A stretch of DNA of 64,000 nt. Origin: Coffea arabica. Its lineage: Eukaryota; Streptophyta; Magnoliopsida; Gentianales; Rubiaceae. Shown in pieces: positions 1 through 64,000 of the stretch (position 1 is the stretch's first letter; every line of letters starts with the position of its first letter). The notes beneath the pieces are model-generated. The model saw nothing but the letters and a program-made list of their open reading frames with translations, was not told the origin of the DNA and searched no databases. Location: contig NC_092317.1 of NCBI RefSeq assembly GCF_036785885.1, positions 4,838,501 through 4,902,500 on the forward strand, given 5' to 3'. Position numbers and translations under genes: made by a program.

Positions 1-3000
1 TGTTCTTGCAGTTTTGCACAAATAACCTAGGAGGTAACTTGGTATTAGTTAAAATATTATTACGCCACTAATTTGTTTGAAAATCGCTGAAGCAGTACAT
101 CAAGATTTTTTATTATGTCTTAACAACTTTAAGGACGAAATATTTACTCTCCTCGATAAGAATGAAAATTTACACTATCAGCTGTAGTTATCTAAGTGCT
201 CGTATATATAAGCTAAATCTATAGCAGCAGAATGTTTAAAACAGAATGGTTTGTAAGGACTTAAATATGGAGAGGGTTGGGCTTTATGAGACTGAGATAT
301 CTGAGACTGGTGCATCTAATGAGGTGAGAAGAACAGTAGAATGAGACAGAAGGGCACAGTAGCAAAGACAAAATGGAGATGGGAACAGGTGAGAATGAGA
401 AAAGGCAAAGTATACGGAAAGAATGAGAGGAAAAATCAAAAGGGAATTTGAACAGGGAAGTGATGGTGCAATGGTAATTGACAGATTGAATTTATTGAGC
501 TAGGCCACAGTGCCCCCTCCTGCTCTTGGAAAATGACAATACCTGGACAGCAAAACATACATAATAACCAGGCAACAAGTTCAGATCCCCCCTCCTCTGT
601 AGTTAAAAGCCATCATGTGACCTGATCTACAATCTTCCATCCCGTTTATCATGAGGTCATCATTTTAGCTCCGGCCCTCCACACTCTCCTCAGTTCTCCC
701 TCCTCCTCCTCTGTTAACTAAATCATTTACTACTATTATATTATATCAAGACCAAGAATGCCATATGCAACTCAAGGATTCCTCAGCCACTGTCAAGTAT
801 GCTAGCATTGTACTAACCTGTACGTTGAGGTTGAGGTTTATGGTCATTCTGAAGGTGATTATGATCATAAACATGGAAAGACTACCATCGTGCTTGTGTT
901 GAGATTGAGGTTTAAGGTCATTCTGAAAGTGATTATCATCATTCGTGAGAGCATAAATACACCAACAAACCTAATTTGCCATTTATTCAAAATTTGAGGG
1001 CATTAAATGTAGGTTCGTTATCATTTCAGTCCACCATACTATTTTAATTTATTCAAAATTTGAGGCAACGCAAAATGATAAAACATTCCCTTTTTTCCTA
1101 AACTTTAACTTTTATTTCGGTCTTTTAGGGTTAGTATATGTCCAAATCTATAAAACTCTACATTAGGGAATGAATCAAGTACGTACCACTAGGCCACCAT
1201 TCTGAGACGTACCATTCCTGAAGCTTTAAATGAATTGTTGGTTCTTGGCAGAAGATGCGGTTTATCATTTTTTTTTTTACACCGTTGTGGGACAGACAAG
1301 ACAAATAGCAGGGCCTTATACAGGTCTTAACTATCTTAGCTCATGCAAGACAAATTGAAGGCTTGGACGTGACAACTCTGTTATTCATAGAAATACACTC
1401 CTATTGTACCTACCAATTTTTTTTTTATTTTTTTATTTTTGGTGTTGGCAAAGGGGTTGTGCAAGTTACATTGTACTATAATAAATTGATCAATAGAAGT
1501 AATTTTCACGTATTACATTTTCTTCAGGATGATTATAAAATGATAATATATCTTTATATCTCTATGACTCTACTAAAGTACTAATTGACTTGATGCACTA
1601 CAAATTGTTACATCAGTTTATTGATATAAAAATTGCAGAAATCCATTGACATGTTATCTAAATAGTGGCGATTCTATGTGTATAGATTTTCCATCAATTT
1701 TGTTGCAATTTGTCCAACGATTAACTATCTTTTGGATCCATTAACTTCCGGTTATATTCATTTTCTTCGCCTACCCTTAATATCATTCATTACTTTTGGT
1801 CCATCCATCCAGCTTGCCATACATTTATTTACTTAATCTCACACACATACCGGTAAGCATTTTGGTATTAGGGTTCAGGCAGAAATTTTATTTTAAATTT
1901 GGAAGCATACAATTTTAAAGGTGAATAAGGTATCTATGGTTGAATTTGTTAGACATTACTTGTACTAGGTGCATGGTGAAATAAAAATAGTGCGCATGCT
2001 GAGGGACAGCGACGATTAATAGTTTCAACCTTTGACAACATGTTCCAAAAGTACCTTTTCAAAAAAAAAAAATCCATTACTAGTTTTTACTGTTCGTAGC
2101 TCACATATGATGCAGGCATTCATTTTCACACATAGAAATCCAAATGTACCCTTAGTTTTTGAGAAAATCGATGAATACACATCAAATATAAGAATTAAAA
2201 GTTTGTGTTAAAGGTTTAGATTAGAGCTTTAAAAAAAAAAAGATTCGACTAAGCATTGTTGAGTAGGCATTGTTAAGAAACACCTCGGATGTTAATTTTA
2301 TTATAAAAACATAATTAATTTGAAAAAGTTGTTTGAATGTAGGAACTATAATCAATGTGAGTGTATAATAATATAATAAATTAAATGTAATTTAAATATG
2401 TTAACAAGTAACCACCGTTCAGAATATATATATATTTATTTATATATAAACTATCGATCTCATTAGCATGTGGACTATTGCTACAACTCTATTTGAGGGT
2501 GTTTTATAGGAAATTGCACTTTCTAGTCATATTTTTGTCACTAAAAATCATTTGGCTCCATATGGATTAGATTTTTAGGGGGAAATTTAAAAAAAAAAAA
2601 ATTTACTGTAACAGTATATATTAAAACTTTCTAATGTAGATGATCCATTTGGATTATATGTTTTTAGAATCCTATATTTTGAGGTATTTAAATTTTAAAA
2701 TTTTATTGGAGTATTTTTTAAAATATATAAAAAAAAATTTCTACCATTCACCACCCATCCCCCTCCTCCTTTCTACATTGTTGCCACCTCTCCCCCCTTT
2801 CCTCATCTCTATTCCGTCTTCCCTCCTTTTTCTCTTCCTCCCTCCCTTCTTTCCCTCTCCTTCCTCACCTCTCCTCACTTCCCTTCCTCACCTCTCCTCT
2901 CCTCTTTTCTCTTCCCCCTTCCTACTTTTTTTGATCTGGTCACAAGTGGCTACCTAATCATGGCCTAACCCATGATGAAATGGAGAAAGAGGAGAAAGGG

Positions 3001-3125
3001 GCTGTGAGAAAATGAGGGAGGAGAGGAGAGAATGACGGTAGTGAATGATGATATGGGGCAGGTGGAAGAAGAAAAAATAGTAGATTTTTCTTAGATGTAC
3101 TTGAGATTGTGTCTATGAGGAGTAA
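1..3125. other. Gene-free AT-rich interval
   Basis: I see no gene here. Open frames are short and low in complexity. A block of about 46 bases near 821-866 is repeated with a few changes near 897-943 (shared core ttgaggtttatggtcattct, differing by one base in the second copy). A pyrimidine-rich tract fills about 2750-2930 and gives a spurious serine/leucine/proline-rich frame. Confidence 0.6.
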
Positions 3126-3133
3126 CTTTGAGG

Positions 3134-3718
3134 CTGTGTTTTAAAACTCGGGCCGGACTTGCCGGTCGTACCGAGAACCGGCCAAGTGTCCGGTCCAAGT
3201 CATGCTTAAAAATCGGGTAAGTAAAAACCCGGTCAAAAACCGGGTTTGACCGATTTGACCGGAAAAAACCGGATTTTTCCGGTTCAAACAGCATTTTAAA
3301 AAAAAACTCAAAATTTTTCAATATTATGTTTTGACCCCTAGATTGTTAAAAATTATTAATATACCTCAAATATTTCATACTTTATCAATATTTTCTTAAA
3401 GTTTGGTATTATTTTTCAATTAAGTCCATAATTTTAATTCTAAACTTGGTAATGCTCATTAAATAATATAAATTGTTACTTAATTGTTCTAATTTCTTTA
3501 TATTTTCTTGTTAAATATATTTAAAACATCAAATATATATGAATATACATTTATTAATATTTACATGTTATTAGGTATTTTACATATAATATTTTAATTT
3601 TTATTTATGACATCATCCGGTTCAACCCCTATCGAATCCGGTTGAACCCATTGACCCCTGACCCTGAGCTTGACCGAGTCGATACCCGGTCCGGTTCTGA
3701 AAACATAGCTTTGAGGAT
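3134..3718. mobile_element. Non-autonomous hAT-type element (MITE), 585 bp
   Basis: The two ends are imperfect inverted repeats: the left end starts ctgtgttttaaaactcgg and the right end, read on the opposite strand, starts ctatgttttcagaaccgg. The element is flanked by a perfect 8-bp duplication, ctttgagg, at 3126-3133 and 3719-3726, as expected for hAT elements. Both end regions are rich in ccgg and aaccgg words, which also form small internal palindromes. There is no transposase. A short related fragment lies at about 26862-26935. Confidence 0.85.
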
Positions 3719-3726
3719 GTTTTTAA

Positions 3727-6700
3727 AGTGTGGTACCATACACTCCAAAGTCCGAAAACAAAAACAAGTTTGTGAAAAACTCCACAATCCAAGCGCAACG
3801 TAAAATTTTCATGTTCTCCATACCAAATTTGAGTGTTGGTAAGGAAATTTGACAAGTCGTTCCCGCCGAGCTGTGGAGAGGTTAAGGCCCAAGAAACCTA
3901 ATTTAACGTGTTTCACATAGTGTGCTATATGTTATATACGTAAAATGTGAAACCCAAACCCCTCTGAACCATAAGAAGTACAAAACAAGAAGAGGAACAA
4001 TTGACTTTTGAACCAGAAAAAGTGAGTAGCCCAAAAAGCCCAGGTACATTTATCCTTTTGGACCCGAATCAACTTGGCAATTAATGTTGTCCCTTGCTGA
4101 CATTGGCTTCCGCCAACAGCGAACGGAGTCAATAAAGTGGGCTCATTGGGTTCTCCAGCCCAGCTATATGGCCAGTTGGTCACGGGAGCATTGCCGTGAA
4201 AGATTGAATTAGTCAGGACAAGAAAAGATTTTGGAGAGTTTTCGAAGGAAAATCACAATCCTGACAAAGCCTCGATACTTGAAATTTTGCGAACATTCAT
4301 CCCAACGTGAATTGTCTCCTGAAATTGGCTTCAATCATTCAACATATGCAGCAGGGAATCTATTGCCCACTGAGCTTTTGTTGTCTTGCCTTTTAGGAGT
4401 CATACATTGCTTACTATATTTTCAAGCTGCGGCTGCCAATAATGTCTCCTTTATGATCATGTTTTTACTGTGCTAACGGGGAAACAACTCATCAGTCATC
4501 TACTCAAAACAAAAAGTCATCGTTGATCGAAATTGGCCCATTTGATGGTTGCCATTTTTTTTTTTTTTTTTGATAATCGAAATTGAGGTGTTTTTCTTTG
4601 GGGTAATTGTTGATATACTGTTAAGAAACCAAGCCGGGCCCCTTTTTTGGGTACTAAAACCAAGCCTTTGATTTTGTACTGGGTATCCAATGTGGTTTGC
4701 TAGATTGTTTGAATCACCAGATTGAAAACATGGGGAGAAAAATAAAGGAAGCAAAAGCAAAAGTGAAAAGTTTAAAGTAGAAGAGAAAGAGAACCGGATA
4801 AAAATGACTGCTTTGCTGACATTTTGTAACGTTGGTAAAGTAGAGAGAGCAAAAATGCAAGATTGAGGAATCCTAAACAACTTTCATTATGTTCTTTATG
4901 TGCGATTTGCAATTTCCTGGCATTTCTAGTCTTTCTTTGATGGTGTTTTATGCACACATATGTTACTTTAGTACAGGTTCAAATTTTCCTACCCCTTTCT
5001 CGCTTTTTAAGTCACATGCATCCTTCCCCTCTTAGAAAAAATTTGTTAAAAATATTACCTTAGTAATTTTTATATTGACATTTAGAACCAATCCTTCAAC
5101 AAAAGATGACCCCTTCCCAACTCCCTTGCTCTTCAGATTCTCAATTTGTTGCTTGTTCTACCCTATTCAATTCGTTGCTTTTAAGCATTCTTTAAAATGA
5201 GTAGTGTGCATGAAGAACCAGGGTTTTTTTTTTCTTGGAAGGAATGAAGAACTAGGGTTAGATTTAGGGACATAGGTAATTGCTTGCTTTCAAAGAATTT
5301 TAAAAAAAATATGTTTAGATCCAACTGGTAACTGTCATTAGCAGCTTCTTGAGTCATGCATATATGTGTTACAAACATTAAAGAAAAAATCGTTCAAAAC
5401 GTCTTTTACATTTTATCAATTCAGGAACACAGGTAATTGCTTGCTTTTAAAGAATTAAAAAAAAATTGTTTAGATCCAACTGGCAACTGTCATTAGCAGG
5501 TTCTTGAGTCATGCAAAACAAGTCGAAATGCATCTGGTCAATCTTTCTTTAGGACTTCACGAGTATTTCCCACAAAGTTTGACTGGGCAAAAAGGCTAAA
5601 GTACAACATAGTACCTCATTCCATGCAGATTGCATTTCTAGAGACGGTTGAACCAGTTTTACTACTACTATTATGTACTGGTGGGTGAAATTCCAAAAGT
5701 TCGACAGTAATCAAACTACAATGTAATGGTTTACGAGGATGCTTAGGAGAATGAAATGCAGATCTATGTCAATCGTGTTTTTTTGTTTTTAATAATCTTA
5801 GGCGAACGGAAATTAGTAGTTGTTTAGATCTTTATTCCTGCCATTGGATCTTTGCAGGGCATAAAACGACAATAATTCCATTGAATCCCTACGCAGTCTG
5901 GAGGACGATAAATTTGTCTGAAGTTGTGGGTCACAACTCGCCAGTCCACTACTCCGTTCACATAATTAATCTTGGTCAACATGACAGCGACACAACAGAA
6001 GGTTTTTTTTTTTTTTTGGAAGGAATGCACGAGAAAGTTGAAAGGTGATTGGGAATATAATTCGGAACAATAAGGTGGTATTTTTTGTGATTAGATGTAT
6101 GTGAGATAAAAAAATAATTAAAACTATAAAAATGTGTTTATAATATAAATGAAATATTATTTGAAAAAATTTTGATATCTGAACAAAGCCAGTTATAAGC
6201 CCTTGAGCAAATAGGTAGGGTTGAAAAATCAATTAAATTACTCTATATTTAAATCAAACTCGACTCCGTGAGAACTCGCTCGAACTTGATTCGCTGACTA
6301 CTCAAGTCAAGATTGAACCGCATTTTGTATTCGATATCTTTTAAATTCGATAAAAAAAAACTCATTTAAATTCGATTCAATAAATAAACAAAACAAACTT
6401 GAGCAAAATTTTGAATTCGTTAAAAAAATCAAATAAACTTGAACATTAGGATGTTCGATTTAATTACGTTCATTTTCACCCGTAGAAATAAGGGAGCGAT
6501 TAACGGCTCAACAAGGCTTTGTCTGGATTATTATATCATAAATATATTTTTCAATCACCTATTTATTTCATATATACCAAATCACAAAAAAAGTAGAATT
6601 AATTTTCTATATACTAATAGTGTATATACTTTCACTATTAGATACATAACACATAATTCAATTTTAAATTTGAAACCCAAATTATATATATCTATATCGT

Positions 6701-7028
6701 GCATCCAGTCATGATAGTGTATACATTGTTAGTGTATATAAGATTTACTCAAAAAAATACTCCATTATTGTTCTAGAAATTTTTTCTAATGGAGTTCTCA
6801 AAAAAAAAATTCCAAAAACTTGCAATCTAAATTACAAATGCACTCCCATAGCCATTCCTAATTTGTTAAATATAACTAGGAATTTACCATAGAAATGGCG
6901 TTTGAATCTCATTAATTAAACAAGGTAAATTTTACTCTTATTAGGTATTTTAATTTGAAAAAAAATGCACTTAGTGGCTTAACCCTTACTTTTACAATAG
7001 TTGTAGACAGCACGAGCACGCTCAACCT
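3727..7028. other. Intergenic interval with small repeats
   Basis: No convincing gene. A ~95-bp segment at 5268-5362 is repeated at about 5423-5515 (shared word gtttagatccaactgg), so this is a short direct duplication with a 155-bp period. About 6598-6743 resembles a degraded copy of the small MITE found intact at 49259-49399, because both ends carry a tagtgtata-type inverted repeat. About 6030-6190 carries words shared with the MITE at 24559-24722 (gatgtatgtgagataaaa), but I cannot define its ends. Confidence 0.5.
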
Positions 7029-7044
7029 TTTTTGACCATATGGT

Positions 7045-7251
7045 TTTTTTTTTTATGTCAACCGTGTAAGTGGTTAGTAGATATATAGATCTGACTAAAT
7101 TAAACAGGAGTTCTGACACTAATTTTTAAATTTTTTTTAACTACAAATAGAATTTAAATTTTTGACCCACAGTCTACAGAGAAAGGTAAATCCCTTCTTT
7201 ACAGAGAAAGTTAAATCCCTTTTTTATAACCATTGAGCCAAAGCTCACTGG
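7045..7251 (-). mobile_element. tRNA-derived SINE, minus strand
   Basis: Read on the minus strand, the element starts with a tRNA A-box-like sequence (ggctcaatggtt) and ends in a poly-A tract, seen here as the T run at 7043-7054. It is flanked by a 16-bp target duplication with one mismatch: tttttgaccatatggt at 7029-7044 and tttttgaccttatggt at 7252-7267. The expected B box is degraded. A ~25-bp stretch containing tacagagaaag and taaatccctt is tandemly doubled near its 5' end (about 7177-7223). Confidence 0.7.
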
Positions 7252-7424
7252 TTTTTGACCTTATGGTATATGTTTGGAGTTTTGGTCGATACAACCCAAG
7301 AAAAAAGGGGGAAAAGGTGATGTAAAGTTGTAAACGCGCATACCAGGTACATTTTGATTCGACTCATTTTCAATAGATTTTCAAGAGCTACCAAGTGCCG
7401 AGAAATAGTAGAAGATGCACAAGA

Positions 7425-7838
7425 CTAGAAATGCGAGAGAGGATTTTTCACAAACAAATGGTGATAGGTTGGAAATGGGAATGCTGTTGAACAGACCTTT
7501 TGTGGCAGTGCTGCACTGCTAGCATAGGGCCACCAGTCAGTATTCACCAATGGAGCCGAGGAAGCAGAAGGATTCCCTTGAGCATGTGAATTTGTTGCCT
7601 TTTTCTTCGGGTCCGGACAACTTTTACCCCCACTGACCCTCTGACACCCCTCGAATATTGGGCTCCGTGCCATCATCAAACTTGATGCCTCCATTTTCCA
7701 CAGTCCACTAAACAGAGCCCCCGCCCCTCCCCCTCCCCCATCTCCCAGGCACTGCCCCAAAATTCTCCTCCCTAAATCAATTCCCATCATAATGCTTCCG
7801 GTACCTAGTACTACTGCTTGGTTCACACGAGCGGGCAA
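7425..7838 (-). CDS. Unrecognised ORF of 137 codons, possibly spurious
   Basis: This reading frame on the minus strand is richer in G+C than its surroundings and encodes a glycine- and serine-rich protein with a short Lys-rich stretch (PDPKKKATNS) and no domain I know. No introns, transit peptide or promoter could be assigned. It might be a fragment of a longer spliced gene, a decayed gene or chance. Transcript data or a conserved homologue would be needed to keep it. Confidence 0.2.
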   Translation of the reverse strand: MPARVNQAVVLGTGSIMMGIDLGRRILGQCLGDGGGGGAGALFSGLWKMEASSLMMARSPIFEGCQRVSGGKSCPDPKKKATNSHAQGNPSASSAPLVNTDWWPYASSAALPQKVCSTAFPFPTYHHLFVKNPLSHF

Positions 7839-8034
7839 AAATACCCATTGATCAAAAATTCGCTATGTTCGCTTTGGCTCTAACCATAAAAAAGGATCAG
7901 TCCTTCTTTGAATAATAAATCGGGATTTCAACCCCATCTGCATTGAAAAAAAATTTAAAGATAGCAGAATACTTTTTTAATTTAGTCATGTTCTTGTATC
8001 TATTAACTCTTTATATACAGTTTCTTTAGACTCT

Positions 8035-8240
8035 CCTCCATATAAATTAGAATAGATTATGTTATAAAATTATTATCGTTGCCATAAAAAAAAAGATCCT
8101 ATTCAATTCAAAAAATAGGATCTATTAGTCCCTTATACACAACCTGTTTAGGCTTTAGATTAAGATATATTAAATTATAAAAATATTATCGTTATCGTAA
8201 AAAAAAAAAAAGGATCCTATTCGATCCAAAAAATAGGATG
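8035..8240 (+). mobile_element. Two tandem SINE 3'-tail fragments
   Basis: Two similar units, about 8035-8120 and 8150-8240, each contain a variant of attattatcgtt followed by an A run and then a short palindrome around atcctatt/aataggat. The same tail ends the fuller minus-strand SINEs at 27302-27478 and 30846-31062, so these are probably 5'-truncated copies of that family. A further tail fragment lies at about 32085-32140. Confidence 0.5.
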
Positions 8241-9234
8241 CTTGATTTGTATTATTTGATCTAATCAAAAGAGTGTTGGGTAACCTCTTTTATGTTGAAC
8301 GAGTTAGGATTACAAGATTAAAAATACGTGGGTGCTCAACGCGTCCCACACATATCTATTATTTATTTTTTATTTTCATATACATATTATAAAATAATAA
8401 TTTTAGAGTTAACTAACTAAAAATATGAGAGACTATAGTTTATTTACAAGATTCATTTGTAAATATCATAAATTTTTTTTATGAAATAGCTTAATTGATG
8501 TAGAATATATATTTAAAAACAAAGTACTATCTATTTCAAAATTTCATTGATTTTGAATTATTTTAATTTTTTCCTTTTTATTATATTCTTTTTAAATGTT
8601 TGTTTTTTGGTAGCAGACTTTTTTTTTTGAGAAAAATCTTTGTTGAGTCTTAAATGAATATGTAAAATACAAAACTAAATTAGTATAAATAATTTTAAAA
8701 AAATAATGAGTGAGGCTATGCGAGTACTCATTGACCTAATCCTTTTTCAGCAAGTATCTGATAACTGGGTACTCGTTAATATGCAGAGTAGGTGAGAATA
8801 ATAACATGACTGATTCACAACATACGCGTCGGATCAACCAAATAGTGCACGGAGTGGGTGTCCAACCGTTACCCACTCCCTGTTGGTTCATTTTCGCTAC
8901 ATTTAATTTCCTTCCTTTTTGGATCTTTTTAACGAGTGTCTAACGAAAACTCACTAATACATTTAAATTACATCTAAATTATTATATTAATTCACACACT
9001 AACAATTATTACCCTATTTTATATTTATATATTTTTTCTAATAGTATTATATTTTCAAAATATAAACACGTCACATTCATCTTAAAGAACACCCAATGAA
9101 TATAATATGAACATCTAACATCCATATAAAGAATGTCTAATGAACACCAGTTAAAACATGCATTTTTTTTATTCACAAATATTTGACACTCCATTCATTT
9201 TTTTAAATTAACATTTGATTTGATTCACCTTATC
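8241..9234. other. Gene-free AT-rich interval
   Basis: I see no gene. The stretch around 8985-9060 (containing aacaattatta) is related to repeats at about 49030-49150, suggesting dispersed repeat DNA, but no ends are recognisable. Confidence 0.5.
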
Positions 9235-9251
9235 TAACACTAGTAATTTCA

Positions 9252-9430
9252 GCCCCCCGGGGTTAGATCACCCGGTCTGCGGTTGGAAAACCACTCGCAA
9301 GGTCGTGGGATCGAACCTCACCTAACGCCTGGGTGCAGTTGGGGTGGCGCTGTACTCCAGGCGCAGGGGATTAGTCGGGCCGCCTTCGGGTCTTGACCCG
9401 GACACCCCTGTGTTGACAAAAAAAAAAAAA
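9252..9430 (+). mobile_element. tRNA-derived SINE (family 1), plus strand
   Basis: A 179-bp element flanked by a perfect 17-bp target duplication, taacactagtaatttca, at 9235-9251 and 9431-9447. It contains a B-box-like sequence (gggatcgaacctc) in the tRNA-like head and ends with gacccggacacccctgtg and a poly-A tract. A second member of the same family, sharing attagtcggg and gacccggaca words, lies at 45364-45580. Confidence 0.9.
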
Positions 9431-10512
9431 TAACACTAGTAATTTCATTATTCGTATTCGCAGAATTGTTGCATGCCAGCATAGTAGTAACACGTTCACA
9501 TGCACAATTAAATTTGTTGCCTAAATCGCACTTTGCAAGTTAATCCCTCTGCCTCTGCGTCTCTACCTATCACCACTGTACAAAATAAGGGATAATATAA
9601 GAAAACTCCCTTGAGGTTTCTCTTAATATCACTTGATAGATTTTAACAATATTACTTACCTCCCATAATAATTATAAAAAGACTATATTAACTCTCATTT
9701 GACACATAGTTTACAACATATCAAATACATGGATCTCAAAAATAAAAAACAAGAAAAGGAAGTCACCTTCTTCCTTTTTTTCTTTTTCTTTATCGTTCTC
9801 TCTTACTCATATTTTTTGAATGACTATGCAATATTTTATTTATAAATTATAATAAATTAAATTTTGTTTATCTTTTACTTTTTGTGATTGTGATAAAGTG
9901 GGATGTAATTTATTTACTTTTTTTGAGTTGATTTTTGTAATGATTAGTACAATTTAATAGTTTGAGCAAAGATTATGAAAATGTTGAAAAAAATAAATTC
10001 ATAAGAAATCGATTTTGAACATATAGAATTAAATTGATGTAAGTGTATTTCTTTTCAAATATTTTTATTTTTCAAATTTATATATTATGGGGTATAGTAT
10101 TGTGATGTGATAGTACAATAATAGATTATTTTTGAGGTGATGATTTTTTTGAAATGAACAAAGTGGTTTAGAAATATTTTTATTTAGCAAGTGTAAGGGC
10201 AATTTAGGATTTTTAAAAATTATGTTACACAAATAAAAAAAGTAAAAGGGGGTAGCAAGTGATGTTAATAGCTAGTTTGGGAGTTCAGATTTCAAAGGAA
10301 TAGAAAAGAAAGGAAGGGAAAGGTGGACTTTTCACGTTTGGGAGATTTAAGTGAGACGGAAAAGAAAAGAAACGAACGGATCTTGAAGAGAAGCCAAGCG
10401 CTGCTACAGTGCAAAAATTTTTAACATAACACTCTAAGAGCCAAAGGCGTTACTGTTCATTTCTTTTGGTCGTCGTCACGTGCCATAAGCATGCCTTCAG
10501 TATTTTTTTTTT

Positions 10513-10527
10513 TCGCGCGAAGCGCGG
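10513..10527. repeat. GC hairpin resembling a Helitron terminus
   Basis: The palindrome cgcgcgaagcgcg stands out in AT-rich DNA after a T run and is followed by ggttgtcagcttag. The same hairpin core occurs at 15365-15379, next to a canonical Helitron-like end. Here the downstream bases do not give a clean CTRR terminus, so this may be a decayed end of a related element. No Helitron 5' end was found with confidence. Confidence 0.4.
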
Positions 10528-11361
10528 GTTGTCAGCTTAGGGTTAGACACACAAAATACTTCTTTCCTGACTTTCCTTTCCAAAGCCTCGCCGCCGCCGC
10601 TTTTCTTTCCTGCCTTTCCTTTCCAAGATTATAATGCCAAAATCTTCAGTACGTTTAAGCCTCCTCGCTCTTTGCTTATTTTCTTGTAAGTTTGTAGTTT
10701 CCTTACTCTTAGTTTCAATGCCAAAGGGGAAGAGAATAAAAAATTGAATGAAAAGAAGGAGATGGAGATTTCAGAACCTGGTGCTAGATCCTCCAAAGCG
10801 TGTGGCCAGCATCATTTCTAGCTCAAGGCTTGGGACTTTTCTTTGTTTTTCCCAAATTTATTCTCCTTCGTTATATATATTTTTTCTCAGAAAGCTCCTT
10901 CATTCTCCGTTCAAATCAGATTATTTTTTTATATTATTGTTCCTTATTTTTCTTACCCTTTTCAAATCAGGTGGCTTTTTTGATGTGGTTGCTCTTCATC
11001 TTTTAAAAAAAAAATCTACAAGAAACTGTTTATCCTCCGTCAGTTCAGGTAACTTTTCTACAAGACCTCCCTTTGCCCCCTCTGTTTATTTTCTTATGTG
11101 TTTATCTTTTTTTTTTCCTTTTTAAAATGCATAGAAGCCCTTTGAATTGGGATGTGCGAAAGTATTGATGCGTTTCTAAAGGGCCTTTGAAAGATTTATT
11201 TCTATGCAGCAAACTGAACAATATGAGGCAAACAGAAATTTCTAATATAAAGTGCTTAATTTCTATGTTTTATTTACTTTTTTCCTGTACTTCGTCTTTT
11301 TTTTAAAAATTTTCTTTTTGGTCAATGACATTTTTGGGTTTGATGGAAGCCTTTGAATATG

Positions 11362-12880
11362 ATGGCGAGGCTTCTTCGAAATGCTTCTTCTCTCGGATGC
11401 CTCTATTTTTGCAACCTCTCTCTCCGGTAATTTCCCCACCAAACCAGATTTTGTTCTTATTTTCTTTGTATTTTTGGAGAACAATTTGGTTAGGATTAAT
11501 GATAGGTAATGGCCCGTTGTAGAAATTTGAAGCATTTTTTTAAAAAAATTTCAGCTTTTTCTCAAATATGTTTTTCACAGCTTTGTTAAGTTTCAACATT
11601 TTTACGCTACCTTGTCTTGTTTGTACTATTCTTTTGAAGTTATAGGTGTAATATAGTGTTTATACTTGTTATTAGCAGTTGGAAGCTGCGAATAAATGAT
11701 TATAATATTATTTCCTATCAATTACGAAAGCCAAATGCTTTACTTTGCTAGCTTGCAGAAGTTGTTCCTTGTTTTTAAAATTATTGAACTTGCATACTGT
11801 ATAAAGAAAAAGTCTTTTGTTTGATACGTTTTCTAACATCATTTTTCAGTTAGTACTGCTTTTCTTTTTTTATTTTGTTTCTCATTTTCTTCACGAGTCA
11901 TGACATGAATTTGTTGTTTGTTGATGCAGACTTTATAGGAAAGTCTTGTTAGGGGCATACACTCAACTCTCCTACTTTTCCTCCAAAAGGTACCCGAAGT
12001 TTATTTTCCTGCTGAACTGACTTGCATTTGGTCTTCATACCTTCTTAACTTGGTGATCACTTTGATGGGTTTCAAAAATAGATAAAGTAAAATAACTTTT
12101 GCATATAAAGTCTATCTTTTTAGGCTTTAGCCCCTTCCCAGTACCAATTAAAACTAATACATATATTTGCTTAGTGTTTGAATACTTCAAACATCTTGTT
12201 TATTTAATGTGGCAATTGCATGTTTTCCCCCATATTTTGGGGTTTTCTGTTCACTAAAAAATTATAAAGCACCAAAGTATGCAAGTGTATTACCATATTT
12301 TAGCCTTGTACCTCCCTCCTAGAGTATTTTAACATTAAATGCATCATTCTTAATGTAAAAATCACTTGACCCTTTTCCCCCATGTGATTCTTTGAATTAG
12401 ATGAGTTCTTTTAAGTATAGCTCTTTTGCTGAAATTTGTTGAGTTTGATATTTTTTACATTTGGCTGGGATTGTGTTATTCCTGCTTGAGAGTACCTACA
12501 TTTTGCTCTTTCTGCAATAGAAAAATATCAATTGTTTTTTTTGGCTTCATTGGTTCATTATGAATATAAGTCTTTTTTTGTATGGAAGGTAGAAGAAAAT
12601 CCAAGTCAAACGTCAAAGAAAGATTTGGTGCTCAAGTACTATCAGATCACTGCATCATTTGGAAAAGGTTCTATCATGTGGCTTGGCCGCTCTGCCCCTG
12701 TCAAACAAGTTCCAGTTGTGTCCACAGCTTCATTTGCTTTGGATATTGCATTTGGGATTGGAGGACTTCCAAGGTTCTATCATGTGGCTTGGCCGCTCTG
12801 CCCCTGTCAAACAAGTTCCAGTTGTGTCCACAGCTTCATTTGCTTTGGATATTGCATTTGGGATTGGAGGACTTCCAAAG
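11362..12880 (+). pseudogene. RECA3: Fragment of a mitochondrial RecA (RECA3-like) gene
   Basis: Three exon-like pieces with GT-AG borders read in order as the N-terminal part of plant RECA3: 11362-11426 (MARLLRNASSLGCLYFCN, a mitochondrial presequence), 11930-11989 (LYRKVLLGAYTQLSYFSS) and 12593-12880, with [20 protein letters not shown] and [18 protein letters not shown]. RecA family proteins carry out homologous-recombination surveillance of organelle DNA, and the FGKGSIM and GGLPKG regions precede the Walker A loop. The Walker A exon and everything after it are missing. The third exon has lost its frame between the basic KSKSN stretch and SKKDL, lacks about two residues relative to the family, and contains a 106-bp tandem duplication that shifts the frame again. 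It sits inside a transposable element and cannot make a RecA. I take it as a captured or carried gene fragment. Confidence 0.8.
12665..12876. repeat. Perfect 106-bp tandem duplication within a RECA3-like exon
   Basis: 12665-12770 and 12771-12876 are identical over all 106 bases. Both begin aaggttctatcatgtggc and end ggattggaggacttcc. Because 106 is not a multiple of three, the RecA reading frame is opened in a second frame across the copy, and this explains three overlapping frames in the same place. Complete identity implies a recent event or recent homogenisation. Confidence 0.97.
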
Positions 12881-13448
12881 GTTGGACATCTTATGTGTTT
12901 CTTATGCTGCAATGCCAGATGTTGATTTTGAATTATTGTTTCAAGTGCACTAAACATCTGCAAATTTCTAAAGAATCATATTGACATTGTTTTAGAGTGC
13001 AAATATACCGCTGAAAGGACTTCTCTCTATCTAATTGGGACTTCAACTAATAGTTGCTGTAATTATTCTTGATTTGAATATTTACATTCTGATTTATCAG
13101 TATTTGCAGTTTCCAAACTGTATAGCAAAAGAAAAGCTTTGTCTTGTTCTTGAAAACCTTCACTGAAATGGAAGCTTTTAAATTACTTTGTATCACTATT
13201 GGTTTCTGTTAACCTTATCATTTTGTATTACTATTGGATCTGTTTGATGTAATTGGAGTAGTGCATTTTGGCATCGGGCAATATTAGTAGTTCCATGTCC
13301 ATGGGAGATGTTACCATCCCCAAGCAATTCACTCAGGCTGGCTTATGGGATTGGCTCATAACTTCCATTTCTTGTTTTTAACATGAATACATGAAACTTC
13401 GTTATACCTCTATTTTCGTCTGATTTACATGAATATTTTTCCTTAGCA

Positions 13449-13559
13449 GAAACTTAATGCGACAATCCTGACAAGTGATTTTACTAAATTGGATTTTGAA
13501 TCCTACAATGGGCCTTCCAGAGGATATAATCAATTGGGGAGCATTGGATACAGCACTGA
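13449..13559 (+). pseudogene. Possible unidentified captured exon
   Basis: After an acceptor-like ttagcag there is a 36-codon open stretch containing KLNATILTSDFTKLDFES and YNGPSRGYNQLGSIGY before a stop. It has a coding-like look, but I do not recognise it, and it is not a RecA exon. It lies in the same 5.26-kb element as the RECA3-like exons, so it may be a second gene fragment. It could also be chance. Confidence 0.2.
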
Positions 13560-15360
13560 GTAGTTCTTTTTGAAGTTAAGAAAGCAGCAGTTTCACGTAA
13601 GCAATAATTGGCTTAGATAGCATACACTCATCTTGAGGTATAGGACTCGATACAGTTCCTTCTCTTCTGTGTTTTTCCTTTTCTTTCTCAATTGAAGATT
13701 AGAAGTATAGGACTTCTTTATGATCAGTTGCATTTGTTCTGTGTTTCTGGAGTCTGAAAAACCTTAGCAATTATTAAGTGTCAAATATTAAGTTTCAATT
13801 ATTATAGCATAGAAAATTTCCCTATAAAGGCTTCTATACAAACCTTGGTTTTGCCTTTATAGGTACAGAAATATCCCTTCATGATTTATAGTTTCTTAAT
13901 ACTTCTTATCATATGCTAAATGAAGAATTGAGCTATCAAACCTTAAATTTTTCAGTCACAAAAGATTTTAAATTTTAGATCTAGAAGACACATTATTCTT
14001 AGATGAGAATATCTAGAGCTTCTCCAAGGATAAAAGCAACTATGCAATCTAACTTACATGTCAATGCCCCTCTAACTTTTGGAATGGAGTATTGTTTTAA
14101 CATAACAAAAAGATGTCCTCCCTATAATGAATAAGTTTCCACTTTGTTTTTGCATTTCAGGATCATTCCATTGACTTTGTGTTCTGCCCCTTCCTTGCTC
14201 CTCCTCAAAAAAAAATAATAATATAGTTGCTATTTCAATGTTTCACTTTTACGACAACGGAATGAGTTTCATGTTTGGATATTTTGGAGTTAGCACTTGT
14301 CGGATTTATCTTTTGGATTAGAATCATTTGTTGCCAGTTAACCTATTTCCAATTTCTTCCTTTGGGTGACATACATGGATGGCCATACTGCAATAAATTG
14401 CATTCTGAATTCTTTTAAGTTCAATTTTTTGGAAATAGCAGAATAGCTAATTTATCTGCTTTGGTGGAATTATGAGTTACCATGCAAGTTGCTCTAACTT
14501 GACAACTTATAGGATGCTTTATTTCTCATTTCTTTGATACTTAATAATGGACAGAATATATATCATGCTTCTCTTAAGAGGGGAAAAGCTGGTTTAAGAT
14601 TTTGTATGACTATTACAAGTTTTAAAGTTGTCGAGGTTATCTTGTTTATTTTGGGATCAATCAATGTCTCCTAACCCATTTTCAGTTTCCATGCATTGGT
14701 GACGAGATCCATTGCTAACTGTAATGGAATATATACTAAGATTTTATCGTTATAATTTCATGATTAGGTTGTCACGGGAGAGCTTAGCAAATCTTGCCAT
14801 GGGGACAGCAGAAACAAAATTGCTTTTGGATAGGGGAAAGATGCATTGTGCGTTTCAAGCTCTATGCCAATGTAATTAGTTTATCATGAAATTGTTATAG
14901 GTTTTTTTTTGGTTAATCTGTAACTAAATTCCATCAGACACAAACAATTCCATTAAATGGATCCACTTTGAATATGTACAAATCATTTTATTACACTGGG
15001 CATCTGCATTTTTTTCCCGCACTATGCTAATACGCGGTTTATGCATTAAACTAGGGAACTAGGGTAAGTAGGGTCATGGGATCGAAAAGAAATCATGTAT
15101 CTATGGCATTATACATTTCACATCTAATGTATAGTATTTCTGCAAATTTCAAATCCTCTTGTATCTGTAACGATATTTCCTTTTCCAAAACAAGAGAACA
15201 ACTCGGTTACCGGATTATCTTGTTACATTTATCCCACACTTTTCTATTGTTAATCGATATGTATAACTTCAATGTTAATTTGTATCTAAAATTACTTATC
15301 AGCAATCCCAACTACTATTTACATAATTTTAATTCTTTTATGGGCATTTACGTTTTGTAG

Positions 15361-15393
15361 TCCACCGCGCGAAGCGCGGTTTATCTCTCCTAG
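15361..15393 (+). mobile_element. Helitron-like 3' terminus (hairpin plus CTAG)
   Basis: A perfect 6-bp stem (ccgcgc/gcgcgg, loop gaa) at 15365-15379 is followed ten bases later by CTAG at 15390-15393 and then T. This is the arrangement of a Helitron 3' end: a GC hairpin about 10-12 nt before CTRR, with insertion between A and T. The matching 5' TC end was not located; 10.5-11 kb would be the place to look. If real, a Helitron could be what carried the RECA3-like exons. Confidence 0.6.
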
Positions 15394-15628
15394 TCTGACC
15401 AAAACGGGCGGAAAGCGAAGGAAAACTGATGGAAGCTTACAAATTTTTTTTTTATCCTTTCTTTTCTCACATAACTTACCCTTTCTCTTCTTTTCTTTTC
15501 TATCCTCAACTCACAAACTAGCTATAAGAGAAATCTCAGAGGAGGTTTCTGATATTATCCCTTCAAATAAATTACCCATTAAAGTACTTACTTGACCACT
15601 TGAAATAAAGCTGCCCATCCTTTTCTCC

Positions 15629-15635
15629 TATAAAT
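15629..15635 (+). promoter_or_regulatory. Probable TATA box of the thaumatin-like gene
   Basis: TATAAAT lies about 128 bases before the chosen ATG in a CT-rich leader. The spacing fits a plant core promoter with a leader of about 100 nt. The outer MITE (ending 15562) lies only about 70 bases upstream, so its right end is in the proximal promoter. Confidence 0.5.
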
Positions 15636-15762
15636 GACCCTCCCCTGTGACCAAGAGGAGACCTAAACCAAAAGAATTGCCGGGACACTCCTCTCCACTA
15701 CTTCTGTTGTCCTTTTTGAAGCCCTGCACGTTTCCTTCTCAGCTTCTCACGAGCCTCAGGCC

Positions 15763-17073
15763 ATGGATGCAATGCTGAGAAATCTTCTTGCTCTCCTCCT
15801 CCTTTCACTTCACTTATTAGATCATTCAGGTACAACACATTGTTCTTTGACAAAGAAATTTTGTATCCATTGGACATTTTTCATAAATGTACTGTCTTTT
15901 ATCTTATAAATATATTTTCTTTTACTAATGAAAAATGCGCTCTTTCTTGCTTTGAATTCTTGTTTGGGCTGGAAAAATGGTGTGAAACAGTTGAGGTATC
16001 AGCTACAACAATGACATTCTATAACAAGTGCAGCCATCCAGTTTGGCCAGGGATTCAGCCAAGTGCAGGGAAGCCCATTTTAGCCCGTGGTGGTTTCAAG
16101 CTTCCGCCAAACAGATCATACTCCCTACGCCTCCCAGCAGGATGGTCCGGCCGCTTCTGGGGTCGTCACGGCTGCTCTTTTGATGCCTCTGGCCGTGGCC
16201 GTTGCGCCACTGGGGACTGCGGCGGTTCTCTCTTTTGCAATGGCCTTGGTGGGACTCCTCCAGCCACCCTAGCTGAAATCACTCTAGGCAATGACCAAGA
16301 TTTCTATGATGTTAGCCTTGTTGATGGCTACAATCTTGCCATTTCCATCACCCCATTCCGAGGCTCAGGTGAAAAAATAGGCCCTCAAGCCCTCCAACAA
16401 TCCAATCCTGTCCTCTACTACTTTTACCTTTCCAACACTTTGGGCTTGCAGGAATTTGTTCTTTCATTCTTTTTTTTATTTATTTATTGTGCATTTAGCC
16501 CTCTGATCTTTTTTGTCCGAACTATTAAATGACAGCTTGCTAATCTTGGATCTAATACCATAATAATGAAGACAATAATGTGGTCCAAACAAAACCCTTT
16601 TGGCTCAAAATTGAACTTTAGGGGTGTTTTATTGTGAAACTGTTGGAATCTAAGAAGTCATGAGTCATTTTGTCAAGGTGGTCTTTTTGTTCATTTCTGT
16701 TGTTTGCTAGTATTAGTTTAGTTGTGACCAGTAAATGATGTTGATTAATGGTATTATTGTTACTATAGGCAAATGCAGCTATGCTGGATGTGTGAGTGAT
16801 CTGAACATGATGTGTCCAGTGGGGCTTCAAGTGAGGTCTCATGACAAAAGAAGTGTGGTGGCCTGTAAGAGTGCATGTTTTGCATTCAATTCTCCAAGGT
16901 ATTGCTGTACAGGTAGCTTTGGGAACCCACAATCTTGCAAGCCCACAGCATATTCAAAGATCTTCAAGGCTGCTTGTCCAAGGGCCTATTCTTATGCTTA
17001 TGATGATCCCACTAGTATTGCCACTTGCACCGGTGGAAACTACTTGGTCACTTTCTGTCCTCACCATAAGTAA
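15763..17073 (+). CDS. Thaumatin-like protein (PR-5 family), 249 aa
   Basis: Three exons (15763-15829, 15991-16368, 16769-17073) join in frame to 249 residues. Residues 1-22 (LLALLLLSLHLL) form a signal peptide, so the product is secreted to the apoplast or vacuole. The mature part is a complete thaumatin domain: the GWSGRFWGR, DASGRGRCATGDCGG, PPATLAEITL, DFYDVSLVDGYN, CKSACFAFNSPRYCC and CPRAYSYAYDD blocks are all present, with the regular cysteines of the eight-disulphide long form. The Arg, Glu and Asp residues that line the acidic cleft (in GRFWGR, LAEITL, YDVSLVDGYN and YAYDD) are retained. It ends CPHHK with no C-terminal anchor tail. The family includes antifungal, glucan-binding and developmental members; which applies here is not shown. 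By synteny it would match the Arabidopsis At1g18250/At1g73620 pair, from memory. Confidence 0.92.
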
Positions 17074-17461
17074 TTAGTTCATACTCAGTACTGCTAGATA
17101 TACTACTACTATTTAGGTCTCTACTGCAATTCTACTCTGTTCTTAGCTTTAGTTGGTTTCTGGAATACGGCTATTATCTTGAGATATATTGTACTAGTCC
17201 AGCAATGCTTCTGGCACTTGGCATTTGCTATTCATAATTAATGTTACCGTAATATATGATAGTTAGTAAATCTGCGTGTTAATCTTGGATGTCCCTTTGT
17301 GTCTCACCAGTATGTTCTGAAATTCTGGTATGAATGCTACTACAGGAAGATGGCAAGATGGGGAAAAAGGAGATGCATCGACTAAAATATAACATGATTC
17401 CATATGTGACATAAATTGAATGGGCCAAGATTCAAGAAGGAAAAGAGAACAAAAATGCTTA
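17074..17461. other. 3' region of the thaumatin-like gene
   Basis: This is probably 3' untranslated and flanking DNA. It is AT-rich, with no open frame that resembles a protein and no clear repeat up to the MITE at 17462. Confidence 0.5.
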
Positions 17462-17608
17462 GGTCCCGTTTGGATTGCATTTTCCGTCATTTTTCATGGA
17501 AAAAATACTGTAGCGATTTGATGTATGTGAGGAAAAAAGGTAATAGGGAAATGTGTTCACGGAAAATGATGAAATTTTTCTACGGAAAACAGCAATCCAA
17601 GCAAGGCC
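17462..17608. mobile_element. Tourist-like MITE, 147 bp
   Basis: The inverted ends are ggtcccgtttggattgcat on the left and, on the opposite strand, ggccttgcttggattgctg. The flanking TTA triplets (17459-17461 and 17609-17611) are the target duplication expected for Tourist/PIF-Harbinger MITEs. It contains tactgtagc and gatgtatgtgagg words shared with the MITE at 24559-24722, so the two may be related. Confidence 0.85.
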
Positions 17609-18619
17609 TTAATTTGCTAAAATTGCTTCACTTTCTAAGTAGTACAATCTTCTATGCCATTAATTTTGCAAAATTTATCGGGGAGCAATCAATGGTGCGA
17701 CTATTTAGGCTCCTAGGACCGTAGGGGTTAGTGGAGGTGTGCTACAAGTTTTAGGCCCAGTAGAAGAGGGCAGGGTCACATCATCGACGGCAAATTGGGC
17801 TAAGAGAAGATAATTCTGCTTGTGGCACCGCTACCACTGTTGTGTTTCTATTCTAGTGCATGTTCCGATATTCATCTACGGCAAGAATTCGGTTCAGTCC
17901 GATTCCAATTCATCCCGACATCATTCGAGACTTGCGACAACTTTGTACTTGACTAGTTTTACAAGGTTGTGATAAAAAGGTTTTTTTGTGGAAGAGATGA
18001 AAAGGTTAAAACGTGTAAACACCAACTGATTGTTTGGTGCAATCTCTTAAATTAAAGTAACAAAAACATTGAGTGTGTTTGGATTGTAAGTTATTTGTCC
18101 AAATATATTTACTTACATCACCATTATAATTTTTAATACACCTTTTTATCTTTCCAATTACCTTTTTATCTCACGTATTGAAATCTTTCTTCTCTTTTTT
18201 AATTTTTCTTATCTCTCACCGTGATTGTCAATTCAAGATTTGAATCCTGAATCTAACTGTCAATTCAATTTAACTGTTAATTCAATCTAACTGTCAATTC
18301 AAGATTTGAATCCTGAATCAACAGCAAAATCGCTATTGTCAGATTCAAGATTTGAATTCTGAATCTAACAATGAAAAGAACTCTAACAGTTATTTCTTGA
18401 GCCTCTTAGTAGTTATTTCTTGAGCCAACCAAGCGGTTCATTGAAATTGAATATGACCATCACATCTATGTAAAATCTCGAAAGTTAAGAGTCCATTAAG
18501 CTTGAGGGTGCCTCGTGATTAATGAAATGAGTCTTTTTTTCTTCTTTTTTTTTTGGGTCACAAGATGACAAATTTTCCCATTTTAGCTCCAAAATCTTCA
18601 ACTATTACATTACAATTGA
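17609..18619. other. Intergenic, short degenerate repeats
   Basis: No gene seen. About 18220-18370 contains several copies of a short word family (variants of attcaagatttgaatcctga and ctaactgtcaattcaa), a small local tandem array. About 18070-18110 begins like the gtgtttggat MITE end but has no partner. Confidence 0.5.
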
Positions 18620-18627
18620 CTCTGAAT

Positions 18628-19288
18628 TAGAGCTGTAAACAAATCGAATCGAATCGAGTATCTCATGTTTGAGCTCTATTCGTTAAGCGATTCGAACAAC
18701 GTTCATGTTTGTTCGTTAATTTTCGAATTTCAAACCTGTATTCGTATTCGGCTCGTTAAACAAAGTTCGTGTTCGAGTTCGAATTCGTGTTCGACTCGTT
18801 TAACATAAACAAGCTGTTCGCGAACATGCTCGAAATGCTCGAATCCAAATTATTTTTAGTCTTTAATATACCATGCAAATCATTAATCATTCTCAAAAAC
18901 AATTAAAGCAACTAAGTGACTAAATTCTATTATTCATTAACTATATAACTAATAACATAAAAACAATAAATAAAACAAAGCAATTTGCTCTCCAAATATA
19001 AAAGTCCAGCCATAAAATTAACCCTAAAATTTGTCAAATGATAATTATGTCCATATTCGTGAGCGTTTGTTAAAACTCGCGAACATACTCGTGTTCGCGA
19101 ACGTTCGTTTAACATGTTCACGAACGTTCGTTAAAACTCGCAAACATGTTCATGTTCGCTCGATTATTAATCGAACAAAAAAATTTGTTCGAACTCGATT
19201 CGTTTAAGGTTTCGAGCGAGTCTTTCACGAATACGAACGAGTCGAAACGAATCGGGTTACCAAACAGCTCATTCGTTTAACAGCTCTA
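18628..19288. mobile_element. Non-autonomous hAT-type element, 661 bp
   Basis: Perfect 8-bp target duplications, ctctgaat, at 18620-18627 and 19289-19296, flank inverted ends: tagagctgtaaac on the left and, on the opposite strand, tagagctgttaaac. The body is rich in gttcg/cgaac words arranged as many small inverted repeats, as in hAT MITEs with subterminal motifs. No transposase is encoded. It ends only about 160 bp before the PPR start codon, so it lies in that gene's promoter or leader. Confidence 0.9.
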
Positions 19289-19445
19289 CTCTGAATATAC
19301 TGTTTAAAAATATTTGATCCTCCTATCTATTCCACATTTTTACTATTCCATTACCTCTTAGACTTTTGGTTGACTGCAATTTTTTCTGACTCCTGGCTAT
19401 CGGGGCTTTTGAGCCTCCAAATCAAGTCACCTATAAGGAGCCCTC

Positions 19446-21620
19446 ATGGGGATGGGTCATCCCCTGACCTCTTCCCAGTTCCCTTCAAATGGGGAGTTCC
19501 GAGTTCTAACTCGTAATCGCAGGATGCACCTCCGCTTCATCTCTTCTCCAAAACCTCCGTTAAACCCCATAACTCTCGCAGCATCCCATTCTTTCTTCTC
19601 CACATTCTCCCACCAGGGCCAAACCGACCTCCCAAACCACCTCAATATCAGCTTTGAAAACCATGATAACATCGATCAAACCCCAACCAATCAATCGTAC
19701 TGGACCAAGCACATTCACAAGCTCTGCACCGTTGACCGGGACGTCGATTCTGCTTTTCACCTTCTTAGTCACATTTGCCTTCGCGGGTACCGTCTCAATG
19801 CGCTTAACGTTAGCAGCATTATCCACGCTTTCTGCGACGCCAACCGCTACGCCCAAGCTCACCACCAGCTTCTTCTCTTCATCACCTCCCAACCCGACCT
19901 CTTGGACGAGCGAACATGTAATGTCCTCATTGCCCGTTTGCTCCACGCTGCTACCCCGCATGCCACGTTGGTTGTGATTCATCATTTGATCAATGCCAAC
20001 CCAAATTTTGTTCCTTCCTTGATGAATTATAACCGTTTGATTCATCAGGTTTGCAGACTGTTGAAGCCGTCGGAAGCCCATCAGCTATTTTGGGACATGA
20101 GGAAGAGAGGGCATTTCCCCAGTGTGGTTTCCTACACCAGCTTGATTGGCGGGTACTGTAAAATTGGAGACATTGATGTTGCGAATAAACTGTTTGATGA
20201 AATGCGCGAAGCAGGAGTCCTGCCTAATACTATGACTTACAGTGTTCTGATTGAAGGGGTTTTCCGGAAACGTGATGTGGAAAGGGGGAACATGTTGATG
20301 GGGAAGCTTTGGGAGGTTATGGGAAATGAGGAGGATAAGCTTGTTAACAATGCAGCCTTCGGGAATGTGATCAATTCGTTATGTAAAGAAGGGTTGTTTC
20401 ATGAGGTGTTTAAGATAGCTGAGGATATGCCTCAGGCGAAGGGTGTGCTGGAGGAGTTTGCATATGGCCAAATGATTGAGTCACTTTGCAAATATGGGAG
20501 GTTCAACGGAGCTGCTAGGATTGTTTACATGATGCGAAAGAGAGGCTTTACGCCAGGATTCCTTTCTTATAATTCGATTTTACATGGCCTTTGCTTGGAG
20601 GGTGACTGTTTTAGGGCGTATCAGTTGTTGGAAGAAGGTATTAACTTTGGATACGGGCCCTCGGAGTTTACTTATAAGCACTTGGTAGAGGGTCTTTGTC
20701 GTGAATGCGATCTTGTTAAAGCCAAGGAAGTACTCAATATTATGTTGAGCAATAAGGAAGGGAAGCAGAAGACCAGGATTTTCAATATTTACCTGAGAGC
20801 TGTCTGTGCTATGCATAATCCAACTGAACTTTTGAATGGACTTGTTTCAATGCTGCAAGAGCAGTGTCAGCCTGATGTAATTACCCTCAATACTGTTGTG
20901 AACGGTTTGTGCAAAACAGGGAGAGTTGCTGAGGCATCTAAAGTATTGAAAGATATGATGGCCGGGAAGTTTTGTGCTCCAGATGTTATTACCTTCACAA
21001 CCATTATTTCCGGTCTGTTAGAAGTAGGAAACGTTCAAGAAGCTCTTCATCTGTTCCGAAGTGAGATGCCTGGCAATGGTGTTAGACCTGTTGTTTTGAC
21101 CTATAATGCGCTTATTCGTGGGTTGTTTAATCTAGGCCGGGTAGATGAGGCGATGGAGATTTTTAATAGCATGGTAGCTGGTGGAGCTGTTGCTGATTGT
21201 ACAACTTACACTGTAATTATTCAGGGATTTTTCAACTCTGAGCGAACAGAGGATGCTAAGAGATTCTGGGATGAAATTGTTTGGCCCTCGAAAGTCCATG
21301 ACAATTATGTATATTCAGCCATACTTAGAGGGCTTTGCGACTCTGGCAAATTTGATGAGGCTTGTGATTTCCTTTATGAATTGGTTGACTGCGGGGCTGT
21401 ACTCAATCATGTGAACTACAATATCCTCATTGATTATGCTTGCAAATTAGGCTTGAAGAAAGGAGCCTATCAGATTTTGGGGGAGATGAGAAAGAATGGG
21501 GTAGCTCCAGATCCCGTAACATGGAGACTTCTTGATAAGTTGCATAGCAATGGGAGAAATCAGTATGGCGAGGATTCCACTACGGATTACAGAGACCATG
21601 TTCCAGAGTTTAATAGCTGA
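19446..21620 (+). CDS. P-class pentatricopeptide repeat protein, 724 aa, intronless
   Basis: A single uninterrupted exon of 724 codons. From about residue 190 to 710 the protein is a run of roughly 13-15 35-residue PPR motifs with the usual pattern, for example VVSYTSLIGGYCKIGDID, NTMTYSVLIEGVFRKRDV and DVITLNTVVNGLCKTGRV. There is no E, E+ or DYW domain, so it belongs to the P class, whose members bind organelle RNA and affect its processing, stability or translation rather than directing C-to-U editing by a DYW domain. The N-terminal 60 residues are rich in Arg, Ser and Phe and poor in acidic residues, which fits a mitochondrial or plastid presequence. Alternative starts at codons 3 (19452) and 27 (19524, MHLRFISSPKPP) would also leave a targeting-like N terminus; the true start is undecided. 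Lack of introns is usual for this family. Confidence 0.93.
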   Translation: MGMGHPLTSSQFPSNGEFRVLTRNRRMHLRFISSPKPPLNPITLAASHSFFSTFSHQGQTDLPNHLNISFENHDNIDQTPTNQSYWTKHIHKLCTVDRDVDSAFHLLSHICLRGYRLNALNVSSIIHAFCDANRYAQAHHQLLLFITSQPDLLDERTCNVLIARLLHAATPHATLVVIHHLINANPNFVPSLMNYNRLIHQVCRLLKPSEAHQLFWDMRKRGHFPSVVSYTSLIGGYCKIGDIDVANKLFDEMREAGVLPNTMTYSVLIEGVFRKRDVERGNMLMGKLWEVMGNEEDKLVNNAAFGNVINSLCKEGLFHEVFKIAEDMPQAKGVLEEFAYGQMIESLCKYGRFNGAARIVYMMRKRGFTPGFLSYNSILHGLCLEGDCFRAYQLLEEGINFGYGPSEFTYKHLVEGLCRECDLVKAKEVLNIMLSNKEGKQKTRIFNIYLRAVCAMHNPTELLNGLVSMLQEQCQPDVITLNTVVNGLCKTGRVAEASKVLKDMMAGKFCAPDVITFTTIISGLLEVGNVQEALHLFRSEMPGNGVRPVVLTYNALIRGLFNLGRVDEAMEIFNSMVAGGAVADCTTYTVIIQGFFNSERTEDAKRFWDEIVWPSKVHDNYVYSAILRGLCDSGKFDEACDFLYELVDCGAVLNHVNYNILIDYACKLGLKKGAYQILGEMRKNGVAPDPVTWRLLDKLHSNGRNQYGEDSTTDYRDHVPEFNS

Positions 21621-22369
21621 AAATTTGAACTTGGAGGATGAATGATGTCCTTGTGGGTGTAAATAAGCGGAAAGGAACAAGTACTAACCAATGAGCAGAC
21701 GGTTTTGGAGATTCATACTGGAATCCAAGCTAAAATTTCGGGCATTTTGCTCAATGGGGAAATAAAGAAGGGATCCCAAAAATTAACATTGTCAATGGCC
21801 TTGATGGATTTAAAAGTTGTCCCTGGATTACTTGTTACTGTAGTAAACAGAACCTCAGAACTGTAACAGCCTCCCTAGCAGTTTTACAGGAGGATCATGC
21901 GTATACCCCTGGGAATAAGCTTTATTTGACAAGGAAGGCGTAAAATACATCTTCTGAAGCTGAGATTAGGCAGGGAAAAATAAGTGATCCTGGATCTCAA
22001 CTTTTTTGAATGGAGTACAATTCCTGCATAGAAGTTTCACTTATCAGAACAATGCAATCTTTGGTCAGAAGCAAAGAAGCAAAAAGTAAAATGGTTGCCG
22101 GCCATGAAGTCGGGAAATTGATAATGAAACGGCAGTAGTACGTCATCAGAGTTCATGCACGCTGTAAAAGGGTGCAAGAGCCGTCCTACCAAGTACCAAC
22201 TGCTTATCAACTTTTCTGAAGTAAATTTTCTTTAAAAATTGTCCGACTTTGGAATATACTTTTCAGTATCAGAATATCAACAATTGACTATTATACGAGG
22301 AATATTATGTGAATACCAATCAAAGGGGGATGCATTATACAAATCAAGGTGGATATTCATTTCGTATTA
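21621..22369. other. 3' flank of the PPR gene
   Basis: No further gene is visible. The first few hundred bases are probably 3' untranslated sequence; the rest is unique-looking AT-rich DNA up to the Stowaway-like element. Confidence 0.5.
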
Positions 22370-22698
22370 CTCCTTCCATCCCACTTTGATAGTCTTGTAT
22401 CTCTTTTTCATCTGTCCCAAATTATAGTCCACTTTCCAATTGAAGAATGTAGTTGTATTTTAATTTTTCTAAAATATCCTTATTCAATGTAAGTAGTTGT
22501 TACTATAAACCTACCTCATTTAATGAGAGATGATTCTTTTTTTACCATCAATTCAAGTTCTCATAAAGTTATACCATATTTAATGTGAGGGTATTTTAGG
22601 AAAATAGCAGTCTAAATTTACTTTTCTAACAAAGTTAACTACTTTTTCTTAAACTGTGTGAAAAAAGAAACAGGACTATCAAAGTGGGACGGAGGGAG
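22370..22698. mobile_element. Stowaway-like MITE, 329 bp
   Basis: The ends are inverted: ctccttccatcccactttga on the left and, on the opposite strand, ctccctccgtcccactttga, with TA on both sides (22368-22369, 22699-22700) as for Tc1/mariner-type MITEs. A second member in the opposite orientation lies at 49464-50651, where a hAT MITE interrupts it. Internal similarity between the two runs along their whole length. Confidence 0.9.
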
Positions 22699-22700
22699 TA

Positions 22701-23430
22701 TGTGAATATCGATCAAAGGTGGATATTCATTCTTTCTTGGGATATGAAAATTTTTTTGTTCGGTCAAAAAATACAATACTTTGTGTCTGAAATTAGATGC
22801 ATCAGTTTGACCGTCAATAAATTTGAAAAGAATATTTAGAATAGCCCAAACATCAATTTGGACAGGCGGCATAGTACCTTATTGGTATGCCAAACAAAAA
22901 AAGAAGAAGAAGAAGAGCAAGTGATGCTCACTCTTTGAAAACTTTTTATTCGATAAAGCTATAAAGCAAAGATTATTTTAAGACAAATTAAAAGAAGAAA
23001 AAGGATGCACTTAATAGAAATTCAGATAATCCAGTTTTAGCAAAATTAAACTTAAAATGGAGGCGACGGATCAACAAGAAGAAGTTGTTGGATACAAGTG
23101 AAATTGAGCTAGTTTGAATTATATTGACCTAATTAACCAACAATTGAAAGTAATCAACTTCTTACCTAGCTATAAATTATCATATTGCGCTTGCATTGAG
23201 GGGTTTGATGGAGAATTTGAAAAGATTTCAAATCTCCATACTTGTTTAGATTACTTAAAAGATGTTTTAATTTGTAAATTATCAATATTCTTATATTTAA
23301 AACATATTTTGATAATTAGTAAATTATAAATTCAAATATTTCTTAAATAGTTCCAATTACTAGAGCGATTTGAATGGATTTAAAAAATCATCATCAAATT
23401 TCTCAATCAATCCAAATGAAGCCTAGGATA
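22701..23430. other. Intergenic AT-rich interval
   Basis: I see no gene or definable element here. An agaagaagaag run is present near 22902-22917. Confidence 0.5.
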
Positions 23431-23439
23431 CTCTGGTAT

Positions 23440-23944
23440 GGCTTCAAATCCTCTGTCCCCAAAATAGTCTCTGTCCCCTCTGTCCCTTATTTGTACAGCT
23501 GCCACGTGTTCCTAATCTTTTGTTAATTCAAACTCAAATAAATCGATAATAATCGGTTTACAAGTTTTGTTAATCCAAACTCAAACAAATCGATAACTCA
23601 AAATATTTTTTTATTTTCTTTTTAACGAAAAAGAGTCTTGTTGATCATAATTTTTAACAAACAAGTTTAGCTCTTTCTAATTTTTTTACATCTCGTAATT
23701 ATGTAAATGTGATGATTTAAAATTAGTTACTCAATAGTTTTGAGTTATCTGTAAAATCAGCCTTTGAGTAAACCTGTCAATCGACTATTATCGATTTGTT
23801 TGAGTTTGGGTTAACAAAACTTATAAACCGATTATTATCGATTTATTTGAGTTTCGATTAACAAAAGGTTAGGAACACGTGGCAGCTGTACAAATAAGGG
23901 ACAGAGGGGACAGAGACTATTTCGGGGACAGAGGATTTGAAGAC
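23440..23944. mobile_element. Fold-back Mutator-like MITE, 505 bp
   Basis: The two arms, about 23443-23605 and 23780-23941, are nearly perfect inverted copies of some 165 bp (starting cttcaaatcctctgtcccc on either strand) around a short AT-rich loop. The element is flanked by a perfect 9-bp duplication, ctctggtat, at 23431-23439 and 23945-23953. Long arms plus a 9-bp duplication fit a MULE-type fold-back element. The arms contain the G-box-like word gccacgtgt, once in each arm. Confidence 0.88.
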
Positions 23945-23953
23945 CTCTGGTAT

Positions 23954-24558
23954 ATCCCTTTTTTTTTTTCCCCAAACGGTATGCCCCATGTTATAACTAA
24001 CTGCCAACGAACTGTAATTAGTCAATAAACAATACAAATCTTTCCGCCTAAACAGTAAAATTGACATAGAAATTGGGCTGACTTTTAAAGACTCCGGGTT
24101 TTGAATGGCAATTATACAGATCGCGACGTTTCGTTTGCTTTGAATAATAAATCATTTACAGTCCCGCAAAATCCACGTCATACACGTCCTGCCCACGCTT
24201 TGGTCTACGTACCTTCCACACGGTATCGTGGACTTTACATCTCCAAAATCCATCGGTCCCACGCGGCCTGGAGAACATCTACTTTTAGATCTACTTTTCC
24301 TACTCTATTGGATTATTCTTTTTTCTGCTTTTGCAAAAAAGGGAAATTTGGTGAAATTCGTTGAATAATAGGTGAATATTTTTCCTTTGGCATAATCTTT
24401 TGTGCACGTAAGGGAGATGATTCAGGGTTTTTGGCTTATAGCCACACCATCATGAATGCGAAAGGGGGGACTATTTCATAAATAAGAAAGGAGATGATAA
24501 AATGCCTCTCTCTCTTTGCCTTATCTTTCTCATTTATTTATTTTAGGATAACTTCGTG
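23954..24558. other. Intergenic interval
   Basis: No supported gene. Some short frames occur around 24100-24364, but they resemble no family I know. Confidence 0.45.
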
Positions 24559-24722
24559 TGTGTGTTTGGATAGAGTATTATTTGAAATAATTACTGTAGC
24601 ACTTTTTGTAATGTGATGTATGTGAGATAAAAAATAGTTGAAAATATAAAAAAATGAATTAAAAAATATATTTATGATGCAAGCGAAATATTATTTGGAA
24701 TAATTTGACAATCCAAACACAG
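24559..24722. mobile_element. Small MITE with gtgtttggat ends
   Basis: The left end tgtgtttggatagagtatta and the right end, on the opposite strand, ctgtgtttggattgtcaaat form a short inverted repeat around about 160 bp of AT-rich sequence. A gtg triplet on each side may be the target duplication, but the exact borders are uncertain. Related but more degraded pieces lie near 27577-27692. Confidence 0.65.
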
Positions 24723-25730
24723 TGTAAAGATTTATTTTATATAAATAAATTTAGATCATGCTACATAACATGAATTAAAATTTAAAATTTAATCATGCGT
24801 ATGTAACATATATCAAATGATGCTGCTGTTAGTGCATAAAAACTTAATCTTTTTTATTTTAGGGCAACTTTCATAAAGCCAGTAATTACTCAAATGAGCT
24901 CCACTTGCCCTAATGGTGGACATTTTCCACGAAACAAGAAGACCAGCCTTGTAATTCTGGTCCAATAATCTGAGAGACCATAAAGAAAGTTCTTACGTAT
25001 AAGTGGAAGAAAGTTCTTGCGTATAAGAGAAACTTCCATAGTGGACCGGAAAAAAATGGGTTAAAAAAAAATGTGCGAGACGGGCAGAGTAAGTTGAGTA
25101 AACAATTTTGAGTAACATGTACTTGCAAATCCCTTGTCTAAACTTGGACAGCCTCTTTTTTGGTACAATTCTTTTAAAACCATAATTTTATCTCTGATAA
25201 ATACACTTATTTAGAAAATACCAAAGGAAAAAAATATATTTAACACTTTAATTTAAATAAAACAATTACAGATAATGGATTCTTCCCTTGTCTACCCTAA
25301 CTTATATATAGGGATTGTCTGCATTAACCCTTCTTTATTTTTACCTTTCTTCCTTGAAGTTAAAAAAAAAAATAGAGAATGAAGAAGAGTCAAGAAAAAG
25401 AAAAATAAAGCCTGACCAAATTTTAGCAACTTGCTAAATTTTTATCTTTTTGAGAAAAGTGATGTTGATTTGAAAAAATGCAAGTGCAATTACTGTAAGT
25501 TTTTGTATTCATGAATAAATTTAGCATAATTTAAATGTGCTAACAAATATATCTAATTTAAAATTTTTGTTGAATTTAAAAAATGTAATGGAAAAGAAAA
25601 TCGATTCCACCTTTAATTGTGCACGTCCACACACACGCAGGTCGACACGCACGTATGCAGTGACAAATTTGTCCTTTAACTCCCCTCATCCCTGTGGCCC
25701 GCGTCCCTTTCTTCCCAACCCCTCTATAGA
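24723..25730. other. Intergenic interval upstream of the CML gene
   Basis: AT-rich, with no gene. The last 120 bases become richer in C and contain small palindromes (acgtatgcag, cgcacgt) that may be part of the CML promoter. Confidence 0.45.
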
Positions 25731-25742
25731 CTATATATAAAA
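25731..25742 (+). promoter_or_regulatory. Probable TATA box of the CML gene
   Basis: The run ctatatataaaa lies about 115-125 bases before the ATG and is the best core promoter candidate. A (GAA)n run at about 25833-25853 then occupies the end of the 5' leader and abuts the start codon. Confidence 0.5.
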
Positions 25743-25854
25743 TGCAACTAAGTATTGGATACATCCCAGCTATTCTGTGCCACTCTCAACAAAACAAATC
25801 TCCCTATCTCATTTCCAGCACTTACCAGAAAAAAGAAGAAGAAGAAGAAGAAGA

Positions 25855-26397
25855 ATGAATCCAGAATCAAAGGCGACAACAATGGCAACAACCACAACGA
25901 ACAATGCTGACTCTAATTCCTCGAAGCCGTGTGCGTACCTTCAGGACGCTGACGAGGTGCAAAAGGTCTTCGAACGGTTTGACGCGAACAGCGACGGCAA
26001 GATCTCCTCGGAGGAGCTCGCCGGAGTTATGAAAGCCTTGGGATCCGACACCTCTCCCGATGAGATTTCTCGCATGATGGTAGAGATTGACACCGACAAA
26101 GACGGTTTCATCAATCTCGAGGAGTTTACCGCCTTCTGCAGCGGCAATTCCCTCTACGGCTCCGCCGACGGTGGGGACGGTGGCGTCAAGGAGCTTCATG
26201 ATGCATTTGAGTTGTATGATCAGGACCATGACGGCTTCATTTCGGCTACTGAGTTGCACCTGATCCTGACTCGGCTTGGCGAGCGGTGCTCGGTTCAGGA
26301 TTGCGAGAAGATGATCAAGTCCGTCGATTCGGATGGGGATGGAAGAGTTAGCTTCCAAGAGTTTAAGATCATGATGACCAATAGCAAGAAGGCATAA
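25855..26397 (+). CDS. CML27: Calmodulin-like protein, four EF-hands, CML27-like, 180 aa
   Basis: A single-exon Ca2+ sensor of 180 residues. Four canonical EF-hand loops are present at about residues 43-54 (DANSDGKISSEE), 79-90 (DTDKDGFINLEE), 122-133 (DQDHDGFISATE) and 158-169 (DSDGDGRVSFQE). Each keeps Asp at position 1, Gly at 6 and Glu at 12, so all four should bind calcium. The first 30 residues are a Thr/Asn/Ser-rich extension without a myristoylation or transit signal, suggesting a soluble cytosolic or nuclear protein. The start was chosen at 25855 because it is the first in-frame ATG after the TATA-like box; the upstream in-frame extension has no ATG. The spacing and the SVQDC.KMI and EEFKIMMT-type C-terminal pattern fit the CML23-27 branch, closest to CML27 from memory. 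The target protein is unknown. Confidence 0.92.
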   Translation: MNPESKATTMATTTTNNADSNSSKPCAYLQDADEVQKVFERFDANSDGKISSEELAGVMKALGSDTSPDEISRMMVEIDTDKDGFINLEEFTAFCSGNSLYGSADGGDGGVKELHDAFELYDQDHDGFISATELHLILTRLGERCSVQDCEKMIKSVDSDGDGRVSFQEFKIMMTNSKKA

Positions 26398-27282
26398 GGC
26401 GCACGGATTTTCAGGGGGGGCGCGTCTACAGGGAATTGCGTCCCCATCTCTCGGTAATAAGTTTAGGAGCAAGATTAGAAAATAATTGTGGCTCAGCTAA
26501 TTAGGGGTATGATCACGTAAATAGGTGATTAGCGTTGTTTGCTCGAGGAAACTTTCAGTTACCTCGTTGTAATTGCAGTTCCAGAACTCTCTTTTTTTTT
26601 TTTTAATTTAATGAATATGCAAGTTGATCTTTTGACTTTCTATTATTAGAAAACACATATTTACTTTTCAGAGTAGTATATCTTTTTTTGGTTAAAAAAG
26701 CAACATTCATACCAGTCATTGGTAACTGATGCATACGTAATTGAAAAATATTGAACTGACCAGTGGCCAAACTGGTTTGCCGGTCTCTTATTAAATGGAG
26801 ACAAATAAGCTGAGGGAAGAAAATTGTGCGACCGTACAGGTTTGAAGAAAAACCAAATGCATGGTTTTAAAACCCACTGCAAACCGGCCGGTCAAACCGC
26901 CAATCAATCTACTATCCGGTTCAGTAGAGCTTGCCAAACTTTAGCCTCAACTCAGCTAGAACTACGAGGACTCTCGCATATTCTATGGTTGTAGTATAAT
27001 GCTGCCCTGGCTGCATGTGCAGCTTCAGGGGGAAAATGTGAATCTAATTCAACATATGAATTTATTTGCATATATGAAGATGAGTCCTAGGCATCGCTAT
27101 TCTACTTCAGAGGGAAATGCACTCTTAAATAATGGATTAAAGAGAGGGGCCTATCTTATATCAGTGGAGTGCACTCACATGCATCTCTGGATTTTTGTAA
27201 TTTTAAATTGCAGCATTTAAACCCTCAAATTACAGTGCAGTGCAGGCAGAGATTTTAAATCTTTCTTGGTGGACAACTCAGG
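26398..27282. other. 3' flank of the CML gene
   Basis: It probably starts with about 200 bases of 3' untranslated sequence. A fragment related to the hAT-type MITE at 3134-3718 (gttttaaaaccc and aaaccggccggtc words) lies at about 26862-26935. No other gene is seen. Confidence 0.5.
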
Positions 27283-27301
27283 CAAGTTGTTTAAAGCAAT
27301 C

Positions 27302-27478
27302 TTTTTTTTGTCGCAACGGTAATATTTTTATAACTTAATCTATCTTAATCTAGGAGAGGGGGAGTCGATGTGAATAGAAACTCTATGAGAGAAAATCACT
27401 GAAGTCGGTCACGTATAGTGACAATTTGGTGGGTCCCAATACCACCAAGATTTAAGTATTTGATAGTGACCACCAAGC
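27302..27478 (-). mobile_element. tRNA-type SINE (family 2), minus strand
   Basis: The minus-strand element ends in a poly-A tail, seen as T8 at 27302-27309, preceded on that strand by attaccgttgcgac. It is flanked by a 19-bp target duplication with one mismatch, starting caagttgtttaaagca at 27283 and at 27479. It shares its 3' tail with the SINE in the RABA6 intron at 30846-31062. Confidence 0.8.
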
Positions 27479-27576
27479 CAAGTTGTTTAAAGCAGTCGGT
27501 TAACATAAAAAGTTGTCTTCATCTTTTGTTTTTCTTTGTGATTTTATGTATTTTCTTGAGGTGACTTTGGCTTCGT

Positions 27577-27692
27577 CTGAGTGTGTTTGGATAGTAAATT
27601 ATTTGAAATAATTTTTTAAATAAAATACTTTATCATATATTGATAAAATGAGCATATAAAATTTGACAAATAATCTATATCCAAACAAACAT
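27577..27692. mobile_element. Degraded small MITE
   Basis: gagtgtgtttggatag on the left faces atccaaacaaac on the right, giving a short imperfect inverted repeat around ~115 bp, related to the element at 24559-24722. The target duplication is not clear. Confidence 0.45.
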
Positions 27693-27986
27693 TCAATTGG
27701 CGTATTGTATTGTAAGATATATACGACTGTAATAGTGAGTTCACATCCATGGTTACGGTATTTGGGCCAGTCAAAGTAGGACATTGCCATATGGGTTGGT
27801 GCTATATGGAATGGTCCACAATTTGGGTTCCTTACACACTTAGATGAAGACCAAAAGGCAGTGTTCTCATTTCTCAAAGCCAAGCCCAAAATTTGCACGA
27901 TACTATTTATTTATTTATTTATTTTTTTAACCTTCTATCCATTTCTATTCCCTTCCTATCCCAAACTGTAAGGGATTAAGAATAGT

Positions 27987-28479
27987 TAGGGATGGCAACG
28001 GGGCGGGGTTGGGGCGGGAGACCCCTCCCCCATCCCCCGTCCCGCTTCCCCCGCAGGGTTAATAAAATTTTATTATAGTTAAATTTTAATAAATAATCAA
28101 GTACTAAAATATCAACACATCATCAAGTTATTATTCATTTTAATTTTACAATTGAAACTCATAAAAACAATCAAACAAAAGTTATTTGAATACAATCCAA
28201 CATGATGAAATAAATACAACTAAAATAGTTAAGTTTTCACTTTTGGTACAAATACAATCACTAATTCATTATTGTGTTTGTGCTTTTTTTTTGAGAAAAA
28301 AGTATTATTCTATTAAGTGTAATTAAAAATTTAGTATAAATGTATTAGTAAATTTAGTATAACTAATTAATAAATTCTATTAGTAGACATATCTAAACAG
28401 GGGGAAAAATTTCCCCCCCACCCCGAGAGCCCCCCGCGGGGCGGTTGCCCGCGAGCATCCGCCCCCGTTGCCATCCCTA
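27987..28479. mobile_element. Non-autonomous hAT-type element, 493 bp
   Basis: The left end is tagggatggcaacggggcgg and the right end, on the opposite strand, is tagggatggcaacgggggcg. Eight-base flanks agaatagt (27979-27986) and agaacagt (28480-28487) differ at one position and are taken as the target duplication. The ends are very GC-rich and the centre is AT-rich. No transposase. Confidence 0.88.
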
Positions 28480-28487
28480 AGAACAGT

Positions 28488-29465
28488 CTTTAAGAAAAAA
28501 AAAACACGTAAGTAGGTCATATAATAATCTTGAAAACATAATCGGGCTTAATGTCGAATAGCCAGACACTTTGATCCCAATTTGATGAAGACCCACAAAA
28601 AGCTTTCCAATTAATTTTTATCCCTATTTTGAAGCAACTAGAAAAATTTTTAGGCAAATTATTGTTGTAGTGACTATAGAATTTTGCGCTGGATATGAGA
28701 GACTAATTAAGTGTGTGTCTTTTTTAGATAGATGTACTTTGGGATAGGGACTGCATGGCAGCTTATCTATTTTCTTATTTTGGATTCAAAATAATAATGA
28801 GAGGATTAAAAGTTTGGTGATATTACTGGATAGTCATCACTAGTCAAATTCAAGCACTAATTTCAAAAAAAGAGAGATTATTAGGAATGATAGCTGTTTT
28901 TCTTACTTTATCCCTAAGCTACCTATTCATGTTTGAAAATTTCGCTTGCAAGATCCACAACTGATAAACTCACAGTTCGGTGGTGTTCAACTTCAACACC
29001 CTGCCCATAAGGGCAAGTCACAAGCTGCTAAATCACTAGAATGGTTATCAACAGAACCAGAAGAAAAATTCGAAAGTCTTTTTCCAGAACACATGTCGAA
29101 ATTCTGTTGGTCGTTTGGCAACCTTAAATGCGTTCTTGTCACTTGTAAAGTAGTAGTGGTAATTAAGAAAGTGGGAATACGGCGATAAAGCAAAGTGGGC
29201 TTTCGATCTTTGTTTATTAAGCAATATAAATCGCCAACAGAAGCAGGCCGTGACAGGAGGATTGAACAACCATCATGCTTTATCAATGGTATCACATGGT
29301 ACCACTCAATAATAACTCCTTAGCCAATTCTTGAGAGTCCTAAATTTTATTACTTATCTATATTCGCAGAAAGATATGATGACAACAGACCATGCTTGAG
29401 TTTCTTGATATCGTTAGGAAAATCGAACCCTCTTTGCTTTTAGTTTCTGGTTTTGTTTCTTTCTG
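28488..29465. other. Upstream region of the RABA6 gene
   Basis: No gene is supported. The last few hundred bases are presumably promoter and leader of the Rab gene; I cannot pick a convincing TATA box. Confidence 0.45.
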
Positions 29466-31557
<2,092 letters not shown>

Positions 31558-33079
31558 GTTTAATTGGTTGGTAGAGAAATGGACCACAGCAAACAAAAGA
31601 TTACATCCTTTTTCTTTGACATCATCTTTTATGCCTTGTCAGATTTATGGTTGAATTTTGGAGACATTAGGGTTTTGTTTGATCTAACTCTAATAGAAAC
31701 TACCCAGAATTCATTTCCTGCATTTTTTTTAGCTTTGTTTCCTCCGATTTTATTTGCAGAGTAGAGTGATCATACACCAAAGTTATACTACTTGTTACGT
31801 GAGAATTACACAATTTCTAGAAATTGAATTTGGCTATCAATATATCGAATTTAAGATAAACCAAGAGCAAACTAGCAAAGGAGGAGAGTTGGATATCCCT
31901 CGTGCAGAACTGTCGATGAATGATTAATCAGTGATTAATTAAATCAGGATTTAGGATTCTTTAGTATTCCGATATTCTTTTTCTTTTCATTCTCTTTCGA
32001 CCGATGTAGCTTTCTCGCATGCTTTTGCTCTGTCAAACAAGAGATCATACAATTAACTAGAGCTTGATATTTATACAATTGTGTTGTTTATGATAGAATA
32101 AGTTATACAATTATTATCGTTTTCGGAGAAAAAAAAACTAGAGCTTGATATTTAATCTAGGGATGAACTCCACTTTGCACATCGGAACTTGTATCACTCT
32201 TTTATTTTATACTATAAAATTCAATTTTAGACACTTTGCGCCTTAAAATCTTAATTCTGGATACTTTACGTTCTAAATTCTCAAATTTGTTCTATTTAAA
32301 TTCAGTCAATAACTATTTTTGTAAAATTAACAACATAAAGGATCCAAACAAATCAATGATAATGTGCCGAAAATAATCAAAATATGCTAAGATATCACAG
32401 CAAAAATATAATAATACATTATTATTAATTTGCACCATCTATGATTTCATTAATTTTACTAACAATATTAGTTGTTGAAACCTTATAAATAAATGATAAT
32501 ATGCTAAAAATGATAAAAAAAAACTAAAGAATCATAGTTGGAACAACACAGTACATTGTCATTAATTTTCGCTGGCCTTTATTTTGTTAGTTTTGCGAAC
32601 ATAATCATTGATTGAACCTAAATGAGAGAAACATGAGAGTTTAAGATGCAAAGCATCCAAAATTAAAAATTAAAACTATAAAGTGTTCAAAATTAAAATT
32701 AGAGTCTAAAATAAAAAAAAAATAATACAAATTCAGGAGTGTAAACTGAAGTTAATCCGTGTTCTAGTAAGTGATCCTTCTCCAAACCTCGCAATAGTTA
32801 GCTAGTACTTGAATTGACATGACAGCCTATCTAAATATATTTTGATCCCTCAAAAAAACATTCGGGCAGTTTGTAGTTATGTTTTCAACATGCGATCATC
32901 ATAAATGTCTATGCACGTAATTTGGAAGCAAAGTATCCTATCTGAAGTGCCCACCAACACTAGTATTTTATTGTGTGCCACAGAATTTGATCATTGTAGC
33001 AATCGGCAATGTTGTACTACTATACAAGTAGAGATTAAAATTTAAAACTTGAAGAATCCACATTCTTCAATTATTCTTA
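31558..33079. other. Intergenic interval between RABA6 and the Harbinger-like element
   Basis: The 3' untranslated region of RABA6 probably covers the first few hundred bases. A SINE family-2 tail fragment lies at about 32085-32140 (ttattatcgtt followed by A8). About 32220-32720 is AT-rich with imperfect repeats (ttaaaattaaaat-type words). No gene is seen. Confidence 0.5.
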
Positions 33080-36000
33080 GGGTGTGTTTGGTTTCCACAG
33101 AATTGGAGGCTTAGAATTAGAATTGAAGTCCCAATTCCAAATCTTCGGTTTGGACACTATCAATGCCAGAGAATTAGAATTCAATTCGAATTCTACGGGC
33201 CATCAATTCCACAAATTCAATTCTTTGGTAGGACCTAAGAATTACAATTCCAATTCCATAATTTCACCTCCTATTCGGGTTAGTACGCGGATCCTAGATG
33301 GATTAAATCAGTGAAACGGGTCTCTATATAATCAACAAAAACATAACTGAAAATGAAAGTCCTCTCTCTATCTCTTGTCACAGACCAACCACCGTTTCTT
33401 TTGCAGCTCTTTCTCCTCCCATACTTCCTCCTCTGCCTCCACCTATACTTCCATTGCTGACGCCTTGTCTCTCCTCTTACTCATCTTCCTCCTCTGCCTT
33501 TTCCCAGCATTGAACATCTACTTTCATTTACGCATGTTAAGAGTGAAATTATAGGGTTTCTTTCTGTAAATTGGCTCAAATCCAGTGGCTATAAGTGATA
33601 TGGGCTGCGCCATGCGAATTTCGTAGATAAACAAGGCTGACCATAGCCAGTACCAAGTTCACAAGGATATGGCTCAATCAGTTTGGTAGCCTCTGCCGCT
33701 CCTCCATTGCTGCTGTAATCATTTTTATTCCTCCCATCCTTATTTTCTGAGCTCTCTCCTTCAGCTCTCCCGCTTTCCCCAAATTTCAGACACATTTAGG
33801 GCTTGTGAAAGGTAACTCGATCTTTGAAATTTTTTCAATTAATCATTGGTTATGGGCTTTATTACATAGCTTTTTTTTTCATTGGATACATTGCAATGGT
33901 TTGTTTTGTTTTGTGAAGGTAAATTTGTCTAAATTTTTGCCAATCAAACAGCAATTTTTTTTTTGTATTTTCTGATATTTTGCTCTAGTATTTTTGGCTT
34001 CTAGATTTATGCTGTTAATAAGGATTAAAAAAAAAAAAAGCACAAGTTGATCGTTTGTTTCCTTTTTCTTATTTTGGGTTTGAGTTCAATTAGTTAAATC
34101 GAGTCCAAGTTTTAGCTTGTTGGAATATATAATGTTAGTTTAAAATCATATTGGTGATGAAGATGAAAGGGGTAATCTCGTATGTCTTCCTTAAAATGGT
34201 TTTTTGAGATCTATTAGAAGCTTTTGCATTGTGGAACCACAAATTGATACTGCATTTGGATTCTACACTGAAAGATGAAATATTTAGCTTTGTTGTGGTT
34301 CATGTCTGCTTCATATCCTGTATTTTGTGCAAGCAGTGTTCTAGTAAATTATCAATATTCTGCAATGTATATTATTTCTCTATCATCTAGATAAGATTAA
34401 TGTCTCATATGATTTACGGAAACTTGTTCTTGTTTAATTCTTCTTGGTTTGAAGTACACTAAATTCTTGTGTTATGTAGAATTTCAGCTGATTATCCATC
34501 GATAATTTTAAGGATGCAACTCCATTAGAGCTTCCCTCTAAATGAGACTCTACTAAATCTTTCCTTTTGATGAGACTCATAGAAGGCTTTAGAAGGATTC
34601 TGATGTTTCTCGTAGCCAATTAGTCTTGTTTCTAGAAAGAAAGCTTTGTCGGGACTTTTCTGTTTCTTTCTTTTGTTGCAGTGTGCTGGAAAATCCTTAC
34701 CAGTAGAAGCTTTAAGTCACTAGAATAAGTTTAGGACATCTCCAAACTATTTTGTGCACATAAGTGATGATCTTAGCAACATCTCCAAATTGCTTTTACA
34801 AAAAGGTTCCGTCCAAATAAGTCAGCATAAGTTCTTCATTTAACATATGTATGGATTTTTCTGTTGCATATTTGCCTCTCACTTTTAATTCTATAATGCA
34901 GTGGCTGTTGAATCTATTCTTAAGAACATGACATTGTGATGTTTTTCTGGTGCATATTTGCCTTAGATATGGCATCTGAAGCAACATCTCAGTCAAAAAG
35001 GAAAGGCAAAGGGTATTTCACTTATGAATGACAGGACAAAGTATGACACTTTTTCTGGTCTCGGAGATGACTTTAAAAAAGGATTGGCTATTGATGCACA
35101 TTGGTAATTGATTTTTTTTTGGGTAATCTCCAGTTGAAGTTATTTTTGTAGAAGAAGTTGAGCTGATTGCTGGAAGCCCAAGTAGAGCAAGTAGAAGTTG
35201 TTACTACTCCATCGTGTATCCATGACTTTTTAAATTCTGATGAGTTCTTTGTTTTTTATGTAATGGATCAAAACAAGATTATAGAAAGATTCGAGGGAGT
35301 ATTTCAGCTATTTTCTATCTGTTTTTGAGATGATAAGAATGGGACATTGGATCTTTTGTCTGATGAAATAGCATTTTAGATATTGAGATTAACATAGCTG
35401 CCTGTGTTGATGCCCTGACTTGTCCTTTAGCTGCATGAACCTTTGCGTTCTTTCTCAAATAGTACGTTTGTAAAACAATTGACAATGTGGATGTGGCGTG
35501 CCTCCAAATGCTGCACTACCCTACATGAAGAGGAGGTGTAGTGCACTGCTGGACTGCAGAAATAGCAGCAGTAGCAAGTATGCATACGAGTATCAACACG
35601 TATTAAAAGGGTGATAAAATAAGCTTTGACAGTGCTTCGTCTTTTTCATGCAGTCAGTGGCTCCTTTACTAGCCATTGGATCCTTATTTTTTTGAATTAC
35701 TGCTTGCAGTCCGCAATAAAAAAAATAGTGTCCAGTATAACTCAGGCATGTTGGATTTTTTTTTCTTTTTGGTCCTTCCACCTTTCTCCACACCCTTTTC
35801 CACCATCAACTGTTAGATTCAGAATTCGAATAGTAAACTGAATTTATTTGTTGAGAATGTTAATTAAATTGTTTTACAAACGTACTATTTGAGTTAATTA
35901 GTGACTAATTCACTGTCTAGTATTCTACCATGTTTTAAGAAATATGCTAGTGTCATTGGGGATTTACTTTTAAGGGGGTGAGGTCCAGTTTTGGTTGGAT

Positions 36001-36458
36001 GCCAATATCTATACCATACTTGAACAAAAGAAGGCAGTCAATATGACACGTCTCGTTAATGCTATGCTTAGCACAACCTAAGTCTGGAAATGTTCACCAA
36101 AGAAATTGATATGAGAGTGGGAAAAAATAAATTATTAAAGGCACAAATTGGTTCTTTCTTTTAAATCTTTAGTAAAAATTAGCTAAATGTAAGAAAAAAA
36201 AGAAATTATTATATAAAAAAGAAAAAAAAAGAAAAATTTTATGTAAGCAAATGTTTCATGAAAACAATTCTAATTCCTAATGAATTCTTCTGTCATACAA
36301 ACAAAGAATTTGGAATTTCAAATAAATTCCGTATCAATTCTATGCATTTCCCAAACGAAAGAATTGAAATGACTTGGAATTCCAATTCATAGAATTCTAA
36401 TTCTATAGAATTTCAATTCTAATTCATTTCTAATTCTATAGAACCAAACGTACCCTTA
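33080..36458. mobile_element. Harbinger-like DNA transposon, 3.4 kb, probably non-autonomous
   Basis: The left end gggtgtgtttggtttcc and the right end, read on the opposite strand, gggtacgtttggttct are inverted. The similarity continues inward as dense gaattg/caattc words. The TTA triplets at 33077-33079 and 36459-36461 are the expected 3-bp target duplication. At 34969-35031 a 20-residue frame reads MASEATSQSKRKGKGYFTYE, which resembles the start of the Myb/SANT-like ORF1 protein of PIF/Harbinger elements, but it stops there. I found no DDE transposase. It also contains a smaller element with perfect 27-bp inverted ends (35454-35893). Its right end is about 0.7 kb upstream of the golgin gene. 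Confidence 0.7.
35454..35893. mobile_element. 440-bp element with perfect 27-bp inverted ends, nested
   Basis: 35454-35480 and 35867-35893 are perfect inverted copies of 27 bases (starting ctcaaatagtacgtttgt on either strand). The body has no gene. I could not find a convincing target duplication, so it may be a nested MITE or an internal inverted repeat of the Harbinger-like element. Confidence 0.65.
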
Positions 36459-36461
36459 TTA

Positions 36462-37184
36462 AAATTTTTGTCTGGAATTTGCTTGTAATCTTCCTAATTT
36501 TTAATAAAAGAAGAATAAATTTATGTCACTGTCTCATTCAAGTTTATCTATACAGTTTTTTTTGTAATTTCACAAAACAATTCATATTAAATAGAGGAAG
36601 CGTTCATATTTTTAGATTACAAAAGTGTTCATCTAGCCAAGAGCTGATTTATTTGTAATTAAACTCATAAATTAACCTTTTTGATTTATTAATTTACAGA
36701 TAAACCTTTCTGATTTATTAATTTACAAATACTTAGACATTTATCCAGAAAGTTTTAGGCCAGTGATTAAAGTTGACATCCAGAAAATATAGAGGCCCTG
36801 CCTTCTAATTCCGCTGTCTTCTCCCTAATTTTTAAATTCCGCTTCTCCCTCGTCTAGAAAAAAAATACTGAGATATTTAATGAAAAGTATTCTTAAATTA
36901 CCGAGATATTTAAAGAAAATAAAGAAAATTATGGTGAGATTACGGTCACCGACGAGACGAAGACGATTGTTAACTTAACCGTCACTAACTGCTTGTTATT
37001 TTAGCAAGTCTTTTCTCTTTTCCCTTTCATCATCTTCCTCACCTTGTTAGTTCTCTCCAGTAACCGAAGAAAATCAAATGCAGGAAATAATCACCGCATT
37101 CAGCTAAAATGCGCCGAGCGTAAGCTCTACTTATCCATTCTTATCTCGAGGAAGACAATCATCGATCCTGCTTAATCAACGGCT
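36462..37184. other. Promoter and leader region of golgin candidate 2
   Basis: AT-rich DNA ending in a CT-rich stretch (about 37010-37060) that is probably leader sequence. An imperfect short repeat (accttt.tgatttattaatttaca) occurs twice at about 36676-36725. No further gene is seen. Confidence 0.45.
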
Positions 37185-40100
37185 ATGGCTGGTTGGATCT
37201 CATCCAAGCTCAAAGTCGCCGAAGACTTTCTCCATCAGGTAATTAATCCTCTTCTCTCTCGTTCAATTTGCATATGTATTTTTTAACATGCTTCTCGTTG
37301 CGTTCAATTTAATAAAGTTTTGACTTCGCATTCAATTCAACATTTGCCGGCTCAGATCGATCAGCAAGCTGCGGAATCGCTTAAGAAAAACGAAAAGCAA
37401 CGATCTGATGAAGAATTAGGGCTGGATACCTCGAAAAAACCTAGCGAAATAAAGCCATTGCTAAAAGACCAGCTAAAGAAGAAATCAGTGGAAAATATTG
37501 ATAATTTAAATGTAATTAGCAGCAATAATAGTAATTATGGTGTTAGTAATAGTAGTGGAAGTTACAGTAGGGAGAAGGAGGGTGTGGTATTGGGGAATAA
37601 GAAGATTTCGAGCAGTAAGGCCAATCAAACTAATTTGACAGATAGCGATTGGACTGAATTGTTGAGTGTGCCGAGTAAAAAGGAGGTTTTGGGTGGCAGT
37701 AGGAGTAGTAATGGAGTGTCGGGGTTAAGACGAGAGAGGAGGGATGGCAGGAAGCAGGGGAGTTTGGGGGCTGGAAAGAATGCGGTGGCATTCGGTGGGA
37801 ATAGGAGTCAGAAGGGTCAAACAAAGGTTTTGAAGAGTGAGAGGAAGTCGGATGCTGAGTTGGGGAATAAGGTCAATGGTGATGGTTTGGAGAGTTTGGA
37901 GGGTAGAATTAGTGCTAGTGATTGTAAAGATGTATCTAGAAGTTCAAGTTCAAGCTGTGAACCAAGGAATGGTGAGGGAACTGTGGAAACAAGGGATTTA
38001 GATCAGAAGGACTTGCATGTGAATGTTGTAAGGGAGAGAAAGACTGAAGGGGTCAAAGGACATGACATGCACTCACAGTCTAAGGATGATTCAGTTAGTG
38101 ATGATGGGAAGCAGGATCTGAAGACTGGAGTTCGTGACCGTGAAAGGCTTACAAATTCAACAATAGCTGTTGATGGATCTACATTCAGTTCCAGAGTGTC
38201 TGCTTCTGTGGAGAGGAGTTCTTTGTCACCCAGTAATGCAGATTCAGATTCAGAGACGGATTCAGGTTCCTCGTCTGACTCCGACAGTGAACGTGAGAGG
38301 GAAGAAAGGAGAAAGAGAAGGCAGCAGATTTTGGCAGAGAAAGCAGCAGCAAAAGCCATTGAGGCTATCAAACAGCGTGAGAATAATGTTGCCAAACTGG
38401 AGGGTGAGAAACAGAGTTTGGAGAAAATACTTGACGAGCAGGCAAAACAACAAGTGCTTGAGGTAAATACTCTTGATTTTTTTTTGGTTAACATTGTGAG
38501 TGTCTATTATTTCATTTTCTTAGTGTTGCTGCTTATACTTGTCTTCTGGACGAGTTTTCTGCTACGCAAGGTTAAAGAGCAACAAGCAGGAATAGGGTTA
38601 TTTGTTTTTACTCAGAATCAATAATGTTAGTTGAGGATTACATAATTTTAGCAAATTCGTTTCGCGAAATGCATTGTTGGATGTCAGAAGCATAGAAACA
38701 TAAAAGAGAAAAAAAAAATGAAGCGTCAAATTTTGGAAGTTTACCATATCTGAAACTTAATATCCTTTTATTTGCTTTTCTTGTTGCATATCACAGTAAC
38801 AGGAAGAAGGGATTTGGAAAATAGGCCATTATGAACTCGCTTAATTCTTTGTTTCAAGAAATTTAATGATTAGCATGTTATACATTCGGGCTTTTTTCTT
38901 TTTTTGGGTAGAACCTTTATTGGCTGGATTATCTGCATGCTAATGTACATCCTTGATTTTGTTCCGGCTCAACGAGGGTGGTCACATAATTCCACCCCGT
39001 GACCATTCGTGTAAATATTTAATTGAATACCAGATCAAGGGTCCCTGGCATGAGCTGCAGGACTAACTCTCCAGTAGCTCTGTGTCTTCTCTTTGTGCTT
39101 GTCTGCTTTTTAAAGTGTGGGATCATCACTTTAAAGCATTTTTTGCTTGCTATGTCTACTGTAATCAGTTTTTCTTTGGAACTTTTACTTCTTACTTGCA
39201 GAATGTGCTGTTATTTACCCTAGAAATTGCATTTGGATTCAAAATCTGTCATGGTTCTTGCATTATCAATGGATATTCAAGATATTAATGGCACAGTATC
39301 ATACTAATATGTTGTCTGGTAATATGATGGTTTAGCTTATCAGGCCCTTATGATACACTATCTGACAGTCTTATCTCGGCTTGCTTTTCTTGGTTCTTTG
39401 TTGCTTTCATTATGATCTTATGAATTCTTCTAATTGTGTTTTAGGGGGTTCACCAAAATATGAACTTTTCTTGCATGTGAAGATACATCGGTGCTAGTTT
39501 ATCGGAATTGTCATTTATGTCAGTGATTTACCTGTCCTGTCTCTGGACCTCTTTTCTGCTGCTGATACTTCTGTTTGAAGTTCGTTAATTCCTCAGTTGT
39601 TTTTAGTGTTCTTTTCTTCTAGTTAGTTTTAGAACAATTAATTCCTTCATCTGTTTGCTTGATTCAGGCATCAGAATTGCAGACAACAATGATGGAAACT
39701 ATGGAAGCTGTTGAACTAGAAAAGCAAAAGCATAATAACACTAGAATGGAAGCCTTAGCTCGTTTGGCTAAACCTGAGGTATGATCACTTCTTTCAAACG
39801 TCTTCTATGATTTAGTGGCTTCTAAATGGTTCTGTGTTCTTTTGTGAGGTTTTTGGATGCTTACTGTTGTGATTGTCCTTTCTAATTGATCATATAATGG
39901 GGCCTGGATGTCTTGGAATATCTTGATTCTGGAAATTTCTTTTGCTCATGTAATTCCTTGTCATCCTTGCAGACTACAAATGCTGATCTTGCAAGGTCCC
40001 TTGCATCTGTTCAGAAAGATCTTGAAGTGGAGGTATATGAGAAACTGGATCTTCCCTAGGTTGATATAATTCTTATCATTTTCTTTATTTAATTATTTTT

Positions 40101-42349
40101 TGGAGGAGTTTCTCAGTTTTGTTGAAATTGGTTAAGCTCCAAGATTCACAAATTTAATCTGTTTATATTTTTGCCTTGAGTCAGAATGGTTTGCACTATT
40201 AGAAGGCTATGTAGCTTGTCATGTGGCAAAAATAAATTGTCATCCCTGTGAAAGGGCAGGCAAAAGTTTGTTTTAGTTTACATTTGTGCAGTTAATGCTT
40301 ATGGTTAATTGTTATTATGCAGAAAAGGTTGCATGTGATTTTATGTTTTCTAATTGTTAAAGTGTTTTTATTTCACTTTTTGTGGGATGGGGGAAGGAAG
40401 AAGGGATGGTTTGAGGCATAAGAACTTGTAAATGACAGTTTGTGCCAGCATGAAATTGAACGAATATGATATATGAGTATGAGATTTCCCAACTCTACTG
40501 ACATTATGTTACAAGAAAATTTGTTTAATTATTTGGTTATGCATCAACTTGTTTGGGTTATTTTTTAGGTAAGCAAGCGGGTAAAGCTCTGACTTTAAGG
40601 ATTTGTTGAAATCTCATAATTACTGTGGCAACTCTTATCTCTTCTATCCTTGTACTTATTAAGCTATTATCATGTCAAATAAGTTTCTAATGGCCTGAAA
40701 CTGCAACTTCTATGAGTTTCATATCTTGTGCCATATTTCTATGAATTTTTGAGTGAGTAGAATAATTGATTCTTCTTTTTCTTTTGTATCCGCCCCCCCC
40801 CCCTCTCTTTTGGGTAGACCAATCGGATTTCAGCTCTTCGTCGACATATTGAGTTAAAAGAGGCCACTCAAGAAGGTATGGTCCTTGGATCTTTGTTAAT
40901 TGTCTTGAAGGTTTGTGGATCAAGGGCTAAGGATTGTTAAATGAGTTTTCATTCGTGGAGAAGAAAAATGAGAATGCATGTGGTCTGATAAAACTCCGTT
41001 GCCATATTCAAGTACATCATAGATGATCTTTCTTTTTATCTCGACTAATTTCTGGAGGAGAGATTCATGGCTTGCTTACTGGGATTTGTTCGTCTCTGTA
41101 GAACTGAGAAGGAAAATTTCAAATACTCATCAGAGTAGCAAAAATGTGAGTGATGTCTGCTTGTCTATGTGCCTTAACATATTAATGCTCTCCGCTAAAT
41201 AACCCGGGTAGCATCATGAATCTTGCAGGTGGCAGCTTCAAAAGGAGTTGAACTTGAAAGGGAAATACTTGAGGCTGAGAATTCATTTTTAACAGATAAA
41301 GTTGGGAGGTTGCAGGAGAAGGTGAACATTATCCTTGCCTTTTCATTAGTTTAATTCTGTGAACTATATGTAAGTTTAGATCAATTCTTTCCGTGTAAAT
41401 AGGCAATGACACTTGAAAAAAGTATTGAATCGACAAAAAGGGAACTAGAGCATCCAACTGAAGTGGAAGTTGAGCTGAAGCGAAGGCTTAGTCAGTTGAC
41501 TGATCATTTGATTCAGAAACAAGCCCAGGTTGGTTGTAGGAATTATAAAATATTTGAAATTCTGAATTGGATATAAAGGGTACGTTCATCCTTAAGAAAC
41601 ATCTCAAACATGATAATTATCAACATGTTTTTTTGCTCAATCAAGCAGGAGCAGTAGATGGAAGGATGCAAGATCTTTAATGTTGACCAAAGTTCTTTTA
41701 GATGCAAAAATAAACGGGAAATAGCTTAATGATACTTGCTGACTAATCCTTAATTGCTTACTTGGATGTTAGATGTCATTTAGTATCCTGGCCTTTGAAT
41801 GACCGAATTTCTTAATTTTTGGCACACTTTACCAGGCGGAGGCACTCTCCTCTGAGAAGGCCATGCTGCTTTTCAAGATTGAGGTGAATTGTGATTCTGA
41901 ATTAAGTTTGCTGCAAGACTTGAGTGTTTAGTTGTTGATATTTTGCTAATGGTGTTGTTTGTTTTATGCTCTAGGCTGTTTCAAAGTCGCTGAATGATAG
42001 GAAATCCATGGTTGACTCTTCTGATATCCCAAGCACCTCATCCAGGGGGGATTTAGAATCAGGAGTATGGGAGCTACCAAATTCGAAGTTAAGACCTCTG
42101 TTTCAGGAGAGACTTCGATCAGGCAAGCGACATCTGGGATCATTGGTTCAACAGTTGGATTCAATCTATTGCGCAGGTGCTGTATTTTTGAGAAGAAACT
42201 CCGCAGCAAGAATATCGTCTTTCATATACCTTGCATGCCTTCATCTTTGGGTCATTTATATCTTACTGTCACACTCCCCACCCTCAAATGAGGCCAGCTC
42301 CGGTGCCGTTGTTTCACTGGAGAATATGAATAAAACTGGAGGTGTCTGA
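37185..42349 (+). CDS. GC2: Golgin candidate 2 (golgin-84-like tethering protein), 691 aa
   Basis: Ten exons with GT-AG borders (37185-37238, 37356-38462, 39668-39778, 39973-40032, 40818-40875, 41102-41145, 41229-41321, 41403-41528, 41836-41883, 41975-42349) join in frame to 691 codons. It starts MAGWISSKLKVAEDFLHQID, the golgin-84-type N terminus, followed by a long Ser/Lys/Asp-rich region with the conserved LTDSDWTELLSVPS block and an acidic serine run (SDSETDSGSSSDSDSERE). Then comes a coiled coil (about residues 320-580) with KQKHNNTRMEAL and LKRRLSQLTDHLIQKQAQ. The C-terminus has SGKRHLGSLVQQLD, then GAVFLRRNSAARISSFIYLA leading into a single membrane anchor (about 647-666) and a short luminal tail. 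Plant golgins of this type sit on Golgi membranes with the coiled coil in the cytosol and are thought to tether vesicles and maintain stack structure. Length is close to the Arabidopsis protein as I remember it. The second exon carries over half of the coding sequence. Confidence 0.95.
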
Positions 42350-43354
42350 TTGGATTAGTTGTTTGCATTCCTTGATTGTCACCTTTGTGCAAGGCAATTT
42401 TTTAAATACTGAATACACGTGTATAGAAATGTAATCAATTATCCAAATATATTTCAGTCCATACTCCATTGGGAAAAGGTTAATGGTGGAGACTTCCTGT
42501 TCCAGCTAACTACAATCTCCGATATAGACTTTTTCATGTGCTTAGAAGGCCTAACAAGATAAATTTGTGCTGCATTTTCATATAGAAAAACAAAGTTTTC
42601 AAGGCGATGCCTTCGCATAAAGCCTTCTTTAATTAGTTAATAAAAAGTGAATTTCAATTGAAAAACATCACGCATCCATCTGAGTCAATCAGGCTACAGA
42701 AGTAGTACAAGTTCATCCATCCTGCCAAACACTTAATTTTGTTTGAAGAAATATGTGCCAACAAATTTGGCACACAAAAAATAACCAATAGGTAAAATAA
42801 ATAAATAAATAAATAAACTCCCCTGAGCACTTAGGATGGCTTTTCTAATTTTGACGTTGATGCAAGTAGTTATAATAACTGCATTAAAGTATTGGGAAAT
42901 CTTTGAGGAAAACAAATTTAGTTATGATTGAATTAAGTTTGGTGAATGAAGTGATCATCCAACTGTTTAACACCGTTTAACTTAATTCCCTAGTTACTAA
43001 AGAGACTAACTTGTTTGGATGGCCTTGAATATTCCCCAAACACAAATAACATACTTTATCATCTTTCTAAGATAATTCACATCTTCTAAAAAACGTAGTC
43101 CAAAAAACAACCTTTGCCATCAAGAAACACAACGCATCCAAAGACAAACCAATTTGAGCAAAACTAACGGCCACCAATCTAATCAATGAAACCTAAATTT
43201 GAAGCAAAACAACCATAATAATTAACTGCAATCCATGTCATCCCCATAGCACTTGGTAGGGTTACGTCTCCTGCGCCCAATTGGAATCCTCCATGCCACT
43301 ATTCGGTGCCAAATTCAATGTCAATCTCACTTATCACATGATGGTAGAAAAAAT
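42350..43354. other. 3' flank of golgin candidate 2
   Basis: It starts with probable 3' untranslated sequence. A short (AAAT)n microsatellite lies at about 42796-42818. No gene is seen. Confidence 0.5.
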
Positions 43355-43389
43355 TTAAATAAATAGCACATGATAAATTAAATAAACAG

Positions 43390-43830
43390 GACACTTGACA
43401 TAAATATAGAAGTGACACTGAATTGCCACTGAAAAAGTGGCACTGAGGATTTTGTGTGGCCTGCGCCACCTCACTCCTAACTTCATATCCAAATGGATAA
43501 AACCTTCAACTTTCTTCTCTGATTCGGCTAGCGTAACGACTAACGAGTTCGTGCGTTCGCATGCCAAAATCTTTACGTTTGGTTGGCATCATAATTTGCG
43601 CCCTACCAATCACGGCAACACCAGAGGAAGTTCTAGGACCATGGTTGCTTCCGGGACACAAAACCTCAAAAAAGAAAGACTCAGCCTCTGGAAATTCATC
43701 GAACTCCATCTTCATAGCACAACCTCAGGAAGGCTCTGGCATTCCTCTTACTATTTCGGTACTGCATTGTTTCACTTCCATGCCTCGGCCATCATCAGTA
43801 ACTGTAACCTTAGAAACTACAACTTAATAA
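43390..43830 (-). pseudogene. Coding relic on the minus strand, perhaps C2-domain-like
   Basis: Read on the minus strand, pieces such as VSKVTVTDDGRGMEVKQ and MKMEFDEFPEAESFFFEVLC, then GVAVIGRAQIMMPTKRKDFG and MRTHELVSRYASRI, look protein-coding and higher in GC than the neighbourhood. The sequence has at least one stop between these pieces and no clear exon structure. The order of beta-strand-like segments and the phrase FFFEVLC-GVAVIGRAQI recall small plant C2-domain proteins, but this is a guess. It lacks the calcium-binding aspartates I would want to see. It may be a decayed gene copy. Confidence 0.35.
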
Positions 43831-44360
43831 CAAGCTAGTTTGGTTGGCGGCACAAACGGATCAATTAGTTGACCAACATTGGCAGCTTTTCTTATGTAAA
43901 GATGGAGAACATCATAATATGTTTTATAGTCTCCTTCCCTGTGATAGTCTCCACAGCTTAATGATCTGTTACATGTTTTCCTGAAGTGGTCCATGAAAGA
44001 ATTATATAGTATTGGAACAAGTTTTGAATTAGTACGATGATGTTCTCAATAAAGAAACTATAGGACCAAAAAGAATAGGTTGCCTTTTAGTCAAGGGAAT
44101 TATTTAGAAACCATTAGTATTAAGGTGATAAAACTCTTCTGATTTTGGTTATGTATCGAACCCTGATTTTGGCAATGTTATGATTAGAAGTATAATTCCA
44201 TACTTATTCTGTTGTTGGTGACGTTGGTACGGAGTGTACTGCTTTCGAATTGGATTCTATTAGTTCACTTCCAGTTGAATTCTATCGTTGGGGGTGACAT
44301 GGTCTCGGGGGATGAATTACCTTCACAAGTGCACTCCAATAATAGTTCATCGTGATTTGA

Positions 44361-44480
44361 AATAGTGAAATTATCAGAAACCTCACTTTTTTCCTTTTTT
44401 TCCAAACGATAACAGCAGAAACCTCACTTGAAGTTTAAAAATTTCACAAACCTCCCCTGAGATTAAGATTTTGATAGCAA
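44361..44480. mobile_element. Fragment of the aaacctcccctgag MITE family
   Basis: Two copies of a cagaaacctcact word and one aaacctcccctgagatt word resemble the ends of the outer MITE at 9588-15562. No second end or target duplication is visible, so it is a truncated or rearranged copy. Confidence 0.45.
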
Positions 44481-44959
44481 AATTAGTCCAATTAGAAAAG
44501 GTATCCTTAAAAAAGTATTTTAAGGAGAGAGATGAAACTTTGATTCCATAAATACCCTTTATGCATGTATATAAGTTGTATTAGTAAAAAAAATAAAAAT
44601 AATTAAAAGTTAAAAAAATTAATACACACATTTCACCATTCAAAGAGTTCATATTTAATAAATTAGACAACACAAATAAGCAACAAAAGTACACTAATGA
44701 TCACAAGATTTAGCAAAATAGACTAGTCATCTTTTTTAACATGATGTTTTCTATGATTCTTGTGATTTTGAATAGAAAATTATTTGTGTATAATTATAAT
44801 TTCTTTAAGTTTTGTGCAATTGACCACAATTAAGATCGTTTTATCAATAAAAAAAAATCTAGCAATGGAGTATTATTACATTGTGAATTTTAAAGTTTCT
44901 TATATATTCCATCTCTACTTCAGCCGATCTTTTCTTTTTTCCCTTTTTTGTGATTATTT

Positions 44960-45147
44960 TTTTTTTTTTTTCATTACAGTGGGTATCTAGAGCCAAGGAC
45001 TGGTTACCGTACGCCCCAACTAATCCCACTGCGTGACCGCGAGAGGCTGCCCAACATCATCGGTCAATGTTAACGACTGGGATTCGATCCTTGGTTGGTG
45101 GCTCTCACCCAACTGGGCTACAACCACCGAACCGAACCCAGACTGGG
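44960..45147 (-). mobile_element. tRNA-derived SINE (family 3), minus strand
   Basis: A 188-bp element flanked by the perfect 19-bp duplication cccttttttgtgattattt at 44941-44959 and 45148-45166. On the minus strand it has a clear A box (gtagcccagttgg), a clear B box (ggatcgaatcccag) and a poly-A tail, so it is a tRNA-derived SINE with intact internal promoter-like boxes. Confidence 0.93.
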
Positions 45148-45363
45148 CCCTTTTTTGTGATTATTTAGATATTGTTAGTTTATTACTTCTACTGTTTACT
45201 TGATTCAATTCATCCATTACTGGCAAATTACAGGGCCCGCAGCGTATTGATCATATTAGGACGCCAGTTGTATCATTCTGCCTGAAACTGATGAATCCTG
45301 ACGGACAAAAATTAAAACTGAATATCTTACTGCTTTTACAGCTTTCATCGAGTAGTTTTTAAG

Positions 45364-45580
45364 AACGCCCCGCGTGAATGGTCCAGCGGTAGCGCCTCTC
45401 ACCGGTGACCCTTGAGGTCCCAACTTTGAGTCTCCGCTCTGCTGGATTCTTCCGCGCACTTATCGTGTTCGGGTCGGGTTAGGGCGCCGGATCCGGGCCC
45501 CAAGGAATTAGTCGGGTCGGATTGGGGCCCCGTAAAGATTGACCCGGACAACCCTGTGTCGAAAAAAAAAAAAAAAAAAA
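45364..45580 (+). mobile_element. tRNA-derived SINE (family 1), plus strand
   Basis: A 217-bp element flanked by the perfect 14-bp duplication gagtagtttttaag at 45350-45363 and 45581-45594. It has an A-box-like ggtccagcggtagcg head and ends gacccggacaaccctgtg with a long poly-A tract, matching the copy at 9252-9430. It lies about 170 bp upstream of the FKBP17 start codon, so it is in that gene's promoter. Confidence 0.92.
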
Positions 45581-45753
45581 GAGTAGTTTTTAAGCCTTCA
45601 ATAGGGGCGGCCAGAGGCAGAGGGTACTACCACAACAATCTTCACATCAAGATAAGGTAGGGACCAATCTTCCCTCCTTTTGCTGCCGCAAGTACAAATA
45701 TCCTTCCGCTAGCTCCTATGTTTGACTTTTAAAATTTTTTGTTGTGTGAGGAA

Positions 45754-47260
45754 ATGGCAACCTTCTTTGGATCCCCACCATTTCCGTCTCACCCAATTTC
45801 AAGAACTAACCGCCTGTGTTCATCTCCACAAGCCCCACCTCCTCAGCAACCAACCCAACCTTCGCAACCCCAACCTACACCTTCTCAAAAGCTGAGTGCA
45901 ACTTCTGCAGAGCCACCATCAGCAGCCACAGTGAAAGTGCAAGAGGAAAAGGCTAGTAAGCCTGCCATTCCTGCAAAAGTAGAATCAACTGATTGGATTG
46001 CATCCACCTTAACCAGGAGATTTGGCCTTGGTGCTGGGCTTGCATGGGTTGGTTTCCTGGCTGTTGGAGTCATTTCTGAACAAATCAAGACTCGTTTAGA
46101 AGTTTCTCAAGAAGCAGCTGACACAAGGTAAACTGTTATCTGGAAAGAATTATATCATTCCGTGAATTGTTCTCTAAATGGGGATGAAAAACTTGAGATG
46201 CAATGCAGATAAAGAATTCACCAATGCAGTACTACAAGAAGTTAGTTTCTTGGTAAAATGAAAAAGCAAAGCTATGTCAAGAAAGAACGAGGATCCTTGT
46301 CAATTATCAAGTAGTAGCGTGTGGCAAGGAGAGAGATAAAACTGGATTGCAATTGGCACTGATTTGGCCAAAGTGCACTTTGAGCATTCATTTTTATGGG
46401 ACGATTAGTTTCTAACCAATGTTTAAAAGGCAGGGATGTTGGGAGAGACATTTTATGTCCCCTTACCAGGCGAAAGCCTCTAGAAAGGTAAGGAAGATAA
46501 AATAGTAAAATTATAGTTTAAAATAAAAAAAAAGACAATAATATAAAAACACCCCATACATCCAACCCCTAGGCATTCACCTCGTAGTGTGGGGCATGGG
46601 ACAAATGCCCAACAATACTTGCGTCCCTGATCAAATGTCTCGGGGCATTGCCTCGCCTAGGAGCTCGCCCTAAACACGCCTTACAATGGTTCTAACCTTT
46701 CTTGGTTTCGTTCTCAATCCAAAAGTATTTGCCAATGTTTGTAACCCTTTTTGTTCTCACAGGGATGTTGAGAAGGAAGAGGAGGTAATTCTGCCTAATG
46801 GCATAAGGTACATTATTATGCTGAGTGCTGACATTGAAGCAATACTAGCAACTTCTTAAGTTTACTCCAGATGCCTTTCTTCTGAATACAGTTGTCTTAC
46901 TTCAGGTACTATGATTTGAGAGTTGGCGGCGGTGCATCACCAAGACCTGGAGACCTAGTTGTGCTTGATGTTGAAGCAAAGCTACAAGACAGTGATGAAG
47001 TGTTGATTGATACCTTTGGTGGTGATAAGAAGCCTCTAGCACTTGTCATGGGATCAAGGCCTTATAGTAAAGGAATCTGTGATGGGGTGGAAAATGTTTT
47101 GAGGACCATGAAGGCAGGTGGCAAGAGGAGAGTAATCATACCTCCTAATCTGTGTTTTGGAGAGGAAGGAGCAGATCTAGGTTCAGGAGTGCAAATTCCT
47201 CCATCTGCTACCCTTGAGTATATCATTGAGATTGACAAAGTATCAATTGCACCAGCTTGA
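45754..47260 (+). CDS. FKBP17-2: FKBP17-type FKBP-like protein, chloroplast, 257 aa
   Basis: Three exons (45754-46127, 46763-46807, 46906-47260) give 257 residues. The start ATG at 45754 opens a Ser/Pro/Gln-rich plastid transit peptide (about 1-60). It is followed by STDWIASTLTRRFGLGAGLA, which includes a hydrophobic segment (about 91-109), then EKEEEVILPNGIRYYDLRVG and an FKBP fold (about 145-255) ending TLEYIIEIDKVSIAPA. The LPNGIRYYD, GDLVVLDVEA, RTMKAGGKRRVIIPP and IPPSATLEYIIEID blocks are those of the plastid FKBP17 group. FKBP domains are named for peptidyl-prolyl isomerase and FK506 binding, but many plastid members lack part of the active-site set, and I would not assume activity. 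The hydrophobic segment suggests thylakoid association. The closest Arabidopsis match I recall is FKBP17-2 (At1g18170). A SINE ends about 170 bp upstream. Confidence 0.93.
46128..46762. other. FKBP17 intron 1 with repeat-like sequence
   Basis: About 46430-46690 looks like a degraded repeat: it contains ccttaccaggcgaaagc, gcctcgcctaggagctcgcc and a central A-rich stretch. These GC-rich cgcctagg/aggcga words on both sides suggest an old DNA transposon copy, but I cannot fix ends or a target duplication. Confidence 0.35.
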
Positions 47261-47424
47261 TTTTTCACTCCACTTCTTTCCAATGCAATCATAAGCAATC
47301 ATGAGCAACATACATTATTTTCTCTAAGTAGGCGAATAAATTATGAGCAGCAGCTACTAAAACATACATTTTCTCTAAGTTGGCAAATATTTGGATAGAC
47401 GGTCTATGGTCCCATTTTCTCTAA

Positions 47425-48975
47425 GTTTCGGGTTTGTCCTGGCACCATGGCAATCGCATTTGTCTGTAAATTGTAATTGTTGCAAGTAAGGTTTACAATT
47501 TTGTTGTCTTGTGCTCCTTGCTTCAGAATTTTATATTTTGTAGATTGGTTGGTGTAAATTAACTAGGCGGCAATCAATGATACTGCTACTCTGAATGTTT
47601 GACTCTCTTCAATTTTCAGTAGCTCTTAATTATGACACACAAGACTTGCAATTGCTGCAAGTTTGTGGAGCTTGAGATCATTAGAGAAGATCAGCCATGG
47701 CCCAGGTGATCTGTTTTGTAGATTGCTACACTCGAGTCATGTTGGGTGGAAAACTTGAGCAATGCTATAGAAACTCCTACTTTCCTTTAGAATCTTGTGC
47801 ATGTCATCAAGTCCTCGACGGTGTACTCTCTAGTTTGATAAATTGGCCTTGACTGCAAAGCTAAGAACGATATACTATGGGCTTGTTTGGAAGTGAAGTT
47901 TTTGGTCTAGTTTTTTAGCTACTAGTTTTTTAACAACTTTTGCTACAGAAATCCTAAAAAACTTATCAAAGTTTTTTACCTACACACTTCAAAATAATAT
48001 ACAAAAAACTTTCCCTTCAACTTTTCTTCTTCTTTTTCCTCCCTCACCCAACCGGCCACCACCTCCACCACCACTTCCGGAGCCGGTAACTATTCCGGCC
48101 AACTTTTGCTGGCCTTCCTCTTTTTTTTTTCTTCTCTCCCTCCCCTCCCCTTTTGACCGATATGTTGGTTCCAAAATCTCTTTTTTCTTTTTTTTTTCTT
48201 TCTCCCTCCCCCCTCCCCTCTTTCCCCGCCACCTTCCCCCTTTGTTCGCCGCCATCTCCTCCCCTCATCACCAGCGCACGCCGCCACCTCGCCGCACGTC
48301 TCTCTCCTCTCGCGCGTTTCTTGGTCTCCGCGGCCGGACACCGCTGCCCATGGCTGCGCGACTCCAGCGACACCACAACCCTTCTCTCTCCCTCGCAACG
48401 CCGACGAAGCCACCACCACCTCGCGCGACTCCAACCCAACCGCCGCCTCTCGCTCGCGCCACGCCCCCTGGCTCCACCGTGCGCTGCCGTTCCTCCTTGG
48501 CCACGACCCAAAGCCCTCGCGCGTTCTCTCTCATCTTCACAACTCCCACCTCGCTGCCGTTCCTCTCAGCTCCCTCCACTACAGCGCAGGGGGGTGGGGG
48601 AGGGGGGTTGTGGGTAGAGGGAGAGGGACGGGGAGCTTTTGCAGGGGTGGCGAGGCAGAGGGGGTAACGGGGAAAGGGAGGAGAGGGGTGGCGGAGGTAA
48701 CGGGGAAGGGGAAGGGGGAAGGAAGAAGAAGAAGAAAGAAAAGAAAAAGGAAACAAAGAAAAAGAAAGAGAAAGAGAAAGAGAAAAGGAAAGAAAAAAAG
48801 AAATAGAAAAAAAATTTCACCTTACAAAAACTTCTACAAAATTTTTCTACTTACAAAAACTTCTACAAAATTTTTTCAAAAACTTCTACAGTGAACTACA
48901 GTAAAGTTTTAGACAAACTTCCAAAAAACTCAGGTTCCAAACAGGCCCGAATGTTCCCCAAGATAATTGAGCTAA
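47425..48975 (+). repeat. Left copy of a ~450-bp inverted duplication (interrupted)
   Basis: 47425-47878 and 48949-48975 together match, in inverted orientation, 57870-58315. The copy begins about 165 bases after the FKBP17 stop codon. The block 47636-47725 (90 bases, starting cacacaagacttgcaattgc) is identical to 58011-58100. The rest is about nine-tenths similar by eye. A 1.07-kb transposon-like insertion (47879-48948) splits this copy near its far end. A small hairpin (cttgca-attgc-tgcaag) lies in the core. Confidence 0.93.
47879..48948. mobile_element. 1.07-kb TIR element with GC/CT-rich core
   Basis: The left end gggcttgtttggaagtga and the right end, on the opposite strand, gggcctgtttggaacctg are inverted. 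The right copy of the surrounding duplication lacks this sequence (its atatattatgaaagttcc is the empty site), which shows it is an insertion. The target duplication is not clear. The centre (48010-48810) is C/T-rich and then G/A-rich, giving many long but low-complexity frames on both strands. Near the right end (48822-48890) the phrase acaaaaacttctacaaaatt is repeated. Confidence 0.8.
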
Positions 48976-49258
48976 AATTCACTTGGAAAAAAAAAGCTAA
49001 AATTCACTTAACCTATCATGTATGTGTGTATATATACTAACAATTATTACCTTCCCTTACCTTTATATATTTTCTTTATTTAATCTTATTTACCTTCCCT
49101 TGTATTTATTTAATGTTTCTAATTAATCTTATATTTTTCAAAAATATAACACATGAAATTTATCCTTGCATTTATATACTTTCTCTATTTAATCTTACCT
49201 ACCCTCTCTTTTATTTATTTATTTTTTCTAATTAATCTTACATTTAAAAAAAGAGTAA
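48976..49258. other. AT-rich tandem-like repeats
   Basis: About 49030-49160 and 49165-49250 share attttctttatttaatctta and ctaattaatctta words, giving an imperfect two-unit repeat. Related sequence lies at about 8985-9060. No gene is seen. Confidence 0.45.
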
Positions 49259-49399
49259 ATCTTTCCTATACTGACAGTGTATACACTATCATCGTTAGAT
49301 TCACGACATGTGTGTAAAAATTGAATTTCAAATTCAAATTTTGTACAGTTGTCATTTATCCAATGTTGATAGTGTATATACTGTCAGTGTAGGAAAGAT
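49259..49399. mobile_element. 141-bp MITE with 32-bp inverted ends, TAA target site
   Basis: The left end atctttcctatactgaca and the right end, on the opposite strand, atctttcctacactgaca extend as an inverted repeat of about 32 bases with a few mismatches. The triplets TAA at 49256-49258 and 49400-49402 fit a Harbinger-type target duplication. A decayed relative is at about 6598-6743. Confidence 0.8.
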
Positions 49400-49463
49400 T
49401 AATTCTTAAAAAAAATATAACATTTAAAATATATTTCAACGAGTGCCTATACACACATTCGTA

Positions 49464-50651
49464 CTCCCTCCGTCCCACTTTGATAGTTCTGTTTCTTTTT
49501 TCACACAGTTTAAAAAAAATAGTTAATTTTGTTGGAAAAGTAAATTTAGATTGCTATTTTCCTAAAATACCCTCACATTAAATAGAGTACAACTTTATGG
49601 GAACTTGAATTGATGGTAAAAAAAGAATCAACTCTTATTAAATGGGGTAGGTTTATAGTAGAGGTGGCAAATCAACCCACTTAATTAAATTTACCCATAC
49701 CCGCCCATGAATAGATGGGTATGGGTATCTTAAATTTTTGTATATGGGTATAAATGGGTCACCCAATAATACCCATTTATTAAATGGGTATTATTGGGTA
49801 ACCCATCAAACCCAATTAACCCATTTAGAATTCTCTTCCCCCCTCCCCCCCCCCCCCCCCAAGTCTCTTCTTTTCCCCACCCATTTTTTTTTTTCAAATT
49901 TTTCATTTTGTCATGATGTTAACTACTTTTGTTTCATTATTATTATTATTATTTGTTGGTTTTATCTTATTATTTTATTTTCTCTTAGTTTGTTAACTTG
50001 CTCATTTTTCAGCATTACTAATTTATGATAAATTTTAGCCTATTTTCTTATCTTTCTAAAATGAAATTTTAAATTTATATATGAAAAAAATGTTAGAGGT
50101 TCAAAATTTTTGGATTAAGTTTTTATATTAATTTTTATAGTACTCAGTTCAAATTTTTATATTCTTATTATTCAATTATTAAATAATAGGTAATTTTGTA
50201 ACATAGAGTATAAATGAAAAAAAATTGGTAATTAAGTTTATTGAACATTATAAATAAATATTTAAAACTAATGATGGGTACAAAGAGTGGTATAAATTGA
50301 TAACTTAGTTTGCAAAAATAAATTTAAATGAGTTTACAAAAAGTTAAAATAAATGGGTTGTAAATGGGTAATTGGATTACCCAATTCATTTTTTGACTTA
50401 CTCATTTATACCCATCTAATTAAATGGGTATAAATGAGTTGACTCACTTATACCCATTACCCATTTTATCCAACCCAAACCCGCCCAAGTCACCCATTTT
50501 GACACCTCTAGTTTATAGTAACAACAACTTACATTGAATAAGGGCATTTTAGGAATATTAAAATACAACTACATTTTTCAATTGGAAAGTGGACTACAAT
50601 TTGGGACAGACGACAAAGGAAAACAGGACTATTAAAGTGGGACGGAAGGAG
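49464..50651. mobile_element. Stowaway-like MITE interrupted by a hAT MITE
   Basis: This is the same family as 22370-22698 in opposite orientation: the left end is ctccctccgtcccactttga and the right end, on the opposite strand, is ctccttccgtcccactttaa, with TA on both sides (49462-49463, 50652-50653). Its own sequence runs 49464-49658 and continues at 50519. The interval between is the hAT MITE plus one copy of its target duplication. Confidence 0.93.
49659..50510. mobile_element. hAT-type MITE nested in the Stowaway-like MITE, 852 bp
   Basis: The perfect 8-bp duplication gtttatag (49651-49658 and 50511-50518) flanks inverted ends: tagaggtggcaaatcaaccc on the left and, on the opposite strand, tagaggtgtcaaaatgggtg. 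The body has many aaatgggta/tacccattt words near both ends, typical of this hAT MITE group. It contains a C run (about 49842-49860) and no transposase. Confidence 0.93.
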
Positions 50652-51076
50652 TATGAAAATAATGCCGTTTTCCTTTATCATAGCTACCAATTTAGCAGCG
50701 GTGAAATCGAGATCCGTGATGGCCAAAAACTCTTTTGCCAAACGGGACCTTAGATTACGCTTGATAATCCTGTTTTTGTCCATCCTAATTAAAAAGAGTT
50801 CTCGATTAGAGAAATTCTACCCACTTGTAAACAGCTACAAAAGGAACAAGCTGACCAAATGCAAGGTCGGTATTGAAACAGCAGGCCACGGACGACTTAC
50901 ATTCAAATTGATGAACTTACTCGAATTAACAAACAGAAAAACGATAAGGAGCCAATTGGATTGCATTCGCAGCAGCCTGTGCATTGTCCAAGGCTTCCAA
51001 AAAGCTGGTCTTTTGTTGCTTGCGGGAGAGCGGGCAAGTTTGCAACTGCTAGAAGGAACACAATCTTCGTATCATC
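50652..51076. other. Upstream region of the DUF1295 gene
   Basis: This has a long open frame on the plus strand, but it runs out of frame with and partly over the first exon of the DUF1295 gene and resembles no protein I know. I treat it as promoter and leader. Confidence 0.5.
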
Positions 51077-54000
51077 ATGGGAACCGTTATCGACTCCCAT
51101 TTCTTGGCCTTCACTGCCATTGTTACCGTAGGCAAAAACCCTTTTGTTTTTTCCTTTCCTTTTACAGGTAGAACACAGTCACATAGTGGTGATGCATGTC
51201 TTAATGATTTTTGCAGGTGGGTTATCAGTTGTTCTTCTTCATAATCACATCCCTTTTGAGATTTGATAAGGTTACTGACTTTGCTGGTAAGATTCTATCC
51301 ATTGCTATTCTCATCTTCCTTTTTTTTTTCCTTTCCTTTTTTGGGTGTTTTGTTATCTTTCGAATTCTGAAGTTTTTAGTGCACTTGATGCGTTCCTGGT
51401 TTTAGAAGTTATGTGTAAAGCTTAGAATCAACATTTTTTCCTTAGGTGATGATGGATATGGTATTTTTCAAAATTTAATCTTGAAATGGTAGTCGATTGC
51501 ACTGAAGGGTTGTTTTATTATGCGGCTATGCTATCTGAAGTAAAACCTTGTACAATCTTGTTTTACTGAAAATATAGTGGCTTATGGTGTAAGACGTAGA
51601 AAGACATGACCTTTGCAATCTGATAGATACTTGTTATTGTCGTGTCCACAAAGCTAAATTTGGCTGTTTTGATTTCATTTTATGTAATTCTTAACAAGTT
51701 ATAATTTTTACCCTTACTTTGCAGGAAGCTCAAATTTTGTTATACTTGCTGTATTGACTTTGGTTTTAAAGGGTTCATGGCATTTTCGTCAGGTAATACT
51801 GCTATTCTGTGGAATTTCCCTTTGTTGACAACTGTTCGTGAATGTGGTCTTTTTAACTACTGCAGAGCAGAAACTTATTTCCTTTATATTCTCCTCAATT
51901 TTTGTGAGGGGAATAATGCTTCTTTCTGTCTTAATTGAACAGAAAGTGAATGGCTGAATGCTTCCTTTCCTTAATTCAACACATTCTATTTTTGAATGTG
52001 TTGCAATCTACAAAGTAGCATTGATTTGTTCCTTTGCTGCCGTTTGTTTCTGTAATTTGATGATTTGTGTATTACCTAATGCCTGATCACAAAATGTGTA
52101 TTTGTGAGTTGTATGGGAGGTGTTTCAGCTTCCCTGATCTGATATATTTGATATATATGCTTGGCAAAATATGATAGTTACTGTAGGTTCTACTTGTTCC
52201 TGTATTGACGTTTGATTATACCTGTCAGGTGATTTTGTCTCTGCTTGCAGTCTTATGGGGCCTTCGGCTGGCCCTGTTTCTACTAATGAGGTAAGATTGG
52301 GATAAATGTCTTTGCAATCTTCAGAAGATTTTTGGCACTGAATCCATATTGTAATCCTCTTGGTTTTAAAGATGGTCAATAAGCAATTCCTCATTTTTAT
52401 TACAATTTGTCTTGTTTCATTCAGTTCAATGTACAACTTGAAACTAGCAATCTGCTGCAGTTGATCATTACTCTTCAACCTGATTCCACTTAGCCTCACA
52501 GTTCCTGTTTAGCCTGTCACTGTAGTGAGATCATCTTACCTCAAACCTCAAACCTCAAACCTGTTGGCATTTATGTTTCTTGTTTCTTCAGTGATCTTTT
52601 CATGATTTTATGTTGTTTGGGAACAAATAGATACTATGATTCTATGCCACTTTCCATTAAATTTCTACCTGTTCCTTTTTATAGCCCTTTCTTCTCATTG
52701 GTTGTGCCTCTGTTAAATCATAACAGCTAATTGTGTTGGTAATAATCAACTGAGGATGCTTAAAACTCTGGGCAATAGTACTAATTATGAATTGTTCTGT
52801 ATGCCCTAGGACATCATACATTCCCAAAATGCCAGAATAGTTTATCTTTGCATATTTCAATTACATCTTGATTTAAGTAATTGTGTTTAAGACTTCTCCC
52901 AGTATGTGTGCGGTTCTGTTTTGCAGTTGAAGCTCTAGAATTTACAGATATCATAATGCCTTTAACTTTGGAGTGCTGATGCGTCCTTTAGATGTCTTCA
53001 TGCTCAATTTTTCCTCAATTATTTGTTTTTTTTTTATGCCTTTTGTTGTTAAAAGTGTTCTGTATTATATACTTTCATGTCTCTGTATTCCGGATCTGAT
53101 TTTTAATTTTATATCTCCTAATTTACACCTTTGTTTTGATTTTAACTTTCAATTTTTTTTTCCGACCCTAGTTGGTGAAAGGCCTTTGAGTAAATGCAAA
53201 TTGATTTAGGAATCAAGCCCTTCCTTTAGCAATACCACTTTTAGTTTACACTTTAAGAATTGAGGATAATTGCATTAAAACCAGCCTAACTCGTGCTCTT
53301 TCTTTTTTTCTTCCCTTTATGAATCAGGATATTGCAATGGGGGGAGGACAGGCGCTTTGATGAAATGCGTAATAATTTGGGCAAGTTGGCAGTTTTTTGG
53401 ACATTTCAGGTTTTGTAGCCCCTTTGAATGTTTCTGAAGCCAATTTATCTGTGTATTTGAAAATTGTGCTAATGATGGAGTATGCTGTCCTATTTCTGGA
53501 TTATATGTTTTTGCTGATCTCAGGCTGTTTGGGTGTGGACTGTGAGTTTACCAGTGACAATTGTGAATGCAAGTGACAGAGATCCATCCCTTGAAGCTAG
53601 AGACGTCATTGGGTGGATTATGTGGTCTGTAGGGATTTTAATTGAAGCAACAGCTGACCAACAAAAGTTGACATACAAAAACAACCCAGAAAACAGGGGG
53701 AGATGGTGTAATGTTGGAGTGTGGAAATACTCTCGTCATCCAAATTACTTTGGTGAGGTTAGCTCCCCCAACATTTGTCGTTCTTCCTCATCTGCAAAGT
53801 ACTTATCTACGAATTCCTCACTAGTCAGAGTAGTTTAGTTTCATAACATTACAAGCAAACAAAAGAACCAGTAGCTGAGTGCTCTCAATGCCCGTAAAGG
53901 ATAGAGCTGCAGAATCACTTGTTTGCATCAGCAGTGGAGAGTATTCACAATCTGGTTAATGCTTTTGTCTCATGGTAAATGCATTTTTGACAAAGCAGTT

Positions 54001-54977
54001 TATAGCTGTCAAATAGGCTGTTATGAATAGAATATATTTGCAGTTTAAGGTTCCATGCATGGATGTATCACCACTAGTGATTCTTTATGGATGTTTCAAC
54101 TTGAAATGAATAGGTGAAATGCAATGCTTTTGTAGTTCTTTCTAGTGGGTGGCTATGCATCTCACATTTAGTACTCTTTGAGCTGAGTGATTAAGCTTGC
54201 TTGCATTGGTTTACATTTACACACGAAGCACAAATCCACCTCTGGTTTTCTTGTTTAAAGCTTATTAACTCAAACCAGCTAGCCTTTCTCTCCAAAACCA
54301 CCCTATTTTAACACTCATTTTGTTCCTAAAAAAGTTTAAACACCACTGTAGAAAGAGAACTCTACTTAAGAACTTAGAGAACAATAATACTAATTATATC
54401 CGGATCCTAACCCTGTCTCTATGATTCTATTTATGTGATGCATTTTATGAACTCAAGGTGTTTTTTTTTTCTCATTTGGGCCTTGTCCTCGTGTTTTATT
54501 TAGATCCTATTATGGTGGGGAATTTTTGTAGCTTCTACACCTGTTTTAAAAGGTGCTGAGTGGCTTGTCATCTTTGGACCAATATTCCTTACACTGCTGC
54601 TTCTTTTTCTCAGCGGCATACCATTACTTGAGGTTTGTTTTTACTTTTTTTGACTGAGATGTTCAGACTGTTTTCCTCTGTGTAAGCACTCACATACATG
54701 CTTTCCTTACCAGGACTCTGCAGATAAGAAATTTGGTGGTGTGGCTGCATATAGGCACTATAAGAAAACGACAAGGTTCGTCCACTGTTTCATTGCACTC
54801 ATTTCTTTGACTCCTTTTGCAATAGAAAATAACTGTTAAGAAAGTGTCAATTTCAGCCCTCTCATTCCGCTTCCCCCTGCATTATATGGGAATTTGCCTA
54901 TATGGATCAAAGCAACGTTTCTCTTTGAGTTTCCTTTCTATAGTCGCAGTCTTCCAAAAGAAGAGCTGAGCTGGTAA
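51077..54977 (+). CDS. DUF1295 / steroid 5-alpha-reductase-like membrane protein, 292 aa
   Basis: Nine exons (51077-51127, 51217-51286, 51725-51792, 52229-52290, 53328-53409, 53524-53757, 54504-54632, 54714-54775, 54857-54977) join in frame to 292 residues. Most of the chain is hydrophobic, with about six to seven membrane segments (for example VGYQLFFFIITSLL, NFVILAVLTLVL, VASTPVLKGAEWLVIFGP). The RWCNVGVWKYSRHPNYFGE block (ending at residue 189) is the signature of the DUF1295 / 3-oxo-5-alpha-steroid 4-dehydrogenase family; its Arg/His/Asn/Tyr residues contribute to cofactor binding in this fold. It is therefore likely an NAD(P)H-dependent reductase of a lipid or steroid-like substrate in an internal membrane, but the plant substrate is not known to me. 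It ends LPKEELSW. The closest Arabidopsis genes by memory are At1g18180 and At1g73650. It sits between the two arms of the inverted duplication. Confidence 0.9.
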
Positions 54978-55737
54978 ATCTATATTCCTTCTCTGAAGAT
55001 GCTTATCTTGAATGTTGGTGTACCTCATGCCTTATTATTGCCTGTTCTATGTGCATTCCCTTCTCGTAGTCCGTGTCACGTGCTTTCTCTATTATTTGTT
55101 TTTCATGTAGTTCATTTGTCTACTTCATGATCCGCATTTTCCCTAAAATCTTGGCAATATTGAAGTGAGCCCTATTATGCAATTATTGCATAGTTTTCTC
55201 TAGAACACAATCACTGAGATCCAGAATATCGTAATGATTCTGTTGCATATGTATAGAAATGCTGCCAATCTTTTGAATCAGGTGATAGCACAAACATCTG
55301 TCATTGGCAGTATACCTTTAGAGAAGGTAGTAGTATATCAAAGAAAGATAAAAAGAATGATCTTCTCTAGGCTTGGTTAACTCTTTGCTGTTCCGGACAC
55401 ATATACCTTGTTTTTTTGGACAATTTCGACTTAAGGAGGTATCTTTCTGTTGGATTATGCTCGGTGATCATACATAACATATTCTGTTTGTGCAAGGCGT
55501 AGAACAAGCAATCGAGGGGGAAATGCTGAGGGGAAGATGGATTGATCTCGCGTTGACTTGTTTTTTAACTTTTCTCGGTTGATCCACCGGCATACACACA
55601 AACGTGCTTCCAATCCAGCATCGTCTCTGTTCCAGGATAAACGTGCTTCGTTTTAACTTTTCTACTCTCCTCCTCCATATTTACAGGATAAACTTGTATC
55701 CAGTGTAAATATCATTGAACTAGAACTCTTTAGTTGT
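54978..55737. other. 3' flank of the DUF1295 gene
   Basis: This is probably 3' untranslated and intergenic DNA. I see no gene. The right end joins directly to the decayed copy of the kinase gene tail. Confidence 0.5.
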
Positions 55738-57665
55738 TTTTACATGTTGGCAAAATCAAATTTACACCTGGTGAGTATTCTGCAATTCTTGACGGCTGAC
55801 CCCTCTCCTGAACTCTGCTTACCGGAGGAACACTTGGTCTGGGTACCTGTGAACCAGTAACAGGCTTTTGTAGAGGTTTTAGAGCAGCCATACTCTCAGC
55901 AAACGAAGGCCTCAATTTTGGGTTACTACAAGGTCATATATATACATATTATGTAAATCGTGGTAAATTCCATTTTTATGTATTAAGTAAATAGCTGAAA
56001 ACTAAATTTTTAACTAGAATGAATGCACGAATTTTCGGGACAAAGTCCGCATCTTCCATTTCCAGACATGGCAATGAGAAGAAGACTCTTTAAAAGCTGA
56101 AGGAAAACCATAAAAACACCCATTTGGAAAAATTTCAAGTGAAGTGATGGTTCAAACACTTGGTGGAAAAGAAACAAAATCATAACCTCTTCAGCTTGTA
56201 TAACAGGAAGAAAGTAGAGACAAAGCCATTAGGAGTGATCAAAGTACAAAGGAAATAGGTACTCACGTTTGCCGGCATCTGTGAATGGTGGATCAATGTC
56301 ATCTGGTATGTCAGAGACGAGGGTGCTGAAACCCAACAGCTCCAACAACTTGATTGGATTCATCCTCCATCCCAAGAGGAGGGCAGACTACACACAGCAA
56401 AGCCCAGCAAATAACACCATATGCATCTGTATCTTATTGGCTTCCGATGCCTAATCTACAGAGTTCATCCATAAATTGTTCCACAGGGGACACACACAAC
56501 GAGCTAGCAAACTGCAGAAGCAGAGCTACTCCGCCATAGTCTGCCCCTTATTTCAGCTTGTTCAGAAACAGTCGACAGTGACACCATGTAATTAAACTAC
56601 TTCACTCTCAAAACTGTGATGCTAATAGCATAATGCAGCAGAAATGACAATTCCCTGGCAAACCAATCCACAAACATCAAACATGGAAAATTTGGGAATT
56701 TATTTAAGGACATATAGTATTCGACGCTATGGAGCCTCAATAATTGATACCAACATATAATTTGAACAGATGATATGGAAGCCAAACTTCTGAATTTCAT
56801 CAAAGTAAACTATTGAGCAGTACTGCACGGTATAATCATTACAGGCTCTTTTCAAGTTTAGGTTTCATCGGTTGTTTAAGTATCTTGAACATGCATGCGC
56901 ATATGCAAGTCTTGGTCACCTTATTTCTCTCCACACATTTGAGCATGTTTTAATGGGTTTTTCAAATGATAAACTAGGAAATCAGCAACTAGATGTAGAA
57001 GCAGACAGAGAAGCAACCAGAAAGAGAAGTTGGTTCTATTCAAAGTACAGTTTGAAGGTGCAAGCACTGGATAGATTATAATACGTCGAAATTTCCATTG
57101 TATTTTGAACCATGGATCACAGCAACCACCTTTTGAGAGAGAAACGTGGCAAGCAAAACATCTCCGAGGCTAAGAGTATCAGGGCCAACAGCATTGAGTT
57201 GTCTTCTAGAAAAGAGCTGATGATAAAATGATGTAAAAAGAATTAGCCAGTTTGTGCAAATGGAGAGAGCACTATAATCTTCCATCACGAAGGACATCCA
57301 AAAAATACAAAGCCAAGCAAGGAGAGAGGGAGAAACAAAAACTGTGAACAAACTCAAAAAGCAAAAGGACTTTTACACAAGGCAGAAATATTAGCAACAT
57401 TACAATTCTCTATAGGTGAGAAACGATAAAGAGAGAGTCATGCACAGACAAAGGTCCAACAATTAAACCATAAAGGCTACACCAAATCAATTAAACTAAA
57501 CAATTTTAATGCTGTGCTTCTTTACTCCAGCTTACCGTCCCAGCAATTCACCTGGAAGAAAGGAATGTGCTGTGCTTCATTCATTCTTGACAATCTGAAA
57601 TCACATACCTAGAAGAGGAAAGAAATACACATGAAATAGGAATTGTTTCGTGATATTTATTTTGC
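55738..57665 (-). pseudogene. Decayed duplicate of the 3' part of the Raf-like kinase gene
   Basis: This stretch matches 58438-60984 along its length, in the same orientation. It retains the last exon (about 55744-55915: RPSFAESMAALKPLQKPV and [18 protein letters not shown]), the 3' half of the penultimate exon (about 56262-56345, with small deletions) and the VCDF...SRM exon (about 57530-57605, which has a 4-base insertion). A deletion of a few hundred bases between about 56353 and 56356 has removed the [10 protein letters not shown] exon and half of the next. The last exon lacks 18 bases that hold the stop codon in the intact gene, apparently lost between two cacctgg repeats, so its frame runs on for some codons. 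It has no promoter or ATP-binding part and cannot give a kinase. Confidence 0.93.
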
Positions 57666-57869
57666 GGATGTGCCTGTGTAGAAATATTTATTTAATCATT
57701 CCTAAATAATTCCATTGACCAAAAGGCAACCTTTTTGCTTTTATTTTATCCCTATGGATACTTTATTTAGTTATGTTTCAATACTAAATTCTTTCACGAA
57801 ATCCTGAGACGTGGATCAATAAACTGTGAATTCACTTTTTTACTGTTAACAAGTCATGTAGTAGATTGT

Positions 57870-58315
57870 CAATTATCTCGGGGAACTTTCATAATATATC
57901 GTTCTTCGCTTTGCAGTCAAGGCCACTGTTGAGGACTTGACGACACATACAAGATTATGAAGGAAAGTAGGAGTTTATAGCATTGCTCAAGTTTTCCACC
58001 CAACATGTAACAATCTACAAAACAGATCACCTGGGCCATGGCTGATCTTCTCTAATGATCTCAAGCTCCACAAACTTGCAGCAATTGCAAGTCTTGTGTG
58101 GCATAATCAACTGCTACTAAAAATTGAAGAGAGTCAAACATTCGAAGTAGCAGTATCATTGATTGCCGCGTAGTTAATTTACACCAACCAATCTACATAA
58201 TATATAATTCTACAGCAAGGAGCACAAGAGACCAAAATTGTAAACCTTCATTACAATGATTACAATTTACGGACAAATACAACAATTTGCCATGGTGCCA
58301 GGACAAACCCAAAAC
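57870..58315 (-). repeat. Right copy of the ~450-bp inverted duplication (uninterrupted)
   Basis: This matches 47425-47878 plus 48949-48975 in inverted orientation, with the identical 90-base core at 58011-58100. It starts about 150 bases beyond the stop codon of the kinase gene, on the downstream side, just as the left copy starts about 165 bases beyond the FKBP17 stop. It shows the pre-insertion state of the site occupied by the 1.07-kb element. Confidence 0.93.
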
Positions 58316-58466
58316 TAGTAGAAAAAGGGCAGGAAATAATCACAATTTCTCTCAAATATGAAATGTTTGCCTGTCAGATTACAAGATGGTATTTTATCTT
58401 GGTTGATTCCGGACTTGCATGCATAGTGAGGCTTTACAAGTTTGGCAAAATCCAATTTACACCTGG

Positions 58467-61400
58467 TTAGCTCTTTTCACCTGGTGAGTATTCCGGAATT
58501 CCTGACGGCTGACCCTTCTCCTGAACTCTGCTTACCGGAGGAACACTTGGTCTGGGTACTTGTGAACCAGTGACAGGCTTTAGTAGAGGTTTTAGAGCAG
58601 CCATAATCTCAGCAAACGAAGGCCTCAATTTTGGGTCACTACAAGGTCATATACATACATATCATGTAAATCGCGGTGAATTCCATTTCTCCTTTTTATG
58701 AATTTAATAGCTAACAACTAAACTTTTAACTGCAATGGATGCATGAAATTTTAGGACAAAATCTGCATCTTCCATTTCCAGGTATGGCAATGAGAAGAAG
58801 ACTTGTTAAAAGCACAAAGAAAACCATAAAAACACCCATTTGCAAAAAAAATCATGTCAGCCGATGGTTCTAACACTTGGTGGAAAAGAAACAAAATCAT
58901 AACCTCTTATATAACAAGAAAAAAGTAGAGAAAAGGCCATAGGAGCGACCAAATGTAAAATGAAAAATGGTACTCACGTTTGCCAGCATCTGTGAATGAT
59001 GGCTGCAATAGCTGGATCAATATCCTCTGGTATGTCGAGACGACGGTGCTGAAACCCAACCGCACCAACAACTTGCATTGGATTCATTCCTCCCCATGGT
59101 TGCTGCATAGTACAAAGCTCCCACAGTATAACACCAAAGCTATATACATCACACCTGCAGTGCAACAATTTATCATCAACATTATAAATGAACAGCGCAA
59201 AAGGAGAAAGAAGAGCCTACATACTCAAATAGCAGAAATATCAGCAAATATGAAGTCAATCATTTAACTTATGATGTATATTTATATCTTTTGTGTGCCA
59301 TCTCATTTTGACAGTTTCCTTCAATTCTGGTTGCTATATAATGCGACTAGAAGTGGAAGGCATACTTTTCATCTGATGGCTCATTTCTTAGCACTTCTGG
59401 AGCCATCCACTCTGCCTGAGAAGGGTGACAATCAAGAATCAGAATCTCTGTTACACAATTTTGTCAAGTCATATTTGAACAATTGCATTTTGTACAGATC
59501 AATAAGCAATCCACAATAGCATTGTATACAGATAAAATATCCATCCCAAGAGAGGGCAGACTTCACACAGCAAAGCTCAGTAAATAACACCAAATGCAAT
59601 GTCGTCTTATTGGCTCTGGATACCTAAGCTATAGAGTTAATCCATAAATTATTCCCCAGGACATGAGTAAGCAAACTGCAAAAGCAGAGCCACTCCACCA
59701 TATTCTGCAACTTATTACAGCTTGTTCAGAAACAGTCAATACCATGTAATCAACCTACTTTGCTCTTAATAGCACAATCCAGCAGAAAAGACAATTCCCT
59801 GGCAAACCAATCCACAAACACCGAACATGGAAATTTTGACATCTGATGACAACCAACCTTTGAGTCCACAAGGGTTCAAATGAAAGTGACTGTTAAAAAA
59901 AAAAGGAAACAAACGAACAAACATGAAGAGGACATATTTATTTCACACAATGGAGCCTCGATAAATCATCCCAACATATGATTTGAATAGATGAGATGGA
60001 AGTCAAACATCTGAATTTCATCAATGTAACCTAAGCAATAATGCACAGTTGTGAGTCCTACATAAATGATTACGGGCTCTTTTCAAGTTAGGTTTCATCA
60101 GCTTTCAAGTATCTTGAAACTGCATGCGCACATGCAAGTTTTCGTCACCTTATTTCTCTTTACACATTTAAACATGTTTTTAACCAGCTTTTCAAATGAG
60201 AAACTAGGAAATTAGCAATTAGATCTAGAACCAGAAAAAGAAGCAGTTCGAAAGAGAAGTTGATTCTATTCAAAGTACAGTTTGAAGGTACAAGCACTGG
60301 ATTACTACCGACATAAGCCCAACAATCGTTTTCCTAATACATGTTGAGTACATCAAAATTTCCATTATATTTTGAACCATGGATCACAGTAACCACCTTT
60401 TTGAGAGAGAAACGTGGCAAGCAAAACATCTCCAAGGCTGAGAGTATTAGGGCCAACAGCATTGAGCTATCTTCTAGAAAAGGGCTGATGATAAAATGAT
60501 GTAAAAAGAATTAGCCAGTTTGTGTGAATGGAGAACTATAATCTTCCATCATGAAAGACATCCAGAAAATACAGAGCCAAGCTAGGGAAGAGGGAGAAAC
60601 GAAAACTGTGAACAAACTCAAAAGGAAAACATGCAGCAACGTTGTCACAGATAAACTTTTACGTAAAATAGAAACATTAGCAACATTACTATTCTCGCTT
60701 GCTGGAATGTACTCAGGATAAAGGATAAAGAAAGAGTCATGCACAAAGAAATGTCCAACAACTAAACAATAAAGGCAACACCAAAAATGGTAATCAGTTA
60801 GACTAAACAATTTTTCATGCTATATTTATTTTTCCCAAAGTAAATAAAAGCCAATACACCGGCTTACCGTCCCAGCAGTTGACCTTGAAGAAAGAAATGT
60901 GCTATGCTTCATTCTTGATAGCCCAAAATCACATACCTAGTAGAAGAAATTCACATGAGAATTGGTTCATGATGTTTATTTTGTCCATATGCATATGGCA
61001 ATGTGTGCAAATCTCAAGCATATAATAGATAATAAAATCATCAAGGTTGCTCAGGTATTAGAAATGTCACCTTTTTTACACATGCATGCAGGCAAAAAGA
61101 AACAAAAAATCACCTTTACAACCCAATTCTTATCAACAAGAAGATTTGGAGATTTCAAATCACGATGAACTATTACTGGAGTGCAGTTGTGAAGGTAATT
61201 CATCCCCCTAGCCTGCCAATTCAAAAGACCAAAACAAGAGTTTAATAGGCAAAGCTACCATGTAAACAACATGGTAAAAACCAAATGAGTAGCGAAAGTA
61301 AGAAAACCAGAACATACAGCATCAAGAGCCATCCTTAATCTTCTTCGCTCATCTAACTGATTGTTGGGGCGATGTAATAACCTATACAAACTACCTCTGC

Positions 61401-64000
61401 GTGCAACAAAAAAGCCTCTCATTTCCAAGCTAACATCACAGAGTTTTCTGAGGTAAATTCATTGTGTTCAAAAACATGGGAATCTGTAAATAATATTTTA
61501 CTACAGTAATCATGGTTTTTGACTACGCAATAGCAAATCTGAGACTTCCAAAAGCATAATGCTTTAAGTGATCAGGACTAGCAAGGAGAAGAATTTTGAT
61601 TACTATGTCCTATATATAAACAGGCAGTTAGTACTTTCAGCATAGTAGCCAGAAACTCAAAAAGTGATGAAATTAAAACAGCCTAACAGAACTATAAGTC
61701 AAAAAGTAATAATGATGGCAGTAATTAGGAGGTGAAGGGGCCTAGAATGGTAGGTTACTGTCAACAGAACATCCTGGCTTTGCGTCCATATGCATATGTT
61801 AGGATATGTTCAGGAAAGCAAGATGCAGGATGTGAAACAATGGTATTACTGTATTACCATACTAGGATATAGAACAGAATTCCACAATAGTATTTTCAAC
61901 TCAACTTAGATGCATTAAAATTAAGCTACTAGCATAAGTCAAGGAGATAAGCTGGTAATATTATACCTAAACACTTTGAGAGTAAAATAAAATTTGGCAT
62001 ACCTAGGAAGAAATTCCGTAACAATTGAAAGATTTGGGGGACGCGTAACAGCTCCCATAAAAAGAACAACATTAGGATGCCTTAGTCTTTTCATGATCCA
62101 AACCTTGAAAAGCAAACAAGAGATAGAATTGGCATCAGATCATATTCAAGATACCTAGGAAACACCGCAAGGTAAATGATACAGAATGAGCGGAATTTGA
62201 TAAAGCAATCAAGCCTCAAATGCTAAGTGATCATTGAAAAACACCAGTCATTTCTTAAAAAGATTAAAAACATTCACTCAAAGGTTTTCATGGTGAAGAA
62301 AAAACATAACCATCACTGTGTTGCCCAGAAAACTAGCACCAGAAACAAACATGTGATCATGCTAAATAGTAAAGGAGACCAAATCTTACTTATGACCAAA
62401 TTTTTCTTATGAATGAGGAAGTATAACTAATATATATCAATATAAACCACATCTCCATATAGCATGGTAGCCAGATGCAAAAGCTACAAAGGCATGTAAA
62501 TTAGATTTTTGACGAACAAATTAGTTACTACTAAAACAAAATGGCAACTATAAGAAGGAAATAAAGAAAGCTCAATAACACGTGAATGCACTTCTTCAAT
62601 AGCCCCAAGAAAATGCTTGATTACTCTTGAAAAGTAATTGCACAATCAGCCAAAATACTTTGAACCAGGGCTTCATACCCATAGCAAAGATTTTGATACT
62701 CAACAAGCAGAACATGAAAAATAATTTGATAGGTCTGTGGTGATATTATTTGCACTGTCCAGCTTATGGGGTACCATTGACATGAAGACCAATGATGATC
62801 AGCATACTGTCCTCTTTTACCATGACTAAATGACAGAAACATGTAATCTTTCCCTAGTAACTGAGCAATTTTGCCTGTCACATGCGAATCTACAACTTCG
62901 AAAAATAAATGACCAAACTTTAAAAAACAATTACATATCATCTACAGTTATGCATACTCTAAGCACTTAATGTCTGGGGTCAGTTATGTAACGGAAATAC
63001 TAGCTACACGCTCTTCTATGATAATCCTCTCTCTGGATTAGGAGAACATCCTTCTACCCATTAGTAGGATGTTTCTGCCTGTTGCTCACAGGCCAAGATA
63101 TCTATGACAAGCCACAGATGCTAGAAAGCAACCTAACCCTTTAAGGCTTTGCAAATAATCCAATTTGCAAGAAGAAATGTCCCATGAAAATACAGCAAAT
63201 TTACCTCACTTTTAAATTCTTCAAGGGATTCACCAGCTACATCTTGGTCAAGGAATCTCTTAACAGCAACTTCCTGTTAAATAGAAGCAAGCCTCATGTA
63301 TCCACAAGAACAGAAGGCAATAAAAATAACAAATACAGCAAAGAAGGACTTCCAAGCATTTAAAATAATAACAGGATGAAAAGGAGTAATGGTACACTCA
63401 AACCAATACAAGACTAAACCTAAACAGCAGTAGCAATAGTACTAATATAATTTGATTTTATGCCAAAGACTTGCAGAGATGAGTAACTGCTTGAAAAGAT
63501 TGGCAAGAAAGGATGAAATCGCAAACACAATGTCCGATAATCCATGCCTATTAGCCAATCTTAATTAATTTCAGTGATGATTATTTTAAGCAATTCAAAA
63601 GAAAGCAAGATGCTTGCACAAGCTGATGTAAAGAGAATCTTTAGATCTTTCATTGACATGTAAGACCAAGGTCGTTGATCTAAATCTTGAAAAGATCTTG
63701 CCCAATATTTCCACAATTGGTGCGGAATCTGGATAAAGACAATGACAAAAGAACATTATTCCAAGGAAAACATGCTTAGACTTGAACTCATTGAGTTATG
63801 TGAACGAACTCACTTTCATAGATTGGCAGGGCTTTTCTCCAAGAAGCAACCTAAACCACTAAGAGACTCTTACAGAAAGGAATAATACACTTTCTAGAGC
63901 CTTTTTATGAGCATTTATACATTTAATGTCATCAATATCCCAACAAGTACTTAACACAACAATAAACTTAGGCTTGTACAGGTGAACCACTTACTACTAG
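58467..64000 (-). CDS. Raf-like MAPKKK (EDR1/SIS8 type), C-terminal kinase part; 5' end outside window
   Basis: Eight in-frame exons on the minus strand (63205-63273, 62003-62103, 61318-61396, 61114-61212, 60868-60936, 59366-59415, 58978-59154, 58467-58638) give the last 271 residues. They contain [14 protein letters not shown] (the ATP-binding lysine), [58 protein letters not shown] (catalytic loop, HRDLKSPN), [10 protein letters not shown] (DFG), [30 protein letters not shown] and [20 protein letters not shown], with all catalytic residues intact. The GTAEW wording and the C-terminal tail after MAALKPL match the plant B3 Raf-like group (EDR1, SIS8 and relatives), serine/threonine kinases in stress, sugar and hormone signalling. 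The exon with the glycine-rich loop and the long regulatory N-terminus are not in the window. A duplicate of the 3' end lies downstream. Adjoining genes match Arabidopsis At1g18160 context by memory. Confidence 0.93.

Follow-up and report, generated by a model that had tools for sequence, protein, structure and literature searches.

What event left two copies of one ~450-bp sequence facing each other about 10 kb apart around a DUF1295 gene of Coffea arabica, and how did 90 consecutive bases within the two copies come to be identical? These questions were addressed in a stretch of 64,000 nucleotides (hereafter the window; C8:4838501-4902500) and by searches of the genome (1,197,963,845 bases, or 1.198 Gb, in 131 contigs), from which all copy counts by DNA search are lower bounds.

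The inverted repeat and its counterpart on C7

BLAST comparison of the window with itself paired 47411-47879 with 58329-57890 at 84% identity (E 4e-151). The first of these segments (arm A, plus strand) lies 3' of an FKBP17-like gene and upstream of the DUF1295 gene, and the second (arm B, 57890-58329, minus strand) lies 3' of a Raf-like kinase gene, with homology between arm B and the C7 copy of arm A extending to 57869. A repeat finder also recovered the inverted arms ~10 kb apart. In a four-copy alignment, the two C8 arms were mismatched at 38 of 436 ungapped sites and separated by 5 gap events. Within them, all 90 letters of the core (47636-47725 on the plus strand of arm A; 58011-58100, minus strand, in arm B) were identical after reverse complementation, so that mismatches amounted to 0/90 in the core versus 38/346 (11%) outside it. 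Both the ~450-bp inverted repeat and its identical core, as given in a preliminary description of this DNA, are therefore real.

The FKBP17-like gene (45733-47260, plus strand) was placed by its reading frames and by a last exon (46892-47257) matching FKBP_C in Pfam; the "17" in its name is an assumption taken over from the preliminary description. An AATAAA motif at 47335-47340, between this gene and arm A, suggests that FKBP17 transcripts would end before the arm. The DUF1295 gene (51077-54650, plus strand; end approximate) contains exons within 53533-53835 and 54504-54650 according to Pfam and its frames, and has a probable start codon at 51077, as judged from its N-terminus. Of the Raf-like kinase gene, the 3' part is present (58467-63991, minus strand, stop codon at 58467-58469), with two exon frames matching PK_Tyr_Ser-Thr in Pfam and the gene extending to or beyond the end of the window.

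When a 476-base arm sequence was searched against the genome, five rows were returned: four copies, of which two lie in the window and two at the corresponding locus of C7, and one piece of a copy that an insertion has interrupted. Arm A of C7 matched at 98% over positions 83-455 of the query. Its outer end, which matched query positions 1-89 as a separate fragment, is severed from the remainder by ~9.75 kb of inserted DNA that carries a 597-bp direct repeat at either end (99.3% identity). This sequence (C7:5091917-5101664) has the appearance of a recent LTR-type insertion inside C7 arm A, with a 5-base target duplication (TCTTG) identified by eye. Gene order and orientation across the interval are identical on C7 and C8, and comparison of the two loci revealed no inversion difference between them. 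The FKBP17 locus was also checked for a more ancient duplicate by searching with its last exon, which had one match each on C7 and C8 and none elsewhere at E ≤0.001. We infer that C7 and C8 represent two subgenomes, although they could alternatively be two haplotypes.

A duplicated kinase segment and the origin of the arms

The window contains a second duplication, absent from the preliminary description, in which kinase sequence (58392-61058) recurs at 55761-57678 and as a fuller copy on C7. The C8 copy (minus strand), delimited by BLAST, C7 comparison and reading frames, is a truncated version of the kinase 3' half without the part equivalent to 59094-59539. As the matching-exon frames appear disturbed when inspected by eye, it is read here as a putative pseudogene. 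Across three gene regions, C7 and C8 diverge by 1.1%, 1.2% and 1.8%, and the pseudogene reaches 3.5%; this last value, measured on 56366-57678, is about three times that of the neighboring kinase region (1.1%). The spacing between pseudogene and arm B also differs, being ~15.3 kb on C7 (C7:5110186-5125520) versus about a dozen bases on C8 (57679-57690), and part of the C7 spacer matches window positions 18628-19289 at 90%.

In kinase coordinates, the homology edge of arm A (58329) and that of the C7 pseudogene (58392) are only 63 bp apart; arm A and the pseudogene thus cover neighboring parts of one segment and are therefore probably one copy that was split. The edge of the C8 pseudogene (58474) lies 145 bp from that of arm A, a wider gap that arises because C8 is without ~320 bp present in C7. 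Copy numbers agree with this arrangement, as C8 and C7 each gave two main copies for a 1,055-base kinase 3' query, the same number as for the arm sequence, along with two matches of 76 bases on C3 and C4. To compare ages, Jukes-Cantor distances were scaled by C7-C8 divergence, giving 6.7 units for the arm sequence (95% interval 3.6-15.3, resting on small counts, 5 and 7 within-arm differences) and 7.0 units for the kinase part (5.5-9.3, with the rate taken over 57815-63991, arm B included). These rate-corrected ages, with their wide and overlapping intervals, are consistent with a single event for both parts.

Following this reasoning, the arms are probably remnants of an ancient local duplication of one end of the kinase gene, later split by an inversion. 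A segment of ~3.2 kb (equivalent to 57869-61058, minus strand), comprising the kinase 3' half and ~600 bp past its stop codon, would have been duplicated locally, and the extra kinase copy would then have decayed to a pseudogene. A later inversion may have separated the kinase part of this copy from its flank; the reversed stretch would have comprised arm A, which is the flank piece, and the DUF1295 gene, so that the flank would now face its sister as an inverted repeat. Both duplication and inversion would predate the separation of the homologous C7 and C8 loci, and the 90-bp stretch would be a slow or once-converted patch in an otherwise decaying duplicate rather than a demonstrated element. 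Three observations count against this history: raw divergence differs between the arm sequence (38/436, 8.7%) and the kinase/pseudogene pair (308/2080, 14.8%), with ages agreeing only after rate correction; the C8 pseudogene does not end as close to the edge of arm A as its C7 counterpart; and the 90-base run in C8 is unlikely under strictly uniform decay. If the ancestral order was DUF1295-FKBP-kinase, as in Arabidopsis, an alternative path would begin with a duplication including FKBP17, after which one FKBP17 would have been lost and the FKBP17-DUF1295 block inverted.

Element insertions are abundant in the neighborhood of the arms. One of them (47880-48948; ends GGGCTTGTTTGGA / TCCAAACAGGCCC) trims arm A in C8 and is absent from C7 at this site. 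A second insertion (49464-50651), which is TA-flanked, has CTCCCTCCGTCCCA-type inverted ends and is presumably Stowaway/mariner-like, is likewise absent from C7 at its site. This 1.19-kb insertion has a possible shortened (MITE-like) relative at 22368-22700, a short element with matches to both its ends. Further repeats in the window include an imperfect palindrome at 49234-49424 (95-nt arms, 77%), probably an element, which gave a below-threshold match to a microRNA family (43.7 bits against a gathering threshold of 245); a 155-bp inverted repeat (23442-23596 and 23788-23942) whose 96% identical arms are ~190 bp apart; and a tandem duplicate of ~113 bp (99% identical) at 12665-12883.

Despite this abundance, it is extremely unlikely that the arms themselves arose from two insertions of a transposable element or other ordinary dispersed repeat. 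This reading was rejected on copy number, as the search, a lower bound, found four copies in 1.198 Gb, all at two homologous loci, whereas for the neighboring element at 47880-48948 the scoring of 40 among 2199 candidates in the genome yielded 78 matching rows. The same four places were returned when the core alone was used as query and accounted for all 8 rows when two arm frames were used in a translated search, and a 34-base core pattern allowing ≤3 mismatches had 4 matches in the genome and 0 for its reversed control. The many genome-wide copies that the preliminary description had named as the mark of a dispersed repeat were thus not encountered. No prokaryote or viral contig contained an exact 25-mer of the core, an outcome of little weight, and arm A matched no plasmid; both are as expected for plant DNA.

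The identical core: conversion, chance or constraint

How unusual the core is depends on the locus considered. When the 43 breaks of the C8 pair (mismatches and gap events) were placed randomly, a run of ≥90 had P = 0.0013, and with the 42 breaks of a pairwise alignment P = 0.0021, although the region was picked after inspection and its true significance is weaker than these values. For the C7 arm pair, the longest identical run was 47 (P 0.16), because of one substitution inside the core of C7 arm A, and six partly overlapping kinase/pseudogene run comparisons gave P 0.09-0.28. The core is therefore mildly unusual in C8 and not in C7, and the contrast between an identical core and diverged flanks, from which the preliminary description had argued, is seen in the C8 pair (P 0.001-0.002) but is mostly lost in that of C7.

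The core is explained no less well by conversion or rate variation than by past constraint. A short gene-conversion tract between the facing arms, formed before or around the separation of C7 and C8, is a credible source of the identity, if somewhat short of probable, and may be compatible with the duplication history favored above. It would account for the sharp edges of the 90-base run, free of mismatches between flanks at 11%, and for its low run-length P in C8; the arms are inverted and ~10 kb apart, and the one later core change is in arm A of C7. However, the tract would be short at 90 bp, the C7 pair alone shows no signal, and variation in rate could yield the same run. This last option, that a decaying duplicate with ordinarily variable mutation rates kept the run by chance, has a substantial though less than even prospect of being correct. 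Among eight run tests, the one on the C8 arm pair had been chosen beforehand for its run, and the other seven, which partly overlap and include the C7 arm pair, all gave P 0.09-0.28; the P of 0.001-0.002 for the C8 pair is what speaks against chance.

Purifying selection on a functional element in both arms (e.g., a small RNA precursor, 3' regulatory element, micro-ORF or small exon) appears unlikely, even though the absence of mismatches in the core against 38/346 outside it is what selection would be expected to leave. Since the C7-C8 split, 1 of 180 site comparisons changed in the core and 11 of 711 in the rest, so recent divergence is not significantly reduced in the core, in a comparison of little power (Fisher P 0.48). 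Of the two causes put forward in the preliminary description, conversion fits and selection is not supported. A putative 25-codon frame with its stop (MTHKTCNCCKFVELEIIREDQPWPR; 47632-47709, plus strand) is common to both arms, with P as second residue in both B copies, and is open in three of the four copies; in C7 arm A, the single core change (AGA to TGA) ends it early. Pfam contained no family matching the six arm frames given, including the core frame of the preliminary description, and a PDB search with the 25-aa frame returned one match at E 4.2. A small exon, as suggested earlier, is not borne out.

Searches for a structured RNA gave a similar outcome. None of the four Rfam matches within 47411-47900 reached its gathering threshold (E 1.9-7.6), and at E up to 1 over 45000-61500, which covers arm B, Rfam returned none in the arms; the 11 weak matches in that interval were all at 49.2-49.9 kb, in palindromic element-like sequence. 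Folding of the core gave z -1.5 on the plus strand and -2.5 on the minus strand (3 of 200 shuffles fold as well), and a 221-base plus-strand stretch gave z -0.8, making the minus-strand fold the sole result that leans to structure. With no credible Rfam match and such plus-strand values, the proposal of a non-coding RNA or hairpin did not find support, and the AATAAA motif preceding arm A, downstream of FKBP17, also argues against function. More specifically, it is very improbable that the FKBP17/DUF1295 and Raf-kinase loci share, in the core, a regulatory element or micro-ORF that is undescribed, restricted to this lineage and kept identical through selection, possibly with help from conversion between the arms. 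If the core were truly constrained, it would be an element common to two adjacent, unrelated gene loci.

Comparison with known systems

Overall, the origin of this low-copy inverted repeat is ordinary genome history, and a striking inverted repeat can be explained by ordinary duplication and rearrangement. A single long identical run within a duplicate is weak evidence for function, because the copy at the second locus removes most of the contrast. Among known systems, plant conserved noncoding sequences, microRNA precursors and conserved peptide uORFs share with the core a short conserved patch and a small open frame, but differ in that the core has no family match and its frame is stopped in one copy. 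Interlocus gene-conversion tracts between inverted paralogous segments resemble it in the short, sharp-edged identical run within diverged copies, although the tract here would be very short and its signal is seen at one of two loci. Local segmental duplication followed by inversion shares with this locus its low copy number, adjacent pieces of one segment and a decayed gene copy common to both homologous loci, with the difference that here the inversion is deduced from the present arrangement and the ancestral order is not observed.
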